Position numbers and translations under genes: made by a program
Notes under the pieces: model-generated
What the model saw: the letters and a program-made list of their open reading frames with translations, nothing else
Database searches by the model: none
Told to the model about the DNA's origin: nothing
From: Cryomorphaceae bacterium
GTDB taxonomy: Bacteria > Bacteroidota > Bacteroidia > Flavobacteriales_D > Sanyastnellaceae
Direction: 5' to 3'
Assembly: GCA_016124575.1 (NCBI GenBank)
Contig: WGNM01000007.1
Span: 62,001-126,000 of the forward strand
DNA length: 64,000 nucleotides
Shown here: positions 1-64,000 of the stretch, piece by piece
How the letters are laid out: the number at the start of each line of letters is the position of its first letter
Position numbering within the stretch: the first letter of the stretch is position 1

Positions 1-758
1 CGTCGCAATTGGATATGGACCGCTTAGACTACCTCAGTCGTGATAGTTTTTACTCCGGTGTTACGGAAGGCAAAATTGGCTCGGAGCGCATCATTAAGAT
101 GCTAAACGTTGTCGACGACACCCTGGTAATCGAAGAAAAAGGAATCTACTCAATCGAAAAATTCATCGTCGCTCGCAGACTCATGTATTGGCAAGTTTAC
201 CTGCACAAAACCGTTCTTTCAGCCGAATTCATGCTGGTGAATGTCTTAAAGCGTGCGAAAGAACTGGTCAAAAACCAACAATCTGTTTTTGCCTCGCCGG
301 CGCTCAAGCTTTTCCTTGAAAACGATTTTCAGCATCAAGATTTTTTAGCGGATGCCGCTGTGTTGGCTGCCTTTTGTGATCTCGACGATTACGATATTCT
401 GGGTGCCATTAAAGTTTGGCAAAAGCATGACGACCGCGTGCTGTCAGAATTGTGCACACGGTTGATCAATCGCGACTTGTTCAAGATAGCCCTGCGCAAA
501 GAAGCCTATTCTCAAGACGAAGTGAAAAAAGTCATCAAGCGGGTTGCTGCTCAATTGAAATTGACCGAGCACGAAGCAAGCTATTTCGTGATTCACGAAA
601 CCGTCAACAACAGAGCGTATGACTCATCAGACAGCCCCATTCTTGTTTTGATGAAAAACGGTGAATTGCTGGATGTTGCCAAAGCGTCAGACCACCTCAA
701 TCTATCGGCTTTAGCCATCAAGGTTGAGAAACACTTCTTAGCTTTTCCGAGCTACTAA
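1..758 (+). CDS. HD-domain phosphohydrolase (C-terminal part, 5' truncated)
   Basis: The reading frame is open from base 3 and continues upstream of the window, so only about the last 252 residues are visible. The first residues (SQLDMDRLDYLSRDSFYSG) match the conserved block after the catalytic core in dGTPase/SAMHD1-like HD phosphohydrolases of Bacteroidota; the HD metal-binding residues lie upstream and cannot be seen. The family hydrolyses phosphate esters of nucleotides; the substrate here is unknown. A TTG and an ATG near the edge are internal codons, not starts. The gene ends at TAA 756-758 and the convergent RNase G gene ends at the very next base. Confidence 0.8.
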   Translation, partial: SQLDMDRLDYLSRDSFYSGVTEGKIGSERIIKMLNVVDDTLVIEEKGIYSIEKFIVARRLMYWQVYLHKTVLSAEFMLVNVLKRAKELVKNQQSVFASPALKLFLENDFQHQDFLADAAVLAAFCDLDDYDILGAIKVWQKHDDRVLSELCTRLINRDLFKIALRKEAYSQDEVKKVIKRVAAQLKLTEHEASYFVIHETVNNRAYDSSDSPILVLMKNGELLDVAKASDHLNLSALAIKVEKHFLAFPSY

Positions 759-2315
759 TTAAATTGTGATTTCTTCCATGTTCGAGTCGTACATGTGGTA
801 CTCCAAGAACTGAAGAGATGAATTTGCTTCCAAGGTTATCTTCATTGAAAACTGCTTATTCCATTTTCCAATGATCGTTTTAAACCACCATCCTTTGGTA
901 AGATAAGCTTCAACCATTGGGTGAACCAACAGCGTCAATGCTTTGTGCTTTCCTTCATCGGAAACAAACCGAAGGTTGTTTTCAAGGGTGTCGGTGAAAA
1001 GAATTGGTGCTTCTACGACTCCTTTTCCATCGCAAGACGGACATTTCTCATGCGTCTTGATGTTGGTGACTTCACGTACGCGTTGACGTGTGATTTCAAC
1101 AACTCCGAATCTGCTTGGGGGAAGAATATTGTGACGCGCTTTGTCGTCTTTCATCGCCTCTTTCAAGGCTTCGTACAACTGCTTTTGGTTTGCCTTATCA
1201 CTCATATCGATGAAATCGATACAGATAATACCCCCCATATCACGCAGACGTAGGATGCGAGCGATCTCTTTGGCACATTCCAGGTTTGTAGCTAGCGCAT
1301 TTTCCTCCTGGTTCTTCACCCCGCCTTTTCTTCCGCCGCTATTCACATCGATAACGTGCATCGCCTCGGTGTGTTCAATAATCAAGTAAGCACCACTTTT
1401 CAGGTTCACTTGTTTACCGAAAATCGATTTGATCTGCTTGTGAATGGAGAAGGCGTCGAACAAATCGTTCGATTTCATGTACTTCACAACCGCTTCTTTT
1501 TCAGGAGCTATGGTTCTTAAGTAGTGCTTCACCTCTCCTGCAACACTTTCGTCGTTGCAATAGATCGCAGAGAAATTAGGATTCAGAATGTCGCGGAGCA
1601 GCGCATTGGTTTTCGCCAATTCACCGAGCACTTTGGCTGGAACCTTCTTGTTCGACTTGAGATTCTCGTAGAGTTTTGTCCAACGTGTTACCTGCTCTTC
1701 TAAGTCGGCATGCAATTCAGCAGCTCCCTTGTTTTCGGCAACTGTCCGCACTATCACCCCAAAGTTGGGTGGTTTAATGCTTTGCATCAACCGGCGCAAA
1801 CGGGTACGTTCTGCCTCGTTGGTGATGCGTTGCGACATCGAAATTTTGTTAGAAAAAGGCACAAGCACGATGTAACGACCAGGGATCGTAATCTCCGACG
1901 TAAGGCGAGGCCCCTTTGCCGATATCGGCTCTTTGGCAACCTGCACGAGGATTTGTTGGCTGCTAGACACCTCATCCTTGATCTTACCTCCCTTATCAAT
2001 GTCGGGTAGATTCTTGAAATCAGCGAGGTCAGCAGACTCTTGCTTGCCAGTAAGTATACGGCGTGTATACAACTTCAGCGAAGAGAACTGAGGACCGAGA
2101 TCTAGGTAATGCAAAAACGCGTCGCGTTCGTATCCTACGTCTACGAATGCAGCGTTTAGGCTCGGCAAAACCTTGCGGACTTTTCCGAGATACAGATCAC
2201 CAACAGCATATTCTTGATTGGCGTGCTCACGGTGCAACTCAACAAGAGTTTTATCATGCAGCAAGGCAATCTCAACACCATCGCGGGTTGAATTTATGAC
2301 TAGTTCGATGTTCAC
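759..2315 (-). CDS. rng: Ribonuclease E/G family endoribonuclease (RNase G)
   Basis: 518 residues, ATG start. RNase E/G enzymes cleave single-stranded A/U-rich RNA in mRNA decay and rRNA maturation in the cytoplasm. An S1 RNA-binding domain covers about residues 35-140, with a charged insertion around 85-115. The catalytic core has the Mg-binding aspartates in HVIDVNSGG (about 320) and ICIDFIDM (about 365), and the zinc-link motif CPSCDGKG near 430 that joins subunits. There is no long C-terminal scaffold, so it is RNase G-sized rather than E. coli RNase E-sized. It lies downstream of the small basic peptide gene on the same strand. Its stop abuts the stop of the HD phosphohydrolase gene with no spacer. 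Confidence 0.95.
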   Translation of the reverse strand: MNIELVINSTRDGVEIALLHDKTLVELHREHANQEYAVGDLYLGKVRKVLPSLNAAFVDVGYERDAFLHYLDLGPQFSSLKLYTRRILTGKQESADLADFKNLPDIDKGGKIKDEVSSSQQILVQVAKEPISAKGPRLTSEITIPGRYIVLVPFSNKISMSQRITNEAERTRLRRLMQSIKPPNFGVIVRTVAENKGAAELHADLEEQVTRWTKLYENLKSNKKVPAKVLGELAKTNALLRDILNPNFSAIYCNDESVAGEVKHYLRTIAPEKEAVVKYMKSNDLFDAFSIHKQIKSIFGKQVNLKSGAYLIIEHTEAMHVIDVNSGGRKGGVKNQEENALATNLECAKEIARILRLRDMGGIICIDFIDMSDKANQKQLYEALKEAMKDDKARHNILPPSRFGVVEITRQRVREVTNIKTHEKCPSCDGKGVVEAPILFTDTLENNLRFVSDEGKHKALTLLVHPMVEAYLTKGWWFKTIIGKWNKQFSMKITLEANSSLQFLEYHMYDSNMEEITI

Positions 2316-2387
2316 GAAAACGTAATTCTAAAGCAACTTTCGAACAGAAAATAAGAAGAAAGGGGACCCGCATTGGGTCGACCCGAC

Positions 2388-2480
2388 TTATTTCTTCTTC
2401 TTGTGTCTGTTCTTACGAAGCCTCTTCTTGCGTTTGTGTGTCGCCATCTTATGGCGCTTTCTTTTTTTACCGCTTGGCAT
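2388..2480 (-). CDS. 30-residue lysine/arginine-rich small ribosomal-type peptide (AURKAIP1/COX24 family-like)
   Basis: A 31-codon ORF, ATG at 2480 and TAA at 2388-2390. The product starts MPSGKKRKRHKMATHK and ends RHKKKK; about two thirds of its residues are Lys, Arg or His. From memory this matches the tiny Bacteroidota protein annotated as AURKAIP1/COX24-domain, related to mitochondrial small-subunit protein mS38, so a ribosome-associated role is likely. The motif KRKRHKMATHKRKKR is the conserved part. It sits 4 bp after the TPR gene and 72 bp before rng on the same strand. Because it is so short, automated pipelines often miss it. Confidence 0.8.
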   Translation of the reverse strand: MPSGKKRKRHKMATHKRKKRLRKNRHKKKK

Positions 2481-2484
2481 ATAA

Positions 2485-3084
2485 TTACTTATTATTCGAT
2501 TCTATTACACTTATAAATTCTTCCACTTTCATCGACACTGTTGTGTCGGGAGCATAAGGAAGATACTCCTTGTAGTAGTTCAACGCATTCTGCGCATCAC
2601 CCATCTCTTCATAGCTTCTCGCAACGAAAAACAAACCATTGATGTACGAACTATCAAGTCCGACGCATGTGGTAAGCAATTCAACTGCTTCAGCATAGCT
2701 ACTGTCTTCTACAGCCATTATCCCCATCTGCCAATATGGCTCTGGGTTGTTCGGATTCAAACGTCTTACCGTCTCAAACCGACCTCTTGCTTTGTCTCGT
2801 TGTCCTGATTCTAAACTGAAATAACCCAACCACAGTTGCGCTGTTTCAATCGTACTATCACGTTCAACGATTTCACGCAACTTCATAATGCCTTGCATTG
2901 CTTCGGCAGAAGAGGCGCTGTTTTGGACAAGCTGAACAGCTGCGGCGACTTCCATTTCAATATCTGAAACAGGAGCTACTGCTTCTTCAAGTTTACCTTT
3001 CGGCACCCTTGGTAATACCATGAAAAGAACTACCAACCCGATGGCCAGAATTACCAATATTAGTTTTCCTGACCCCGACTTCAT
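2485..3084 (-). CDS. Membrane-anchored TPR protein
   Basis: 199 residues. A hydrophobic segment at about residues 7-24 (LILVILAIGLVVLFMVLP) should be an N-terminal membrane anchor; residues about 75-190 form three to four tetratricopeptide repeats (for example PEPYWQMGIMAVEDSSYAEA and ALNYYKEYLPYAPD). TPRs mediate protein-protein contacts, and no catalytic motif is visible. Its ATG shares one base with the HU stop codon (TAATG), so translation is probably coupled to HU. The order HU - TPR - small basic peptide - rng is familiar from Flavobacteriia. The specific function is unknown. Confidence 0.8.
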   Translation of the reverse strand: MKSGSGKLILVILAIGLVVLFMVLPRVPKGKLEEAVAPVSDIEMEVAAAVQLVQNSASSAEAMQGIMKLREIVERDSTIETAQLWLGYFSLESGQRDKARGRFETVRRLNPNNPEPYWQMGIMAVEDSSYAEAVELLTTCVGLDSSYINGLFFVARSYEEMGDAQNALNYYKEYLPYAPDTTVSMKVEEFISVIESNNK

Positions 3085-3374
3085 TATTTAACAGCTACTT
3101 TTTTCTTCACTCCATCAACAAAAGTCTTTGCAGGCTTAAATGATGGAATGTGGTGCGCAGGAATAACAATCGTAGTATTCTTAAGAATGTTACGGCCTGT
3201 TTTCTGAGCACGCTTCTTCACTATGAAGCTACCAAAACCACGAAGATAAACGTTCTCTCCACCTTCGAGAGACCCCTTAATGGTCTTCATAAAAGCTTCT
3301 ACAGCCGTTTGTACGTCTGCTTTCTCGATGCCAGTTTTATCAGCAATCTCGGTCACAATATCTGCCTTCGTCAT
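3084..3374 (-). CDS. HU/IHF-family DNA-binding protein
   Basis: 96 residues from the ATG at 3374. HU proteins are small nucleoid proteins that bend DNA as dimers. The N-terminal MTKADIVTEIADKTGIEK helix, the GGENVYLRGFGSF strand and the arm sequence leading to IPSFKPAKTF are typical; the Lys/Val-rich tail (VKKKVAVK) is short. The frame stays open 13 codons further upstream, but that extension runs into a -7 promoter box at 3411-3418, so the ATG at 3374 is the better start. It is the first gene of a reverse-strand unit with the TPR gene. Confidence 0.93.
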   Translation of the reverse strand: MTKADIVTEIADKTGIEKADVQTAVEAFMKTIKGSLEGGENVYLRGFGSFIVKKRAQKTGRNILKNTTIVIPAHHIPSFKPAKTFVDGVKKKVAVK

Positions 3375-3410
3375 TATTTCAAAATTTTCCGGGTTCAAAA
3401 AATGGGGCTG

Positions 3411-3418
3411 CAAAGATA
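3411..3418 (-). promoter_or_regulatory. -7 promoter box for the HU operon
   Basis: The reverse strand reads TATCTTTG, an exact match to the Bacteroidota -7 consensus TAnnTTTG, 36 bp upstream of the HU ATG. No clear -33 TTG was found. Its position rules out the longer HU start. Confidence 0.55.
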
Positions 3419-3491
3419 GCTGTATTTCGCTGAAAACTAAAATGCTGTCGTTCGTTTTTTAACATTTGTATCCGATTAGGGTTATTAAAAC

Positions 3492-4535
3492 ATGGAAAAA
3501 ACCACCGAAAATCTACTGGTTTGGTATGCCAAACACAAGAGAAACCTCCCCTGGAGAGAGTCCACAAACCCATACCAGATATGGCTTTCCGAGATAATCC
3601 TCCAGCAAACAAGAGTCGACCAAGGCACCGCATACTACCTTCGATTTATTTCTGCATTTCCTACCGTTTTTGACCTCGCAAAAGCCGATGAAGAGTCTGT
3701 TTTGAAACTTTGGCAAGGACTCGGGTACTATTCGAGAGCAAGAAATTTGCGTTTTGCGGCTCAAATGGTGGTTGAGAAGTTCAACGGACAATTCCCAGCA
3801 TCCTATGACCTGCTTTTGACATTGAAAGGAGTTGGCCCCTATACCGCCGCTGCAATTGCTTCTATCGCATTCAATGTACCTGTACCTGTTGTCGATGGCA
3901 ACGTGTTTCGTGTTATTTCACGCCTTATGGCCAGCGACCTGCCCATTGATCGTCCGTCAGGACTGAAATTCACGCGAGAGCAGATGCTTCAAATGATTCC
4001 AGCACATGAGCCTGGCAACTTTAATCAAGCAGTGATGGAACTCGGCGCTATGGTCTGTAAACCTGTCAATCCCGACTGCAATGGTTGTCCGATTCAAACC
4101 CAATGCCTTGCCCACGCTTCTAAATCCACCTCAAACCTGCCCGTCAAGGCTGGCAAGCAAAAAGTCACACCCCTCAACATCCGCTATGCGATGGTAATTT
4201 TCAAAGATCAAATCGTGGTGAGGCTGAGAAGTGAAAAAGGCATCTGGCAGGGATTGTACGACTTTCCTGAATTGAATTTCAAACAAGATGAAATGGGATG
4301 TCTGCAAGAAGCGGAAACACTCTTCGGGACAAAAATGACCTTACTTAAGCGCAGTTCGACATTTACACATTTGCTTTCACATCGAAGAATATCAGCCGAT
4401 GTCTGTGTTTTTCATGCGGAGCAAGTGCCGATAACAAGTGCCGACTGCCAACTAATTGCCTTGTCTGCCCTTGCCACTTTGCCCGTGCCACGCCTAATCG
4501 AAAAAATGCTTCCACTTGCGGAGAACTTAATATAA
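3492..4535 (+). CDS. mutY: A/G-specific adenine glycosylase MutY
   Basis: 347 residues, normal length. MutY removes adenine mispaired with 8-oxoguanine in base-excision repair. Seen: the LSEIILQQTRVDQG motif with the catalytic Glu (about residue 34), the helix-hairpin-helix LKGVGPYTAAAIASIAF, the VVDGNVFRVISR segment with the catalytic Asp (about 132), and the 4Fe-4S cysteines in the spacing C-x6-C-x2-C-x5-C around 190-206. Residues from about 230 form the NUDIX-like domain that recognises 8-oxoG, with the FTHLLSHRRI segment. It is divergent from HU and 36 bp ahead of the ssb start, an order seen in many Flavobacteriia. Confidence 0.96.
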   Translation: MEKTTENLLVWYAKHKRNLPWRESTNPYQIWLSEIILQQTRVDQGTAYYLRFISAFPTVFDLAKADEESVLKLWQGLGYYSRARNLRFAAQMVVEKFNGQFPASYDLLLTLKGVGPYTAAAIASIAFNVPVPVVDGNVFRVISRLMASDLPIDRPSGLKFTREQMLQMIPAHEPGNFNQAVMELGAMVCKPVNPDCNGCPIQTQCLAHASKSTSNLPVKAGKQKVTPLNIRYAMVIFKDQIVVRLRSEKGIWQGLYDFPELNFKQDEMGCLQEAETLFGTKMTLLKRSSTFTHLLSHRRISADVCVFHAEQVPITSADCQLIALSALATLPVPRLIEKMLPLAENLI

Positions 4536-4556
4536 CAACTTCGCCGCGTATTGTTG

Positions 4557-4564
4557 TATATTTG
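4557..4564 (+). promoter_or_regulatory. -7 promoter box for ssb, immediately upstream of the ATG
   Basis: TATATTTG matches TAnnTTTG exactly and ends 7 bp before the ssb ATG at 4572. The transcript should therefore have an extremely short leader or none. The box also overlaps a possible upstream TTG start at 4551, which it argues against. Confidence 0.6.
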
Positions 4565-4571
4565 CAGAACT

Positions 4572-5012
4572 ATGGCTGGCATAAACAAAGTTATTCTACT
4601 TGGCAACCTCGGTAAAGACCCAGAGGTTCGCTACTTGCAAAACGGTACTGCTGTTTGTTCATTTTCTTTGGCAACATCAGAGAACTATACCGACAAAACT
4701 TCAGGCGAACGCAAAACCATTACTGAATGGCACAACGTCGTTTTGTGGAGAAAACTGGCTGAAACAGCAGAGAAATTCCTTCACAAAGGATCTCAAGTCT
4801 ACATAGAAGGTAAAATCAGAACGCGATCTTGGGATGATGAGGCGGGACAAAAACGCTACACCACCGAGGTTGTTGGTGATGTGATGCAATTGTTGGGAAG
4901 ACCTGAATCGAATGATCAGGGAGGCTCACATCATGCTGCACCTGCTGCTGCAAGTCGTCAAGAGACGAGCTATTCGGCAGAAACGCAGGGAGATGATGAT
5001 CTTCCATTCTAA
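4572..5012 (+). CDS. ssb: Single-stranded DNA-binding protein
   Basis: 146 residues from ATG 4572 ([19 protein letters not shown]). SSB coats single-stranded DNA in replication, recombination and repair as a tetramer. The OB fold spans residues 1-108, with [14 protein letters not shown] and [16 protein letters not shown] as landmark segments. A Gln/Ala/Ser-rich linker follows and the protein ends in the acidic tip DDDLPF, which recruits partner proteins. The start was set at MAGINK because the upstream extension overlaps the promoter box. gldE follows after 16 bp. Confidence 0.97.
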
Positions 5013-5028
5013 CCAACTCTTATAACCG

Positions 5029-6387
5029 GTGGACCCTGCCAGTATACCCCTGAATTTTCTCCTCTCTGAGCTAGCATCTGTTGCATTCTGGTTTCCAGCC
5101 TTGCTAATGCTCCTCCTTTTGGTGGCCAGTGCCTTGGTTTCTGGTTCTGAAGTAGCTTTCTTTTCACTCGGCCCCGCTGACCTTGTGGCATTGCGCGATG
5201 AAGAAAATCCCTCTTCAAAACGGATCATGAATTTGTTAGAAAGTCCGGACATTGAAAGTGGCCCGCGCAATCTGCTCGCTACAATTTTGGTGTTGAACAA
5301 TCTCATCAACATCGTTATCATTCTTCTTTCTACAACTGTTACTGAGGCGCTCATCCCGAAAGGAAGCATCACCCCTACTGCTGAATTCGCAATCAACGTT
5401 GTTGGGGTGACCTTTCTCTTAGTGCTTTTCGGTGAAGTGATTCCTAAAGTATACGCTACCAATTACAACTTGCAATTGGCACGCATCATGGCTGCACCCA
5501 TCCAAGTGTGCCAGAAAATATTCTACCCAATCTGGAAAATCCTTGTCGAAATTGGCAACCTCATCAACCGCAAATTCAAACGGTCATCGTCAACAAACAT
5601 CTCCATGGAAGAGTTGGAGCATGCTTTGGAATTGACCGATAACCATGAGCGAACCGATGAAGAAAAAAAGATCTTGGAAGGCATTGTGAGCTTTGGATCA
5701 AAAGATGTGAAACAGATCATGACGCCCCGTATGGATGTTTCTGCCTTTTCTGTGGATGAAACTTGGCCCGACATACTTCATGCTGTGCTTGAAACAGGTT
5801 ATTCCAGAATTCCAATTTTCAAAGGATCCGTCGATGAAATCGTTGGTGTTTTGTATATCAAAGACCTTCTTTCTCACTTCGATGCTGAAACATTCGCGTG
5901 GCAGGAAATTCTGCGCGCACCATTTTTCGTCCCTGCCAACAAAAAAATAGACGACCTACTCCGCGAATTTCAAGAGCGGAAAACACACCTCGCTGTGGTA
6001 GTTGATGAGTATGGCGGAACCAGTGGAATCGTTTCTCTAGAAGATGTTATTGAAGAAATTGTCGGAGAAATCACCGATGAGTTCGACGAAGAAGACCTGA
6101 TTTTTTCACGCATCGATGACTTCAACGTTGTCTTTGAAGGCAAGACGCCGCTCATTGATATGTACCGTGTGATGGATATCGATGGAGAGGCTTTTGAATT
6201 AGCTAAAGCAGATAGCGACACCCTAGCAGGTTTCGTTGTCGAGTTGGCTGGCAAAATACCTTTGAAAGGTGAACGTTTTCATTTTGACACTTATACCTTT
6301 ACGGTAGAAGCCTCAGACAAACGTAGAGTAAAACGCATTAAAGTAACCATCGAAAACAATGAGAACAGCACTCCTGATCCTCTTTAG
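5029..6387 (+). CDS. gldE: Gliding motility-associated CNNM/CBS membrane protein GldE
   Basis: 452 residues with a GTG start. Domain order: DUF21/CNNM membrane domain with four hydrophobic segments (about residues 20-160), two CBS domains (about 210-330; IMTPRMDVSAF and AVVVDEYGGTSGIVSLEDV), then a CorC/HlyC transporter-associated domain. In Flavobacterium johnsoniae GldE is found with GldD and helps gliding/T9SS function; CNNM proteins in general are linked to Mg export. Assignment to GldE rather than a generic CorC rests on the ssb-gldE-gldD order and the 29-bp overlap with gldD. A paralogue lies at 11228-12505. Confidence 0.9.
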   Translation: MDPASIPLNFLLSELASVAFWFPALLMLLLLVASALVSGSEVAFFSLGPADLVALRDEENPSSKRIMNLLESPDIESGPRNLLATILVLNNLINIVIILLSTTVTEALIPKGSITPTAEFAINVVGVTFLLVLFGEVIPKVYATNYNLQLARIMAAPIQVCQKIFYPIWKILVEIGNLINRKFKRSSSTNISMEELEHALELTDNHERTDEEKKILEGIVSFGSKDVKQIMTPRMDVSAFSVDETWPDILHAVLETGYSRIPIFKGSVDEIVGVLYIKDLLSHFDAETFAWQEILRAPFFVPANKKIDDLLREFQERKTHLAVVVDEYGGTSGIVSLEDVIEEIVGEITDEFDEEDLIFSRIDDFNVVFEGKTPLIDMYRVMDIDGEAFELAKADSDTLAGFVVELAGKIPLKGERFHFDTYTFTVEASDKRRVKRIKVTIENNENSTPDPL

Positions 6388-6925
6388 TGCGCTCACATTG
6401 GTGGGTTGTGATGAAAACTATGTTGCCAAGCCCCGCGGATATTTCCGCATCGCTTTGCCAGATAGAAATTATGTCGCCTACGAGGCTCCGTGCAACACAA
6501 CCTTCGACATCCCCTCATTTACCAAGATAGAAGTCATCAATCAATCGGCCGACTCGTGCTGGTACAACTTGTATTTCCCGCGATACAAAGCCCGTATCCA
6601 TTGCACTTATTTGCACACAAGTGGATCACTGACTCCGCTTATTGAAGATGCCTATAATTTTGCTTTTAAGCACGAATCAAAGGCAAATGCCATTCGAAGA
6701 ATTGAGTTCAAAAGCGACTCGTCTTCCAATTTCGGGATGCTTTATGAACTAACAGGTGATGTTGCATCGCCTCTTCAATTTTTTGTCTCCGATAGCGTTT
6801 CTCACTTCCTGCGCGGATCGCTTTACTTCAACCACAGAAGCAACGCAGATTCAGTGCAACCTGTGGTTGATTACTTCAAAACCGACATTGAACACCTAAT
6901 GCAAACCATTCAATGGGCCAACTAG
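6359..6925 (+). CDS. gldD: Gliding motility lipoprotein GldD
   Basis: 188 residues. The signal peptide ends in a lipobox (LTLVGC, Cys 16), so the mature protein is a lipoprotein. The segment KPRGYFRIALPDRNY just after the Cys and the later CWYNLYFPRYKARIHCTYL are typical of GldD, which is required for gliding and T9SS secretion in F. johnsoniae; its biochemical role is not established. The start lies inside gldE in another frame, and the end overlaps the pantothenate kinase start by 13 bp, so the three genes are surely co-transcribed. Confidence 0.9.
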   Translation: MRTALLILFSALTLVGCDENYVAKPRGYFRIALPDRNYVAYEAPCNTTFDIPSFTKIEVINQSADSCWYNLYFPRYKARIHCTYLHTSGSLTPLIEDAYNFAFKHESKANAIRRIEFKSDSSSNFGMLYELTGDVASPLQFFVSDSVSHFLRGSLYFNHRSNADSVQPVVDYFKTDIEHLMQTIQWAN

Positions 6926-7644
6926 AAAGGGCACTGGTGCTAGACATAGGAAATACCCGAATCAAATACGGTGGCTTCGAACTCGGCGAATTGACGATTA
7001 ACGCAACTTTGGAACAAAAAAATGTTGATGCGTTGTTAGATATCACGCGTGCCTTTCAACCTTCACATATCCTCGTCTCAGGCAGTGGCAAAATCCCTAC
7101 TGTGCTGAATTCTTTAAAAGACCATGGCGAAGTTTTTTTTGCTGATGCAGACATCCAGTTGCCCATTGGAAGTAGTTACGACAAACAATCGAAGCCCGGC
7201 ATAGACCGTATTGCAAACGCTTGTGCGTTGAATAAAATGTTTTCAGGACAGAACGCTTTGGCAATCGATATGGGGACATGTGTTACGTACGACTTATTAA
7301 GAGATGGCGTTTTTAAAGGAGGCATTATCGCACCTGGCTTGCAGATGCGCGCCCGAGCCATGCATGAATTTACAGCAGCACTGCCACTGGTAGAGATTCC
7401 ACAGAAGGCAATATTTTCAGGCAATTCTACGTTGGGCTGCTTGCAAAGCGGTGTGTTGAACGGATGGACCAAAGAAATTGAAGGGTGTATCGAGACATTT
7501 AAAAATAACTTTTCCGACCTGCAAATCGTCTTAACCGGCGGAGATACAATCTATTTTGCTCCCCCATTAAAAAGTTACATTTTTGCAGACCCGTTTTTGA
7601 CCCTGCGTGGTCTGTACCAAATTTTGTTATTCAATGCGCGCTAA
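6913..7644 (+). CDS. coaX: Type III pantothenate kinase
   Basis: 243 residues. CoaX phosphorylates pantothenate in the first step of coenzyme A synthesis. It belongs to the ASKHA fold: phosphate-1 motif LVLDIGNTRIKYG near the N terminus, PGIDRIANACA around residue 95, the phosphate-2 motif AIDMGTCVTYD around 118, GGIIAPGLQMRARAMHEFTAALP around 138-160, and LTGGD near 210. Length is normal for the family. It overlaps gldD at its start and the outer-membrane protein gene at its end (11 bp). Confidence 0.93.
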   Translation: MGQLERALVLDIGNTRIKYGGFELGELTINATLEQKNVDALLDITRAFQPSHILVSGSGKIPTVLNSLKDHGEVFFADADIQLPIGSSYDKQSKPGIDRIANACALNKMFSGQNALAIDMGTCVTYDLLRDGVFKGGIIAPGLQMRARAMHEFTAALPLVEIPQKAIFSGNSTLGCLQSGVLNGWTKEIEGCIETFKNNFSDLQIVLTGGDTIYFAPPLKSYIFADPFLTLRGLYQILLFNAR

Positions 7645-9022
7645 GCTCATCATATTCTTTTCGTTGATTGCCTTCGTTTCTAACGGACAGTTAAACAGCT
7701 TGTCGCCATACTCTCTTTTTGGCATTGGCGACCTATACCGCACAGGGTCGGTTGCTACACAAGGACTTGGTGGGGTAAGCAGCACCTGGAATGACCCATA
7801 TATCTTAAACGCAGAGAACCCTTCTACCCTAGGAAGTTTGTTTAACACCAATTTCCAAACAGGACTCCGATTGCAGTCGCTTAGGATTACCGAAGGCAAC
7901 CAGTCTCAAACCTTGAATGCTGGTAACATCGATCAATTCAATTTCGCATTTAAAAAAGCGAAATCAAATACAGGGTATCTATTCGGACTATCGCCATTTA
8001 GCACAAGTGGTTATTCGATAACCAAGGAAGAAGAAATAGAAGGAATTGGAAATGCCGCTTTCAAATACGATGGGAGTGGTGGAATTAGTAAGATCTACTT
8101 AGGTGCTGGTCACAAGGTAGACATGTATAAGTATCATTACTTTAATGATAAAAATGGAAACGTATACGATAGTTTGCGCGTTGTCCAAAGAAGCGTAAGT
8201 TTTGGAGGCAAAGTGAATTATGTATTTGGGAACATAAAGAACGTACGCGCTATCGACATCGCCGATGTAACTTTTGTCGACACCCGAAGCACAAAAACGA
8301 CAAGGATCTACGACTTTCTTTTTGATCTCGGCGTGCATTACGAGCAGGATCTGCGGACGCGCTATGGTTCAGATAAGCGATTGAATACGCGCACCTTCAT
8401 TCAAGTCGGCGCTGTTTATACGCCAAAAATGAAGATGCAAATCGAGCTCAACGAACTTATGGAAAGCACCGTGACAAGTTCGGGCGTTGTTTTACCTATT
8501 GATAGCTCGTCAAATGTAACATCCACAGGTTCGTTCATGATGCCTCAAAACGTGAGGTTCGGTGTAGCTTTGCATCATCACAACAAAAACGGACGACAAT
8601 TTGCGCTTGCAATGGATATGAACCAGCGGAATTGGAGCGAATTGAACAATTCGGATGTTGAACTTGTTGGCCAATTGAAAGATTCTAGAGAATATTCACT
8701 CGGTTTCCAATTTACACCAAAGCCGATTGAAGACGCGAAGAACATGTTTTCTCGTTCGAACTATCGTCTTGGAGCACGTTTGACGCCTACTTATGTTAGC
8801 GTTCAAGATGAACAAATAACTGAGCAAGCAATATCAGCGGGATTGACCATACCTTTGTTGAGTTCCCGATCAGCGAGTAAAATACATTTTGGCATGGAAA
8901 TTGGCTCAAGGGGCAAGAACGAAGGAAATATGATTCGTGAAGACTTTACCAATTTCTACATTGGCTTTTCACTTTCACCTTTTTACAAGAACGCTTGGTT
9001 TGTACAACGGAAATACGAGTAA
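7634..9022 (+). CDS. Outer-membrane beta-barrel protein of the gldE-lptC cluster
   Basis: 462 residues from ATG 7634. A signal peptide (MRAKLIIFFSLIAFVSNG) is followed by a sequence alternating polar and hydrophobic residues with Gly/Asn turns, and a final segment ending in aromatic residues, which fits a beta barrel. The opening SLSPYSLFGIGDLYRTG and the GLGGVSS segment resemble conserved porin-like hypotheticals found in this spot in other Flavobacteriia. The frame is open upstream to 7607 but only the ATG at 7634 places the signal peptide at the N terminus. The transported substrate, if any, is unknown. Confidence 0.8.
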   Translation: MRAKLIIFFSLIAFVSNGQLNSLSPYSLFGIGDLYRTGSVATQGLGGVSSTWNDPYILNAENPSTLGSLFNTNFQTGLRLQSLRITEGNQSQTLNAGNIDQFNFAFKKAKSNTGYLFGLSPFSTSGYSITKEEEIEGIGNAAFKYDGSGGISKIYLGAGHKVDMYKYHYFNDKNGNVYDSLRVVQRSVSFGGKVNYVFGNIKNVRAIDIADVTFVDTRSTKTTRIYDFLFDLGVHYEQDLRTRYGSDKRLNTRTFIQVGAVYTPKMKMQIELNELMESTVTSSGVVLPIDSSSNVTSTGSFMMPQNVRFGVALHHHNKNGRQFALAMDMNQRNWSELNNSDVELVGQLKDSREYSLGFQFTPKPIEDAKNMFSRSNYRLGARLTPTYVSVQDEQITEQAISAGLTIPLLSSRSASKIHFGMEIGSRGKNEGNMIREDFTNFYIGFSLSPFYKNAWFVQRKYE

Positions 9023-9034
9023 AATTTAATTACG

Positions 9035-10387
9035 ATGAAAAAAATTACAGGACTACTAACTTCTCTTCTCATGATGTCGGCACTGCTCGTAGGTGCTCAA
9101 GAAGATAAATACGGAGATACCGAAGAGCAGCAATTGCGCTGCAAAGAAGCTTTGAGTGTTTACAAAAGCTTCAAAACTCAGAAGAACTACCACGATGCTT
9201 ACCTCGCTTGGCAAGGTGCATGCAAAGAATGCCCGCCCGACGTCAGTGAAAACATGTATGTTGACGGCGTTCGCTTCGTGAAAGAAGAAATGAAAACCAA
9301 CAAAGACAAAGTGCGCAAAGCTGCGCTTGTTGACTCTTTGATGGCGTTATACGACAAAAGAATGGAGCTCTATCCTGAAACCAAGAAAGAGCCGTTGAAT
9401 AGATGCAGTATTTTGGGTTACAAAGCTGGTGACTACTACAAATACTTCAGCGACGACGTTTCAGGAGCATTTGCAATGTTCAAAGAGTCTTTTGATTGTT
9501 CGAAAGAAAACAGCTCTGCAGCAACCATCAGCGGTTACTACCTCACTTTGTTCTACATGTTTAAGGATGGAGATCCTGCAACACGTGGACAATACCTAAG
9601 CAGTCTGTTAACCGATTACCTGACCATTCAAGATTACATCGACGCCAGTGTGGTAAGAGAAACCGATGCAAACGTTGTAGAAGGCTATGAGAAAGCCCGC
9701 AACAACGTAGATGAAATCTTTGTCCAGATTGCATCATGCGACGACATGGTTCCCGTTTTGGAGCAAAAAGTAAAAGATGCACCCGACGATTTCGAGTTGA
9801 AGAAAAAAGTGCTTCGCCTCCTAAACAAGAAAGAATGTACAGAAAACGCATTGTTCTTGCCTGTAACTGAAGCGGTGCATGACAAAGAGCCTAGTGCAGA
9901 ATCTGCATACGGACTTGGAATTGGATATGCGAAAAAGAGTGAATACTCAAAAGCGCTGGGATACTTCGAACAAGCAGTGGATCTGTGTGGCGATTGCTCG
10001 AATAAAGAGACATACCTATTGAAAGCCGGACAAGTAGCATCAGCGGTGAAGAACTCTTCAAAAGCCAAGTCTTATGCAAACCGCGTATTGCAAAAGAACC
10101 CAAACAGTGGAGAAGCATACATGCTCATTGGTGATGCCGTAGCTGGTTCATCTTCACAGTGCGACGACGGGAAAATTGGCGCTCGCGCAATGTTCTGGCT
10201 TGCTGCCGACTATTACGCGAAGGCGAAAAGTGTTGACGGCAGTGTTTCAGAACTGGCAAACAAGAAAATTGCCAATATGAAAGCGCAATTTCCTTCAAAA
10301 GAAGACTGTTTTACATATGGATTGAAAGAAGGTGAAAGTTTCACAACCTGCACAGGAGAAACGACCACCGTTCGAGCCAGACAATGA
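9035..10387 (+). CDS. Secreted TPR-repeat protein
   Basis: 450 residues with a signal peptide (cleavage probably after VGAQ, about residue 21). The body is helical TPR-type sequence, clearest at about 285-370 (SAYGLGIGYAKKSEYSKALG, EAYMLIGDAV). Conserved cysteine pairs (GACKECP, CGDCSN) suggest disulfides in the periplasm. It ends in a short basic tail and its stop overlaps the lptC ATG by 4 bp (ATGA). The neighbours point to an envelope assembly role, but none is proven. Confidence 0.8.
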   Translation: MKKITGLLTSLLMMSALLVGAQEDKYGDTEEQQLRCKEALSVYKSFKTQKNYHDAYLAWQGACKECPPDVSENMYVDGVRFVKEEMKTNKDKVRKAALVDSLMALYDKRMELYPETKKEPLNRCSILGYKAGDYYKYFSDDVSGAFAMFKESFDCSKENSSAATISGYYLTLFYMFKDGDPATRGQYLSSLLTDYLTIQDYIDASVVRETDANVVEGYEKARNNVDEIFVQIASCDDMVPVLEQKVKDAPDDFELKKKVLRLLNKKECTENALFLPVTEAVHDKEPSAESAYGLGIGYAKKSEYSKALGYFEQAVDLCGDCSNKETYLLKAGQVASAVKNSSKAKSYANRVLQKNPNSGEAYMLIGDAVAGSSSQCDDGKIGARAMFWLAADYYAKAKSVDGSVSELANKKIANMKAQFPSKEDCFTYGLKEGESFTTCTGETTTVRARQ

Positions 10388-10971
10388 TTCGCGGGCTAAA
10401 CGATATTTTGAAAAAGAGCATTCCGGCAAGTTTACTTGTCGGAATGCTCTTTTCTTGTTCCAACGATATCGAAGAAATAAAAGCCCTCACCGATGAACGC
10501 GAAATCGCTACCCAAACAATAATAGACGGCACCTTTTTCTATACCGAAAATGGTAAATTATCGAACAAACTCGAGGCTGCTAAGCTAGATCGATTTGAAG
10601 GTGAAGACGGACATCTTGAAGTTTCAGGAGGGTTTACCCTAACCATGTACGACTCATTGGAGCAGATAGAAGCAACGTTACGTGCCGAAAACGGCACCTT
10701 TTACGAAATCTTAAATCGCCTGGAAGCCAGAGAAAAAGTTGTCCTTGAAAACAATGACGGAAACCGATTGGATACAGAAGAGTTGATTTGGCTGCAAGAC
10801 AGCGATAAGGTTTACACCGATAAATTTGTCGTCATCACCACAGAAGAAGCCATTATAAAAGGCAAAGGTTTAATTTCAGACACACGCTTCCGAAAACGAC
10901 AGATTAAAGAGGTTACTGGAATAATTTACGTAGACGATCCGAATAAAAAAGACACACTCAATGGATTTTGA
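10384..10971 (+). CDS. lptC: LPS export protein LptC (lipoprotein form)
   Basis: 195 residues. LptC bridges the LptB2FG transporter to periplasmic LptA in lipopolysaccharide transport. Seen: an N-terminal hydrophobic segment with lipobox LFSC (Cys 25), unlike the transmembrane anchor of E. coli LptC, then a beta-jellyroll pattern with the typical EGEDGHLEVSGGFTLTMYD and LDTEELIWLQDSDKVYTD strands. In Bacteroidota LptC is commonly annotated as such in this neighbourhood. Its transporter ATPase lptB lies at 62.2 kb. Overlaps the preceding TPR gene by 4 bp and the next gene by 11 bp. Confidence 0.85.
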   Translation: MIRGLNDILKKSIPASLLVGMLFSCSNDIEEIKALTDEREIATQTIIDGTFFYTENGKLSNKLEAAKLDRFEGEDGHLEVSGGFTLTMYDSLEQIEATLRAENGTFYEILNRLEAREKVVLENNDGNRLDTEELIWLQDSDKVYTDKFVVITTEEAIIKGKGLISDTRFRKRQIKEVTGIIYVDDPNKKDTLNGF

Positions 10972-11188
10972 AAAAGCCATACGATTGCATAAAACAGTTG
11001 AAATATTTTGGCTGATTGTGCTCATACTTTCAGTGCTTGCAACCATTTATTTCAGCTACACCGAAGGTATTGCTGAAAACAAATTCATGGTCGTAGTGCC
11101 TGTTTTAGCAGCCCTTTGGTACCTGTTCAGACGTGGATTTAGAAAGCGACTTGAACGACAGTACAAAGAACAGCAAGGAGATCAATAA
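10961..11188 (+). CDS. Small two-helix membrane protein
   Basis: 75 residues. Two hydrophobic segments, about 16-33 (IFWLIVLILSVLATIYF) and 42-56 (FMVVVPVLAALWYLF), followed by a basic, charged tail (RRGFRKRLERQYKEQQGDQ) predicted to face the cytoplasm. No named family is recognised. Its start overlaps lptC by 11 bp and it is followed by the CNNM/CBS gene after 39 bp, so it belongs to the same operon. A small accessory subunit is possible but unproven. Confidence 0.75.
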   Translation: MDFEKAIRLHKTVEIFWLIVLILSVLATIYFSYTEGIAENKFMVVVPVLAALWYLFRRGFRKRLERQYKEQQGDQ

Positions 11189-11227
11189 AAATGGGTAACT
11201 TTGACCCACACATTTCTTACATCCTGA

Positions 11228-12505
11228 ATGGACTACGATAGTTGGCTGATAATTCTCCTCTCACTTGCTTTCTCGGCATTCTTTTCAGGAATGGAGATCG
11301 CGTTCGTTACGGCGAATAAGCTAAAAATAGAGCTAGATCTCAAACAGGGTAGATTCTCTGCACGCGTACTTAGCATCTTTCTTCATAAACCGAAACTGTT
11401 TATTGCCACAATGCTTGTAGGTAATAACCTCGCTTTGGTATTTTATGGTATCGAATTCGGTAAGATGCTCGCTTCATTGATTTTTGGTGTTGAAGATTGG
11501 AACGAAGCAGAAAACCCTATAACTGCTCTTACAACACAGACCATCATCTCCACCTTTGTCATCCTGCTTACAGCAGAATTTCTCCCGAAATCAATTTTCC
11601 GTATCAACCCGAACTTTTGGTTAAACGCATTTGCCGTTCCCCTGGCAGCCGTCTATTACATCTTGCTTATCCCCTCTTGGTTCATCACGTCCTTGAGTAA
11701 AGGATTCATTAAATATATCCTCCGGGCTGAAACATCGAGCGAACGCGCTTCCTTTGGCGCGGTTGACCTCGACCACTATCTCAAAGAAATAACCCAGAAC
11801 ATGCATCCCGATCAGGAACTGGAGCATGAAATACAAATTCTTCAAAACGCCCTCGACTTCTCGCAGCTCAAAGCACGAGATTGTTTGATTCCGCGGAAAG
11901 AAGTCATTGCACTCGACGTTGAAGAGCCAGTTCAGATATTGCGCGATCTGTTTCTTGAAACAAACCTTTCTAAAGTGGTTATCTATCGCGGCACCATTGA
12001 CAACATCATCGGATACGTCCATGTCCGCGATATCTTCAAAAGCCCTGAATCAATCAAAAGTATCTTAATGCCAGCCATCATCATTCCTGAACCGATGGCT
12101 GCAAATGAAGTCCTCGAATTCTTCATTAAGAAAAAACGGAACCTCGCTATTGTTGTCGATGAATACGGCGGAACAAGCGGCATTATCACCATAGAAGATA
12201 TCGTTGAAGAAATTTTCGGCGATATTGACGACGAACACGACACCGAAGAACTGATTGAACAACAAATAGATGAGGGACATTTTCAGTTTTCTGCCCGATT
12301 GGAAATCGATTACCTCAATCAAGAATTTGGTTTGGATTTGCCAGAACACGACGATTACGACACCTTAGGTGGAATGATCATACACCATACGCAACAAATT
12401 CCACAGCTTCACGACGTAGTTTCAATAGGAAAATACACCTGTAGAATGCTGCGAGTCAGCACTTCCAGGGTAGAATTGGTAGATCTTCGCACGAACGACA
12501 ATTAG
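11228..12505 (+). CDS. CNNM/CBS-domain membrane protein (hemolysin-C/CorC family)
   Basis: 425 residues. DUF21 membrane domain with about four hydrophobic segments (residues 4-160, beginning LSLAFSAFFSGMEIAFV), two CBS domains (about 205-325; CLIPRKEVIALDV, AIVVDEYGGTSGIITIEDIV) and a CorC/HlyC domain to the end. Family members are linked to Mg or Co homeostasis; 'hemolysin' is only a historic name. It has the same architecture as GldE, 5 kb upstream, but the two differ enough in sequence to be old paralogues. The pairing is common in Flavobacteriia. Confidence 0.88.
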   Translation: MDYDSWLIILLSLAFSAFFSGMEIAFVTANKLKIELDLKQGRFSARVLSIFLHKPKLFIATMLVGNNLALVFYGIEFGKMLASLIFGVEDWNEAENPITALTTQTIISTFVILLTAEFLPKSIFRINPNFWLNAFAVPLAAVYYILLIPSWFITSLSKGFIKYILRAETSSERASFGAVDLDHYLKEITQNMHPDQELEHEIQILQNALDFSQLKARDCLIPRKEVIALDVEEPVQILRDLFLETNLSKVVIYRGTIDNIIGYVHVRDIFKSPESIKSILMPAIIIPEPMAANEVLEFFIKKKRNLAIVVDEYGGTSGIITIEDIVEEIFGDIDDEHDTEELIEQQIDEGHFQFSARLEIDYLNQEFGLDLPEHDDYDTLGGMIIHHTQQIPQLHDVVSIGKYTCRMLRVSTSRVELVDLRTNDN

Positions 12506-12532
12506 TTTTTTTCATAAGTCGTTAAGTCTCCG

Positions 12533-12540
12533 TATATTCG
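12533..12540 (+). promoter_or_regulatory. Probable -7 box for the foldase gene
   Basis: TATATTCG, one mismatch to TAnnTTTG, 27 bp upstream of the ATG at 12568 in the only gap (62 bp) of this part of the block. No -33 element was identified. Confidence 0.4.
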
Positions 12541-12567
12541 CGGTCTCAAAAAATTAACAGTACTACT

Positions 12568-14655
12568 ATGGCGGTGCTCGAAAAGATTCGGTCAGTACAA
12601 TGGCTTTTGTTTGTTGCCTTGATTCTATTAGGAATCGGCATGTTGGGATTCCTTATCCCTTACGACGCTGTGTTAGCTTTGTTTAATCAAGGTGGCAATC
12701 GTGCGGTTGGTGAAATTGGTGGTGCTAGCATTAGCGCAACCGAATACCAAATGGCTCTCCAGACACGGAGAGACCTTTTCAATTATGCGAACAACCAAAG
12801 CCTTGAAAGCGAGGTTTGGAACGACATGATTGAGCAGTACTTGCTTGAAGACGATTACAAAGCGCTCGGCTTGGATTTGAAACAAGGTGAATTTGATGAG
12901 ATCCGCTTCGGAGATCAAATTTCCCCTTACATCCAACGTACATTCTACGGTCAAGGAGTTACACCTGAGCAAAAAGATCAGTGGAAACAAACCTTCGCTG
13001 GAATGTTTGCGCAAGATCCTGCGAAATACGAAGGCTATGCCCTCGTAATTAAGCAGAAACGTTTGCGTGAGAAATACGACATGCTTGTAAACAAGGGTAT
13101 TTATGCAAATAGCCTTGAAGCGAAGTATGAGTATTTGAGCGGACAAGAGAAAGTGAATATCAAGTATGTATTGAAGAAATACACCGACATTCCGGATAGC
13201 ACAATTGAGCTTTCTGACAGCGATGTCCGTGGGTTTTACAATCGTCACAAAAACGATAAGCAGTATGTTCAATTGAACAGCCGCGATATTGAGTACATCA
13301 ATTTCGCCGTTGCTCCTTCACAAGCAGACATTGACGCCATCAACACTGAGTTGGGCACATTGGCTGCAGATTGGAAAGTAGCTGCTGACGATTCAGTTTT
13401 TGCAGCTTCTAAATCAGCGTCAGGACGTTATGTGGTTGAGACTGTTCGTCAGTCTGACTCGAACACTGAAATGCAGAAGAAAATGTTCAGCGATTCAATC
13501 GGAACAATTGTAGGTCCGTACGATGAAAATGGCTTTTCGAAATTGGTGAAGCTTGTTGATCGCAAGAGCGTTGCTGACTCAACTGCAAAGTGTCGTCATA
13601 TACTTTTGAAATCTAGCGGGAAAAATGACCCTGCAGAAATTGCTACTTTGAACGCTAAAGCGGATAGTTTAAAAGCGCTTTTGAAAGGTGGTGCTTCATT
13701 TGAAGATTTGGTAAATCGCTTTAGCGATGATCCAGGTTCGAAAGCAACAGGAGGGGTTTATGACTTCTTCCCACGCGGACAAATGGTGAAGCCTTTTGAA
13801 GATTTCTGTTTTAACAGTAATATCGGTGCCATTGGCAATGTTGAAACTACTTACGGTGTCCACCTTGTGGAAGTACTGGATCAACGTTGGAAAGTAACCG
13901 AGGCTAGCATCGCAGTTATCGATCGCCAGATCAAGCCTTCTTCAACTACAATGAAAGAAATTTACCGCGCTGCGAGTGAGTTTTCTATCAACTACAGCGA
14001 CTACGAGAGCTTTAAAACTGCTGCCGACACAATGGGTTATGCCATTGTTGAAGCCAAAGGGATTCGTCCGGGAGCTACCGTATTGGCCGGCGGCTTGCGC
14101 AACCCATTTGAAGTGGTAAACTGGTCGTTCAAAGCGGAGAAAGGAGAAATCAGCAACCCTATGTCTGTTGACGGTGGTTATGTTGTTGCAGCCCTTACCA
14201 AAACTCTTCAACCAGGTGTTCCTCCTTTCGAAAATGTGGAAGAACAAATGAAAGAAGCGGCTATGAAAGAAGCAAAAGCGAAGACATACATCAAGATGAT
14301 GTCTGAAGGTGCTGACCTTGCTGCTGTAGCTGCCTCTGTTGGTGAAACAGTTAAAACTGCCGCTAACGTTACCCTTAAGAACGCCACCATTACTGGATCA
14401 GGAACCGGACAGGAGCCTAAAGTAGCTGGTTTGGCTTTCGCTATCCCGTCAGGCAATATGTCTACACCTATTCAAGGTGAGGCTGGTATTTGGGTAATTG
14501 CGCCAGAAGGAGCAATTCAAGAAGCACCTGCGAAAGACAACTTCTTTGAAGAACAAGATCAAGTAACTAGCCGCGCTCGTGGTGGTGTTGCTGCACGTTT
14601 GTTCACTGCAGTAAAAGAAGGTGCGGAGTTGGAAGACAATCGTGAAGGACAATAA
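12568..14655 (+). CDS. Periplasmic peptidyl-prolyl isomerase, PpiD/SurA-like foldase
   Basis: 695 residues. A single N-terminal membrane helix (about 12-34, LLFVALILLGIGMLGFLIPY) anchors the protein, followed by a SurA_N-like chaperone region (about 45-220) and one parvulin domain (about 335-445: CRHILLKSSG, FEDLVNRFSDDPGSKATGG, YGVHLVEVLDQR). The remaining C-terminal part resembles the second chaperone lobe. This layout is that of PpiD: it helps outer-membrane and secreted proteins fold as they leave the Sec translocon. It closes the envelope block and is followed by a strong terminator. Confidence 0.9.
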   Translation: MAVLEKIRSVQWLLFVALILLGIGMLGFLIPYDAVLALFNQGGNRAVGEIGGASISATEYQMALQTRRDLFNYANNQSLESEVWNDMIEQYLLEDDYKALGLDLKQGEFDEIRFGDQISPYIQRTFYGQGVTPEQKDQWKQTFAGMFAQDPAKYEGYALVIKQKRLREKYDMLVNKGIYANSLEAKYEYLSGQEKVNIKYVLKKYTDIPDSTIELSDSDVRGFYNRHKNDKQYVQLNSRDIEYINFAVAPSQADIDAINTELGTLAADWKVAADDSVFAASKSASGRYVVETVRQSDSNTEMQKKMFSDSIGTIVGPYDENGFSKLVKLVDRKSVADSTAKCRHILLKSSGKNDPAEIATLNAKADSLKALLKGGASFEDLVNRFSDDPGSKATGGVYDFFPRGQMVKPFEDFCFNSNIGAIGNVETTYGVHLVEVLDQRWKVTEASIAVIDRQIKPSSTTMKEIYRAASEFSINYSDYESFKTAADTMGYAIVEAKGIRPGATVLAGGLRNPFEVVNWSFKAEKGEISNPMSVDGGYVVAALTKTLQPGVPPFENVEEQMKEAAMKEAKAKTYIKMMSEGADLAAVAASVGETVKTAANVTLKNATITGSGTGQEPKVAGLAFAIPSGNMSTPIQGEAGIWVIAPEGAIQEAPAKDNFFEEQDQVTSRARGGVAARLFTAVKEGAELEDNREGQ

Positions 14656-14675
14656 GTCTGACACATTTGAATATT

Positions 14676-14705
14676 GAAAAAGGGAGCTATGAGCTCCCTT
14701 TTTTG
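14676..14705 (+). terminator. Rho-independent terminator after the foldase gene
   Basis: AAGGGAGCT, loop ATG, AGCTCCCTT followed by TTTT: a 9-bp perfect stem that extends with A/T pairs, ending about 50 bp after the stop codon. Confidence 0.9.
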
Positions 14706-14802
14706 TTGTTCGTTACTTCTTGGTGATGCACTGTAAGTTGTTCGGGCCCGCAGTGCTGTACATTTGATGATTAAACCAAGGCTAAAACTCAGCGTTGATT
14801 CA

Positions 14803-16383
14803 TCAGTACTTCACCAAACGTTCAATAAAAATATTATTTCCTGAATAGATCCTTATAAGGAACAAACCAGCAGCCCAGTCATCAGTGGAGATATGCATAT
14901 CATTGCTGGTCATATCAGAAAACTGGTAACTTTTAATCAATCTCCCTTCCAAATCTAGAATTTCAACTCTTTCAAAAAACTGATCTGGATCAACCAATGC
15001 TAATCGGAACTCTGAGTTAGTCGGGTTAGGATAGACAATGAAAGCACCTGAAATACCATCAGGGAGATTTCTGCAATCAAATTCGTTAATAACCTTGTAT
15101 TGTTGAGAATTATCAAGAACGTTGACTATCCTTGCGCTAGTAGTGAAATAATTATCAATCAAACACTCTCCAAAATGCATGTTGATGTTTAAAGATTCGT
15201 TTGACCATAATACTTCCCCTGATTCGTTAAATATGAAGAGCAATACTCCAAGTTCACTATTCGTGTTACTCAAGGTAGTATATACAAATTCATATTCGTC
15301 ATCTGAGTTAAAAAAGTGATTCGACACAGATCTGAGATAAGGGGCGCCGACGTCTTCAAATTCAAAAGGAAAGAAAATAGTTTTATAATGCTCGAAGTAG
15401 CCGTTTTCATTAGGAACATATAGTTCTAAATTGATTTCGGACATAGTAGTATAGTTCTCTTCTACAAGCACCTCTTCATTAGGCCCGCTCTGAAATCTGG
15501 TAGACGCCCCATATCCATCAGCACACAATTCAAAACCGGGTAGTCTGTATCATTTATAGTCCAAGGTCTCAACAGCTACAAGGATGTCGTTCACGCCATT
15601 CATTGCTTCAAATCTGAAGTCCCCTTCGAATGCAAACAAAACCTCCCCTGTTTCATTTATTATTTTACCTCCCTCGTATGGAAAATTACTATGCACGAAG
15701 ATTTCAATTCCGTCATCTTGATCGTAAAAGAATCGAGAAACTTCCTCTATAGTTCCAACACCACCTGCACCACCTCCAGGGATATACTCAACTATTTCAA
15801 GGTTTGATGATAATCGAACCAATTGTGTGTTGTATTTACCAAAATACCTTGTCCCTATCTCATCTGAAATAAATTTCACTTGGGTGATGCCATTTGTGCC
15901 CATAGGAAAAGTGCCAACTTGGCTGTAGGCTACACATCCATTTTGTTTATACAGAATAAGCCTTGAACCACCTGAATGTAGTTTACCCCAGAAAAAATCA
16001 TTCATTGTGTTATACTGGAAAATCTGTTCTTCCGTGCTATACATTTCAACACTTGTCCCTTGGAAATCCTCAAAATGGACAACCAAGTGAAGGTCACTTG
16101 AGTCTGGAGTCATGTAGCGGACAATTTGCATTTTTCGTACTTCTCCAAAATTAAATGGGGTATCAATAGGGAAAGAATCTCTTATTGTATAGTCTTTATT
16201 GAAAATATAAAACATCTCTGTATCATTTCGAAACCCTCCCCATGCAGGCTCTTCGTCTGGAATATCAAGCAATCTAAGATCCGAGCAATTGTGAAAGGTG
16301 CCGATTAGTTCAATATTATCTTGAGCTTTAACCAAAACCATAAAACACACAAAAGAAAGCAGCATTAGAATAATTCTGGGCAT
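14803..16383 (-). pseudogene. T9SS cargo protein gene interrupted by an in-frame TGA
   Basis: 527 codons in one frame, broken once. The 5' part (15550-16383, 277 residues) begins with a signal peptide (MPRIILMLLSFVCFMVLVKAQ). TGA at 15550-15552 stops it after ETLDYK. The same frame continues with YRLPGFELCADGYGAS to 14803. The 3' part carries a C-terminal T9SS type A sorting domain (FIVYPNPTNSEFRLAL, GRLIKSYQF, AAGLFLIRIYSG, ERLVKY). The signal peptide and the sorting signal are on opposite sides of the stop, so neither half could be secreted and attached properly. The middle is beta-rich with no recognised domain. The region looks more A+T-rich by eye than its neighbours. A sequencing error is the main alternative to a true pseudogene. 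Confidence 0.8.
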
Positions 16384-16532
16384 GGGGTCGTTCGCTTTAT
16401 GTTTATTCTTGGATAATTTTTCAATCCATTATTTACTAAGATTACAATTTATGCACCCAATTCCCCAACCCATTATTTATGAATATTGAAGTCTTACTGC
16501 AGCCATTCAATCACATGATCGCTTCAAAACGC

Positions 16533-17711
16533 TCATTTAATCAACAACGACGAATCGCCATAGGACAAAAACCGATAGTCTGTCTCTAAAGCATGATCGT
16601 AAACTTTTTTCCAATCATCACCGATGAGGGCAGACACCAGAAACAGCAGCGTACTTTTCGGCATGTGGAAATTGGTGAACAGACCTGTGATGGATTTTAC
16701 TTCGTAGCCAGGAGAGATCATGATGGCTGTTTTAAACCGACATCCATCCCATTGCTGTGATTCAACTTGTTGAGCAAGAAACACCATCGCATCTTCGAAA
16801 CAAGCGAAGGGGTCAGGAAAATTGTATGCATCGGTTTGCAGCACTTCATGTTGAGGGGTTTTAGAATGAAACCACTTCACCGCTATCCACCTCAGGCTTT
16901 CGAGCGTGCGCAAAGAAGTAGTGCCAACAGCAAAACGGGCAGTTTTAAGAGATAGACTTTTGATTGTCGATAGCGGCACAATGCACTCCTCTTCATGCAT
17001 GGTATGATCGGCGATACTGTTTTGGGTAACCGGCTTAAACGTTCCTGCGCTCACATGCAAAGTTACTGGCACCAATTCAGCTTGCATGGCAGTAATTATT
17101 TCAGGAGTAAAATGCAGTCCGGCAGTTGGCGCAGCCACACTACCCGGCTGTTTCGCATAGGTTGTTTGATACCTCAAAACATCATCATCATCAGCCTCTC
17201 GCAGCATGTAAGGCGGCAGAGGGATGTTACCAACGACATCGATTAGTTCAGCGAAAGAGGCCTCTGACGACCACGTCAAACGAATCAAGAACTTCTCTTC
17301 ATCTCGGTTCACACGTTCAGCAGCTATCGTAACACCCTCGTGAGTTAGCTTTACAACCCCTTCTTTCCACTTTTTCGCCCCGCCAACCATGCACAACCAC
17401 AGCGACTCAGAGCGATGGCTCATGGCCTCTTCGACCGACACATTGAACGGTTGCAGCAAGAAAATCTGCACCTTCCCTCCTGTTTCCTTTTCAAGGAAAA
17501 GACGAGCGTGGATCACCCGTGTATCGTTCACCACCAATTGTGCATTTTGCGGCACTGCTGATACGACATCGCTAAAGTTCAGATCGGAGATAGCACCTGA
17601 CTTATAGATCAGAAGTTTAGCGCCTTCACGTGACGCTGCCGGGCGATCGGGAATTCTGTCAGCTGGCAAATCATAGTCGAAATCGCTCGCTGCGCAATGT
17701 AACTGCTTCAT
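16533..17711 (-). CDS. queA: tRNA preQ1(34) S-adenosylmethionine ribosyltransferase-isomerase QueA
   Basis: 392 residues. QueA transfers the ribose of SAM to preQ1 in tRNA to make epoxyqueuosine, the penultimate step of queuosine synthesis. Family hallmarks: SDFDYDLPADRIPDRPA at the N terminus, VVNDTRVIHARL near 60, PLPPYM around 165, QPGSVAAPTAGLHFT around 190, and LHVSAGTFKPV around 220. Length is in the range of Bacteroidota QueA. The only queuosine gene in this window. Its ATG is 4 bp after a consensus -7 box, so the transcript is probably leaderless. Confidence 0.95.
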   Translation of the reverse strand: MKQLHCAASDFDYDLPADRIPDRPAASREGAKLLIYKSGAISDLNFSDVVSAVPQNAQLVVNDTRVIHARLFLEKETGGKVQIFLLQPFNVSVEEAMSHRSESLWLCMVGGAKKWKEGVVKLTHEGVTIAAERVNRDEEKFLIRLTWSSEASFAELIDVVGNIPLPPYMLREADDDDVLRYQTTYAKQPGSVAAPTAGLHFTPEIITAMQAELVPVTLHVSAGTFKPVTQNSIADHTMHEEECIVPLSTIKSLSLKTARFAVGTTSLRTLESLRWIAVKWFHSKTPQHEVLQTDAYNFPDPFACFEDAMVFLAQQVESQQWDGCRFKTAIMISPGYEVKSITGLFTNFHMPKSTLLFLVSALIGDDWKKVYDHALETDYRFLSYGDSSLLIK

Positions 17712-17715
17712 GCGG

Positions 17716-17723
17716 CAAAGGTA
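17716..17723 (-). promoter_or_regulatory. -7 promoter box for queA, abutting the start codon
   Basis: Reverse strand TACCTTTG, exact TAnnTTTG match. Only 4 bp separate it from the queA ATG at 17711, so transcription should begin at or near the A of the start codon. Confidence 0.6.
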
Positions 17724-17734
17724 AGATAGCGAGA

Positions 17735-17767
17735 TAAAAAAACAGCCCCGAACGTTTTCGGAGCTGT
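17735..17767 (-). terminator. Terminator of the ECF-TonB-FecR operon
   Basis: On the reverse strand ACAGC-T-CCGAA, loop AACG, TTCGG-G-GCTGT (one internal mismatch) is followed by TTTTTTT. It lies 130 bp after the FecR stop and its T-run is about 12 bp from the queA -7 box, so terminator and promoter are nearly fused. Confidence 0.8.
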
Positions 17768-17899
17768 CTTAAACCTTAACTAAAACTAACTATACTATTG
17801 AAGATGATTCAGAACGAATCACCAACTTTGTGGTACAAAAATCATAATAGATACCGACGTATCTGCAAAAACCCCACCACTATTCACACTTTTTTGCAA

Positions 17900-18724
17900 T
17901 TAATTGTCTGAAAGTGTAAATCCGGTAGATTGGTCACCCTCTGATTTCAAATCCATAACGCTAGCAATCAACGCTATAGCATCTGAAGCAGTGAAATTGG
18001 TGAAGTCGCCACTAATTTCACGGGACGTATCTTTCAAGTTCAAAGTAATGCGTATCTGATGTTTTCTTTCAAGTTCAGAGACCACGCGTGTGAGATCGGC
18101 ATTAACGAAGACCAGGTCTCCGCTGAGCCAAGCTGGAGCATCGGCATTGAACTCAAAAGGTTCTGCCAAATTTCCATCTCGCAATTTCGTTGCTAGTCCG
18201 CGTGTCAATAGATGCTCTTGGCTGTTAGCAGCAACACGCACTTTACCTGTGTAGCAATCAACATGGAATTGATTGTTTTCAGCGTAAACATTGAAAGAAG
18301 TACCCAACACTGAAACATCACCTTGAGATGTATGCACAGTGAACGTGCTACCTTTTTTCACTTCAAACATGGCCTCACCGTTTAGCGACAATGAGCGTTC
18401 AGCCTTCCATTCGCTAGCATCGTACATTAGTTCGCTGCCCTCGTTCATGCGGACAACAGATCCATCTGGGAGGACATAGTCCATCCGTTGCGCTGCAACG
18501 ACCTTTACCTCATCTGACGAAAATGCAAACCAAGCAGCGAAAGCTACCATCGCAATGGACGCAGCTGCGATCCAACTTGTATAACTTCTGCGCATGCTTA
18601 CAACTTTCGTTTCCGCATTTCGGTTGCGCAGACTAAGTTTTTCCCAAGCCTCTTCTTCCGTGAACTTGAATTGGACATCCCAGTTCTTTAGAATTTTATT
18701 TAAATCTTTCTCGTTCATTGACAT
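17900..18724 (-). CDS. FecR-family anti-sigma regulator
   Basis: 274 residues. FecR proteins hold an ECF sigma factor with their cytoplasmic N terminus and receive a signal from a TonB receptor in the periplasm. A cytoplasmic stretch (1-48) is followed by one membrane helix (about 50-68, WIAAASIAMVAFAAWFAF), the FecR domain (about 75-175: YVLPDGSVVRMNEGSEL, LNGEAMFEVKKGSTFTVHT, LGTSFNVYAENNQFHVDCYTG) and a C-terminal DUF4974/STN-like module (about 195-270). It is the last gene of the operon, after the receptor and DUF4249 genes. FecR usually sits directly after the sigma gene, so this order is less usual. Confidence 0.92.
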   Translation of the reverse strand: MSMNEKDLNKILKNWDVQFKFTEEEAWEKLSLRNRNAETKVVSMRRSYTSWIAAASIAMVAFAAWFAFSSDEVKVVAAQRMDYVLPDGSVVRMNEGSELMYDASEWKAERSLSLNGEAMFEVKKGSTFTVHTSQGDVSVLGTSFNVYAENNQFHVDCYTGKVRVAANSQEHLLTRGLATKLRDGNLAEPFEFNADAPAWLSGDLVFVNADLTRVVSELERKHQIRITLNLKDTSREISGDFTNFTASDAIALIASVMDLKSEGDQSTGFTLSDN

Positions 18725-18787
18725 CTGTCTTCGACCAAATTTCGGTCATTATACAAGCGTACTAGCGATCACCCTACTTGCAACCGC

Positions 18788-19570
18788 TCATATTTCTATT
18801 ATTTCTATCTCAATGATAGATCTCGTTGCTGCACCAAAAAACCCTGCACCCCCTTCAACATTATCGAACTCATTGTTAACACGTTGATCCAGCGCATCAA
18901 AAGCTGAAAAGAACAACGCATCGTAGTTTGCATCGATGGTTATAATGGAAAGCGTGTGAATTCCGTAATACGTAAAATCAACATCATACAACGTTGTTCC
19001 TTGACCGGGCACTGGCAAACGGTATTGCGCAGAGAACAAACCACTAGGGACAGTGAATGGAATCACAGCACCGCCCGGTGGCTCATCGAGGGTAAGAACG
19101 TGCGAAAAACCCGGCTGTTGTGTCCACAAAACCGAGAAAACAGGCTGACCTAGGCTCAATTCATCAACAGGAATTGTGGAAGCACTCACACTCACTATTT
19201 CTGTTTCATCAGGAACCGCAGCAGAAGCCGTTGCTCGTTTCGTTTTATACTCAACCCGAATGGAAACAGTAGTATTGGGCAGCACATCGAGCACACCAGC
19301 TTCATCGTAGTACGAACCCGGGGATGTAGGATCTGGGGAAAGTTCGACCTCCACACCTTGTGCAGAAAGAAACACATTTGCATCAACAATGGGCTCACCT
19401 GTTTTCACTCCATTCAGCGTCGTTAGGTAATTAACACGGACATTTTTCACCGGTTCATTGGCGATGATGAGAGCATATACAGCAAGCTCCGTTTCAGCCA
19501 AATCGTCGACATTCACACCTTTGCAGCTTAAGAGCAGGAAGACCAAACAATATGTGAGACATCTTACCAT
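18788..19570 (-). CDS. DUF4249 lipoprotein, TonB receptor partner
   Basis: 260 residues. Signal peptide with lipobox (FLLLSC, Cys 16). The sequence following, with LAVYALIIANEPVKNVRVNYL, DANVFLS and YYDEAGVLDVLPNTTVSIRVEYK, matches DUF4249 of Bacteroidota, a family almost always encoded beside a TonB-dependent receptor. It may be a surface substrate-binding partner, by analogy with SusD, but that is inference. Its ATG overlaps the receptor stop by 7 bp. Confidence 0.82.
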   Translation of the reverse strand: MVRCLTYCLVFLLLSCKGVNVDDLAETELAVYALIIANEPVKNVRVNYLTTLNGVKTGEPIVDANVFLSAQGVEVELSPDPTSPGSYYDEAGVLDVLPNTTVSIRVEYKTKRATASAAVPDETEIVSVSASTIPVDELSLGQPVFSVLWTQQPGFSHVLTLDEPPGGAVIPFTVPSGLFSAQYRLPVPGQGTTLYDVDFTYYGIHTLSIITIDANYDALFFSAFDALDQRVNNEFDNVEGGAGFFGAATRSIIEIEIIEI

Positions 19571-22194
19571 TCGAGAGAGAGATTTATAGAAGGCAGCACA
19601 CCGAGGAATACAAGGTCACGTGTCCCTATGACAACATTATCGCTTTGAGTTCCCGACACATAATAGTAGCGATTTTTGACATTCACTCGGTTGTAGACAT
19701 TGAAAATACCTGCTCCGAGGCTCAAATCGTACTTTCCCGTTTGCCATTTTCGCTTCGCGGATAGATCGAGGCGGTGGTAAGCAGGAAGTCTGGCCTCATT
19801 TATCTGACCAAAAGCAGGGAAAGTTCGCACCTCGCCATTGACCAAAGGAATAGAATATGTGCCGTAGACAGGAGTATATGGCAAGCCATCGGCGTAAATG
19901 AATACCGCGCCCACATCCCATTTCCGAGCGTGGAAAGTGTACACCAATTTCAACTCATTTCGCCGATCATATCGCGCCAAGATGGGAGCATCCAACAATT
20001 CGCTGAACGTATTTTCAGCCTTACTGAACGTGTAAGCCAACCAGCCAGCGTGCTTTCCTGATGACTTCGAGAGCATGAATTCAACACCTTTGGAAGTAGC
20101 AGTTCCTACCAGAATATTGTTCTCAACAGCGTTTACAGCCAGCGAAGGATAGCGCAGGGCATCGTCGACAGCGCCATTGAAAAATTTCAGGAAACCCTCT
20201 GCGGCAAACTTGAAAACCCCGATAGAAAAACTTGCTCCCAGGCTAAACTGATCAACCTTGAGTACGGGCAGGGTATCACCATCTACCAAGCGCCATTCAT
20301 CGGTGGTGTTTAAGAGTAAATCTTGTTGTCGGACATTGCGGATGAATTGAAAATTCCTCCCGTAACCTCCCGTAAAGCGCACCTTGTTAGAAACAGGTAA
20401 CGTAGCCCGAATGCGAGGTTCAACAAATACACCGCTCACATTCGAAAAACGAGAAACCCGCCCACCAGCGTTTATAGAAAGCTGCGAAAACGCCCATTCA
20501 TCTTGTCCGAAAACCGCCAGAAGATTGGCACTTTTCTCATTTCTCAAAGCTGTCCCATCACTATCGAGTTGTGCATTGGCGACATTGTACTGCGTAACAT
20601 TCATCCCTACCGTGAAGCGGTGGTTTTTGAGAATTTTTTCCAATTCAAATCGGCCCGAGGCATCACGAATTTCAGAATCCCGGTCGAAGAAAAGTGTATC
20701 AACCGCACCGATCAGCAAGTTTTGTGAAGCATCATAACCGAAAAGTTCACTGTTGAAGCCAGAAACACCAGCTGAAAAGGTCGATCTTAAAGTTGGCGAC
20801 CACTGCCTGTTCCACGTAAATCCAACGCCTGTTGACCCCCAAGTGCTGCGATCGTTATAGCCAAGGACATACCTATCGTCGGCAGAATTTTCAGACGTGT
20901 TCAACTCGAGGCGATCGTTACCCGAATAGAAAGCCAAACTGAGTTTATCACCCTGAAGAGACTCCCACCCCACCTTAAAAGAGAAATCGAAAAAACGGAA
21001 ATTCGGGGCAGCTTCGAACGCATTATTCGAAGGGTTTTGAAGAGACGAAATGCTGTTATTGAAGACATTCGTAAAAAGCGTGTTGAAGGTTGGCGACACC
21101 AATACATCGGTAAAAGAGCGGCGGAGGGAAAGCATCATCGATGCACGTTTCGCGAGAATAGGTGTTTCTACCCGCGCTGAAAAGCTAATTGGAGAGAAAT
21201 CGAGTTTGACTGATGGGCGTAGCAAATTTCCTTGTTTACCCGTTATTTCCAGCACCGAAGAAGCCCTTCCACCCAAGCGAGCATCGAGCACCCCCTTGTT
21301 GAGCTGCATATGCTTTACGCTATTGGCGTTGATTGCCGAAAAGATTCCGAAAAAATGGTCCAAATAATAGATCGTGAACCCATCGAACAAGATCAGATTC
21401 TCATCCGCGGCGCCGCCGCGAACATGAAAAGCACCTGAATTTTCGAGAGCTCCCCCCACCCCTGGCATCAGTTGGAAGAGGCGAATGGGGTCGGGCTCAC
21501 CCAAGTTGGGGATTGTGCTGGCCAATTCGACATCGATGATGGAGGACGTTGGATCGAGGCCTGGCAAAAGCGGCTTATCCTGCACCACTTCAACAGTAGC
21601 CACCGGAAGTACCGCATTGTTTCGATGCAGCAGCACCTCTACATTTTCGAGGTTTTCATCTGGCGCCAGCCTTATTCTTTCGCTACTAAAGCCTATGTAT
21701 GACACCTCGAGCAGGCATGTATCGGCTTTTACATTGAGGATAGTAAAATAGCCCTCATTGTTTGCATACGCCCCCACCTTTTGGTTCACAACTGCCACCG
21801 ATGCGAAAGGCAGTGGTTCGAGCGAAATGGCGTCTAGTATGCGGCCGTGCACCGTGATGTCAAACCGAGTAGGCGATTTCGCCTCCACCTCCAATCTTTT
21901 AGGCGCAATCACCACACTTTCACCGAACTCTTTGGCTTCATAACCGATTGGGTTGAGCCAAGAAAACAAAAGGTCATTTAGACGGATTGAGTCGACATCT
22001 GCCGAGACGTCGAATCCGCGCAGCGCCTTGCTATCGTATGCAAAAGAGACATCGGATGACTTCTCAATTTGCCGCAATGCCTTGTAAACAGCGATATTGG
22101 ATTCATGGAACGACACCTTCTTATCGAGTGATTGTCCGTGAGATAGAAAAACCCCCACGCAAGCAACGATCGAAAGCAGCAGCGACCTCATCAA
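19564..22194 (-). CDS. TonB-dependent outer-membrane receptor with STN signalling domain
   Basis: 876 residues. Order: signal peptide (1-20); STN domain (about 25-95, ALRQIEKSSDVSFAYDSKAL), the part that touches FecR; a carboxypeptidase-like regulatory beta-sandwich (about 112-195, GRILDAISLEPLPFASVAVV); plug (about 215-330, RLFQLMPGVGGALENSGAFH, LILFDGFTIYYLDHFFGIF); then the barrel to the C-terminal SINLSLEW. Receptors of this type import a ligand and report its presence to the sigma/anti-sigma pair. The ligand cannot be read from sequence; no iron or sugar genes lie nearby. Its ATG overlaps the sigma stop by 4 bp. Confidence 0.93.
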   Translation of the reverse strand: MMRSLLLSIVACVGVFLSHGQSLDKKVSFHESNIAVYKALRQIEKSSDVSFAYDSKALRGFDVSADVDSIRLNDLLFSWLNPIGYEAKEFGESVVIAPKRLEVEAKSPTRFDITVHGRILDAISLEPLPFASVAVVNQKVGAYANNEGYFTILNVKADTCLLEVSYIGFSSERIRLAPDENLENVEVLLHRNNAVLPVATVEVVQDKPLLPGLDPTSSIIDVELASTIPNLGEPDPIRLFQLMPGVGGALENSGAFHVRGGAADENLILFDGFTIYYLDHFFGIFSAINANSVKHMQLNKGVLDARLGGRASSVLEITGKQGNLLRPSVKLDFSPISFSARVETPILAKRASMMLSLRRSFTDVLVSPTFNTLFTNVFNNSISSLQNPSNNAFEAAPNFRFFDFSFKVGWESLQGDKLSLAFYSGNDRLELNTSENSADDRYVLGYNDRSTWGSTGVGFTWNRQWSPTLRSTFSAGVSGFNSELFGYDASQNLLIGAVDTLFFDRDSEIRDASGRFELEKILKNHRFTVGMNVTQYNVANAQLDSDGTALRNEKSANLLAVFGQDEWAFSQLSINAGGRVSRFSNVSGVFVEPRIRATLPVSNKVRFTGGYGRNFQFIRNVRQQDLLLNTTDEWRLVDGDTLPVLKVDQFSLGASFSIGVFKFAAEGFLKFFNGAVDDALRYPSLAVNAVENNILVGTATSKGVEFMLSKSSGKHAGWLAYTFSKAENTFSELLDAPILARYDRRNELKLVYTFHARKWDVGAVFIYADGLPYTPVYGTYSIPLVNGEVRTFPAFGQINEARLPAYHRLDLSAKRKWQTGKYDLSLGAGIFNVYNRVNVKNRYYYVSGTQSDNVVIGTRDLVFLGVLPSINLSLEW

Positions 22195-22796
22195 ATATCT
22201 ACATTGAGCTGTTCTCGTATAATCTGAAGAGCCTTACTCATCCTTTTTTCCACTGCTTTTACAGAAATACCTAGTCGATCAGCTATTTCGCGGTACTTCA
22301 TGTCTTCGATACGATTCATTAAAAACACCTCACGGGCACCCTCGGGAATGGCAGCAAGAACCTTTTGGAGACGGACATCGAACTCCTGCATTTCAATCAT
22401 GTAAACCGCATCTTTCACGTCTTGTGTAGGTTGCTTTTGGTTTTGAAATTTGAATTGAAGTTGTCGGCGCTTCATCTGATTGATCATCAGATTGTTTGCG
22501 ATCGTGTACAGGTACGATTTAATTGTCTTTCGATCAATCTTTGCACGATTTTCCCAAAGTTTGACGAACGTATCTTGAGCGATATCTTCAGCGAACTCCT
22601 CATCACTGGATTTGTAGTAGATAAAATACCGAATTGATTTATAGTAATCTTTAAACGCAGAGCGATATTCCTCTTCAGTAAGTGGGACATCGTTTTGGTT
22701 AGAGGCGAAAAGATTAAAAATCACAGGCAGGAGTTGAGGTCTCGAAAATAAACAAAAAACGAAGGCCACTTCACATTCAATGAAATGTAGTGACAC
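22191..22796 (-). CDS. ECF RNA polymerase sigma factor (FecI-like)
   Basis: Up to 201 residues. Sigma region 2 spans about 45-110 (EEFAEDIAQDTFVKLWENR, SYLYTIANNLMINQMKRR) and region 4 about 140-195 (IPEGAREVFLMNRIEDMKYR, EIADRLGISVKAVEKRMSKA). It should redirect RNA polymerase to the receptor operon when released by FecR. The start is unsure: the first 24 residues are unlike the family, and a GTG at 22724 giving VIFNLFASNQND is an attractive alternative. A TATTTTCG box (about 22746-22753, reverse strand) fits that later start. First gene of the four-gene operon. Confidence 0.92.
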   Translation of the reverse strand: MSLHFIECEVAFVFCLFSRPQLLPVIFNLFASNQNDVPLTEEEYRSAFKDYYKSIRYFIYYKSSDEEFAEDIAQDTFVKLWENRAKIDRKTIKSYLYTIANNLMINQMKRRQLQFKFQNQKQPTQDVKDAVYMIEMQEFDVRLQKVLAAIPEGAREVFLMNRIEDMKYREIADRLGISVKAVEKRMSKALQIIREQLNVDI

Positions 22797-22926
22797 AAAG
22801 GTTGAAAAGCCACAATCCCTTCACTGCGGGTGTCGTCCGTTCGCAACTTACATAAACCCTTTCACCACAAAGGATTACATATTAACGCAATCGACGTACT
22901 AATTTAACTCCTTCAAGTTTCGTCAC

Positions 22927-24303
22927 ATGAAGAATTACACCTTGTTTCTCATCCTCTTTTCCACAATGTTGTTTGGCAGTCACAGTGCTATTGCACAGAT
23001 GGTTGATGGCTTGTGGCATGGTTACCTGCGACCACCTGGCGCATCCATCGTACTTACCTTGGATCTTCAAGACGGCGACGACATAACCGGACTGATGCGA
23101 ATCAACAATTCTGAACAGGGCATGGCATTCAGCAGTTGTGAAAAAGACGGAGACCGCTTGATTTTGCGCATTTCAGATTTAAATATCGAATTGAATTTGA
23201 AACTAGTCGACGAGATGATGACGGGAACCTTTGCGCAAGAAGGTCAAAGTCTCGACATTTCATTTGGCAGAGAGGCACTTGAAGAAGAAGTAGTTCGCCG
23301 CAGTCAAGACCCCATTGCGCCCTTCCCATATCGCACAGAAGAAGTTGAGATAGCGCTTGAAGATCACATCTTGGCGGGCACCATGTTCATGCCTGAAGGA
23401 GAAGTAAAAACCTTGGCCATATTTATAACAGGCTCAGGACCGCAGAATCGCGATGAAGAAATTTTAGGGCACAAACCCTTTTTGGTTATCGCCGATGATT
23501 TAGCGCACGCGGGCATAGCGACATTGCGGTGCGACGATCGCGGTGTGGGAGAGTCAACAGGTGATTTTTCGAGCGCTACCAGCGCAGATTTTGCAAGTGA
23601 TGTGTCGGCCATTGTGGATTTCGCGAGAAGGCAAACGCCACTTAGCGCGGCAAAAGTTGGACTGATTGGACACAGTGAGGGAGGAATTGTAGCAGCGATG
23701 GTGGCATCGCAGGGAGGCATTGATTTTGTGATTTCGCTTGCCGGACCAGGAGTAATTGGATCGCAGTTGCTTACCACCCAACAACGCGACATCATGATGT
23801 CGCAAGGCTACACATACGACGATGCAGTGGCTTATTCAGATCGGATTACCAGCATCACCAACATCATCATTTCCGCCCCTGACGGTGCCGATTTGGATGC
23901 CATGATCGATGGAGCGTATGACGCATTGCGAAAAGACGGAAGTTTCAGTGAAGAATTGATTTCAGCAGAAAAGAAACAACTCATCACTTCCTTGAAAGGA
24001 CCATGGATGCGTTATTTCATGAATCTTGACCCAGCACCTTATTGGGAAAAAGTTAGTTGTCCGACCCTCGCCATGAACGGCGACAAAGACCTACAAGTAG
24101 CACATGGCGCCAACCTTCGCAGCATAGGCTTTGCAATGCGACGCGGAGGGAACAAGCAGTTTACATCGAAAACATTGATGAACCACAACCATCTATTTCA
24201 AGAAACAAGCACAGGCAGCCTGTCGGAATATGGCGAATTGGATCAAACAATATCACCAGAAGCACTGCGAACCATTCGAGAATGGTTGTTGGCATTGAAA
24301 TGA
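22927..24303 (+). CDS. Secreted alpha/beta hydrolase
   Basis: 458 residues with a signal peptide (about 1-23, ending SAIAQ). Residues about 25-120 form a beta-rich N-terminal domain; the hydrolase fold follows, with FITGSGPQNRDE (oxyanion region, about 165), the nucleophile elbow GHSEGG (Ser about 248), an acid in NGDKDLQV (about 385) and the histidine in MNHNHLFQ (about 420). This is the two-part layout of secreted Bacteroidota serine hydrolases; esterase or peptidase activity is likely, substrate unknown. No clear promoter was found in the 130-bp gap upstream. A two-component operon begins 68 bp downstream. Confidence 0.85.
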   Translation: MKNYTLFLILFSTMLFGSHSAIAQMVDGLWHGYLRPPGASIVLTLDLQDGDDITGLMRINNSEQGMAFSSCEKDGDRLILRISDLNIELNLKLVDEMMTGTFAQEGQSLDISFGREALEEEVVRRSQDPIAPFPYRTEEVEIALEDHILAGTMFMPEGEVKTLAIFITGSGPQNRDEEILGHKPFLVIADDLAHAGIATLRCDDRGVGESTGDFSSATSADFASDVSAIVDFARRQTPLSAAKVGLIGHSEGGIVAAMVASQGGIDFVISLAGPGVIGSQLLTTQQRDIMMSQGYTYDDAVAYSDRITSITNIIISAPDGADLDAMIDGAYDALRKDGSFSEELISAEKKQLITSLKGPWMRYFMNLDPAPYWEKVSCPTLAMNGDKDLQVAHGANLRSIGFAMRRGGNKQFTSKTLMNHNHLFQETSTGSLSEYGELDQTISPEALRTIREWLLALK

Positions 24304-24371
24304 TGGCAATAACGCAACCGACGAATAGAAAAGAGGTACACAGTGTTATCTTCGGCAGAGAATAAAAGGAC

Positions 24372-25430
24372 ATGAGTTCAGACATAGCAGATAAGAAAAG
24401 TCCGTTTTGGACCGTACAAATTACAGGCTGGACCATCTTCATGGTGTTGGTAGTAGGTGTTTTGTTGACAAACGAAAAAGTGCATTGGACGACCGTTGTG
24501 TCATCAACCAGCAACGTTTTGATCGGCTTCATTGTGACCAGTTTATTCCGTCACTTCATCCGTTTGCGTGAGTGGGCCAATCGGAATTTACGTCGCTTGT
24601 GGTTACCCCTTCTCATGGGTTGTTTGACCAGTGCATTGATATGGACCACAGCCACTGTTGGTGTCCATTTCAGTTTGGGATCCTATACTCCAGAGCACAA
24701 GGCCGACATGACCACCATTACCTTTTTGATCGCTTTGTTGAACAACTACTTCATCGTCATATTATGGAGTTTATTGTACTTCGCTTATCACTTTTTTGAG
24801 ATTGGGCAGACAGCGCGTATTGCACGGTACAAATCAGAAGCAGCGGCTCGGGATGCGCAATTGAATACCTTAAAAGGACAGATCAACCCCCACTTTATGT
24901 TCAATAGTTTGAACAACATACGCGCATTGATGTTGGAGGATGTTCCTCGTGCCCGAGAGATGGTTACCAAGTTATCGGAGTTATTGCGTTACAGCATGAT
25001 GCATACAGAAGACAAAGAAGTGACCTTGAAAGAAGAGATCTCAGTTGTTGTCGATTTTCTTGAACTTTGCAAGATACAGTACGAGCACCGCTTGAACTAT
25101 GAGATCACCATTGATCCCGAGACAGAGAGCGTCAGAATACCACCGATGATTATCCAGATACTTGTAGAAAACAGCGTAAAGCACGGTATCAGCAGTCGAT
25201 TGGAGGGAGGAAACATATGGGTTGCCGCCCACAGAGATGGCGACAAATTGGTTATAGAAGTTAGTAATTCAGGCGATTGGGTGCATGCCACAGAGCGCAA
25301 AGTAGAGAACAGCGGGATAGGATTACCGAACATCAGAAGACGATTGCAACTTATATACGGCGAGGCAGCCGCAATGCTTTTAAGACAAGAAGAAACGCGC
25401 GTAGTAGCGCGGATAACCATACCTGTTTAA
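24372..25430 (+). CDS. LytS/YehU-type sensor histidine kinase
   Basis: 352 residues. Four hydrophobic segments (about 15-35, 40-58, 75-100, 117-142) form a membrane domain without a large periplasmic loop, followed by the His_kinase family core: phospho-acceptor in QINPHFMFNSLNNIRAL (about 175) and a HATPase with VENSVKHGISSRLEGG and GIGLPNIRRRL. This is the kinase type that pairs with LytTR regulators. The stimulus is probably sensed in or at the membrane. The cognate regulator starts 1 bp after the stop. Confidence 0.92.
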   Translation: MSSDIADKKSPFWTVQITGWTIFMVLVVGVLLTNEKVHWTTVVSSTSNVLIGFIVTSLFRHFIRLREWANRNLRRLWLPLLMGCLTSALIWTTATVGVHFSLGSYTPEHKADMTTITFLIALLNNYFIVILWSLLYFAYHFFEIGQTARIARYKSEAAARDAQLNTLKGQINPHFMFNSLNNIRALMLEDVPRAREMVTKLSELLRYSMMHTEDKEVTLKEEISVVVDFLELCKIQYEHRLNYEITIDPETESVRIPPMIIQILVENSVKHGISSRLEGGNIWVAAHRDGDKLVIEVSNSGDWVHATERKVENSGIGLPNIRRRLQLIYGEAAAMLLRQEETRVVARITIPV

Positions 25431-25431
25431 A

Positions 25432-26175
25432 ATGGAAAAGATCACTGCATTAATAATAGAAGACTCTCGCTTAGCGCGATTGGAGTTGAAGAACATGCTT
25501 GAACAGCATCCAGAAATTGAGATTATTGGAGAAGCCGACAATGCAGCAGACGGAGAAAAATTGATTGTTAGTTTGGCTCCTGAGCTTTTGTTTTTGGACA
25601 TCCACATGCCCGGAAAGAATGGGTTTGAGCTGCTTGAGTCGCTCGACAACATACCCGAAGTAATTTTCACCACCGCCTACGACGAGTACGCCATTAAATC
25701 GTTCGAGTACAACGCCCTCGACTACCTCTTAAAGCCGCTTAAGGCCGACCGGTTGGCCAAAGCCATCGAAAAAGTACGACAGCATTTAGGTACCGATGAA
25801 GAGCAAGATGGCAAAGAGCGAGAGATTAAAGAAGGCATTTTGGATGCCTCGAAAAAAGTTTTCGTGAAAGACGGCGAAAAATGTTGGCTTGTCCGTTTGG
25901 GTGATATTCGCTTGTTCGAAGTATGCGGCAACTATTCCCGTGTGTTTTTCGACAACCACAAACCCCTGATTTTAAGATCATTGAATCAACTGGAAGAGCG
26001 ATTGGACGAGAACACCTTTTTTAGAGCGAACCGCCAGCAGATCATCAACCTGGAGTGTATAGAAAAGGTTGATAGCTGGTTCAATGGACGATTGAAGATC
26101 ACCTTGAAAGGAGGAACAGAAGTAGAGATATCTCGTCGACAGGCTGTGCGATTCAAAGAGTTATTGAGTTTGTAA
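25432..26175 (+). CDS. LytTR-family response regulator
   Basis: 247 residues. Receiver domain 1-120 with acidic pocket (IIEDSRLARLELK), phospho-acceptor Asp about 56 (LLFLDIHMPGKNGFELL) and conserved Lys in DYLLKPLKADR. The LytTR DNA-binding domain covers about 145-247 (FRANRQQIINLECIEKVDSW, INLECI typical). It follows the LytS kinase with 1-bp spacing, so the two form a standard pair. Targets are not evident; no obvious direct-repeat LytTR site was found in the flanking gaps. Confidence 0.93.
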   Translation: MEKITALIIEDSRLARLELKNMLEQHPEIEIIGEADNAADGEKLIVSLAPELLFLDIHMPGKNGFELLESLDNIPEVIFTTAYDEYAIKSFEYNALDYLLKPLKADRLAKAIEKVRQHLGTDEEQDGKEREIKEGILDASKKVFVKDGEKCWLVRLGDIRLFEVCGNYSRVFFDNHKPLILRSLNQLEERLDENTFFRANRQQIINLECIEKVDSWFNGRLKITLKGGTEVEISRRQAVRFKELLSL

Positions 26176-26215
26176 CCTTAAATCAGATTGCACATTAAAT
26201 CGGTAAACGAATTTG

Positions 26216-26223
26216 TACATTTG
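26216..26223 (+). promoter_or_regulatory. -7 promoter box for the epimerase/threonine dehydrogenase gene
   Basis: TACATTTG, exact TAnnTTTG match, 46 bp upstream of the ATG at 26270. A TTG at 26188-26190 lies upstream but at 25 bp, a little farther than usual for the -33 element. Confidence 0.5.
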
Positions 26224-26269
26224 CAGCGCGTAAGCCCACCTTGAAATTCTGTAATGACCAGAAGTGAAC

Positions 26270-27244
26270 ATGAGAAAAGAACGCTCTTTAGTAATTGGTG
26301 CTGCCGGCCAAATCGGCATTGAACTCGTTATCAAGTTAAAAGAAATGTACGGCGCCGAAAACGTTATCGCCGCTGATATTCGTCCGCCCCATGCAGAAGA
26401 AGTTGCCGACGTTCATTTCGAACACCTCAACATACTCAACCACGAGCAACTTGAAAGCATACTCGAGAAGCACAAAGTAGACGTTGTTTATCAGTTAGCG
26501 GCCTTGCTATCAGCGAGTGCCGAGAAGCAACCTGATTTGGCGTGGGACTTGAACATGAATGGTTTGTTCCATATTTTGAATGCCGCGCGCAAAGGATTGG
26601 TAAAGCGTGTTTTTTGGCCATCATCAATAGCTGTTTTTGGACCTACTACCCCTTCGGTTGGCACACCGCAGATTACTGTTTGCGAGCCGAACACCATATA
26701 TGGTATATCAAAACTAGCCGGAGAACGCTGGTGTGAGTATTACCACGCCAAATTTGGAGTCGACGTCCGCAGCTTGCGCTACCCCGGCTTGATAGGCCAC
26801 CGCAGCTTACCTGGTGGCGGGACAACCGACTATGCGGTAGACATATTCTACAAAGCATTGGAGCGAGGCAGTTACGAATCGTTTTTATCTGCCGACACCC
26901 GATTGCCGATGATGTATATAGAAGAAGCGATACGCGCCACTATTGAATTGATGGAAGCACCGGCGGAGAAAATCAAGATCCGCTCATCGTATAACCTCTC
27001 AGGCATTGATTTCACCCCATTGGAACTGGCTGAAGCAATAAAGAAAGACATTTCTGATTTTACCATCAGCTACGCCCCTGATTTCCGTCAGAAAATTGCT
27101 GACAGCTGGCCACAAAGCATTGATGACAGCGTTGCACAGAGCGACTGGGGTTGGAAGACCGAGCAAACAGTTGACGATTTGGTGAGCATCATGCTGACTG
27201 AATTGCGAAAAAAAAAACTGATTTCTGAAACTTCCCACAATTGA
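26270..27244 (+). CDS. NAD-dependent epimerase/dehydratase, L-threonine dehydrogenase-like
   Basis: 324 residues from ATG 26270 (an in-frame GTG lies two codons earlier). Short-chain dehydrogenase with the Rossmann motif VIGAAGQIGIEL at the N terminus and catalytic YGISKLAGE (Tyr/Lys, about 140). YQLAALLSASAEKQPDLAWD, WPSSIAVFG and SLRYPGLIGHRSLPGGGTTDYA match GalE-like L-threonine 3-dehydrogenases of Flavobacteriia, which oxidise threonine to 2-amino-3-ketobutyrate. The partner Kbl ligase is not in the window. A sugar-nucleotide epimerase role is the alternative, but the GGGTTDYA segment favours threonine dehydrogenase. Confidence 0.87.
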   Translation: MRKERSLVIGAAGQIGIELVIKLKEMYGAENVIAADIRPPHAEEVADVHFEHLNILNHEQLESILEKHKVDVVYQLAALLSASAEKQPDLAWDLNMNGLFHILNAARKGLVKRVFWPSSIAVFGPTTPSVGTPQITVCEPNTIYGISKLAGERWCEYYHAKFGVDVRSLRYPGLIGHRSLPGGGTTDYAVDIFYKALERGSYESFLSADTRLPMMYIEEAIRATIELMEAPAEKIKIRSSYNLSGIDFTPLELAEAIKKDISDFTISYAPDFRQKIADSWPQSIDDSVAQSDWGWKTEQTVDDLVSIMLTELRKKKLISETSHN

Positions 27245-27288
27245 TCACGTATGATTGAGCACGAGCAATCGTGTTTAACCTAACTGTG

Positions 27289-28173
27289 ATGAAAATCATC
27301 AATACCACCAGAAAGAACTTTTTACTGTTAACGCTCCTGTTTTTATCAGTTGTTGCCACAGCGGCAGGCGACGGATTGAACGTAGTTGACAGCAATGGCC
27401 AGCGTCAAGGATACTGGATAATCAAAGGTTACATGGCCGATGATCCCGCTTACAATCCGAATGCTACTGTAGAAGAAGGAACGTATAAGAACAACCTCAA
27501 AGAAGGAGTTTGGAAACGCTTTTACCCTAATGGAAAGCTCAGAAGCGAAATTACTTACGAAGCCAACCGACCGAACGGAAAGTATTCGATCTATTATGAC
27601 ACAGGTGTGCTGGAAGAAGGCGGCACCTGGAATCGCAACAAAAACGTAGGTGAATTCAAAAGGTTCCATGCCAATGGTAACATGCAGCAAGATTTCTTCT
27701 TCGCTGATAGCGGCAAGCGGAACGGCGTGCAGCGGTACTTTCATGAAAACGGACAACTCGCATTGGAAGTTAACATCCTCAACGGAAAAGAAGAGGGAGA
27801 GATGCGCCGGTACAACGAAAAAGGAAAGTTGATAGAGGTTAAAGTGCTCAACGACGGTGTTTTAAAGCCTGGCAGCATACGCACTTACGAGAAGACCCCT
27901 GTTGAAATCAAAGCAGAAAAGCAGCCACAAGCTATAACATCCGCCGGTGGAGGCGCTAAAGACACCCCAAACAATGCATTTACGTTTGAGCCTAACGGTT
28001 ACAACATACTTTATAACGAGACCCAGCAAGTAACCCAGATCGGACAGTTCAACAACGGCCGACTTTGGGAAGGCAAGTGGTACCGCTACAACCAAGATGG
28101 CATACTCGTGAGAATTGAGATGTATCGCAACGGCAAGTACATTGGTACTGGCGTTTTAGAGACCGACGAATAA
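27289..28173 (+). CDS. Secreted MORN-like repeat protein (YwqK-type)
   Basis: 294 residues from ATG 27289. A signal peptide (about 1-25) is followed by five or so repeats of the form G-x-W/Y-x-R-F/Y-x-x-N-G-x ([68 protein letters not shown]), the beta-hairpin repeat shared with MORN and YwqK families. A Gln/Gly-rich linker (about 215-232) precedes a last repeat pair. Databases often label such proteins toxin-antitoxin YwqK, but no toxin gene is adjacent and export argues against that role. Function unknown. Confidence 0.8.
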
Positions 28174-28197
28174 CAACTACATATACCTAAACAGAAG

Positions 28198-28222
28198 GAG
28201 CCACCAAATTTGGTGGCTCTTT
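28198..28222 (+). terminator. Rho-independent terminator after the MORN-like gene
   Basis: GAGCCACCAAATTTGGTGGCTC is described by its halves: GAGCCACCAAA and TTTGGTGGCTC, a perfect 22-bp palindrome followed by TTT and a T-rich stretch; it starts 24 bp after the stop codon. Confidence 0.85.
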
Positions 28223-28257
28223 CATTTTCTATTTACCGTAGAATCAAGCGAATTTAT

Positions 28258-28265
28258 TTTCTTTG
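28258..28265 (+). promoter_or_regulatory. Probable -7 box for cysS, 5 bp before the ATG
   Basis: TTTCTTTG, one mismatch to TAnnTTTG, ending 5 bp before the cysS start at 28271, the same geometry as at ssb, queA and lptB. Confidence 0.4.
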
Positions 28266-28270
28266 CACTT

Positions 28271-29761
28271 ATGCAGACACAACGATTTTTGGAGCATCCC
28301 TTGAGCATTTACAATAGCTTGAGTAGAGAAAAGAAAGTTTTTGAGCCCTTGAACAGTCCATTTGTTGGAATGTACGTTTGTGGCCCTACCGTATACAGCA
28401 ACGTGCACCTCGGCAACGTACGCACGTTTTTGACATTCGACATCGTATATAGATACCTCACCTTTTTAGGTTATCAAGTGCGCTATGTGCGGAACATTAC
28501 CGACGTAGGTCACCTTGTAGACGATGCGGATGAGGGCGAAGACAAGATTGCGAAAAAGGCACGGCTAGACAACCTTGAGCCCATGGAAGTGGTGCAAAAA
28601 TACACCAACGACTTTCACGATGTCATGCGGATGTTTAACATCCTTCCTCCATCGATTGAACCAACAGCTACCGGACATATCATTGAGCAAATTGAGATGA
28701 TTAAAAAAATCATCGACAACGGATATGCGTATGAAGTAAATGGCAGCGTGTATTTCGATGTCCGCAAACTGAATGAAACCCACGGCTACGGCCAATTGTC
28801 GGGTAGAAAAATAGAAGAATTGATCAGCAACACCCGCAGTTTAGACGGGCAGGAAGAGAAGCGCGACGGGTTGGACTTTGCCTTGTGGAAAAAAGCCGAC
28901 AAGACACACCTCATGAAGTGGCCGTCGCCATGGAGTGAAGGTTTTCCAGGATGGCACCTTGAGTGTTCAGCCATGAGCACCAAGTATTTGGGTAACCAAT
29001 TCGATATTCACGGCGGCGGGATGGACCTTAAGTTTCCGCACCACGAATGTGAGATTGCGCAGAATGTAGGGGCTACCGGACATGAGCCAGTGCGTTATTG
29101 GATGCATGGAAACATGCTAACAGTGAACGGACGTAAGATGGCCAAATCGGAAGGAAACGGTTTTACACCTGAGGAGCTTATAACAGGAAATCATAAGCTT
29201 TTGGACAAAGGGTATAGCGCGATGACCGTTCGTTTTTTCATGTTGCAAGGACATTACGCGAGCACCTTGGATTTTAGTAATGAAGCATTGCAAGCTGCGG
29301 AGAAAGGCTATAAGAAGATGATGACCGCATTCGAGTCTATCGCCAAAATTACGCCCGCTGCCACCAGCAGTGAAGATATAAGCACACTGCACAGCAAATG
29401 CATGCAGGCCATGAGCGACGACTTCAACACCCCCATTTTGATATCGGTGTTGTTTGAAGGCGTGAAGGTTATCAATTCGGCAATGGCCGGACAGGTTACC
29501 TTGACCGAGGCAGACATTGTCGCGTTAAAGGAATTATACCAATCGTTTTTATTTCACGTTCTTGGGTTTACTGCAGAGGAAAGTGCCGACAACCAGAGTG
29601 GCATTGCCGATGGAGTGATGCAGATTTTATTGAACCTACGTGATGAAGCCAAAGCGAATAAAAACTGGAGCGTAGCAGATCAGATTCGTGACCAATTGGC
29701 AGCGAGAAATATCATTATTAAAGATGCCAAAGAAGGCACCACTTGGACTTATGAAGCTTAA
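28271..29761 (+). CDS. cysS: Cysteinyl-tRNA synthetase
   Basis: 496 residues. Class I synthetase that charges tRNA-Cys. Seen: zinc/HIGH region [20 protein letters not shown] (about 36-55; HLGN is the HIGH variant), the later zinc ligands in WHLECSAMS and HHECEIAQ (about 236 and 260), and the KMSKS loop as [10 protein letters not shown] (about 293). The DALR-type anticodon region follows to the C terminus. Length is normal. It begins a unit with the M28 lipoprotein gene, whose start overlaps the cysS end by 11 bp. Confidence 0.96.
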
Positions 29762-30725
29762 ACTTACCGCTCTTGCGATGATGCTTGTGTTGTTTTCTTG
29801 TACTGAAGACAAGCCATCAAGTCAGCCTACGCAGCAAAAACCCGTTGTGGTAACGCCTAATTTTTCAGGCGACACAGCCTACAAATTTGTTGCTGAGCAG
29901 GTAGCTTTTGGACCCCGAGTGCCCAACACAGCCGCCCACGCCAATTGCGCAGCGTATTTGACAGAAACGTTAAAAGGCTATGGCGCCGATGTTATTGTGC
30001 AAGAAGCAATAGTAACCGCTTTCGACGGTAAAGCTTTGAACATGAAAAACATCATAGGGCAATTTTCACCAGAGAAGAAAAACCGAGTGATGCTCTACGC
30101 ACACTGGGATACTCGTCCGTTCGCCGACAAAGACAGCACACGCCAAAACGAACCCATTGACGGAGCTAACGACGGAGGATCGGGCGTTGGTGTGTTGCTA
30201 GAAATCGCCAGGTTGATGCATGCTCAACCTACCAATGTAGGAGTAGACATCATTTTTTTCGATGCAGAAGATTACGGTGCACCTGAAGGAGTAGAAACGG
30301 GAGACTACACCGATTGGTGTTTGGGCTCACAATACTGGGCAGAGCACAAGCACGTACCGAACTACCGCGCCAAGTATGGAATATTGCTCGATATGGTTGG
30401 GTCATCGGATGCAGTGTTTAACAGAGAAGGCACCTCAATGGCTACCTCACCCATGGTGGTAGACAAAGTATGGCGTACGGCTCAAAAGCTCGGTTATGGT
30501 GGGTATTTTAAGGATACTGTAACACCGCAAACCGTTGATGACAACTACTTTGTTACCGTAATGGGTGGTGTACCTTCAGCCAACATCGTGCAGTATCACG
30601 TGGATGTATTGACTATGGGTTATGGGTTTTTTCACCACACCCACAAAGACAACATGGATATTATAGATCCGAATACCTTGAAAGCGGTCGGGCAGACGGT
30701 TGCCGACTGCATTTATCAGGACTGA
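29751..30725 (+). CDS. M28-family lipoprotein (aminopeptidase or glutaminyl cyclase)
   Basis: 324 residues from ATG 29751, which puts a lipobox (LVLFSC, Cys 17) at the N terminus. The zinc-hydrolase core has HWDTRPFAD (His and Asp ligands; the second motif [14 protein letters not shown] follows), FFDAEDYG (acid/base and ligand), a late segment [18 protein letters not shown] and a final His in [11 protein letters not shown]. Bacteroidota proteins of this type include both M28 peptidases and glutaminyl-peptide cyclotransferases; the sequence alone does not decide. Located at the periplasmic face of a membrane. Its stop abuts that of the convergent DUF1801 gene. Confidence 0.88.
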
Positions 30726-31076
30726 TTATTTTAGGTTTAAGGAAACAGCTTCATTCAAAGCTATAGACAGAGCATCGAAATGTTCTATGGAAGGATTTTG
30801 GGGCATCACAATGTGTCGCACCAACTTCAATCCGCGATCTTCGAGCAAGGGCAGATCTTTCGGCATACGATGTCCTTTCATGAAACCCACATCGATCCCC
30901 TCCTTCTTCTTATTGAAAAAACAAACCACACCGTTGCATTCAAAGTAAGGCACACCATAGTTCCAGTTAGCGATCATCCCCGGATGGGTTGACATCACAA
31001 GTGAAATCATAGTTGATGCTACCTCTTGAAAGTCGACATCGAGTTTGAAAAGCCAATTGTCTATTTTGGGATGCAT
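30726..31076 (-). CDS. DUF1801-family small protein
   Basis: 116 residues from the ATG at 31076 (MHPKIDNWLFKLD). Matches the YdhG/DUF1801 fold by its pattern: a central NWNYGVPYFECNGVVCFFNKKKEGIDVGF segment (described by ends NWNYGVPYFE and GIDVGFMKG) and the C-terminal LVRHIVMP helix. No catalytic residues are recognised and the function of the family is unsettled. An in-frame start 14 codons upstream is possible but lacks support. Convergent with the M28 gene at zero distance. Confidence 0.75.
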   Translation of the reverse strand: MHPKIDNWLFKLDVDFQEVASTMISLVMSTHPGMIANWNYGVPYFECNGVVCFFNKKKEGIDVGFMKGHRMPKDLPLLEDRGLKLVRHIVMPQNPSIEHFDALSIALNEAVSLNLK

Positions 31077-31139
31077 GTTATTAACGGTGCAATGAGGATA
31101 CAAAAGTGAAGTTATCAATTTATCGTCGCAACAACCTTG

Positions 31140-31147
31140 TAGTTTTG
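31140..31147 (+). promoter_or_regulatory. Possible -7 box for the TPR histidine kinase gene
   Basis: TAGTTTTG, exact TAnnTTTG match, 88 bp upstream of the ATG at 31236 in the 159-bp divergent gap. A leader of about 80 bp would follow. No -33 element identified. Confidence 0.35.
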
Positions 31148-31235
31148 ATATTTTGAATCAACCTTTTACGTTCAAAATCCAAATATTGGCAATCGATATT
31201 GTAGCCAGACCAAATACGCTTGTGACGACCGATTT

Positions 31236-33260
31236 ATGATTAAAACTGCTGGAATATTTGCTTGTGTGCTGTTGCTATCCTTGACCGTTTGCGGACAAGA
31301 AGTTGCAGTGCGTCAGGATGTTTTGGAGGTTTATTTGGCAAAAGACTACAAACGGGTAGTTGATATGGCTGATAGCATCTTATTTGTTGACGACGTTGAG
31401 CGCAACGAAGAAAACGGTTTGCGATACTACAAAGCCCTGTCGCAAGAGCGATTGGAAAAACCCGTTCAAGCTGTTCAGAATTATCTGCGCATCATTGAGA
31501 ACAGCTTAGACATCTCGTTATTGAGCAAAGTACACAACAGAGTTGGAGAGATCTATTTCGATCAAAAAAGCTATGCTCAAGCATTGGAGCACTATGCCAA
31601 AGCATTGGGGTATTATGAGAAGACCGGCAATGTAGAAGCTGCAGACAACGTCCGTTTCAAGACAGCCGTCATTCATTTGAATAGACACGACGACGATTTA
31701 GCCAGCAATTTATTGCATCAACTATTGAAGAGCGACCGACTTGACCCCATGAGAGTAGGACTTGTAAAGGAGAAGCTAGGGCAAGTGTACTATCATATGG
31801 CAGAGTTTGATTCATGCCGCATGTTTTTAGATCAGGCCAATGCGTTGTATGAGGAGCACGACATGATTTCAGAATTGTTGCAAAACAAAGAATTCATCGT
31901 GCAGTCGTTTTACGACGAAGGCCTTTATGACGAAGCCAGTGCCGCTGCTCTTTTGGCAGCAGATGCGGCTATCAAGCATGGAGAGCAGGGGGCGGCAGCG
32001 ATATTTCTTATGAAGACATCTGAGCTTTATGAAAACAAGCGCGATTTACGTCAAGCCATTGTTTATCAGGAGATGGCCGTTGGACTATCGGAGACACTCG
32101 CCGTGCAAACACGCTTAGAGATGCAGTTGTACCTGGCAACATTGTACAGCCAAACAGAGCAAGATGCCGACGCCCTGTTGATATTCCACGACGCCAGTCA
32201 GCTTGCACAAAGTGAAGATGAAATTGTTTGGGTTGAGAAGATTGAACGCAAGCAGTCTGACTTCTTCCTAAACCGCAAGAATTATCAAGAAGCGTACATG
32301 CACCTGCGCATAGCAGACAGTTTACGAAAGACCAATCACTCAGCAGAGATACGCGCGTTGAAACGTGAGTTCAAGCTCAACAGCACTTTTGAGGAAGACA
32401 GTTTTGTAACCCAAGCCGTTGAGAAAGCGGAGAGCAACAGCAACATGGCTGTTTTAAGGCTTCGCAACATACTCATTATCGGCACCATATTCTCAGTTGT
32501 CTTTATGGTCTTGCTTTACCGAGAATTCGTCCACAAACGAAAAGTAAGCAAAGTTCTTGAGTGGAAAGTATACCGCAGAACCCGCGAATTGCGCCGGGCA
32601 AACAAAGAGCTGAACACATACATCTACAAATCGTCTCACGATTTGCGGACACCGTTGACGAGCATCAAGAGCTTATTGCGCTTGCTTGAGAAAGAAGATC
32701 ACAATGCAGGAACCAAGAAGTACTTGGGATTGATACAATCGTGTACGGATCAGATGGACGACATATTGGTAAACCTATCGCATGCCGTTGATTATAAAAA
32801 AGTAGATGTAAAAGTAGAGCAGATAGACTTCAACAAGTTGCGCTATCAATTGTTGGAAAAAGAATTGATCAATGCGCACTCCATCTCTATTGAATGGGTA
32901 ATACAGGAGAAAGCGCCATTCTTCTGCGATTACAAACTGTTGAAAGTGATCTTACAACAAACCATCAACAACAGCATTTCGTACCGTCGCAATACGCCTC
33001 AAGATTTCTGCCGAATCACCATTGTGAGTGATCATGATGGCGCTACCTTGACCGTTGAAGATAACGGATTGGGCATTTCAGATAAAGTCCGCGACAACGT
33101 ATTCGATATGTTTGTGAAGGGCACGAACAAATCTACCGGCGCGGGATTGGGACTTTATCTTGTCCGCATTGCAGGAGACAAGATCCGCGCTAAGATACAG
33201 TTAGACAGCACCGAAAACGAAGGTAGCAAGTTCACCTTCGTCATCCCGAATCTCAACTAA
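31236..33260 (+). CDS. TPR-sensor hybrid-type histidine kinase without receiver (orphan)
   Basis: 674 residues. Signal peptide (about 1-20), then a long periplasmic TPR array (about 30-395), one membrane helix (about 408-428, ILIIGTIFSVVFMVLLY), a coiled stretch (RRTRELRRANKELN), the HisKA box SSHDLRTPLTSIKSLLRLL (His about 468) and a HATPase domain (N box QQTINNSISYRRN, G1 VEDNGLGI, G2 GAGLGLYLV). This is a common Bacteroidota kinase layout in which TPRs probably bind a periplasmic peptide or partner. No response regulator is adjacent, so its output is unknown. Its end overlaps the convergent pheS by 8 bp. Confidence 0.9.
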   Translation: MIKTAGIFACVLLLSLTVCGQEVAVRQDVLEVYLAKDYKRVVDMADSILFVDDVERNEENGLRYYKALSQERLEKPVQAVQNYLRIIENSLDISLLSKVHNRVGEIYFDQKSYAQALEHYAKALGYYEKTGNVEAADNVRFKTAVIHLNRHDDDLASNLLHQLLKSDRLDPMRVGLVKEKLGQVYYHMAEFDSCRMFLDQANALYEEHDMISELLQNKEFIVQSFYDEGLYDEASAAALLAADAAIKHGEQGAAAIFLMKTSELYENKRDLRQAIVYQEMAVGLSETLAVQTRLEMQLYLATLYSQTEQDADALLIFHDASQLAQSEDEIVWVEKIERKQSDFFLNRKNYQEAYMHLRIADSLRKTNHSAEIRALKREFKLNSTFEEDSFVTQAVEKAESNSNMAVLRLRNILIIGTIFSVVFMVLLYREFVHKRKVSKVLEWKVYRRTRELRRANKELNTYIYKSSHDLRTPLTSIKSLLRLLEKEDHNAGTKKYLGLIQSCTDQMDDILVNLSHAVDYKKVDVKVEQIDFNKLRYQLLEKELINAHSISIEWVIQEKAPFFCDYKLLKVILQQTINNSISYRRNTPQDFCRITIVSDHDGATLTVEDNGLGISDKVRDNVFDMFVKGTNKSTGAGLGLYLVRIAGDKIRAKIQLDSTENEGSKFTFVIPNLN

Positions 33261-34263
33261 CCGAGCTAAATTGTTTGAGGAAGCGTAGATCGTTTTCGAA
33301 GAACATCCGCAAGTCACCAATTTGGTATCGTTGCATCGCGATACGCTCTATTCCCATCCCGAAGGCGAAGCCAGAATACACTTTCGAATCGATTCCTGAA
33401 GCTTCTAGAACTGCAGGGTCAACCATTCCGCAGCCCAATACCTCTAGCCAACCCGTACCTTTCGTGATGCGGTGATCAACTTCAGTTTCCAATCCCCAAT
33501 AGACGTCCATTTCAGCGCTTGGCTCTGTGAAAGGGAAGTATGAAGGGCGGAGGCGGATTTCAGCTTTTCCGAAAAACTCTTTGGCGAAGTATAGAAGCGT
33601 CTGTTTCAGATCTGCGAAAGAAACATCTTTATCTATGTATAAGCCCTCGATTTGGTGAAACGCGCAGTGAGATCGTGAAGAAACAGCCTCATTTCTGAAT
33701 ACACGTCCGGGCATTACAATGCGAATAGGCGGTTGGCGGCGTTCCATTTCTCTCACCTGTACAGAAGACGTGTGCGTGCGAAGCAAACGGTCTTCCCCTT
33801 CCACAAAGAACGTGTCTTGCATGTCGCGCGCCGGGTGTTCAGGAGGAAAGTTCAGACCACTGAAAACGTGCCAGTCATCCTCCACTTCCGGACCTTCACA
33901 AACTGTAAACCCGATACGTGAAAAGATGTCGAGAATCTCACGACGCACAATAGATATCGGGTGACGAGACCCGAGAGGAAGGTCACCTGCTGGGCGTGTG
34001 AGGTCGGCACCAGATGATGTCGCAACTGCTTGATCATCGCCTTTGGCACCCTCTATTTTCTGTTGAATTTCATTTTTGAGCGTGTTCAACAACACCCCCA
34101 CTTCCCGCTTCATTTCATTGGGAACAGCTTTAAACTCCTCCGTCAAATCTTTGAGGACACCTTTTCGTCCCAAATAATGAATACGAAAAGCTTCAGCCGC
34201 ATCAGCATTGGTAACCGATTGCGCTTCAACTTCTGAGAGTAGCTGTTGAATTTTCTCTATCAT
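33253..34263 (-). CDS. pheS: Phenylalanyl-tRNA synthetase alpha subunit
   Basis: 336 residues. Class II synthetase catalytic subunit, paired with PheT (42767-45217). An N-terminal coiled coil (1-90) is followed by the catalytic core with DLPLGSRHPIS, motif 2 (CAFHQIEGLYID, about 205) and motif 3 (GFAFGMGIERIAMQRYQIGD, about 295-315). Phe-binding and ATP contacts lie in these. pheS and pheT are 8 kb apart rather than in one operon. pheS instead follows the cyclophilin lipoprotein with an ATGA overlap. Confidence 0.96.
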   Translation of the reverse strand: MIEKIQQLLSEVEAQSVTNADAAEAFRIHYLGRKGVLKDLTEEFKAVPNEMKREVGVLLNTLKNEIQQKIEGAKGDDQAVATSSGADLTRPAGDLPLGSRHPISIVRREILDIFSRIGFTVCEGPEVEDDWHVFSGLNFPPEHPARDMQDTFFVEGEDRLLRTHTSSVQVREMERRQPPIRIVMPGRVFRNEAVSSRSHCAFHQIEGLYIDKDVSFADLKQTLLYFAKEFFGKAEIRLRPSYFPFTEPSAEMDVYWGLETEVDHRITKGTGWLEVLGCGMVDPAVLEASGIDSKVYSGFAFGMGIERIAMQRYQIGDLRMFFENDLRFLKQFSSVS

Positions 34264-35030
34264 TTCTTTACGCGCTCCATTTTCATGATGACATCTTCTA
34301 CAGGTCGGTCACCTGGCATGGTGCGCACGGCACCGATGGAATCTACGATAGATAGGCCTTCGATGATTTGGCCGAACACCGTGTATTCACCATCCAAATG
34401 TGGTGTACCACCTTGTGTTTTGAAGAACTCAAGGTCTTCAGGCGAATAATGAAACTGATTGGTACTGTCTTTACCGTAGTTTCGACGCATTTCGAGATTA
34501 AGCAGCATGGCCTCTTGCACAGGAGCACCTTGAACGATGTAGAATTGAGATCCCGAAGAAGCGCGTTTTGGGTTCACCTGGTCGCCTTGACGAGCAGCCG
34601 CAAGGGCTCCCTTCTTGTGGGTGAAAGCATTGTTGAACTCGGCAGGAACAGTATATCCAGGACCACCTGCACCTAGTCGAGCGTTTGGAGCAGCGCCTCG
34701 TGAATCTGGGTCACCCCCTTGGATCATAAAGTTTTTGATAACGCGATGGAAGATCAAATCGTTGTAGTAACCCTCGTCTACCAATTTCAAAAAATTATCT
34801 CTGTGTTGTGGAGTTTCATCGAATAACTCTACAATCATATCACCAAATTTCGTGGTGATTTTCACATGTGCATTGCTGTTATCTGGCATATCTTTTATTG
34901 TTTCTTTCGTCACCTGACTGTCTTCTTGAGGCAAATTTTCAAGCGGAGTGCTCTTTGGCTGACATCCTGTAGAACTTCCAAGAATTACATAACTTAAAGC
35001 TCCGATTATGAGAAGAATTGGTGATTTCAT
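34260..35030 (-). CDS. Cyclophilin-type peptidyl-prolyl isomerase lipoprotein
   Basis: 256 residues from ATG 35030. Lipoprotein signal with lipobox ending STGC (about Cys 22). A linker leads to the cyclophilin domain (about 60-255): FHRVIKNFMIQGGDPDSRG with the catalytic Arg/Phe, the GSQFYIVQGAP strand, and FGQIIEGLSIVDSIG near the end. An insert around 185-215 (RRNYGKDSTNQFHYSPED) is longer than in E. coli PpiA and common in Bacteroidota. It assists folding of periplasmic proteins. An upstream in-frame start (35063) is less likely, as it would put 11 charged residues before the signal peptide. Confidence 0.92.
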   Translation of the reverse strand: MKSPILLIIGALSYVILGSSTGCQPKSTPLENLPQEDSQVTKETIKDMPDNSNAHVKITTKFGDMIVELFDETPQHRDNFLKLVDEGYYNDLIFHRVIKNFMIQGGDPDSRGAAPNARLGAGGPGYTVPAEFNNAFTHKKGALAAARQGDQVNPKRASSGSQFYIVQGAPVQEAMLLNLEMRRNYGKDSTNQFHYSPEDLEFFKTQGGTPHLDGEYTVFGQIIEGLSIVDSIGAVRTMPGDRPVEDVIMKMERVKK

Positions 35031-35074
35031 CAGATTTTTTTTGTTTTTTTGTAGTTGCCGCAAACAGCGGTGTG

Positions 35075-35082
35075 CAAAATTA
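35075..35082 (-). promoter_or_regulatory. -7 promoter box for the cyclophilin-pheS operon
   Basis: Reverse strand TAATTTTG, exact match to TAnnTTTG, 44 bp upstream of the ATG at 35030 in the divergent gap with the small lipoprotein gene. Confidence 0.5.
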
Positions 35083-35095
35083 AGATTTTCGGACC

Positions 35096-35476
35096 ATGAA
35101 AAAAAGTCATTTGTTACGTTCTGCAGCAGTTATTGTCACATTGTTGGCAACAACGGTTTCTTGCAATAAAGTTGACGAGACAATTGCGACCATAGAGGTG
35201 CGCAATTCTTTTGGAAGTCCTGTAGCTGGTGCTTCTGTCCGCTTGTACGCAGTTGGCTCTACTGACACCGATAACATTGGAGAAATTAGATTCGACACCA
35301 CTCAAGTAACCAATGGTTCTGGGAAAGTATCTTTCAACTTTTCCGATTTTTATAAGCGTGGTCAGGCTGGTTTTGCTGTTTTAGACATCGCTGCTGAAAA
35401 AGGTTCTTTGATTGGTGAGGGCATCATTAAAATCGAAGAAGAGAAAACCAATGAAGAAATTGTGGTTATTGAGTAA
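35096..35476 (+). CDS. Small lipoprotein with an Ig-like/carboxypeptidase-regulatory-like fold
   Basis: 126 residues. Lipobox TVSC (Cys 23). The rest is one beta-sandwich: ATIEVRNSFGSPVAGASVRL, a FDTTQVTNGSGKVSF turn and FAVLDIAAEKGSLIGEGII, the pattern of the carboxypeptidase regulatory-like domain (peptidase-associated TTR fold). Such single-domain lipoproteins are frequent in Flavobacteriia, with no known function. Divergent from the cyclophilin gene and closed by its own terminator. Confidence 0.78.
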   Translation: MKKSHLLRSAAVIVTLLATTVSCNKVDETIATIEVRNSFGSPVAGASVRLYAVGSTDTDNIGEIRFDTTQVTNGSGKVSFNFSDFYKRGQAGFAVLDIAAEKGSLIGEGIIKIEEEKTNEEIVVIE

Positions 35477-35496
35477 CCAAAAAATGATATAAAGCA

Positions 35497-35529
35497 AAAA
35501 GGCGATCAGTGATGATCGCTTTTTTTTTT
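35497..35529 (+). terminator. Rho-independent terminator after the small lipoprotein gene
   Basis: GCGATCA, loop GTGA, TGATCGC (35502-35519) followed by ten T residues; A-rich run before the stem makes it potentially bidirectional. Confidence 0.9.
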
Positions 35530-36047
35530 GCATACAGTTAATTCTAATCGTTAACACAAAAACGCTTTCTCCTGAAATGAATTTCGAACTTGAAACTTGT
35601 TGAACGTTTTGAGAATCGACACGAGTGACAGCTAGCAATAAAAAAATGAAATTCAGACATCGAAAATAAATACCCATGACTTGTGCCTGAAGCCCTCAAA
35701 ATAGGACTTCGTTTTATCTCCATAAAAACACCCAAAAACGCGCAACTACAAAGTTCTCGGCATCATCCGCAAAGTGCCTATTGACAAGCATTTTATACTT
35801 TTGTACCTTCGCAAAGCTCGGTTTGGATGGGCGGGGGCGGGCGGGACCCGCGAGGGTCAAACCATTGATTTTCATCGAATTATTTTACTAGCACCATTTT
35901 ACTTCCTGTTTATCGAGCCCTTGTATTTCAAGCGTAGCAAAGTACCATTCATCAAACCTGTAGACTTTAATTAATTGGAAATACATTAGATAAAGGAGAA
36001 CTGCGTTAGTCGCCATGTGCAACGTCTATCAACAAACTGATACTACC
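35530..36047. other. 518-bp gene-poor stretch with an orphan promoter and a G-rich structured element
   Basis: No convincing protein gene is present. Two tandem -7-like boxes on the + strand, TACTTTTG (35796-35803, exact) and TACCTTCG (35804-35811), are followed by a G-rich block: GGTTTG (35820-35825) can pair with CAAACC (35858-35863), enclosing GCGGG (35837-35841) pairing with CCCGC (35847-35851). The block contains GGGCGGGGGCGGGCGGG (35829-35845), a four-run G-quadruplex motif. An open frame of 66 codons (35774-35974, GTG start) runs through it, but the promoter box lies inside that frame and I know no homologue. A non-coding RNA or regulatory element is possible. Confidence 0.4.
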
Positions 36048-36392
36048 TTACCCTATCTCTCCTATTTCTTTGAAGTAAGAAACAATGGCTCTTTTGATCA
36101 ATCGCTCTTGCTCGACAGCTTCGAGATGAGGCAAGTGTTCTAGTCTATCGAAATGTGGCCACCCATCATCATCGCGCCCCTCATATCTGTAATATCCATA
36201 GGGCTCAAGCAAGGTACAAATGGCCACATGCATCAAGTCTACTTTCTCATCTTTCTTGAATTTGAGAAACCCCTTACCGAGTTCTTGCACCCCAATGATA
36301 TAGAGTATTCCCTGGAGGTCGATGTCTTCGCCAAACTGACGCTCAATGCGCTTTTGAACTTCTAGCCACTCTTTTTCGAACTGATAATCCAT
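36048..36392 (-). CDS. Conserved hypothetical protein of Bacteroidota
   Basis: 114 residues, charged, mainly helical, without signal peptide or membrane segment, so cytoplasmic. DLQGILYIIGVQELGKGF, KFKKDEKVDLMHVAICTLLE and PYGYYRYEGRDDDGWPHF are strongly conserved-looking blocks that I recall from other Flavobacteriia hypotheticals. No catalytic motif or named domain is recognised. It is monocistronic, with the TonB-like gene divergent upstream of it (104-bp gap). Confidence 0.75.
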   Translation of the reverse strand: MDYQFEKEWLEVQKRIERQFGEDIDLQGILYIIGVQELGKGFLKFKKDEKVDLMHVAICTLLEPYGYYRYEGRDDDGWPHFDRLEHLPHLEAVEQERLIKRAIVSYFKEIGEIG

Positions 36393-36459
36393 ACCCTTTG
36401 TTACAATGAAATTGTTAATAACTCCAGAAAACTGTTGAATAACCCTAGATCTTTAATTA

Positions 36460-36467
36460 TAAATTCG
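36460..36467 (+). promoter_or_regulatory. Possible -7 box for the TonB C-terminal-domain gene
   Basis: TAAATTCG, one mismatch to TAnnTTTG, 29 bp upstream of the ATG at 36497. Confidence 0.35.
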
Positions 36468-36496
36468 TTAAGGATCCAACTATTACAACTATTCAG

Positions 36497-37222
36497 ATGA
36501 TAATACGAACGCACCTTTTGTGTGTATTACTCTGGTTGAGTGCCTATCAATTGAATGCTCAAGAGAGTTTTCGTGATTGTTTAGACGCCACCTTACAAAA
36601 GTCCAAAGATGAGAACATTTGTCATTATATGCGCAACAGTCGCGCTGGGGATGACGGATTAACTTATGTGGAAATCGAGTATCTGTCTGGTAATGTTAAA
36701 ATGACAGGTAGTTATCGCGACAGTTTGTTTGTGATTGAGGAGGGATATTTCAAGTATTTTTATCGCAACGGACAACTCGAGTCTGAGGGTTTTTATGAGA
36801 ACGGACGGAAGTCGGGGACTTGGAAGCGTTACTTATTTGACGGCACTGCACGTCCCGACCGCATCTATCCTCCACTTAATGAACACCGCTCAGTAGAAAA
36901 ACCAGCTTCTTTCCCTACTGGATATGAGGGCTTTTCGCGGTTCATCACCGACTATATCACCTACCCAGAAGCAGCCCTGAAAAAAGGCTTAAGCGCCGAT
37001 GTCAAAGCCTCATTTATCGTTTCTGAAACGGGTGAAATTACCGACATTGAGATTTTAGAGAGCTCGCACTATTTCTTCGATCGAGCTGTTTTAGAATGTT
37101 TGTATCAGATGCCTGATTGGTTGCCCGCCGAGCGAAATGGCATCGCGACAAAAAGCACGTTCATTCTGCCGTTGTATTTTAAAATATCTGATGGCTATGC
37201 CGCAATAGGCATTAACGACTAA
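36497..37222 (+). CDS. Secreted protein with MORN-like repeats and a TonB C-terminal domain
   Basis: 241 residues. Signal peptide (about 1-21). Residues about 60-115 carry two MORN-like hairpins (EEGYFKYFYRNGQLESEG, GTWKRYLFDG). Residues about 150-232 match the TonB C-terminal fold: ITYPEAALKKGLSADVKASF, IVSETGEITDIEIL, and a closing strand with LPAERNGIATKSTFILPLYF. Unlike true TonB it lacks an N-terminal membrane anchor and Pro-rich spacer, so it probably does not energise receptors. Such combinations are frequent in Bacteroidota; function unknown. Confidence 0.8.
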   Translation: MIIRTHLLCVLLWLSAYQLNAQESFRDCLDATLQKSKDENICHYMRNSRAGDDGLTYVEIEYLSGNVKMTGSYRDSLFVIEEGYFKYFYRNGQLESEGFYENGRKSGTWKRYLFDGTARPDRIYPPLNEHRSVEKPASFPTGYEGFSRFITDYITYPEAALKKGLSADVKASFIVSETGEITDIEILESSHYFFDRAVLECLYQMPDWLPAERNGIATKSTFILPLYFKISDGYAAIGIND

Positions 37223-37245
37223 GAGATTGCTGGTCGGCAATCTCT
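37222..37245. terminator. Hairpin between convergent genes
   Basis: AGAGATTGC, loop TGGTCG, GCAATCTCT: a perfect 9-bp stem that begins at the last base of the TonB-domain gene's stop codon. There is no T-run on either strand, so it may stabilise 3' ends or act in both directions rather than be a classic terminator. Confidence 0.55.
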
Positions 37246-37270
37246 TCGATACTCAAAACGTTATCTGAAA

Positions 37271-38068
37271 CTATTCAGGAATCACCAACAAAGGTGTCTT
37301 GGTGTGCATGGCCAGCGTGCGTGAAACACTCTTGTGGAATATTCTTTCAAACAACCCATAGTCGCGACGCACCATGATCAGCAAATCGATGTCTCCGGTA
37401 TTCAAATAGTTGTCTAACCCACTTGAAACATTATCTGAAACAACGTGCACCACTTCCGGCGACAGACCGCCAAGTTGAAAACCCAAATCAGACTTACTCG
37501 AACCACTGACAACCTTCTCATTCACGTGCACTGCTTCAAAAGATGCCATTGTAAGCTGCGCGAAACGGCCGATGTGATTTGTTGCCGTGCCATCCAATGG
37601 TTGAAAATCGGTAGCCAGCGCAATTCTTTTCGGTTGTTTGCACGCTGTACCTTCGGGAATGATAATCAGCGGCACTTTGGTGCTACGCATTGCATTTGCA
37701 GTATTACTGCCAATTATTTTCTTGTGTAAATCGTCGGAGCCATTGGTGCCCATCACCACATAATCGAACTGCTCTTTTCTGTTCATCGTGCGTATGACAT
37801 CATTCAGAGCCCCTTCTTTCACCTCGCCTCGCAGGTTGGTAATATTCTGTGCGCTTATTTTCAGTTCTGAAATCAAATCATGCATCGATCTTTCGGCATC
37901 TTCTCGCAACAAATCTTCAATACTTACGAGCATACCTGTTCCTGTGTGCGGAATTTGCCATGTGTTCAAAATCACCAATTCAGGGTTGTGAGCACCGAAA
38001 AGACACACCGCATACTCTAAAGCCGTTCGTGAGTTGGGACTAAAATCTGTGGGGATAAGAATTTTCAT
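37271..38068 (-). CDS. Universal stress protein, tandem UspA domains
   Basis: 265 residues made of two Usp domains (about 1-140 and 145-265). The first keeps the ATP-binding pattern G-x2-G-x9-G-S in MGTNGSDDLHKKIIGSN; the second has lost it (MVRRDYGLFERIFHKSVSR). It opens with KILIPTDFSPNSRTALEYA, typical of the family. Usp proteins are cytoplasmic and respond to starvation, oxygen loss and other stress. It lies 40 bp after a second usp gene on the same strand and is the last gene of the stress cassette. Confidence 0.92.
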   Translation of the reverse strand: MKILIPTDFSPNSRTALEYAVCLFGAHNPELVILNTWQIPHTGTGMLVSIEDLLREDAERSMHDLISELKISAQNITNLRGEVKEGALNDVIRTMNRKEQFDYVVMGTNGSDDLHKKIIGSNTANAMRSTKVPLIIIPEGTACKQPKRIALATDFQPLDGTATNHIGRFAQLTMASFEAVHVNEKVVSGSSKSDLGFQLGGLSPEVVHVVSDNVSSGLDNYLNTGDIDLLIMVRRDYGLFERIFHKSVSRTLAMHTKTPLLVIPE

Positions 38069-38108
38069 CTGGCGAATCTGGTATTATTGATTAGATTGGG
38101 AAGATGGT

Positions 38109-38957
38109 TCATTTAACCTCTTTGACAACTTCAATACGCTGACTGAGTACTGAACGAGAACTGTGATTGGCAACGTCTTCAGCAATGCTCTGACGAAAGA
38201 AATGCGCTAAACCAGTTCGTCCGTGTGTTTCAATTAACAACAAATCAGCATCCAATTCATCAGCCATGGCATGAATGCCTTTTTCGACCATCAAATCGTT
38301 GTAGATATGAAACTCTGGTTCTTTGAGCCCTGCTTTAGCTGCAAAATCGCTCATCAAACCCCGTGTGTAATGTGTGCCTTCAAAATTGGCAGGAGTAATG
38401 ACCTTGACCAAATGAATTTTCGCATTGAAAAGGTCAGCAAAGTCTTTCAGTTTACGGAAAGACTCAACCGACTCTTCGAAGAAATTAGAAGCGAAGACAA
38501 CATTCTTCGGATTGAAATCGGTAATCCTTTCTTTGATGGTTAGCACCGGACAATAGGCAGTGCGGATTATTTTTTCAGTATTCGAACCCACAAGGAATTC
38601 TTGTGCACCCGAAGAACCGCGAGAACCCATGACGATGAGATCGATCTCGAACTCTCTGGCTTTTTCGGTAATGGTGTCGTATACATTCTCCCACTGCAAC
38701 ACTTCTGCTACCTCCACCCCTTCAAAAAATGGTTGATTGATGAGCTTTTCAAACTCTTGCTTCGCTCGCTTCAAAAGGAAAATACCTTCCATTGTATCGG
38801 GAACCTCGCTGAAACTATCGTTCCTGGAGTAAGAAGGCATATCAATTGCGTGCAATAAGAACACACGTGCGCCTGTTTTTTTCGCAATGCCCGCAGCTAC
38901 CTCAGCAGCATAATAGGCAAATTCTGAAAAGTCTGTTGGTACAAGTATACGTTTCAT
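38109..38957 (-). CDS. Universal stress protein, tandem UspA domains
   Basis: 282 residues, two Usp domains. The first carries an intact nucleotide motif G-x2-G-x9-G-S (MGSRGSSGAQEFLVGSN, about 120-136). The second ends with ETHGRTGLAHFFRQSIAED, a partial version. N terminus KRILVPTDFSEFAYYAAEVA. It precedes the other usp gene in the same transcription unit. An 18-bp perfect palindrome (39028-39045) lies 71 bp upstream of its ATG and about 30 bp upstream of a TATAAT-like box (39001-39006, reverse strand), a position suited to Crp/Fnr-type activation. Confidence 0.92.
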   Translation of the reverse strand: MKRILVPTDFSEFAYYAAEVAAGIAKKTGARVFLLHAIDMPSYSRNDSFSEVPDTMEGIFLLKRAKQEFEKLINQPFFEGVEVAEVLQWENVYDTITEKAREFEIDLIVMGSRGSSGAQEFLVGSNTEKIIRTAYCPVLTIKERITDFNPKNVVFASNFFEESVESFRKLKDFADLFNAKIHLVKVITPANFEGTHYTRGLMSDFAAKAGLKEPEFHIYNDLMVEKGIHAMADELDADLLLIETHGRTGLAHFFRQSIAEDVANHSSRSVLSQRIEVVKEVK

Positions 38958-39027
38958 GGCGAAGTATTTAAGGGGGTGAAAATTCCGAAATCGGGAAAAA
39001 ATTATACCTGACGTCTATTAAAAGAAA

Positions 39028-39045
39028 AACTGACAATTGTCAGTT
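39028..39045. promoter_or_regulatory. 18-bp perfect palindrome, candidate Crp/Fnr-type operator (site 1)
   Basis: AACTGACAATTGTCAGTT is identical to its reverse complement. As a dyad it reads CTGAC-N4-GTCAG, the half-site spacing of Fnr/Dnr boxes. It lies between the 134-residue gene and the usp gene; its centre is about 42 bp upstream of the start expected from the TATAAT-like box at 39001-39006. On the reverse strand it is followed by TTTTCTTTT, so it could instead, or also, be an intrinsic terminator. Confidence 0.55.
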
Positions 39046-39450
39046 CTACATCCATTTCGTCAAAAACTGATTGAATTCTACTCTCAAATCAGCGAATAGC
39101 TTTTCCATTGTGGTCATGCGGTCAGCCAATCCGGAATGGTATGTATGATAAGACTTCGTAGCTGCTAAAGGGTTTTCTTCAACTTCTTTCACGATCTTGT
39201 TTTCATGCAGCTTGATGTCGTGTTCCAAAATATCGATCACCTCACGCTCACGAATAAATCGGTTTTGAAACTGTTCAACACCCTGGCGTTCTTCAACACT
39301 ACTGTTTTTCATGCTCACCTCAGCAAGGCGATTTGTGAGCACAACCAACTCATCTTTGTAGAAATCCAATTGTTTGAACCACGCCATGTGATCTGCATGT
39401 AACACATCTATATGCGTACGTTCTTCTGGGGCAATTTTATCTTTGTTCAT
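39046..39450 (-). CDS. Conserved helical protein of the stress cassette
   Basis: 134 residues, highly charged, predicted almost entirely helical with coiled-coil character (FQNRFIREREVIDILEHDIK, HENKIVKEVEENP). No signal peptide, membrane segment or cysteine. His residues in HIDVLHADHMAW and YHTYHSGL recall four-helix metal-binding folds, but the spacing does not let me assign hemerythrin. It lies 21 bp after the 113-residue gene on the same strand and is surely co-transcribed with it. Function unknown; the neighbours suggest a stress role. Confidence 0.75.
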   Translation of the reverse strand: MNKDKIAPEERTHIDVLHADHMAWFKQLDFYKDELVVLTNRLAEVSMKNSSVEERQGVEQFQNRFIREREVIDILEHDIKLHENKIVKEVEENPLAATKSYHTYHSGLADRMTTMEKLFADLRVEFNQFLTKWM

Positions 39451-39471
39451 CTTGATGTTTTATTTATTCTA

Positions 39472-39813
39472 TTAATATTCTTCAGTGTTGATGCGGCTTA
39501 GCGCCCAATCGTCGGTACGTGTGGTCTCCAACCATAGCTTTCCTGATTGACGAAAGACCTGAACGTGCATACCCGACTTCTCAAAAATCGACTCTACCTG
39601 CTCAACTGTCATTTCAGGATCAATGAATAGCGACAACGGCGCCTTGACCCATCGCGACAAACTTTCATTATCATCGATCATTTGAGACGCGGGAGACCCT
39701 TTGCCTTTCGCGTGCGATGACTCAAACAAGCGCAGCGACAAACGCGGAAATTCCAAGTGAAACTGAGCTCTTAAAGACCCAACAGTTGTTTCAGGATTGA
39801 TTACAATGTTCAT
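39472..39813 (-). CDS. Conserved small protein of stress/redox clusters
   Basis: 113 residues, soluble. N-terminal part INPETTVGSLRAQFHLEFPRL and the C-terminal block GMHVQVFRQSGKLWLETTRT plus DDWAL resemble small unannotated proteins I associate with usp genes in other Bacteroidota; no named domain or catalytic motif. It is the first gene of the stress unit. A -7-like box CATCTTTG (39870-39877, reverse strand) lies 57 bp upstream of its ATG, and a dyad matching site 1 lies about 51 bp further upstream of that box. Confidence 0.75.
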   Translation of the reverse strand: MNIVINPETTVGSLRAQFHLEFPRLSLRLFESSHAKGKGSPASQMIDDNESLSRWVKAPLSLFIDPEMTVEQVESIFEKSGMHVQVFRQSGKLWLETTRTDDWALSRINTEEY

Positions 39814-39920
39814 GGCGTTTCGATTTTTTCATTTCCAATTTTGAAAATTGGTGAACGAAAGGTTCTATGCAAAGATGGGAGCACCTCTGCAGGAAATTCA
39901 TGAACTAGATTAGGGGGATG

Positions 39921-39936
39921 ACTGATATGCGTCAGT
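39921..39936. promoter_or_regulatory. Imperfect dyad matching site 1 (candidate operator, site 2)
   Basis: ACTGATATGCGTCAGT: CTGAT-N4-GTCAG, sharing ACTGA-N6-TCAGT with site 1. It is in the 160-bp gap upstream of the 113-residue gene; its centre is about 63 bp upstream of the start expected from the -7-like box at 39870-39877, close to the -61.5 position of class I Crp/Fnr activation. No T-run follows, so a terminator does not explain it. Confidence 0.5.
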
Positions 39937-39973
39937 TAAATCATTGATGCATACAAATCGTAAATACTATCTG

Positions 39974-41035
39974 CTATTTCGACTGACCCGAGTACTTTTT
40001 GAGGATGTCAGGACGACAGATAAGGATGGAACGGCCATGGACTTCGATGCTACCATCTTCTTTGAAGTCTGAAAGGGTGCGAATGAGCGACTCAGTGGCA
40101 GTGCCCACCATTGCTGCTAGGTCGTCGCGGGAGATCCGTATTTCAGCACCACTGCCGTAACGCTCGTGCAACTCAAGCAGGGCTGTTGCTGTGCGCTCTC
40201 GCACGGGAGCATATGCCAATTGAAGCAGTTTTTCCTCTTTGTCGTGCACGTTACCAGCAAGCATCTTAATGAAACGCGCCGCCACATCTCTGTTCGACTC
40301 TATGAGGGTGAGGAAATCGGCTTTGGGAACGAGTAAGGCCTCAGCTTTTTCGAGCGCGATGGCTGTTTCTTTGTGGTCGGAACCTTCGAGAATAGACATA
40401 AACCCGAAGAACTCACCTGCACTGAAAAGTCCGACCACCAGCTCTTTACCATAATGGTCAGACTTGATGATTTTCACCTTACCGCTTTTCAGGAAGAACA
40501 AATAGTTTGGGGTATCGCCTTCACGGAAAACGATTTCTTTGGGAGCAAACTCGCGTGAGCGGCGGTCTTTCGCAAGGTCTTCGAGAGCCAGCAACCCCCT
40601 GGCATCGTTTAGGAAAGATTCAACCCCTGCTTCAAGAGCGTTGTAATCTTTTTTTACTGCATCACTTTTTTTGATCCGACTTTCGATCGCGTTGAGCAGT
40701 TCCATTTCTTCATAAGGCTTGGTAAGATAGTCGTCAGCACCCAGATTCATGCCTTTTCGCATCTCACTCAATTCAGCCTTCGCTGTGAGAAAGATAAATG
40801 GAATGGCCGCTGTTTTCGGGTCTTTCCCCAAGTAATAGAGCACACCATAACCATCCAATTCGGGCATCATGATATCGCAAATTATCAGGTCAGGCAATTC
40901 AGCTTTCGCCTTTTCGACGCCCACTTTACCGTTTTCTGCTGTTACTACCTCATAATTTGCGAGCTCAAGTATTTCGGCTGTGTTCTCGCGCATTTCAAGG
41001 TTATCTTCAATCAACAATATCTTCTTCATGCTCAA
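39974..41035 (-). CDS. Receiver-Crp/Fnr fusion response regulator
   Basis: 353 residues. Receiver domain (1-120) with EDNLEMREN, phospho-acceptor Asp about 54 (LIICDIMMPELDGYGV) and LTKPYEE; a cNMP-binding-like domain (about 150-270, REFAPKEIVFREGDTPNYLF, LFSAGEFFGFMSIL); and a Crp-type winged helix (about 285-345) whose recognition helix reads GTATESLIRTLSDF with the Glu/Arg pair that contacts TGA cores. No Fnr-type cysteine cluster is present (only two Cys, in the receiver and near the end), so it is not itself an Fe-S oxygen sensor. The kinase gene overlaps it by 29 bp, so the two form a pair. Confidence 0.92.
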   Translation of the reverse strand: MSMKKILLIEDNLEMRENTAEILELANYEVVTAENGKVGVEKAKAELPDLIICDIMMPELDGYGVLYYLGKDPKTAAIPFIFLTAKAELSEMRKGMNLGADDYLTKPYEEMELLNAIESRIKKSDAVKKDYNALEAGVESFLNDARGLLALEDLAKDRRSREFAPKEIVFREGDTPNYLFFLKSGKVKIIKSDHYGKELVVGLFSAGEFFGFMSILEGSDHKETAIALEKAEALLVPKADFLTLIESNRDVAARFIKMLAGNVHDKEEKLLQLAYAPVRERTATALLELHERYGSGAEIRISRDDLAAMVGTATESLIRTLSDFKEDGSIEVHGRSILICRPDILKKYSGQSK

Positions 41036-42551
41036 TTGTTTTAGGTAAACTGACAGTGAACGTTGTGCCTGTTTCGGGGGAGCTCACAAAACGAATTTCT
41101 CCTTTCAGTAAATCTACATATCTCTTTACAATGTGCAAACCCAGTCCGGTACCCTGAATATTAAAGGCGTTGGTAGCCCTAAAAAATCTTCCGAAAAGAT
41201 GCTCTTGCTCTTTTTGAGGTATCCCAATTCCACTGTCGCTAACGGAGATTTCAACGAACTCTTTCGCATCGTTGCAGCCAATAACCACCTCGCTATTTTC
41301 AGGTGAGTACTTCAAGGCGTTTGAAATCAAGTTGATCATGACATTTCGCACCATCTGTTCATCTGCATGGATGATGCAATTCTCATGAACGTTGAAAAGG
41401 ATGTTTTGTCCTGGTTTCTTCAATCCTTCGATTTCTTCTATGAGATCGATGATGAGCACTCGGATATCGAAGCTTTTGACATTCAAATGCACCAACCCTT
41501 CTTCGAGTTTGTCGAGCGATAAGAAATCATTCAAAATCGCTGTTAAATTTTGTACGCTGGCGCGGATGCGATTGAGGTGTTTCTCTCTGCGCTGTTCTTC
41601 TTCTATTACCTGCGCTTTCTTCAAGAGATTCACACTCGATAATATGGTGCTTAGCGGAGTCCTGAACTCATGCGATGCCATGCTCACGAAGCGCGACTTG
41701 AGTTCATTGAGGTCGCGTTCTTTTTCGAGCGCAAGCTGCATATTGCGCTGAGCGATTTTCTGGTCGGTGATGTTTTGCTCTACAAGGAGAATCTGTGAAA
41801 TAACATCATTGCTGTCGAGCAATCCCACAGCATTTAACTTATAAGTCAGCCCACGTGTTTCAATCTCAAAACTGCTGTCGTGTCCTTCAAAAACTTTCTT
41901 TAATCGACCCCCAATTTCATCTCTCACATCTTCGGGCAAACGGTTCAAATAACTCGTCCCCACGAGCGCTTCACTGCTTAATTTGTAGCGAAATAGTTCT
42001 TGTCCTTCAGCGAATACATAGTTCAAATCGCGGTCGAAAACGTTGATGGTACCATTCGGGAAATTCCGCGAAATGGTGCGATAAAGCAGCTGACTCTCTT
42101 TCAGTTTCTCGGTGCGCTCCTCAACCATGCTTTCAAGCGATTGATTTAGCTTGCCGAGCTTTTCTTTCGCCTCTTTTCGTTCGGTAATATCGGTTACCAA
42201 AGCCACGACCAGCGTCTCATCATCCTGCTTTAAATGATTCAAGCTGATTTCTACAGGAAACTCTGATGCGTCTTTTCGAATGGCACAAAGATCCATATCC
42301 TGACCCATTGAGCGCTTGCGCGGTGCTTTGTTGTAATCGTTGCGCTCTCCCACATGTTTGTGCCGCAAATTCATGGGTATTAAGACTTCAACAGCTTGGC
42401 CAATTAACTCATCTGACTCATAACCAAACATCTCCTCAAGGCGGCGGTTGGCTACCAAAATCTGTCCAGATCTATTGGCTACCAACAGTCCTTCAGATGC
42501 CGAATCAAACAACAGTCGTCCGGCACCATCCTTCAGAATTTCAATAAGCAT
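41007..42551 (-). CDS. PAS-domain sensor histidine kinase (FixL-like layout)
   Basis: 514 residues from ATG 42551. No membrane segment, so cytoplasmic. PAS1 (about 10-125: LFDSASEGLLVANRSGQIL, RRLEEMFGYESDELIGQ, LIPMNLRHKHV) resembles the FixL PAS domain, but by eye the FixL haem-His position is Arg. A coiled coil (KLGKLNQSLESMVEERTEKL) links to PAS2 (about 160-285), then HisKA SMASHEFRTPLSTILSSVN (His about 305) and HATPase (ISNALKYSPENSE, DSGIGIPQKE, GTGLGLHIVKRYV). The frame is open 35 codons upstream, but a -7 box lies there, so ATG 42551 is preferred. It overlaps its regulator gene by 29 bp. Confidence 0.92.
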   Translation of the reverse strand: MLIEILKDGAGRLLFDSASEGLLVANRSGQILVANRRLEEMFGYESDELIGQAVEVLIPMNLRHKHVGERNDYNKAPRKRSMGQDMDLCAIRKDASEFPVEISLNHLKQDDETLVVALVTDITERKEAKEKLGKLNQSLESMVEERTEKLKESQLLYRTISRNFPNGTINVFDRDLNYVFAEGQELFRYKLSSEALVGTSYLNRLPEDVRDEIGGRLKKVFEGHDSSFEIETRGLTYKLNAVGLLDSNDVISQILLVEQNITDQKIAQRNMQLALEKERDLNELKSRFVSMASHEFRTPLSTILSSVNLLKKAQVIEEEQRREKHLNRIRASVQNLTAILNDFLSLDKLEEGLVHLNVKSFDIRVLIIDLIEEIEGLKKPGQNILFNVHENCIIHADEQMVRNVMINLISNALKYSPENSEVVIGCNDAKEFVEISVSDSGIGIPQKEQEHLFGRFFRATNAFNIQGTGLGLHIVKRYVDLLKGEIRFVSSPETGTTFTVSLPKTIEHEEDIVD

Positions 42552-42581
42552 ATCCTGTTTCACGTGGTAGAAATCTATCTG

Positions 42582-42589
42582 CAAAGGTG
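42582..42589 (-). promoter_or_regulatory. Probable -7 box for the kinase-regulator operon
   Basis: Reverse strand CACCTTTG, one mismatch to TAnnTTTG, 30 bp upstream of the ATG at 42551. The CTGAY-N4-GTCAG dyad is not present in this 215-bp divergent gap, which suggests no autoregulation. The gap also contains a 6-bp hairpin (CACGCT-GCG-AGCGTG, about 42659-42673). Confidence 0.4.
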
Positions 42590-42739
42590 CACATTTCAAA
42601 TTAAACAAGCGGCCCTGAACACACGCCGACATCCGTAGAAAACAAAGCATCAACATCCACGCTGCGAGCGTGCGAAAAAATGATGATAAAAAGCAGAATC
42701 TTACCCACTTGAAACCTGTATAAACGCGGGAGAAATTAG

Positions 42740-42747
42740 TACCTTAG
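42740..42747 (+). promoter_or_regulatory. Probable -7 box for pheT
   Basis: TACCTTAG, one mismatch to TAnnTTTG, 19 bp upstream of the pheT ATG at 42767. Confidence 0.4.
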
Positions 42748-42766
42748 CCGCTTCAAAAATTTTCCA

Positions 42767-45217
42767 ATGAAAATTTCATACGCTTGGCTAAAAGAGCTGT
42801 TTAATCACGGTTTGACGCCAGAACATACAAGTAAAATACTCACTGCAACAGGTTTAGAAGTTGAAGGTGTGGAGTTGATTGAGTCAGTTCCCGGTGGAAT
42901 GATCGGACTCGTGGTAGGAGAAGTTGTGACCCGAGAAAAGCACCCAAATGCTGATCGATTGAGCGTTACAACTGTGAATATTGGCGGCGATGAATTGTTG
43001 CCGATTGTGTGTGGTGCGGCGAATGTAGCTGCCGGACAAAAAGTAATTGTTGCCACCGTTGGAGCCATGCTGTACCCTACATCTGGCGAGCCTTTTCAAA
43101 TCAAAAAGGGAAAAATTCGCGGTGAAGATTCTCATGGGATGATATGTGCTGAAGATGAAATCGGACTGGGGACATCGCACGATGGGATAATGGTTTTGGA
43201 CCCTGTCGCGAAGCCAGGAACGCCACTTGCGGAATATTTCAATATCGAAAGCGATTACTGCTTGGAGATTGGACTGACACCAAACCGTACAGACGCGATG
43301 TCGCACCTCGGCGTAGCCCGCGATTTGCGCGCTGCATCAATGCACAGTGAAGCGGAGTCTATAGACAACGTTCCTGATTTGAAAATGCCTGATGTGTCTG
43401 CATTTAAATCCGCTACAAATCAAGGTACAGCAATCGCCGTTGATGCTCCCGACGCGTGCATACGCTACATGGGAATAAATTTACAGGGCGTAACCGTGGC
43501 TGAATCGCCAGATTGGCTCAAACAACGATTGCGTTGCATTGGTGTGAAGCCGATAAACAATATTGTAGACATCACAAACTACGTTTTGCATGAAGTGGGG
43601 CAGCCTTTGCACGCTTTCGACGCTGCGAAAATTGGCGGTAACAAGGTTGTTGTAAGAAAGGCAAAGGATGGTGAGAAATTTACCACGCTTGATGGCATTG
43701 AACGCACCTTGGACAGTAGCGACTTGATGATTTGTGATGAGCAAAAACCGATGTGTATTGCTGGTGTATTTGGCGGACAACACAGCGGAATTTCGGATCA
43801 AACAACAGATGTTTTCATTGAAAGCGCAGTCTTCGATCCTGTTTTTGTCCGCAAAACAGCCCGCCGCCATTTGTTGCACACCGATGCTTCTTACCGTTTT
43901 GAGCGCGGCGTAGACCCTACTTTAACACCTTATGCACTTCAAAGAGCGGCGCTTTTAATGGTAGAAATAGCTGGAGGAACAATATCTTCTTCGGTAACCG
44001 ACTTTTACCCTACCCCATTGGAAAAAGCGCGCATTGAGGTGAACATGAAATCGTTGAACACCTTCATTGGCAAGACCTTCGAATCGAGCAAAGTAGAAGC
44101 CGTTTTGAAATCACTCGATTTTGCGATTGTTTCTAGCAACGCTGACCTGTTGGTGGTAGATGCGCCCTTGTACCGTCTTGATGTTACCCGACAAGCCGAC
44201 GTGGCCGAAGAGCTTTTGCGCATTGTTGGCTACGACAGCATTGAGATACCTACCCAGGTGCATGCTTCGATGTCGTACCGCCAACGTCCGGATGCTGAGC
44301 ATGAAATGCAGCGCGTGGCCGACATGCTGGTGGCCCGCGGATACACCGAATCGATGTCGAACTCGCTCACCAAATCACACTACAACACCCTCATCGATAG
44401 AGAAGATTTGAGTGAAAAGACGGCAGTGAAGATCAAGAACCCGCTGAGTGGTGATTTGGGGCAGCTTCGTCAGACATTGCTTTACCAAGCATTGGAGATG
44501 GTTGAGCGGAATATGAATCAGCGCAATAGCGACATACGATCTTTTGAATTCGGCCGTATTTACCACGAAGAAGAAGGCAACATTGTAGAACGTGGAAGGT
44601 TGGCTTTGTGGGCGTGTGGATATGACGGGCCAGAAAGTTGGGAGCAGCCACAGCGTCAAAGCACATTCTACACCCTGCGCAGTGGCGTGGATGCGGTGAT
44701 GGCGAAACTCGGACTTCAAAAAATGGTTAGTGAGCAGCCCTACAACCACCCGTTTTACACCGATAGCATTGCACTGATGGCTGGCAAAAAACAAGTTGGC
44801 CACATGGGTGTTTTGTCGGCGCAAATGATCAAAGCCTTCGACATAAAGCAAGGAGTGATTTACGGTGAACTTGACTGGGATGCGCTGATGCAACTCACAG
44901 CCAAGGCAACTGTTGTATTTGCAGATTTGCCGCGTTTCCCTGGCGTGCGAAGAGATTTATCGCTTTTGATAGACACCGGGGTGACGTTCAAAACCATTCG
45001 CGACATCGCACTAAAAACAGAGACCAGTATTTTGCGGGAAGTGGGGTTGTTTGACGTGTATGAAGGGAAGAACCTAGAGGCAGGGAAGAAAAGCTATGCC
45101 GTTTCATTTGCTTTGCAAGACGATAAAGGCACCTTGACAGACAAGCGGATAGATAAGACTATGGAGCGCATACAACAAGCGCTTGAGCAAGAAGTTGGGG
45201 CACGTTTGAGATCATAA
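42767..45217 (+). CDS. pheT: Phenylalanyl-tRNA synthetase beta subunit
   Basis: 816 residues, full length. Order: core start MKISYAWLKELFN; tRNA-binding domain (about 40-155, GLVVGEVVTREKHPNADRLS, LPIVCGAANV); B3/B4 editing domain (about 210-400, PINNIVDITNYVLHEVGQPL, GVFGG); B5 domain (about 410-480); catalytic-like domain (about 490-690) that packs on PheS; and the C-terminal anticodon-binding FDX-ACB domain (about 725-816, FPGVRRDLSLLIDTGVTF). The partner pheS lies 8 kb upstream on the other strand. The acyltransferase gene follows after 7 bp. Confidence 0.97.
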   Translation: MKISYAWLKELFNHGLTPEHTSKILTATGLEVEGVELIESVPGGMIGLVVGEVVTREKHPNADRLSVTTVNIGGDELLPIVCGAANVAAGQKVIVATVGAMLYPTSGEPFQIKKGKIRGEDSHGMICAEDEIGLGTSHDGIMVLDPVAKPGTPLAEYFNIESDYCLEIGLTPNRTDAMSHLGVARDLRAASMHSEAESIDNVPDLKMPDVSAFKSATNQGTAIAVDAPDACIRYMGINLQGVTVAESPDWLKQRLRCIGVKPINNIVDITNYVLHEVGQPLHAFDAAKIGGNKVVVRKAKDGEKFTTLDGIERTLDSSDLMICDEQKPMCIAGVFGGQHSGISDQTTDVFIESAVFDPVFVRKTARRHLLHTDASYRFERGVDPTLTPYALQRAALLMVEIAGGTISSSVTDFYPTPLEKARIEVNMKSLNTFIGKTFESSKVEAVLKSLDFAIVSSNADLLVVDAPLYRLDVTRQADVAEELLRIVGYDSIEIPTQVHASMSYRQRPDAEHEMQRVADMLVARGYTESMSNSLTKSHYNTLIDREDLSEKTAVKIKNPLSGDLGQLRQTLLYQALEMVERNMNQRNSDIRSFEFGRIYHEEEGNIVERGRLALWACGYDGPESWEQPQRQSTFYTLRSGVDAVMAKLGLQKMVSEQPYNHPFYTDSIALMAGKKQVGHMGVLSAQMIKAFDIKQGVIYGELDWDALMQLTAKATVVFADLPRFPGVRRDLSLLIDTGVTFKTIRDIALKTETSILREVGLFDVYEGKNLEAGKKSYAVSFALQDDKGTLTDKRIDKTMERIQQALEQEVGARLRS

Positions 45218-45224
45218 ATCGCGT

Positions 45225-46496
45225 ATGAAGACAAGCACACGTTCATGGTTGTATACATTGATGTTCCCATCGGTGTACGCTGCTGCGCGCTTGTTTTTCA
45301 GACGATTTAAAGTGATTGGTTCAGATAACTTCCCAAAAGGAAAAAAACCCGCAATCGTGGTTTCTAACCACCAAAATGCGTTGATGGATCCTTTGATTTG
45401 CTGCCTAACTGCTCCAAAACAAATGCACTTCCTAACACGAGCAGATGTGTTCAAAACACCCATGTCGAGAAAGTGCGTTCTGGAATTGAACATGATGCCC
45501 GTGTATCGCACACACGACAAAGTCGACGATATGGGCGGGTTGAACAAAGTAACTTTCGACGTTGCCATTGAACGTCTGCACAACGGCGCCGCTGTTGGCA
45601 TATACCCTGAAGGCAATCACGGCAACAAGAAAACGCTTCGTCCGTTCAAAAAAGGATTGGCACGCCTGCTTGAATCAGCAGGTCACCAGTATGCTGATTT
45701 GAAATCGCTCGAAATTGTTGCTGTAGGCATTGACTACAGCAATTACAACAATGCACGCACAGATACGACGGTTGTTTTCAGCAAGCCATTTCGCGTTGAC
45801 GACATTCTATTTTCTGACATGGAAGCCCCTGTTCGTTACCGACTGGTAATGGAAAGGATCAGACAAAAATTATCGGAAGTTATGATTGACCATTCGGTGG
45901 GTCAATATTACACCCTGCGATTGGCAGAGGCGCTGCTGACAGAAAAAACAGCGTGGGAGGAGAAGAAGCTTGTGCTAGACACCATCCGCGACAGCGATAA
46001 AATAACCGAAAAACAAGAACAAGAAATCAAGGCCATCGAACATTTGCTCAGTGAAAACGAACTTGAGCAGATAGACTGGGTAAGATTTTCACGCAATGAC
46101 AAGCCGAACGTTTTGGTGACCGTGATTGCTGTATTGATAGCACTGCCTAGTTTGATCATAAATAGCTTGCCGTGGCAAATAATCTTGGGGCTTACCAAAA
46201 AAGCAGTGAAGGACCCGCATTTCAATAGCACATTTAAATTGGTGTTTAGTTGGATTTTGTTTCCATTATGGGCTTTTCTCGTTGCCTTTTTGCTGCATAA
46301 AATCACTGGATATCACTACCTTATGGCATTTGCAGCAGTTGTGGTGAGTGGCATCGTTTCTCTTCCATTTTTGGATATCATTGCCCTGCGAAAAAGGCAC
46401 CAACGAGCGAAGAAACTCGCGAACACCTCAGCAGAAAATTACGCCATTTGGAAAGGCCACGCGGAACAAATGGAGACTATAATTAAAGCCATATGA
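45225..46496 (+). CDS. Lysophospholipid acyltransferase family protein (PlsC-like)
   Basis: 423 residues. Acyltransferase domain about 35-240 with the catalytic block NHQNALMDPL (His-x5-Asp, one residue longer than the canonical NHx4D), the LNMMPVYR block and YPEGNHGNK (substrate phosphate binding). Long C-terminal half with a charged helical region (about 240-290) and two or three membrane segments (about 292-315, 340-365, 370-390). This longer form is typical of Bacteroidota and transfers acyl groups in phospholipid or related lipid synthesis; the substrate is not known. It overlaps the next gene by 4 bp. Confidence 0.88.
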   Translation: MKTSTRSWLYTLMFPSVYAAARLFFRRFKVIGSDNFPKGKKPAIVVSNHQNALMDPLICCLTAPKQMHFLTRADVFKTPMSRKCVLELNMMPVYRTHDKVDDMGGLNKVTFDVAIERLHNGAAVGIYPEGNHGNKKTLRPFKKGLARLLESAGHQYADLKSLEIVAVGIDYSNYNNARTDTTVVFSKPFRVDDILFSDMEAPVRYRLVMERIRQKLSEVMIDHSVGQYYTLRLAEALLTEKTAWEEKKLVLDTIRDSDKITEKQEQEIKAIEHLLSENELEQIDWVRFSRNDKPNVLVTVIAVLIALPSLIINSLPWQIILGLTKKAVKDPHFNSTFKLVFSWILFPLWAFLVAFLLHKITGYHYLMAFAAVVVSGIVSLPFLDIIALRKRHQRAKKLANTSAENYAIWKGHAEQMETIIKAI

Positions 46497-47548
46497 CATA
46501 CAGAATCAACGGATTTCAGCATATCGGAGTAGCGGTAAAAGACATGGATAGCTCCCTGCGTTTCTACCGTAAGTTTTTTGGTTTGGACATCCCTTTTTTC
46601 GACAGTGTAGCGGCAGCGCCGCTGATGAAAGTGTACACACGGAATGAAGTCATCACCAAGCGTGCATCGATGATTTTAAATTTAAAAGGCGGGTGTGCCA
46701 TGGAAGTTATCCGCGCCACCAGTTTTGAACCCAAAGGTCCTGTTTTCGAGCCTCAGCTAGGTGATCACGGCATTTTCGTTGTCCAAATCAAGACTCCTGA
46801 TATATACAAAAGCCACAAATTTTGCTTAGCTGCTCCTGAAGTTACACCTACCGATATTACAGAACGTGCCACAGGAGAGAAGACCTTTTTTATAAAAGAC
46901 CTCGACGGAAATAATTTTCAGTATGTAGAAGGTGGCGATTGGTACACCAATACAGAGCACCATTCTGGCGGCGTATCGGGCTGCACCATTGGCGTGTCAG
47001 ACGTAGAAAAATCAATCGCATTGTACCGCGACATTTTAGGGTTCGACAAAGTTGTGCTCGATGAGATCGGAAATTTTGCTGACTTCAGCGCATTGTCTGG
47101 AGGTGATCAGAAAGTGCGCCGTGTGGTATTGACCCAAAGCAACATTGGCGGAGGCTTTGGGAAAGTATCGGCACAAACAACCATTGAACTTGTGCAGTCG
47201 CTCGCAAGAACGGGGCGTATGATTTTCGATGAGCGCATTTGGGCTGACCTTGGTTTCGTTCACCTCGGACTGGATGTCCGCGGCATGAAACCCCTCGGCA
47301 AAGTACTAGCAGACCAAGGATTTGGATTTACCTGTGATAGCAACGACGCCCTCGATATGGGAAACACCAAAGTCCACTGCACCTACATCGACGATCCTGA
47401 TAAGACCTGGCTTGAGATGATCGAAGTCCACAAAGTGCCTATCATAGAAAAATGGGGCATCTATTTGAACGTTGAAAAACGTCCGGCCGGCAAGCCCCTG
47501 CCCGATTTCATGTTAAAAGCACTGCGATTTAGCCGCATCAAAGACTAA
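46493..47548 (+). CDS. VOC-family protein with two glyoxalase-like domains
   Basis: 351 residues. Two vicinal-oxygen-chelate domains: about 5-140 (QHIGVAVKDMDSSLRFYRKF) and about 155-320 (GCTIGVSDVEKSIALYRDIL, FVHLGLDVRG). His in QHIGV and FVHLG and acidic residues near LDGNNFQYVEG and WLEMIEVH could bind a metal. The family covers glyoxalases, dioxygenases and resistance proteins, so the reaction is open. It shares ATGA with the acyltransferase, but nothing in the sequence ties it to lipid metabolism. Confidence 0.82.
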   Translation: MTYRINGFQHIGVAVKDMDSSLRFYRKFFGLDIPFFDSVAAAPLMKVYTRNEVITKRASMILNLKGGCAMEVIRATSFEPKGPVFEPQLGDHGIFVVQIKTPDIYKSHKFCLAAPEVTPTDITERATGEKTFFIKDLDGNNFQYVEGGDWYTNTEHHSGGVSGCTIGVSDVEKSIALYRDILGFDKVVLDEIGNFADFSALSGGDQKVRRVVLTQSNIGGGFGKVSAQTTIELVQSLARTGRMIFDERIWADLGFVHLGLDVRGMKPLGKVLADQGFGFTCDSNDALDMGNTKVHCTYIDDPDKTWLEMIEVHKVPIIEKWGIYLNVEKRPAGKPLPDFMLKALRFSRIKD

Positions 47549-47579
47549 TTTGAATGTTTGTAGGTATCGGTAAGAAAGT

Positions 47580-47596
47580 CTTAACTTTCGCTTAAC
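47580..47596. promoter_or_regulatory. CTTAAC direct repeat with 11-bp period (PhoB-box-like operator)
   Basis: CTTAAC (47580-47585), spacer TTTCG, CTTAAC (47591-47596). The 11-bp period is that of PhoB/OmpR-family sites, where each half is one DNA turn. The second copy ends 10 bp before the -7 box at 47607, the spot where activators of this family replace the upstream promoter element. Confidence 0.55.
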
Positions 47597-47606
47597 CTCG
47601 CAGCGG

Positions 47607-47614
47607 TAGCTTTG
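47607..47614 (+). promoter_or_regulatory. -7 promoter box of the two-component operon
   Basis: TAGCTTTG, exact TAnnTTTG match, 24 bp upstream of the ATG at 47639, directly downstream of the CTTAAC repeat. Confidence 0.6.
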
Positions 47615-47638
47615 CAATGGATTTAAAGAGTGCCCAAT

Positions 47639-48316
47639 ATGGACAATAGCAAGATACTTCTGGTAGACGATGAGCAAGACATTCTGGACCTCATCAGGTA
47701 CAATTTGGAGAAGGAAGATTTCACCGTTTTCACCGCTTCAAATGGCAGAGAAGGGATTGAGATAGCGAAGAAAGAACTACCGGATTTGATTTTACTGGAT
47801 GTGATGATGCCTGAGATGGATGGCATGGAGGCATGCACTGAAATACGCACGATTCCTGAACTAGCGGGTGTTATCATTGCTTTTCTCACTGCACGCAGCG
47901 AAGATTACTCTCAAATAGCAGGTTTCGACGCTGGCGCGGATGATTACATAACGAAGCCGATCAAACCTCGAGTTTTGGTATCGCGAGTGAAGGCTTTGCT
48001 TCGTCGGACTTCTGGCAAAGAAGAAACGAATTCGTCGGCAAATAGCAGCGGCATCGTGATCGATAAAGACAGGTACATTGTTTTCAAAGAAGGCGTAGAA
48101 CTGTCATTACCGAAAAAAGAATTTGAGCTACTGAGTCTTCTCATGTCACAACCGGGAAGGGTATTCACACGTGAACTAATACTCTCTAGTGTTTGGGGCA
48201 ACGATGTTATTGTTGGTGATCGCACTATTGACGTTCACATTCGTAAATTGCGTGAAAAATTGGGTGATTCCAATTTCAAAACCGTCAAAGGGGTCGGTTA
48301 CAAATTTGATGATTAA
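47639..48316 (+). CDS. OmpR/PhoB-family response regulator
   Basis: 225 residues from ATG 47639; an in-frame GTG lies three codons earlier. Receiver (1-120) with LLVDDEQDILDL, phospho-acceptor Asp about 51 (LILLDVMMPEMDGMEA) and DYITKPIKPRVL; winged-helix output (about 130-225, LPKKEFELLSLLMSQPGRVF, VGDRTIDVHIRKLREKLG, VKGVGYKFDD). In Bacteroidota this combination with the next gene is the usual PhoB-PhoR-like pair. Its stop shares one base with the kinase ATG (TAATG). The direct repeat ahead suggests it controls its own operon. Confidence 0.94.
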   Translation: MDNSKILLVDDEQDILDLIRYNLEKEDFTVFTASNGREGIEIAKKELPDLILLDVMMPEMDGMEACTEIRTIPELAGVIIAFLTARSEDYSQIAGFDAGADDYITKPIKPRVLVSRVKALLRRTSGKEETNSSANSSGIVIDKDRYIVFKEGVELSLPKKEFELLSLLMSQPGRVFTRELILSSVWGNDVIVGDRTIDVHIRKLREKLGDSNFKTVKGVGYKFDD

Positions 48317-49359
48317 TGTCCATTCAGACGCCGCGTGATGTCGCACTCAGAACCTCGCTCATCATCACGCTATTACTTGTCATCTTGCTTGCAGGCGGGT
48401 ATATTTTCTACACCCTTTTGCCTGTTTGGCTATGGATTCCACTCGGCGCTCTTGTAACGTTCGCTGGAACGTATGGTGTGGTTTACTGGTCTACCGAAAA
48501 GTTCATCTACCAGAAGGTCAAGATCATTTACAAAACCATTCACCGCTTCAAAAGTCAGCGCGACAAACGTCGTGAGATAAACATGAAAGAAGATGTGATG
48601 ACCAAGGTGAACACCGAGGTGATGACATGGGCAGAAGACCGCATCAAAGAGATTACCGATTTGAAGGAGGCTGATTCTTTTCGGAGAGATTTCATCGGCA
48701 ACCTTGCCCACGAGCTGAAAACGCCCATCTTTAATATTCAAGGATACATCCTCACCCTTTTGGAAGGCGCGTTGGAAGACCCAACCAACAACAGGAAGTT
48801 TTTAATGAAAGCTGCCAAAAACGTCGACCGTATAACAGCTCTCATTGAAGACCTTGATTCAATTCATAAAATCGAAAGTTCACGCTACGAGCTCAACACC
48901 TCACGTTTTAACATGGTTGAATTGGCAACCGAAATCGTTGAATCGATGGAGCAAAAAGGAAAGCGCAACGGCATTACGGTGAAGCTCAAAAATCCGAACG
49001 AAAGGCCAATTTTCGTAAAAGCCGACAAACCAAAAATTGAGCAAGTACTCATTAACCTCCTCGTCAACTCCATCAATTATGGCAAAGAAGGTGGTGAAAC
49101 GTTGGTGCGCTTTTACGACATGGAAGACACGTTGCTTATAGAGGTTGCCGACAACGGAATTGGTATTGCACCCGATCACCTATCGCGCATTTTCGAACGC
49201 TTCTACCGCGTTGATAAGTCGAGATCCCGACATGCTGGCGGCTCTGGTTTGGGACTATCGATTGTGAAACACATCATCGACGCTCATGATCAAACCATCA
49301 ATGTGCGTAGCTCTCCAGACATGGGGTCAACCTTTTCTTTTACCCTACAAAAGGACTGA
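48316..49359 (+). CDS. Membrane sensor histidine kinase (PhoR-like)
   Basis: 347 residues. Two membrane helices close together at about 12-31 (LIITLLLVILLAGGYIFYTL) and 33-54, so almost no periplasmic loop, then a linker (about 60-110), HisKA with NLAHELKTPIFNIQGYILTL (His about 138) and HATPase (LINLLVNSINYGKEGG, ADNGIGI, HAGGSGLGLSIVKHII). This layout, sensing in or below the membrane, is that of PhoR-like kinases without a periplasmic domain. It pairs with the preceding regulator. Its last 15 bp overlap the convergent metallo-hydrolase gene. Confidence 0.93.
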   Translation: MSIQTPRDVALRTSLIITLLLVILLAGGYIFYTLLPVWLWIPLGALVTFAGTYGVVYWSTEKFIYQKVKIIYKTIHRFKSQRDKRREINMKEDVMTKVNTEVMTWAEDRIKEITDLKEADSFRRDFIGNLAHELKTPIFNIQGYILTLLEGALEDPTNNRKFLMKAAKNVDRITALIEDLDSIHKIESSRYELNTSRFNMVELATEIVESMEQKGKRNGITVKLKNPNERPIFVKADKPKIEQVLINLLVNSINYGKEGGETLVRFYDMEDTLLIEVADNGIGIAPDHLSRIFERFYRVDKSRSRHAGGSGLGLSIVKHIIDAHDQTINVRSSPDMGSTFSFTLQKD

Positions 49360-50007
49360 GAAACCAGGCCGAACGAAAGGATTGCTCTTCTTCTCATGGC
49401 CTATCGTGGTTTCTGGCCCATGTCCGCAATAAACCACCGTTTCATCCGGCAAAGCATACATCTTTTCTTGAATCGAATGAACCAATTGTTTGGCATCGCA
49501 GCCTGGCAAATCGGTGCGGCCAATGGATCCAAGAAAAAGGACGTCTCCCGCGAATACAACACCTGCACTTTCGAGGTACAGCGCGATATGTCCGGGTGCA
49601 TGACCTGGAACCAAGAGCACTTGAAACTTCATGTCTCCCAGTGCAAACATATCGCCTTCCTTTAAAAAGGCGGTGGGCTTCGGCGATGGATCGTAATTGA
49701 TACCAAACATTTCAGCCGATCGTGTTGCCGTGAGCAAGGTTTGCATCGCATCCAGATGCATAATCGGTTTCAAACCCCATTTATCATATACAAATGCATT
49801 GCCCAACACGTGGTCGATGTGACAGTGCGTGTTGATCAGAGCAACGGGTGTGAGCTCATTGGCATCTAAAAAAGCAACCAATTCTTGTTGCTCATATCGG
49901 TTGCTCATTCCCGGGTCAATGATCACACATTCATTGGCCCCGTTCCAGACTACAAATGTGTTTTCTGAAAAAGGATTGAAGGTAAACTCCTGGATGAAAT
50001 CATTCAT
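49345..50007 (-). CDS. Metallo-beta-lactamase-fold hydrolase (glyoxalase II-like)
   Basis: 220 residues from ATG 50007 (MNDFIQEFTFNPFSENTFVV). Zinc site motif THCHIDH (about 76-82), third His in VPGHAPGHIALYL (about 138), bridging Asp in VFAGDVLFLGSIGRTDLPG (about 155) and a late CGHGPETTIGHEKKSNPFV typical of the glyoxalase II-related group of small hydrolases. It probably hydrolyses a thioester, but the substrate is not shown. Upstream in-frame start (50037) is unsupported. Confidence 0.9.
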   Translation of the reverse strand: MNDFIQEFTFNPFSENTFVVWNGANECVIIDPGMSNRYEQQELVAFLDANELTPVALINTHCHIDHVLGNAFVYDKWGLKPIMHLDAMQTLLTATRSAEMFGINYDPSPKPTAFLKEGDMFALGDMKFQVLLVPGHAPGHIALYLESAGVVFAGDVLFLGSIGRTDLPGCDAKQLVHSIQEKMYALPDETVVYCGHGPETTIGHEKKSNPFVRPGFSVLL

Positions 50008-50154
50008 ATCAAATCGTTTTATCATCTGTCTGCACACAATGTTCAGGCTTTTTGGCGAGGCAGCCCTTTCACGCGCGATTTATCGAACTAATTTTGGCAT
50101 TCCTTAAAACTTTACCATTTCCTTAATCGTTATATTTACCCTTTCAGCCAATAC

Positions 50155-53100
50155 ATGAGTAAAAAGTTTCACGTTCTTACCCTCTTGCTGATGCTTATCA
50201 GCTTGAATGGCTTGTCCCAATTTTATGTCGGGTCGAACCAGGAATTTGGAAAGAACCGTGTGCAATATCGTGACTTCTTTTGGCAATATTACCCTGCTGA
50301 TCGGTTTGAAGTCTATTATTACCAAGGAGGTAAAGACCTCGCTGAATACACCGTTCGCAGCGTGCAAGCCAATCTCGCACAACTTGAAGATCGTTTCGAT
50401 TTCCAACTTACTGAGAAGCTGCAGATTGTGCTGTACAATAAGCAAAGCGAATTCAGACAAAGCAATATCGGAATCACAGGCGACGATGTGTACAACATCG
50501 GTGGCGCTGCGCGGATAGTGGGTTCGAAGCTGTTTTTATACTTCGAAGGAGACTACCTGCAATTTGAGAATATGCTACGCGAAAACCTTTCACGCGTGAT
50601 CTTCAGCCAAATGATGTACGGTGGCGATTGGAAACAAGTCATCAAAAACAATACGCTGCTGAGCATCCCGAAATGGTATGAAGATGGACTCTTATCGTAC
50701 GTTGCCAACCCACTAGACCCGCAAATCATGGCGCGCATCAACGATGGCGTAATTCACAAAAAATACAGAAGGTTCAATCGTTTGGAAGGGGAAGATGCGA
50801 GGGCCGGCGGACACGCCATGTGGAAATACATTGCCGATGTTTATGGCGAGAACGTCATTCCAAACATCTTGTATATGACGCGCATCAGCAAAAATATCGA
50901 AAGCGGTTTCCTGTACGTCTTGGGTGTCAGTTTGAGCTCTCTCGCTGATGAATTTCAAATATATTACGAGCAGCAAGTAAACCAATACGGTTCAGGTAAA
51001 GAGAATCCGGCGTTTAAGCCGTTTTTGAAAGATGCTGCCCTCGCTGAAAAGGTAGCCCAAATGTCGGATCCCGAACAAGCGAAATGGAAAGAAGAAAACT
51101 GGAAACGCCGAATGGGTCAACTGCCCATCAAAGCAAAGAGAAAATACGAATACTCGCAGTTCAAAGCCAGTCCGGATGGTAGATATGTAGCTTTTGCCAC
51201 CCATGAGCAAGGACAATATAAAGTATGGCTGCACGACAAAACGACACGAAAAACCAAGCGGATAGCCAAGAAAGACCACCGTTTGGACCGCATTCAAGAC
51301 AACACGTATCCGATGTTGACTTGGCACCCTACTTCGAAAATTCTGACCTATGTTTTTGAGGCCAAGGGACGGGTTTTCCTCGCGAATTACAACCTTGAAG
51401 AGAAGAAAAACTTAGAAAGAGAGCTGTTTCGCATTGATAAAGTGGTAGACCTCGCCTATTCGGCGGATGGTAGAAAAATGGTATTCTCTGGGGTGAAAGA
51501 AGGACGTAGCGACTTGTACCTCTTTCCCATTGTAGGCAATACCCCAGAGCAAATCACTTTCGATATTTACGATGATCTCTATCCGCGATTTTTGAGCGAT
51601 GGAAATAGCATTATTTTTTCGTCTAACCGACCCGATGACACCCTGCGTACGAATGTCCCTAATGCCCCTTTCGACCGCAATCTTGACGTTTATCTGCTGC
51701 ACCTGAACTCTCGGAAATTGGAGAGCGTAACCAACACTCCCGATGCCAATGAGATTTTTCCTTTTGAATACGATGCCAAGCATTACACCTTTGTAAAAGA
51801 AACCAACGACAAGCGCGACCGGTACATTGCATCTATCGACAGCACCATCGCACGCATCGACACATCGGTGCACTACCGTTATTTTACGGTGAGCAGCCAG
51901 CTCACAAACTTCGCTGATACACCGCTTGAATACGACTTCAATCCGAAAACTGGAAAATGGAGTTTGATATTCTACGAAAATGGAAAAGCAGCGTATTATG
52001 AGGGCGACATCAGCACCGATCGCATTACACGCGTGGGAGAAGGAAAGAAAGATAAAAGCCAAAGCAGTTTTTCAGGCGGTGAATACTTATATATCGAAAG
52101 CTTTGAAGAACCGGGCGAAGTAGACATCGATAACTATCGTTTTGAAGACGATAAAGACGAAGTTGCTTATGAGAAGGAAACGGTAACCATTACCAACAAG
52201 CCTGTAACTGCTGCCGTAGACACCACCAAAAAAGAATTCATACTCCCGAAACCACGCAATTATCGCTTGAATTTCGCGACCGACTATGTCGTAAGTCAGA
52301 TTGACAACACCTTCAACAACCGGTTTTATCAACCGTATACCTCGCCTACTTCGATGTTCCCAGGTATAAGCGGACTGATCAAAATCGGAATCAGCGATTT
52401 GTTCGAAGACTACAAAGTGGTGGGTGGTTTCCGCCTTTCAGGAAGTCTGCAAAACAACGATTACGGAGCTTACTTCGAAGACCTATCAGGGCGAATCGAC
52501 CGCCGCTATCAGTTTCAACGCCAGGCCACACGCCGCATTGTAGACCAGGTGTCTATCATTCAAGTGCACACCCACTCGTTTGAATACCAGTTTAAATACC
52601 CGTTTCACGAATTGTTGAGCATGCGGGCATCGTTGATATACCGTCAAGATCGCTCTGTTTTTCTCAGCACCGACCCTACGAACCTTTCGCGCGCCAATCG
52701 CTTCAACCACAACATCGGAGCTCGCTTGGAATACGTTTTCGACAACACCCTCTCAAAAGGATTAAACTTGTACAACGGTACGCGCTATAAATTTTGGGGT
52801 GAATACTATGTTGACCCGCTGAACCGACAGTCGGATTTGAGTGTGGTAGGTATGGACATCCGCCACTACCAGCGTATTCATCGCAATATGATTTTAGCAC
52901 TGCGTATGTCGGCAAGCACCAGTTTAGGCGCCAAGCGATTGGTTTACTATTTGGGCGGTGTCGACAACTGGTTGTTCCAACGTGTGAACAACGATACCCC
53001 GATTGCAACCGATCAGAATTATGCGTTTCAAACCCTCGCCGCACCGATGCGTGGATTTTGGGTGAACACCCGAAATGGAAATTCTTTCGCATTGTTGAAT

Positions 53101-53439
53101 GCTGAATTACGCTGGCCAGTATTCAAGTATTTGCTGAACAAACCAATCAAATCTGACTTTGTAGAGAACTTCCAAATTGTTGGATTTTCGGATGTTGGTA
53201 GCGCATGGACAGGTCTTACACCATATTCCGACGACAACCGATTCAATCAAGTTGTTGTTGAACAAAACCCGATTACGGTTACTGTAAAAAGCAATCGCGA
53301 ACCGATTGTTACCAGCTATGGATTCGGTCTGCGCTCTCGCTTGTTGGGTTATTTTGTCCGCGCTGATTGGGCATGGGGCATCGACGATGGACAAATACAG
53401 CCGCGGGTGTTCCACCTATCATTGGCAATGGATTTTTAA
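50155..53439 (+). CDS. Large exported protein: degenerate gluzincin domain, TolB-like propeller, C-terminal beta barrel
   Basis: 1094 residues. Signal peptide (about 1-21). Residues about 30-270 resemble the peptidase MA/gluzincin fold (LQIVLYNKQSEF, IPKWYEDGLLSYVANPLD), but the HExxH motif expected before that block is replaced by ENLSRVIF, so it should be inactive. TolB/WD40-type propeller repeats follow (about 335-560: FKASPDGRYVAFATHEQGQ, LAYSADGRKMVFSG, PRFLSDGNSIIFSSNRPDD). From about 700 on, alternating residues with a final aromatic (HLSLAMDF) indicate a surface-antigen-like barrel. Probably an outer-membrane protein with the propeller in the periplasm; function unknown. Confidence 0.85.
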   Translation: MSKKFHVLTLLLMLISLNGLSQFYVGSNQEFGKNRVQYRDFFWQYYPADRFEVYYYQGGKDLAEYTVRSVQANLAQLEDRFDFQLTEKLQIVLYNKQSEFRQSNIGITGDDVYNIGGAARIVGSKLFLYFEGDYLQFENMLRENLSRVIFSQMMYGGDWKQVIKNNTLLSIPKWYEDGLLSYVANPLDPQIMARINDGVIHKKYRRFNRLEGEDARAGGHAMWKYIADVYGENVIPNILYMTRISKNIESGFLYVLGVSLSSLADEFQIYYEQQVNQYGSGKENPAFKPFLKDAALAEKVAQMSDPEQAKWKEENWKRRMGQLPIKAKRKYEYSQFKASPDGRYVAFATHEQGQYKVWLHDKTTRKTKRIAKKDHRLDRIQDNTYPMLTWHPTSKILTYVFEAKGRVFLANYNLEEKKNLERELFRIDKVVDLAYSADGRKMVFSGVKEGRSDLYLFPIVGNTPEQITFDIYDDLYPRFLSDGNSIIFSSNRPDDTLRTNVPNAPFDRNLDVYLLHLNSRKLESVTNTPDANEIFPFEYDAKHYTFVKETNDKRDRYIASIDSTIARIDTSVHYRYFTVSSQLTNFADTPLEYDFNPKTGKWSLIFYENGKAAYYEGDISTDRITRVGEGKKDKSQSSFSGGEYLYIESFEEPGEVDIDNYRFEDDKDEVAYEKETVTITNKPVTAAVDTTKKEFILPKPRNYRLNFATDYVVSQIDNTFNNRFYQPYTSPTSMFPGISGLIKIGISDLFEDYKVVGGFRLSGSLQNNDYGAYFEDLSGRIDRRYQFQRQATRRIVDQVSIIQVHTHSFEYQFKYPFHELLSMRASLIYRQDRSVFLSTDPTNLSRANRFNHNIGARLEYVFDNTLSKGLNLYNGTRYKFWGEYYVDPLNRQSDLSVVGMDIRHYQRIHRNMILALRMSASTSLGAKRLVYYLGGVDNWLFQRVNNDTPIATDQNYAFQTLAAPMRGFWVNTRNGNSFALLNAELRWPVFKYLLNKPIKSDFVENFQIVGFSDVGSAWTGLTPYSDDNRFNQVVVEQNPITVTVKSNREPIVTSYGFGLRSRLLGYFVRADWAWGIDDGQIQPRVFHLSLAMDF

Positions 53440-53507
53440 TGCTCCCACGTGCTTTTGTAATTGCTTCTTGCGATCAAAAGCATAAACTTGTAGTCTAAAG
53501 CAACACC

Positions 53508-53900
53508 ATGGAGACTTCTCAACTTATTATACTCATACTGATAGGCATCGTGGCAGGCATTATGAGTGGTTTTATCGGCATTGGTGGGGGCGTTATCATT
53601 GTCCCTGCACTCATCTACTTCCTCGGATTGACTCAGTTTCAAGCTCAAGGCACAAGCCTGGCCATCATGCTGCCTCCAGTGGGAATCATGGCTTTTTTGA
53701 ACTATTACAAAGCCGACAATGTAAACCTGAAATACGCAGCCGTAATAGCCATCACCTTTATTATTGGTGGGTATTTGGGTTCGAAAATCGCATTGCGGAT
53801 GTCGCCCATGCACGTGAGACTCGTATTTGGTGTTATCATGTTATACGTGTCAGGCCGGCTGATCTGGACTTCCATTCAAGGCATCATCAACAATGGTTAA
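53508..53900 (+). CDS. Half-size TSUP/TauE-SafE family membrane permease
   Basis: 130 residues, about half the family's usual 250. Four hydrophobic segments (about 6-25, 28-47, 50-68, 76-92 and a last at 105-122). It contains the family signature GIVAGIMSGFIGIGGGVIIVPAL near the N terminus (ends given: GIVAGIMSGF, GGGVIIVPAL), here once instead of twice. It may work as a homodimer. Family members export sulfite, sulfonates or other organic anions; substrate unknown. It overlaps the amidohydrolase gene by 8 bp. Confidence 0.85.
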   Translation: METSQLIILILIGIVAGIMSGFIGIGGGVIIVPALIYFLGLTQFQAQGTSLAIMLPPVGIMAFLNYYKADNVNLKYAAVIAITFIIGGYLGSKIALRMSPMHVRLVFGVIMLYVSGRLIWTSIQGIINNG

Positions 53901-55083
53901 AAAAGAAACTATCTCCGCCCTCGCGGCGCAATATCACGAGCGTGTTCGCGGCATCCGTCGGCATCTACATCAACACCCTGAACTGTCGTTTGAAGAACAC
54001 GAAACCGCTAAATATATCGCTGAGCAGCTAACTGCGTTGAACATACCGTTCACAACGGGCGTCGCGGGAACAGGTCTCACGGCTGAAATAACAGGTGAGC
54101 TTCCTAGTGATAAATTTATCGCCCTCCGGGCGGATATTGATGCCCTGCCCATCCATGAAAAAAACGATGTGCCGTATGCCTCTTCCAATCCAGGGGTGAT
54201 GCATGCCTGTGGACACGATGTCCACACCTCTTCAATGCTCGGCGCACTCGCTATTTTAAGAGATACAAAGTCTGAATGGGGTGGGAAAATACGCGTGTTG
54301 TTTCAACCTGGAGAAGAACTGTTGCCGGGTGGCGCTTCGTTGATGATCGCAGCCGGCGCACTCGATAATCCTCGTCCGGCAGGAATCATCGGGCAACACG
54401 TATTCCCTGAACTACCAGCCGGAAAGGTGGGCTTCAAGCCGGGCATGTACATGGCCTCTGCCGATGAGATATACATTACTGTGCATGGCAAAGGCGGACA
54501 TGCGGCATTGCCAACGCGGTTCACCGACCCTATTTTGGCAGCATCGCACATGGTAGTTGCTTTGCAACAGGTCGTGAGCAGAAAAGCTTCTCCAGAATTG
54601 CCTACCGTGCTTTCCTTTGGAAAAATGAATGCCAATGGCGCCAACAACGTAATTCCTGAAACAGTAACGCTTGAAGGCACCTTGCGCACCTTCGATGAGA
54701 CCTGGAGGTACGAAGCACATAAATGGATTGAGAAAATTGCTACCGATACATGTTCAGCCAGCGGATGCACGGTAGATGTAGACATTCGGGTTGGCTACCC
54801 CTTTTTGGTGAACGACGAAGAGATGACCGCACGAGCGAAGCAGTTTGCACAGGAGTATCTCGGTGCCGACAACGTTGTAGACCTCGGCCTGCGCATGACA
54901 GCCGAAGATTTTTCGTATTACTCGCAGATGATGCCTGGCTGTTTTTACCGATTGGGCACAGCAGGAAACGATGGAAGCCATACATCGGGGTTGCATACAC
55001 CAACCTTCGACATTGAAGAAACAGCCTTGGAGACCAGCATAGGATTGATGGCCTGGCTAGCGATAAACGAACTGCAGAGTTAG
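53893..55083 (+). CDS. M20D-family amidohydrolase (N-acyl-amino acid amidohydrolase type)
   Basis: 396 residues. Cytoplasmic zinc hydrolase that removes acyl groups from amino acids or related compounds. Motifs: RRHLHQHPELSFEEHETA near the N terminus, ALRADIDALPIHEKND (about 75), HACGHDVHTSSMLG (about 102), QPGEELLPGGASLMI (Glu pair, about 138), GQHVFPELPAGK, and the later GLRMTAEDFSYY with ligand Glu. Lid domain about 185-300. Length normal. It is the downstream partner of the TSUP permease, and its end overlaps the convergent recQ by 4 bp. Confidence 0.94.
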   Translation: MVKKETISALAAQYHERVRGIRRHLHQHPELSFEEHETAKYIAEQLTALNIPFTTGVAGTGLTAEITGELPSDKFIALRADIDALPIHEKNDVPYASSNPGVMHACGHDVHTSSMLGALAILRDTKSEWGGKIRVLFQPGEELLPGGASLMIAAGALDNPRPAGIIGQHVFPELPAGKVGFKPGMYMASADEIYITVHGKGGHAALPTRFTDPILAASHMVVALQQVVSRKASPELPTVLSFGKMNANGANNVIPETVTLEGTLRTFDETWRYEAHKWIEKIATDTCSASGCTVDVDIRVGYPFLVNDEEMTARAKQFAQEYLGADNVVDLGLRMTAEDFSYYSQMMPGCFYRLGTAGNDGSHTSGLHTPTFDIEETALETSIGLMAWLAINELQS

Positions 55084-57281
55084 TTTGCTACTTCACTCAT
55101 GAATTTGATGCGCATCAAACGCAGCTCATCTTCAGTGTAGTCGCCATCGAATTCTTTTACTGCTGATTCCAGTGAATCGGTTTCAGCTTCCATGAAATAT
55201 TCGAAGATATCGCCTTGTGAATCCTCATCCAACAGTTCATCGAGGTAGTAATCGATGTTTATTTTGGTTCCTGAAGCCACAATGGTTTCAATCTCTTCTA
55301 TCAACTCCCCTAGCTCTTTTCCGAGCGCTTTCGCGATGTCTTCAAGAGGCAGTTTCCGATCGATGTTTTGAATGATGTTCACCTTCGCTCCCGACTTGTT
55401 GACGATGGTTTTCACCGTCATGTCTTGCGCACGGTCAATATCATTCTCTTCTACATGCTTTTTAATCATGGCGATGAACGGTTGTCCGAACTTCATCGCT
55501 TTCCCTCTGCCGACTCCGCTTATCATCGTCAGCTCATCGATGCTGATAGGATAATGGGTTGCGATTTCTTCCAAAGAAGGATCCTGGAAAACAACATAAG
55601 GCGGCACCGATTTCTCTTTTGCTACCTTTTTGCGGAGATCGCGCAGCATGGCGAGCAAATCTTGATCGAGGGCTCCCGCTCCGTTTTGACGGTTGTTTGA
55701 AACAACAGTGTCTTTGTCATCAACATCACTGAAGTCGCGCTCTTGAATGAGCATGATCTCGTGCGGCGACTTCAAGAAAGCTAGTCCCTTTTCAGTCACA
55801 CGCAGCGTGCCGTACGATTCTATTTCTTTCTTCAAATATCCATTCACCACCGATTGGCGGGTAACGGCATGCCAGAACTTGTCGTCTTTTGCTGAACCAG
55901 CCTCCCAGTATGCCGACTCATTGCCACGGTAGGTTTGCACCTCCGAAGTCATTTTACCAGTCAACACGTTCACGATGTAGGCGCTTTTGTGTACCTCGCC
56001 ACCGTCGAGAACTGTTTTGAGCAAAACCTGAATGAATTTGCTTCCCTCATAGCGCTCACGCGGAAAACGACTGTTGTCGTCCATCTCTGCACCGGGGCCA
56101 TTTACCTCATCAAAGTCTTCACCGAAATAATGCAATATGAACTTCCTGCGCGACATAGACGTCTCAGCATAGGCAACGATTTCGTTTATCAACTGCATAC
56201 CAATCTCTTGCTCAGCGATGGGCTTGCCGTGTAAAAATTTCTCGAGCTTTTCGATGTCTTTGTAACTGTAAAAAGCAATGCACACCCCTTCACCGCCATC
56301 ACGTCCGGCTCTTCCCGTTTCTTGGTAATAGCTTTCGATGGATTTTGGCATGTCGTAGTGAATCACAAAACGGACATCTGGCTTGTCGATACCCATTCCG
56401 AAAGCGATGGTAGCCACAATGATGTCGACATCCTGCATCAAGAACTGGTCTTGCACGCGAGAACGCTGATTGCCATCCATACCCGCGTGGTATGGCAAAG
56501 CTTTCACACCGTTTACTTGCAGCGTTTGTGCTATCTCTTCAACCTTCTTTCGCGATAAACAGTAGATGATTCCGCTTTTACCTTCGTTTTGACGGACGTA
56601 TTGAATGATTTGCTTGACGGCTTCTTTTTTCGGACGTACTTCGTAGTATAGGTTCGCCCGATTGAACGACGACTTGTAGAGTCGAGCATCGGTCATCCCC
56701 AAGTTTTTCTGTATGTCTTGCTGAACCTTTGGCGTTGCTGTAGCAGTAAGTGCGATGATCGGCACATCGGATATTTGCTGTATGATGCTTTTCAGACGAC
56801 GGTATTCCGGACGGAAATCGTGACCCCATTCAGATATACAATGCGCTTCATCGATAGCTACGAAAGATATTTTTACCGAATGCAGAAAGTTGACATTCTC
56901 CTCTTTTGTGAGCGATTCAGGAGCAACGTATAGCAACTTCGTTTTACCCGCAGTTACATCGTCTTTCACACGCTGAATATCGCTTTTGTTAAGTGAAGAG
57001 TTCAAAAAATGAGCAACGCCCTCTTCTTCACTAAAACCCCGAATGGCATCAACCTGATTCTTCATCAATGCAATAAGAGGAGATACAACAATTGCTGTTC
57101 CCTCACTCATTAAAGCTGGCAGCTGATAGCACATCGACTTACCACCGCCGGTTGGCATAATAACGAATGTGTCTTGTCCTGCTAAGACCGATTTCACAAT
57201 CGCTTCTTGTTCTCCTTTGAATCCGTCAAAACCAAAGAACTTCTTTAAGGCCTCTTTCGGCTCAAGTTCTATTGCCGTCAT
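55080..57281 (-). CDS. recQ: ATP-dependent DNA helicase RecQ, lacking the zinc-site cysteines
   Basis: 733 residues. Superfamily 2 helicase, 3'-5' unwinding in recombination and repair. Seen: FGFDGFKGEQEAIV motif 0, Walker A MPTGGGKSMCYQLPA, DEAH box FVAIDEAHCISEWGHDFRPE, motifs IV-VI (IIYCLSRKKVEEIA, VATIAFGMGIDKPDVRFVIH, SYYQETGRAGRDGG). In the RecQ-C region TSMSRRKFILHYFGEDF the first cysteine is Ser, and the following three-Cys cluster is GPGAEMDDNS. The C terminus has an HRDC domain (about 530-605) and a helix-turn-helix region (about 615-733). The reverse gene is divergent from kdsD. Confidence 0.94.
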   Translation of the reverse strand: MTAIELEPKEALKKFFGFDGFKGEQEAIVKSVLAGQDTFVIMPTGGGKSMCYQLPALMSEGTAIVVSPLIALMKNQVDAIRGFSEEEGVAHFLNSSLNKSDIQRVKDDVTAGKTKLLYVAPESLTKEENVNFLHSVKISFVAIDEAHCISEWGHDFRPEYRRLKSIIQQISDVPIIALTATATPKVQQDIQKNLGMTDARLYKSSFNRANLYYEVRPKKEAVKQIIQYVRQNEGKSGIIYCLSRKKVEEIAQTLQVNGVKALPYHAGMDGNQRSRVQDQFLMQDVDIIVATIAFGMGIDKPDVRFVIHYDMPKSIESYYQETGRAGRDGGEGVCIAFYSYKDIEKLEKFLHGKPIAEQEIGMQLINEIVAYAETSMSRRKFILHYFGEDFDEVNGPGAEMDDNSRFPRERYEGSKFIQVLLKTVLDGGEVHKSAYIVNVLTGKMTSEVQTYRGNESAYWEAGSAKDDKFWHAVTRQSVVNGYLKKEIESYGTLRVTEKGLAFLKSPHEIMLIQERDFSDVDDKDTVVSNNRQNGAGALDQDLLAMLRDLRKKVAKEKSVPPYVVFQDPSLEEIATHYPISIDELTMISGVGRGKAMKFGQPFIAMIKKHVEENDIDRAQDMTVKTIVNKSGAKVNIIQNIDRKLPLEDIAKALGKELGELIEEIETIVASGTKINIDYYLDELLDEDSQGDIFEYFMEAETDSLESAVKEFDGDYTEDELRLMRIKFMSEVAN

Positions 57282-57291
57282 TTGAATTTCG

Positions 57292-57299
57292 TACTTTTG
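57292..57299 (+). promoter_or_regulatory. -7 box candidate upstream of kdsD
   Basis: TACTTTTG, exact TAnnTTTG match on the + strand, 70 bp upstream of the kdsD start. A second, weaker box CACTTTTG (57345-57352) lies 17 bp before the start and is part of the inverted repeat at 57322-57352. Confidence 0.4.
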
Positions 57300-57321
57300 T
57301 GTCCGTTAATATAACAATTTT

Positions 57322-57352
57322 CAAAGTGCAAATTGCATAAAATGCACTTTTG
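57322..57352. repeat. Inverted repeat between the divergent recQ and kdsD genes
   Basis: CAAAGTGCA (57322-57330) and TGCACTTTTG (57343-57352), separated by 12 bp containing a second TGCA-rich half. The outer edge of each arm looks like part of a -7 box pointing outward, so it may be a shared divergent operator or two mirrored promoters. Confidence 0.4.
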
Positions 57353-57369
57353 CGAAATCTCCTACAATC

Positions 57370-58335
57370 TTGCCAGACAAAACATCCATCATACAATCAG
57401 CGCAACGAACCATCCAGCTAGAAGCTGCAGCGGTAGCGCATCTGACAAACTACCTGAACGAAGATTTCACTAGGGTGGTAGAGCAAATACTCTCCTCAAA
57501 CGGAAGAGTGGTATTCACTGGTATAGGGAAGAGTGCAAATATCGCAAATAAACTCGTAGCAACCTTCAATTCTACAGGAACTCCTGCACTTTTTATGCAT
57601 GCGGCAGATGCCATTCATGGCGACTTGGGCATTGTACAGCATGACGACGTGGTGATTTGCATCTCAAAAAGCGGTAACTCGCCTGAAATCAAGGCATTGG
57701 CACCACTTGTAAAAAGCATGGGAAACACCTTGGTCGGCATGGTCGGAAATCTCGAATCTTTTTTGGCGCAACAAGCCGACTTGGTGATCAACACCACGGT
57801 AGAAAAAGAAGCTTGTCCGAACAACCTCGCACCTACAACCTCCACCACAGCGCAACTGGCAATGGGCGACGCCATCGCGATTTGTCTGATGGAAGCCCGT
57901 GGTTTTACTGCGCGCGATTTCGCAAAATATCACCCGGGAGGAGCACTTGGAAAGAAGCTGTACCTAACTTTGGGCGACCTGCTTCAACCCCTCGACCATC
58001 CGCGAGTGAGCGAAAAAACACCAATAAAAAATGTCATCATTGAAATTTCTGCAAAACGCCGCGGTGCTACTGCAGTGGTTGAAAACGATGAACTTGTAGG
58101 CGTGATAACCGATGGCGACATACGTCGGATGTTGGAAAACAACCTCGATTTGGGGACTACCGTGGCTTCCGACATCATGAACCCAAATCCGAAAACGCTC
58201 AGCGCCGATGAACTGGCCGTAGATGCATTCCACGTGATGGAAAGCAATAGCATAACACAAATTGTGGTTCTACGCGACGGACGCTACGCGGGAATCGTAC
58301 ATTTGCACGACATTTTGAGAGAAGGGATTTTTTAA
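57370..58335 (+). CDS. kdsD: D-arabinose 5-phosphate isomerase, KpsF/GutQ/KdsD family
   Basis: 321 residues. Converts ribulose 5-phosphate to arabinose 5-phosphate, the first step to KDO, needed for lipid A-core synthesis. The SIS domain (about 35-165) contains VFTGIGKSANIANKLVATF, STGTPALFMHAADAIHGDLG and ISKSGNSPEIKAL, and CPNNLAPTTSTTAQLAMGDA; two CBS domains follow (about 205-320). The start is TTG (LPDKTSIIQSAQRT); no ATG lies upstream in frame. tatC follows after 9 bp, so both belong to one transcription unit. Confidence 0.93.
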   Translation: MPDKTSIIQSAQRTIQLEAAAVAHLTNYLNEDFTRVVEQILSSNGRVVFTGIGKSANIANKLVATFNSTGTPALFMHAADAIHGDLGIVQHDDVVICISKSGNSPEIKALAPLVKSMGNTLVGMVGNLESFLAQQADLVINTTVEKEACPNNLAPTTSTTAQLAMGDAIAICLMEARGFTARDFAKYHPGGALGKKLYLTLGDLLQPLDHPRVSEKTPIKNVIIEISAKRRGATAVVENDELVGVITDGDIRRMLENNLDLGTTVASDIMNPNPKTLSADELAVDAFHVMESNSITQIVVLRDGRYAGIVHLHDILREGIF

Positions 58336-58344
58336 AACGATAGC

Positions 58345-59148
58345 ATGTCTGAAGAAAATGAAATGAGTTTCCTCGAGCACCTCGAGGAGTTAAGGTTCAT
58401 CTTGATGCGCTCTGTGATCGCCATTTCAGTGGTAGCAATAGTGATTTTCGTTTTCAAAGATTTCGTTTTCGAAACCATCATCTTCGGTCCGCGCAGCACC
58501 GATTTCGTTTCGTATCGTTTGTGGTGCGACCTATCGCATGCAATCGGATTGGGAGACCAATTGTGCATCAAGTCTATCGATTACGACATCATCAACACCA
58601 CCCTCATCGGGAAATTTACAGCCCACATTCTGGTATCCATCATCGGTGGTTTTATCGTCGCCTTTCCTTACGTGTTCTACCAATTCTGGTCGTTCATTAA
58701 GCCGGGCCTAAAACTCAATGAAGTAAAGGCAGTGCGCGGCATCAGCTTCTTCACAGCACTGCTGTTCTTCGCAGGTGTCTTTTTTGGCTACTACGTCATC
58801 GCCCCGCTTTCGCTGCAATTCCTCGGAAACTATAAATTGGCCGACGTGGAGTCGAAAATCACCATCATGTCGTACATGAAAACCGTGGCTTCGATTACCC
58901 TCGCTGCCGGACTCCTTTTCCAACTTCCAATAGTGATCTATTTCTTATCGAAAATCGGATTGGTGACACCAGCAGGACTGAAGGGCTACCGCAAACACGC
59001 GCTGGTAGCCATATTGGTGGTTTCAGCCATCATCACACCGCCCGATATCACCAGCCAAGTGCTCGTGGCATTGCCAGTACTCATGCTCTATGAATTGAGC
59101 ATCTTCATCAGCCGACGTGTGGAGAAAAATAGACTTGCTAAAGGTTAA
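58345..59148 (+). CDS. tatC: Sec-independent (Tat) translocase subunit TatC
   Basis: 267 residues. TatC is the core receptor of the twin-arginine pathway, which exports folded proteins. Signature: N-terminal EMSFLEHLEELRFILMRSV with the conserved Glu-Leu-Arg, then six hydrophobic helices (about 20-38, 75-95, 118-140, 170-195, 210-226, 230-250). PFVFYQFWSFIKPGL and VSAIITPPDITSQVLVALP are classical TatC blocks. No tatA/B gene is near. It follows kdsD with 9 bp. Confidence 0.95.
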   Translation: MSEENEMSFLEHLEELRFILMRSVIAISVVAIVIFVFKDFVFETIIFGPRSTDFVSYRLWCDLSHAIGLGDQLCIKSIDYDIINTTLIGKFTAHILVSIIGGFIVAFPYVFYQFWSFIKPGLKLNEVKAVRGISFFTALLFFAGVFFGYYVIAPLSLQFLGNYKLADVESKITIMSYMKTVASITLAAGLLFQLPIVIYFLSKIGLVTPAGLKGYRKHALVAILVVSAIITPPDITSQVLVALPVLMLYELSIFISRRVEKNRLAKG

Positions 59149-59209
59149 CAACATTTCAGCGTGGACAATACACCATTGCTACGTAGTGAACTTTCACCTC
59201 CAATATTCG

Positions 59210-59217
59210 TACATTCG
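59210..59217 (+). promoter_or_regulatory. Possible -7 box for the DUF5686 gene
   Basis: TACATTCG, one mismatch to TAnnTTTG, 27 bp before the GTG at 59245; a second TATTCG motif lies just upstream (59204-59209). Confidence 0.35.
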
Positions 59218-59244
59218 TAAACACCCGCAAGGTACCTCGAACAC

Positions 59245-61719
59245 GTGCAATTACGACTTTTTCATATCATCACCGGCCTACTTGCCTTTTGTGCCTTAAC
59301 CTCTGTTAATGAGGTCTTTGCGCAAAAAACTGTCGTGAGCGGACGGGTGATAGATGCCGACACAGGCGAAGGGATGCCGTATGTAAATATTCTCTTCATT
59401 GGCACAAAAACAGGTACCAACACCGACCTCGATGGGTACTATCGAATTGAAACGTATTATGCCAGCGATAGCTTAAGGGCTTCGTTTATAGGTTACGACA
59501 GCCAAACCAAAAAGGTGAAACGCGATGTCGCGCAAACAATCAATTTCTCGCTCGGACAAGGTAGCATACAACTCGAAGAAGCCGTTGTAAGAGCGGTAGA
59601 CATCGAAAATCCGGCACATCCCATCGTGCGAGGTATTCTCAGGAACAAAGACATCAACAACCGAGAAAAGCTAGATGCCTATGAATACGAGCTTTACAAC
59701 AAAGTAGAGTTCGACCTCAATAACATCACCGAAGAATTCAGGAGCAGAAAAATCTGGCGGGCGTTCGATTTCGTATTCGATAACATCGATAGCACAGAGT
59801 CGAAAATCTATCTGCCCGTTTTCATGACTGAAAGCATCTCGAATTTCTACTATCGGAAAAATCCGAAAACAGAAAAAGAAGTCATTCATGCCACCAAAGT
59901 ATCCGGGGTAGAAAACAGCAGTGTGTCGCAATTCCTGGGTGATATGTACCAGAATGTAAACATCTACGACAACAACATCATCATCTTCGGAAAAAGCTTC
60001 GTTAGTCCGATCAGCAACTCAGGCTTTGCCTTTTACCGGTATTACTTGATGGACAGTACCTACATCGACAACAAATGGTGCTACCAGATAAAATTTCAAC
60101 CAAAAAGAAAGCAAGAGCTGACCTTCGATGGAGAGTTTTGGGTGAACGATACGACGTACGCCATCAAACAAATTGTGGCTACCATTGCTGAAGACGCCAA
60201 CATCAACTTCATTCATGAAATGAAGGTGGAACAAGAATACAACGAGGTAGAAAACGAAGTTTGGATGCTCACCAAAGACCAGTTGCTCATCGACTTTAAC
60301 CTCGCTGAGAAAACAATGGGCTTTTACGGAAGAAAAACCACGACCTACAAAGACTTTACGATCAACGCCCCGCGGGTTGATGAGTTTTATCAAGGCATCT
60401 CCGACGTTGTTGTCGATGAACGGGCTGCTGAAAAAGAAGAGTCTTTCTGGGATGAAGCACGCCACATTGAACTCACCGAAAACGAAAAAGCCGTGTACAA
60501 CATGGTTGATTCAATCAAAAACATACCGCAATTCCGCACCGTTGCCGACGTCGTCAACCTCCTGGTAAACGGATACTACGTTCGCGGGAACTTTGAATTT
60601 GGACCTTATTTTACAACGTATAGTTTTAACCCTGTAGAAGGACATCGTTTCAGGCTCGGAGGGCGCACCAGTAACGACTTTTCAAAGCGTGTGATGATAG
60701 AAGGTTATAGCGCTTATGGGGTGCGTGATGATCGCTTCAAATTCGGCGGAGCTGTAACCTGGATGCTCAGCAAACAACCGCGAATGGTGTTTAACATCAA
60801 CGGTAAGCACGATGTGGAGCAGTTGGGACAAGCCCCAGGGGCGTTTCGAACAGACAACGTTTTGGCGAGTATATTTCGACGCAACCCTGCAAACAAACTC
60901 ACAGATGTTATTCAAGCAGAAGCCTCGCTAGATCGAGAATGGTTTTATGGCTTCAGCAACAAAGTCATCTTTACACACCGCATCTTGTCGCCACTCGGTG
61001 CTTTGGAGTACGACCGTTACGACGATCTGCGGCAGCTTAGTCCGGTCGACAACCTCACCACAACCGAAATTACCCTCTACACCCGCTTCGCCTACAAGGA
61101 GAAATACCTCTCGGGTGAGTTTGAACGTGTGAGCTTGGGCACGCGATACCCTGTTATTGAAGCCGCTTATTCAATGGGCGTGAAAGGACTCTTGGGGGCA
61201 GATTACGACTATCACAAATTGCTATTCCGCATCCGCGACCGTGTCCGCTTCGGTCCGTTTGGTTACGCCCGTTTAGGACTCGAAGCTGGGAAAATTTGGG
61301 GTGCACTGCCCTATCCACTACTGCAATTGCACCAAGGTAACGAAACCTTCTTTTACGACGAAACAGCCTACAATGCCATGAATTTCTTCGAATTTGTGAG
61401 CGATGAATGGGTAGCTGCATCGATATCTTATCATGCTGAAGGACTCTTCCTGAACAAGATCCCACTCATGCGGAAACTAAAGTGGAGAGAAGTAGCATCC
61501 GCCAAAGGCGTAGTTGGAAACTTTAATTCAGCCAACGAAGCCGAACTGGTGCGACCTCCTGAAACGTACGTCCTCACCAAACCCTATGTAGAAGCTGCTC
61601 TGGGCATTGAGAACATTTTCAAGATATTCCGCATAGATGCCTTGTGGCGCCTATCGTACCTCGATCACGACAACATCGTGAAATTCGGAATACGCGCAAA
61701 GTTCCAGTTCGATTTCTAA
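59245..61719 (+). CDS. DUF5686 outer-membrane protein with carboxypeptidase-like regulatory domain
   Basis: 824 residues, GTG start, signal peptide (about 1-26). A carboxypeptidase-like regulatory beta sandwich (about 30-115: VVSGRVIDADTGEGMPYVNI, GYYRIETYYASDSLRASFIG) is followed by the DUF5686 region (AHPIVRGILRNKDINNREKL, YELYNKVEFDLNN) and a long beta barrel (about 430-824). The C terminus LGIENIFKIFRIDALWR ... IRAKFQFDF ends in Phe as expected for insertion by BAM. The family is widespread in Bacteroidota and lacks an experimental role; the neighbours do not add one. Confidence 0.85.
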   Translation: MQLRLFHIITGLLAFCALTSVNEVFAQKTVVSGRVIDADTGEGMPYVNILFIGTKTGTNTDLDGYYRIETYYASDSLRASFIGYDSQTKKVKRDVAQTINFSLGQGSIQLEEAVVRAVDIENPAHPIVRGILRNKDINNREKLDAYEYELYNKVEFDLNNITEEFRSRKIWRAFDFVFDNIDSTESKIYLPVFMTESISNFYYRKNPKTEKEVIHATKVSGVENSSVSQFLGDMYQNVNIYDNNIIIFGKSFVSPISNSGFAFYRYYLMDSTYIDNKWCYQIKFQPKRKQELTFDGEFWVNDTTYAIKQIVATIAEDANINFIHEMKVEQEYNEVENEVWMLTKDQLLIDFNLAEKTMGFYGRKTTTYKDFTINAPRVDEFYQGISDVVVDERAAEKEESFWDEARHIELTENEKAVYNMVDSIKNIPQFRTVADVVNLLVNGYYVRGNFEFGPYFTTYSFNPVEGHRFRLGGRTSNDFSKRVMIEGYSAYGVRDDRFKFGGAVTWMLSKQPRMVFNINGKHDVEQLGQAPGAFRTDNVLASIFRRNPANKLTDVIQAEASLDREWFYGFSNKVIFTHRILSPLGALEYDRYDDLRQLSPVDNLTTTEITLYTRFAYKEKYLSGEFERVSLGTRYPVIEAAYSMGVKGLLGADYDYHKLLFRIRDRVRFGPFGYARLGLEAGKIWGALPYPLLQLHQGNETFFYDETAYNAMNFFEFVSDEWVAASISYHAEGLFLNKIPLMRKLKWREVASAKGVVGNFNSANEAELVRPPETYVLTKPYVEAALGIENIFKIFRIDALWRLSYLDHDNIVKFGIRAKFQFDF

Positions 61720-61773
61720 TGTCCCAACAAGGCAAAGGAATTTTTGGCTAATTTTCAGCCCATATCTATTCAC

Positions 61774-62175
61774 ATGGAAGACCAAACAACCTACAAAGCC
61801 AATCATGTAGGAAACCGAATTCGAAAAATTCGTGAGTTGAAAAATTTCACTCAAGAGCAAGTAGCCGAAAAGTTAGGGATGACCATTTCGGGTTATAGCC
61901 GCATAGAACGCGAAGAAGTTTCGGTTTCGGTAGATAAATTGGAAAGAATTGCTCAGATTTTGGGTGTTTCTACCGTCGATATCTCAAGTTTCGATGCCAG
62001 TGTGTTTTTCAACAACTACGGCAGTGCAGAAGGACAAAGTTTCTCGATGCATAAAGATGTGGAAGCGTGGAAAAAATTGGAATTTCAGTACCAAAGTCAA
62101 ATCAAACAGCTCGAATCGCAAGTAGAGTACCTCCGAAAGCAAAACGACACCCTCATCAGCAAACTGGGAAAGTAA
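61774..62175 (+). CDS. XRE-type helix-turn-helix regulator with coiled-coil tail
   Basis: 133 residues from ATG 61774. HTH_3 domain about 8-65 (VGNRIRKIRELKNFTQEQVA, EKLGMTISGYSRIEREEVSV), then a linker and a C-terminal coiled coil (EAWKKLEFQYQSQIKQLESQ, VEYLRKQNDTLISKL) likely used for dimerisation. An upstream TTG (61744) is in frame but less likely. It lies 50 bp before lptB. No target is evident. Because it is small and has no integrase or phage genes nearby, a cellular regulator is more likely than a phage repressor. Confidence 0.85.
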   Translation: MEDQTTYKANHVGNRIRKIRELKNFTQEQVAEKLGMTISGYSRIEREEVSVSVDKLERIAQILGVSTVDISSFDASVFFNNYGSAEGQSFSMHKDVEAWKKLEFQYQSQIKQLESQVEYLRKQNDTLISKLGK

Positions 62176-62212
62176 GTTCGTTGTGAAATATCAACGCTTC
62201 GTTTTCGTTTCG

Positions 62213-62220
62213 TACCTTTG
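62213..62220 (+). promoter_or_regulatory. -7 promoter box for lptB, 5 bp before the ATG
   Basis: TACCTTTG, exact TAnnTTTG match. Only AAACC separates it from the ATG at 62226, so the lptB transcript is predicted to be leaderless or nearly so. Confidence 0.6.
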
Positions 62221-62225
62221 AAACC

Positions 62226-62966
62226 ATGGAGCTACGCGCCGAAAATATCGTCAAACGCTACGGAAAACGCCTTGTTGTGAAAGGTGTCTCTTTCAATGTA
62301 AAACAAGGTGAAATAGTTGGACTTCTTGGGCCAAATGGCGCAGGGAAAACAACCTCGTTTTACATGATAACAGGACTGATTCGTCCGAATGAAGGACATG
62401 TTTTCATCGACGATAAAGAAATTACGACTGAACCAATGTACCGCAGAGCACAACTCGGGGTAGGTTACCTGCCGCAAGAAGCTTCGGTGTTCAGAAAGTT
62501 AAGTGTAGAAGATAACATCATGGCCATTCTCGAAATGACCAAGTTGAACAAGGATGATCGCAAAGCACGACTGGAGCAGCTGCTCGATGAATTCGGACTG
62601 CAACACGTTCGCACCAACCGCGGAGATTATCTTTCGGGTGGTGAACGCCGACGCACTGAAATAGCACGTGCGCTAGCAACCAACCCTAGCTTTATTCTCC
62701 TCGATGAACCGTTCGCTGGTGTTGACCCGATTGCCGTTGAAGACATTCAAAAAATCATTGCGCAGCTCAAAAAGAAAAACATTGGCATCTTAATTACCGA
62801 TCACAATGTGCAAGAAACATTGTCGATTACCGATCGGGCATACCTCCTTTTTGAAGGAAACATCTTAAAAGCAGGCACAGCCGAAGAACTTGCAGCCGAC
62901 GAACAGGTGCGCAAGGTGTATCTCGGACAAAATTTTGAGCTTAGGAAACAGAAGATATTTGATTGA
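62226..62966 (+). CDS. lptB: LPS export ABC transporter ATP-binding protein LptB
   Basis: 246 residues. ATPase of the LptB2FG complex that drives LPS to the outer membrane. Walker [14 protein letters not shown] (about 37-49), Q-loop ([10 protein letters not shown]), ABC signature [15 protein letters not shown] (about 138-152), Walker [20 protein letters not shown] (about 158-176) and H-loop [27 protein letters not shown] and [12 protein letters not shown] are LptB-typical. It has a promoter of its own and overlaps the convergent ribE by 26 bp. lptC is 50 kb upstream. Confidence 0.94.
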
Positions 62967-63567
62967 GCGCAGCAACCTGGGTAAGTCGAGCCAAGTATTT
63001 CCCGAGAATATCGAATTCTAAATTCACTTTGTCTCCCACTTTCAATGTGTGAAAACACGTGTTCTCCCATGTGTATGGAATGATGGCAACACTGAAAGAA
63101 TCAAGCGTTGATTCAACCACAGTTAAACTTGTCCCATTCAAACAAATGGATCCTTTCGGCACAGTCACTAAGCCATCGGCGGCAGCCATTTTACCATCGT
63201 AAGCAATGCCCACTTCCCAGCTACCATCTTTGTCTTCAATACGCGTTACAACACCCACGGTATCTACATGGCCTTGAACGATATGTCCGTCTAACCGCCC
63301 TCCCAAAACCATGCACCGCTCCAAATTGATCACATCGCCTTCTTTCCAATCAACCAGACTGGTGCGCACCAATGTTTCTTCAATGGCCGTTACCACATAC
63401 TCATCGCCCTCAATGGCCACTACGGTTAAACATGTGCCGTTGTGAGCTACGCTCTGGTCGACCTTTAACTCTGAAGTAATGGAAGATGATAACGTGATGT
63501 GCAAATTGGTACCGTCGGCCACTATGGCTTTCACGGTGCCTAAAGTTTCAATAATTCCTGTGAACAT
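62941..63567 (-). CDS. ribE: Riboflavin synthase subunit alpha
   Basis: 208 residues. Two homologous lumazine-binding repeats (about 1-97 and 98-195): [19 protein letters not shown] / [20 protein letters not shown] and [20 protein letters not shown] / [20 protein letters not shown]. Catalyses dismutation of two lumazines to riboflavin. Length and motifs are standard. No FMN riboswitch was seen upstream; the gap to the next gene is 5 bp, so it may be read from that gene's transcript. Confidence 0.95.
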
Positions 63568-63572
63568 GTTTT

Positions 63573-64000
63573 CTATTCCTGAACCGGATTTTTACCGTCA
63601 GACAACTGGATGGTACCCGAGAATTTCTCCGGAACTAGTCCCGTCAGACGAATGGTGTTGGCTGTAACAGTGTAAAAGTAAGTACCGTCAGTGCATACCT
63701 GCCCTGTGGTATCATCGGTGCCATCCCAGCCGATGGCTGGATCTGAAGTCTTAAACACCAAACCACCCCACCGGTTAAACACCTGAAAATCAACACTTTC
63801 AATGAACCGATATGGATAAGGAATGAATACGTCATTTACCCCGTCATTGTTCGGTGTGAAGATGTTTGGAAGTAGGTAAATCGGACAGTTGTCGACACAA
63901 AAGATATCAGACAAAACACTCTCATTTCGACGCAGGTTGCCGTCGGGACCCTCAAGCAACGAATCGAGCGCAGTTACGGCATAACAACCAGCTATTGAAC
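63573..64000 (-). CDS. T9SS type B (gliding motility-associated C-terminal, CHU_C) sorting-domain protein, C-terminal end
   Basis: The frame is open to the window edge, so the gene continues upstream beyond 64000 (about 142 residues seen). The end is a type B sorting domain: LPNIFTPNNDGVNDVFIPYP, FQVFNRWGGLVFKTSDPAIG, DGTDDTTGQVCTDGTYFYTV and a final strand. Before it, IAGCYAVTALDSLLEGPDGN with FCVDNCPIYLL looks like the end of a fibronectin-like domain. Such proteins are secreted by T9SS and attached to the cell surface or released. The adhesin or enzyme part is outside the window. Only 5 bp separate its stop from the ribE start, so ribE may be co-transcribed with it. Confidence 0.9.
   Translation of the reverse strand, partial: SIAGCYAVTALDSLLEGPDGNLRRNESVLSDIFCVDNCPIYLLPNIFTPNNDGVNDVFIPYPYRFIESVDFQVFNRWGGLVFKTSDPAIGWDGTDDTTGQVCTDGTYFYTVTANTIRLTGLVPEKFSGTIQLSDGKNPVQE

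Follow-up and report, generated by a model that had tools for sequence, protein, structure and literature searches.

The rhizobial oxygen-sensing cascade FixL-FixJ-FixK includes a separate FixJ that acts on fixK. FixK acts on cco and hemN (PMC4999443), and PMC9104804 gives the FixK2 box and a table with a usp and hemN2. The former source also describes the replacement of FnrN by FixLJ-FixK on existing sites in alphaproteobacteria. In Myxococcus xanthus, the heme-dependent kinase system NmpRSTU has a regulator whose targets include cbb3, hemN, and a Usp gene (PMC11841059). Here, we describe a locus in which a PAS kinase is paired with a receiver-Crp/Fnr fusion; NmpRSTU differs from it in having a protoglobin sensor, NtrC-like regulators, and a multi-component relay. 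No description of such a fusion at cbb3 loci was found in searches of open-access literature.

The window, i.e., the whole stretch of 64,000 nucleotides that was analyzed, carries a cassette of six genes, all on the minus strand and at the positions given in a first-pass annotation, whose account of gene content and domain make-up agreed with the Pfam matches. The kinase gene (41007..42551) encodes a PAS-PAS histidine kinase with a FixL-like first PAS; PAS, HisKA, and HATPase domains were matched, and hydropathy showed no membrane segment. Its longest ORF begins at 42656, and the ATG at 42551 is the probable start. The adjoining gene (39974..41029) encodes a fused regulator of 351 aa that joins a receiver (phospho-acceptor position D52), a cNMP-like domain, and a Crp/Fnr winged helix (GTATESLIRTLSDF), matching Pfam Response_reg, cNMP_binding, and HTH_Crp_2, the last at 57.7 bits against a cut-off of 27. 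The two genes overlap, as had been proposed; however, the proposed 29 bp requires a TTG start at 41035, whereas the ATG at 41029, which matches the start in relatives, gives 23 bp. The overlap was 4 bp in 15 of the 36 adjacent pairs. No separate FixJ-like regulator gene was present among the six cassette genes, and the presence of a receiver and a Crp/Fnr helix in one protein supports, by comparison with rhizobia, the earlier idea that the FixJ and FixK steps are fused here. Because the receiver and the Crp/Fnr half form one protein, control would be exerted through phosphorylation of the factor and not through transcription of fixK.

In an alignment of 27 fusions, the receiver residues E8, D9, and K104 were invariant, and D52 was kept in at least 90% of the rows (L085 has Glu there). 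The sole invariant cysteine was C51, which lies in the receiver; the CxxC and central Cys of FNR-type proteins were not found in the fusion in this alignment. The winged-helix halves of 36 fusions formed a single clade (SH-aLRT 94), and the tree singled out no solo group as its sister. Control by cAMP, as in a CRP-type regulator, was considered and rejected, the CRP equivalog score being 90.1 bits, below the cut-off of 266.

Four further genes complete the cassette on the same strand. Usp1 (38109..38957) and Usp2 (37271..38068) are universal stress proteins with two Usp stretches each, and both match Pfam Usp. The 113-aa (U113; 39472..39813) and 134-aa (U134; 39046..39450) companion proteins had no Pfam match at E ≤ 0.001 and no NCBIfam match at E ≤ 0.1. 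Structure models of both, each built on a three-sequence alignment, gave an alpha/beta fold for U113, which looks beta-grasp-like by eye in our reading, and three long helices for U134; PDB fold searches with these models returned no match at E ≤ 0.001. U113 homologues from 10 other fusion loci were aligned. In an eight-row alignment of U134, only W24, F30, and E34 were invariant; given these residues and the three modelled helices, a hemerythrin-like diiron protein was set aside for U134.

The 3.68-Mb source genome contains three copies of the palindrome ACTGAY-N4-RTCAGT and none of the reversed pattern. Two of these perfect dyads lie in the window, where 100 shuffles gave none. Both had been pointed out before and both exist as 16-mers, although the span of 39028-39045 claimed for one includes an extra base on either side. 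The dyad ACTGACAATTGTCAGT (39029..39044, strand-neutral) falls between the stop of the 134-aa gene and Usp1, its centre 79 bp ahead of Usp1, and ACTGATATGCGTCAGT (39921..39936, strand-neutral) stands ahead of the 113/134-aa genes, 108 bp from the 113-aa gene. The third lies on a different contig, ahead of hemN at the head of a cbb3-oxidase cluster, in which hemN is followed by a heavy-metal P-type ATPase gene in the ccoI place, ccoNO, a ccoP-like gene, and ccoG; this does not support the self-contained switch proposed in the first-pass annotation. No dyad was present upstream of the kinase gene in the source genome.

That annotation had also proposed to look in other Bacteroidota for conservation of the kinase/fusion pair and for the dyad upstream of usp, and both were found. 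A contig scan for fusions gave at least 80 loci, the first 12 of which (L157-L168) were read as fusion loci. The kinase adjoined the fusion in 36 of 40 Bacteroidota fusion loci, a set that leaves out L158, where the gene finder picked another frame, and L167, which is cut by its contig. Some pairs lie within cbb3/hemN/Usp clusters, and hemN, a P-type ATPase gene, ccoN, or ccoG was near the pair in L159, L162, L164, and L168. Since genes for a low-oxygen oxidase, heme, and stress proteins accompany the pair in many Bacteroidota, the pair resembles the rhizobial cascade in a shortened form. The box TGAYN4RTCA was present within 150 bp upstream of 17/31 Usp, 12/35 kinase, 5/11 U113, and 2/7 U134 genes, and of 1/38 fusion genes, which mostly lie directly 3' of the kinase gene; these counts exclude L157 and L059, a 98% identical same-genus copy. 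The reversed control was empty in each of the five classes; the half-site-swapped control gave 2, 3, 1, 0, and 0 for Usp, kinase, U113, U134, and fusion genes, respectively. The dyad centre lay 75-81 bp ahead of the start in 8 of the 17 Usp sites. Within 400 bp upstream of ccoN, the box was present in all 25 usable loci (27 read, two incomplete), compared with a mean of 0.9 and a largest value of 5 in shuffles. The data support reading the dyads as putative Crp/Fnr-type boxes that recur at like target types in relatives. The recurrent targets, i.e., cbb3, hemN, and Usp, are a hypoxia set; therefore, the starvation switch suggested earlier was set aside.

If the dyads and their neighbours were accidental, the local arrangement would have no regulatory meaning. 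Two counts lean this way: of the 46 perfect sites examined in other fusion genomes, 23 fell inside ORFs called by a crude gene finder, and the loose box occurred 131 times in 537,365 bases of fusion neighbourhoods compared with 81 for the half-site-swapped control, though with only 15 for the reversed one. The strict 14-mer occurred 25 times in the same neighbourhoods against one reversed occurrence; this result, the recurrence of pairing and box placement in relatives, and the empty reversed control upstream of all five gene classes argue against accident, which we consider extremely improbable. Sites numbered 53 against 14 control sites in fusion genomes and 16 against 9 in fusion-less genomes, and the excess ratio did not differ significantly between the two (p=0.18, kinship ignored).

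The box was also found upstream of ccoN in genomes lacking the fusion, and the boxes alone therefore do not name the regulator. We compared 31 fusion genomes with 29 fusion-less genomes. ccoN was present in 20/31 and 6/29, respectively (p=0.0008, kinship ignored), being absent over the cut-off from 11 of the fusion genomes, and hemN over the cut-off showed no association with the fusion (14/31 vs 9/29, p=0.30, kinship ignored). Among the 26 ccoN genomes, 20 carried the fusion, one of them together with a solo FNR, and all six without the fusion carried a solo FNR; fusion and solo FNR were thus near-exclusive (p=3e-5, kinship ignored). The fusion match in G021 spans residues 96-351 only. All six solo FNRs contain CxxC and a Cys 99 residues on, which we take to be 4Fe-4S ligands. 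The fusion lacks both the N-terminal CxxC and the central Cys and has the receiver and kinase in the sensor's place, whereas the recognition helix [TA]ATE[ST]LIR is common to the fusion and the solo FNRs of box-bearing ccoN genomes. These solo FNRs were also the best solo matches to the Crp half of the fusion (E about 1e-31 to 1e-27). Going beyond the first-pass annotation, we conclude that the fusion appears to take the place of the cysteine-bearing FNR in ccoN genomes.

Another Crp/Fnr protein might instead bind the dyads while the fusion controls something else. In the source genome, the one further HTH_Crp_2 protein over the cut-off is a 227-aa solo regulator (C43:89137), whose gene adjoins MBL and rhodanese genes; perfect dyads stand ahead of MBL-rhodanese-type genes in relatives. 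A more loosely matching box (TGACCAAGATCA) overlaps the end of the 227-aa gene, about 80 bp ahead of the rhodanese gene, and a second lies inside the neighbouring MBL gene. However, no perfect dyad is near this gene, and the protein belongs to a distant clade with a different recognition helix, SREVISRLL, in place of the helix that the fusion has in common with the solo FNRs. Moreover, no homologue was found at E ≤ 1e-8 in four MBL dyad loci or 29 fusion neighbourhoods. We regard binding of the dyads by such a protein as quite improbable and retain the fusion as the candidate regulator.

The best PDB match of the sensor PAS was 10jx, a kinase with an unstated ligand, followed by FixL (E=1.9e-13) and DosP; the PAS of an Arcticibacter kinase matched FixL at E=1.4e-30. 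In 34 of 36 kinases, His occupies the aligned position that we take to be the proximal heme His of FixL; of the other two, L059 is cut off and L075 has Val. The analogy with FixL drawn earlier is supported by these matches and this conserved position, and the comparison with FixL/J/K as a whole stands for the most part; a proximal His is necessary for heme, not sufficient. At what is presumably the distal-Arg position of FixL, 14 of the 36 kinases had Met and 11 had Arg, and the cassette's own kinase had Met; the heme pocket, if present, therefore varies. The fuller motif IIG(I/L)GR was found in four of the 11 distal-Arg kinases (L065, L067, L162, and L168), and some relatives keep a full FixL-type PAS.

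The variable pocket also suits a pair that senses another cue, such as NO, quinone redox state, or starvation, or a fusion that represses, with no hypoxia induction through the pair. In G016, the remnant of the pair is followed by a haem-NO-binding protein gene, in a stretch that can be aligned with the sequence downstream of the G033 pair, and carbon sensing has been predicted for other Crp/Fnr homologues in Flavobacteriales (PMC8510549). The full FixL-type PAS of some relatives and the near-exclusivity, among ccoN genomes, of the fusion and an FNR with Fe-S-type cysteines speak against this reading, as does the target set of cbb3, hemN, and Usp, which is that of FixK regulons (PMC4999443 and PMC9104804). 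We consider another cue or repression unlikely.

We consider it likely that the pair is a two-protein hypoxia switch that does the job of FixL-FixJ-FixK, a single polypeptide serving for the last two steps, and that replaces the solo Fe-S FNR. The locus resembles the rhizobial system in its FixL-like PAS kinase, its Crp/Fnr-type output without FNR cysteines, its TGA-N6-TCA box spacing, and the presence of cbb3, hemN, and Usp among the predicted targets. The kinase would sense low oxygen, or a linked heme or redox signal, via its first PAS and phosphorylate the receiver of the fused regulator. The Crp/Fnr half would then bind ACTGAY-N4-RTCAGT boxes and activate the Usp genes and the 113/134-aa pair as well as hemN-ccoI and the genes of the cbb3 oxidase, standing in for the solo Fe-S FNR of related ccoN genomes. 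We infer heme and oxygen sensing, phosphotransfer, DNA binding, and activation over repression.

As for its origin, we lean toward a one-time exchange in which an FNR gave up its Fe-S front end and acquired a receiver served by a FixL-type kinase, by which a phosphorylation-controlled switch would have replaced FNR on unchanged boxes at cbb3, hemN, and usp. In the alphaproteobacterial parallel (PMC4999443), a one-component Fe-S regulator likewise gives way to a kinase-fed Crp/Fnr factor; however, that case is explained by gene transfer and a three-protein cascade, whereas the Bacteroidota case would be a domain exchange in one protein. If true, these findings would explain the control of the high-affinity oxidase and of the Usps in many Bacteroidota and would provide a case of a Crp/Fnr factor switched by phosphorylation. 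They would also reveal a natural sensor swap, of an Fe-S cluster for a receiver and PAS kinase, on one box set; therefore, the evolution of oxygen control would be testable with chimeras.

The six genes and both dyads of the window were present as described in the first-pass annotation: a PAS-PAS histidine kinase (41007..42551, with 42551 as the probable start; minus strand), a fusion regulator joining a receiver, a cNMP-like domain and a Crp/Fnr winged helix (39974..41029, minus strand), two companion proteins of 113 and 134 aa (U113 and U134) and two universal stress proteins (Usps). The dyads are the 16-mers ACTGACAATTGTCAGT (39029-39044) and ACTGATATGCGTCAGT (39921-39936). ACTGAYNNNNRTCAGT occurred three times in the whole 3.68-Mb genome (reversed control, 0), and the third copy was located upstream of hemN on another contig. 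The order there is dyad, hemN, a heavy-metal P-type ATPase gene in the place of ccoI, a second box TTTGACAACGGTCAAA, ccoNO, a 70-aa ORF in the place of ccoQ that matched no family, a ccoP-like gene, ccoG and two genes that resemble ccoH and a SafE-like protein by eye and matched no family. The NCBIfam cut-off was passed by hemN, ccoN, ccoO and ccoG; the ccoP-like gene scored below it. This is a hypoxia gene set. Divergent to hemN across the dyad, locus L297 (15594-17774) contains a gene with a T9SS tail domain and, by eye, several CxxCH motifs.

Box placement was then compared across relatives. Among 27 ccoN loci, all 25 with sufficient upstream sequence carried TGAYNNNNRTCA within 400 bp upstream, in genomes with and without the fusion alike; dinucleotide shuffles yielded a mean of 0.9 and a maximum of 5. 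Within 150 bp upstream, a box preceded Usp (17/31), kinase (12/35), U113 (5/11) and U134 genes (2/7), against 1/38 fusion genes. None of the five classes had a match to the reversed control, and the half-site-swapped control had 2, 3, 1, 0 and 0 matches, respectively. In the 537,365 bases of fusion neighbourhoods as a whole, the loose box was found 131 times (reversed, 15; swapped, 81) and the strict 14-mer 25 times (reversed, 1). Fusion genomes contained 53 sites versus 14 control sites (p=1.8e-6), and genomes without the fusion contained 16 versus 9 (p=0.23), with kinship ignored in both tests. Counting against a regulatory reading, half of the perfect sites inspected in other fusion genomes (23/46) were inside ORFs. 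Also on the negative side, the site/control ratio did not differ significantly between fusion and other genomes (p=0.18, kinship ignored), and looser boxes occur near the 227-aa solo regulator (a Crp/Fnr protein without a fused receiver) of the same genome as the window. Perfect dyads also lie upstream of MBL-fold/rhodanese-type genes in four relatives (L123, by Pfam; L105, L126 and L098, named by eye). Others precede genes for oxygen-using enzymes, two of them homogentisate-dioxygenase-like and one tryptophan-dioxygenase-like (L108, by Pfam; L141 and L137, named by eye).

The fusion was carried by 31 of 60 genomes, including that of the window. A sample of 118 genomes from the phylum contained 17 carriers, namely this genome and 16 others that all belong to its class, with no carrier outside it. 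The kinase gene adjoins the fusion in 36/40 loci read. Carriers among the matches listed include uncultured Aquimarina, Arcticibacter, Jiulongibacter, Sphingobacterium and Chitinophaga, the last without a kinase beside the fusion. The pair is adjoined by hemN and ccoG in Arcticibacter and Aquimarina, by hemN and a heavy-metal P-type ATPase gene in Sphingobacterium, and by such an ATPase gene and ccoN in one Bacteroidetes MAG. Counting against the proposed link, the fusion was not associated with hemN over the cut-off (p=0.30, kinship ignored). At locus L085 (6084-7148), Glu replaces the phospho-acceptor Asp in the receiver of the fusion, and at L073 (6061-8118) the fusion is contained in a 685-aa open frame; neither locus has an adjacent kinase. 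In genome G016, a 401-aa open frame (L309, 487-1689) joins the kinase PAS-PAS and HisKA start directly to the regulator winged helix, approximately 1.5 kb being missing relative to G033. A haem-NO-binding (HNOB) protein gene follows (1794-2333); the G033 sequence to which this stretch aligns is downstream of the fusion there. Although G016 has no ccoN over the cut-off, a perfect dyad is retained upstream of a Usp-like gene (L144).

The first PAS domain of the kinase best matched PDB 10jx, a kinase of unstated ligand (E=4.8e-15), followed by FixL 1d06 (E=1.9e-13) and DosP. His was present in 34/36 kinases at the position aligned with the proximal heme His of FixL. At the FixL distal Arg position, the kinase of the window and 13 others have Met, and 11/36 have Arg. 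Given these PAS matches and the retained proximal His, but with Met at the distal position, heme binding and oxygen sensing are putative functions of this kinase in the window. A more complete FixL motif is found in Arcticibacter (PAS versus FixL, E=1.4e-30), Sphingobacterium, L065 and L067.

An alignment of 27 fusions showed E8, D9 and K104 to be invariant and D52 nearly so; C51 was the only invariant Cys, and the recognition helix was strongly conserved. All six ccoN genomes without the fusion have a solo FNR with CxxC, a Cys 99 residues on and the recognition helix [TA]ATE[ST]LIR; in 4/6, the solo FNR gene and ccoN share a contig and are no more than 8 kb apart. A solo-length match accompanies the fusion in just one (G045) of the 20 ccoN genomes that carry it, and the two are near-exclusive among ccoN genomes (Fisher p=3e-5, kinship ignored). 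Outside the ccoN set, both occur in G058 and, more weakly, in G017 and G041. In a quick-method tree with SH-aLRT support and no bootstrap, 36 fusion halves formed one clade (SH-aLRT 94), for which no sister group was resolved. Because the solo FNRs with Fe-S-type cysteines are interspersed with two solos that lack CxxC, they require two changes on this tree. Similarity and distribution suggest that the fusion may be derived from an Fe-S FNR.

We propose that low oxygen would activate the kinase, that the receiver of the fusion would then be phosphorylated, and that its Crp/Fnr half would bind the boxes. According to PMC4999443, FixK lacks an Fe-S cluster and acts via FixLJ, its targets include cco and hemN, and FixLJ-FixK replaced FnrN in Caulobacterales with reuse of existing sites. 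The FixK2 box is TTGA/C-N6-T/GCAA, with a usp and hemN2 among the targets listed in PMC9104804. In Myxococcus, a regulator of another kind, NmpR, likewise targets cbb3, hemN and a Usp gene (PMC11841059). The main idea of the first-pass annotation, a kinase-fusion switch for the Usp genes, is the best explanation, and its scope is widened: judged from sequence, the best reading is a putative cbb3-hemN-Usp hypoxia regulon, wider than the Usp cassette alone.
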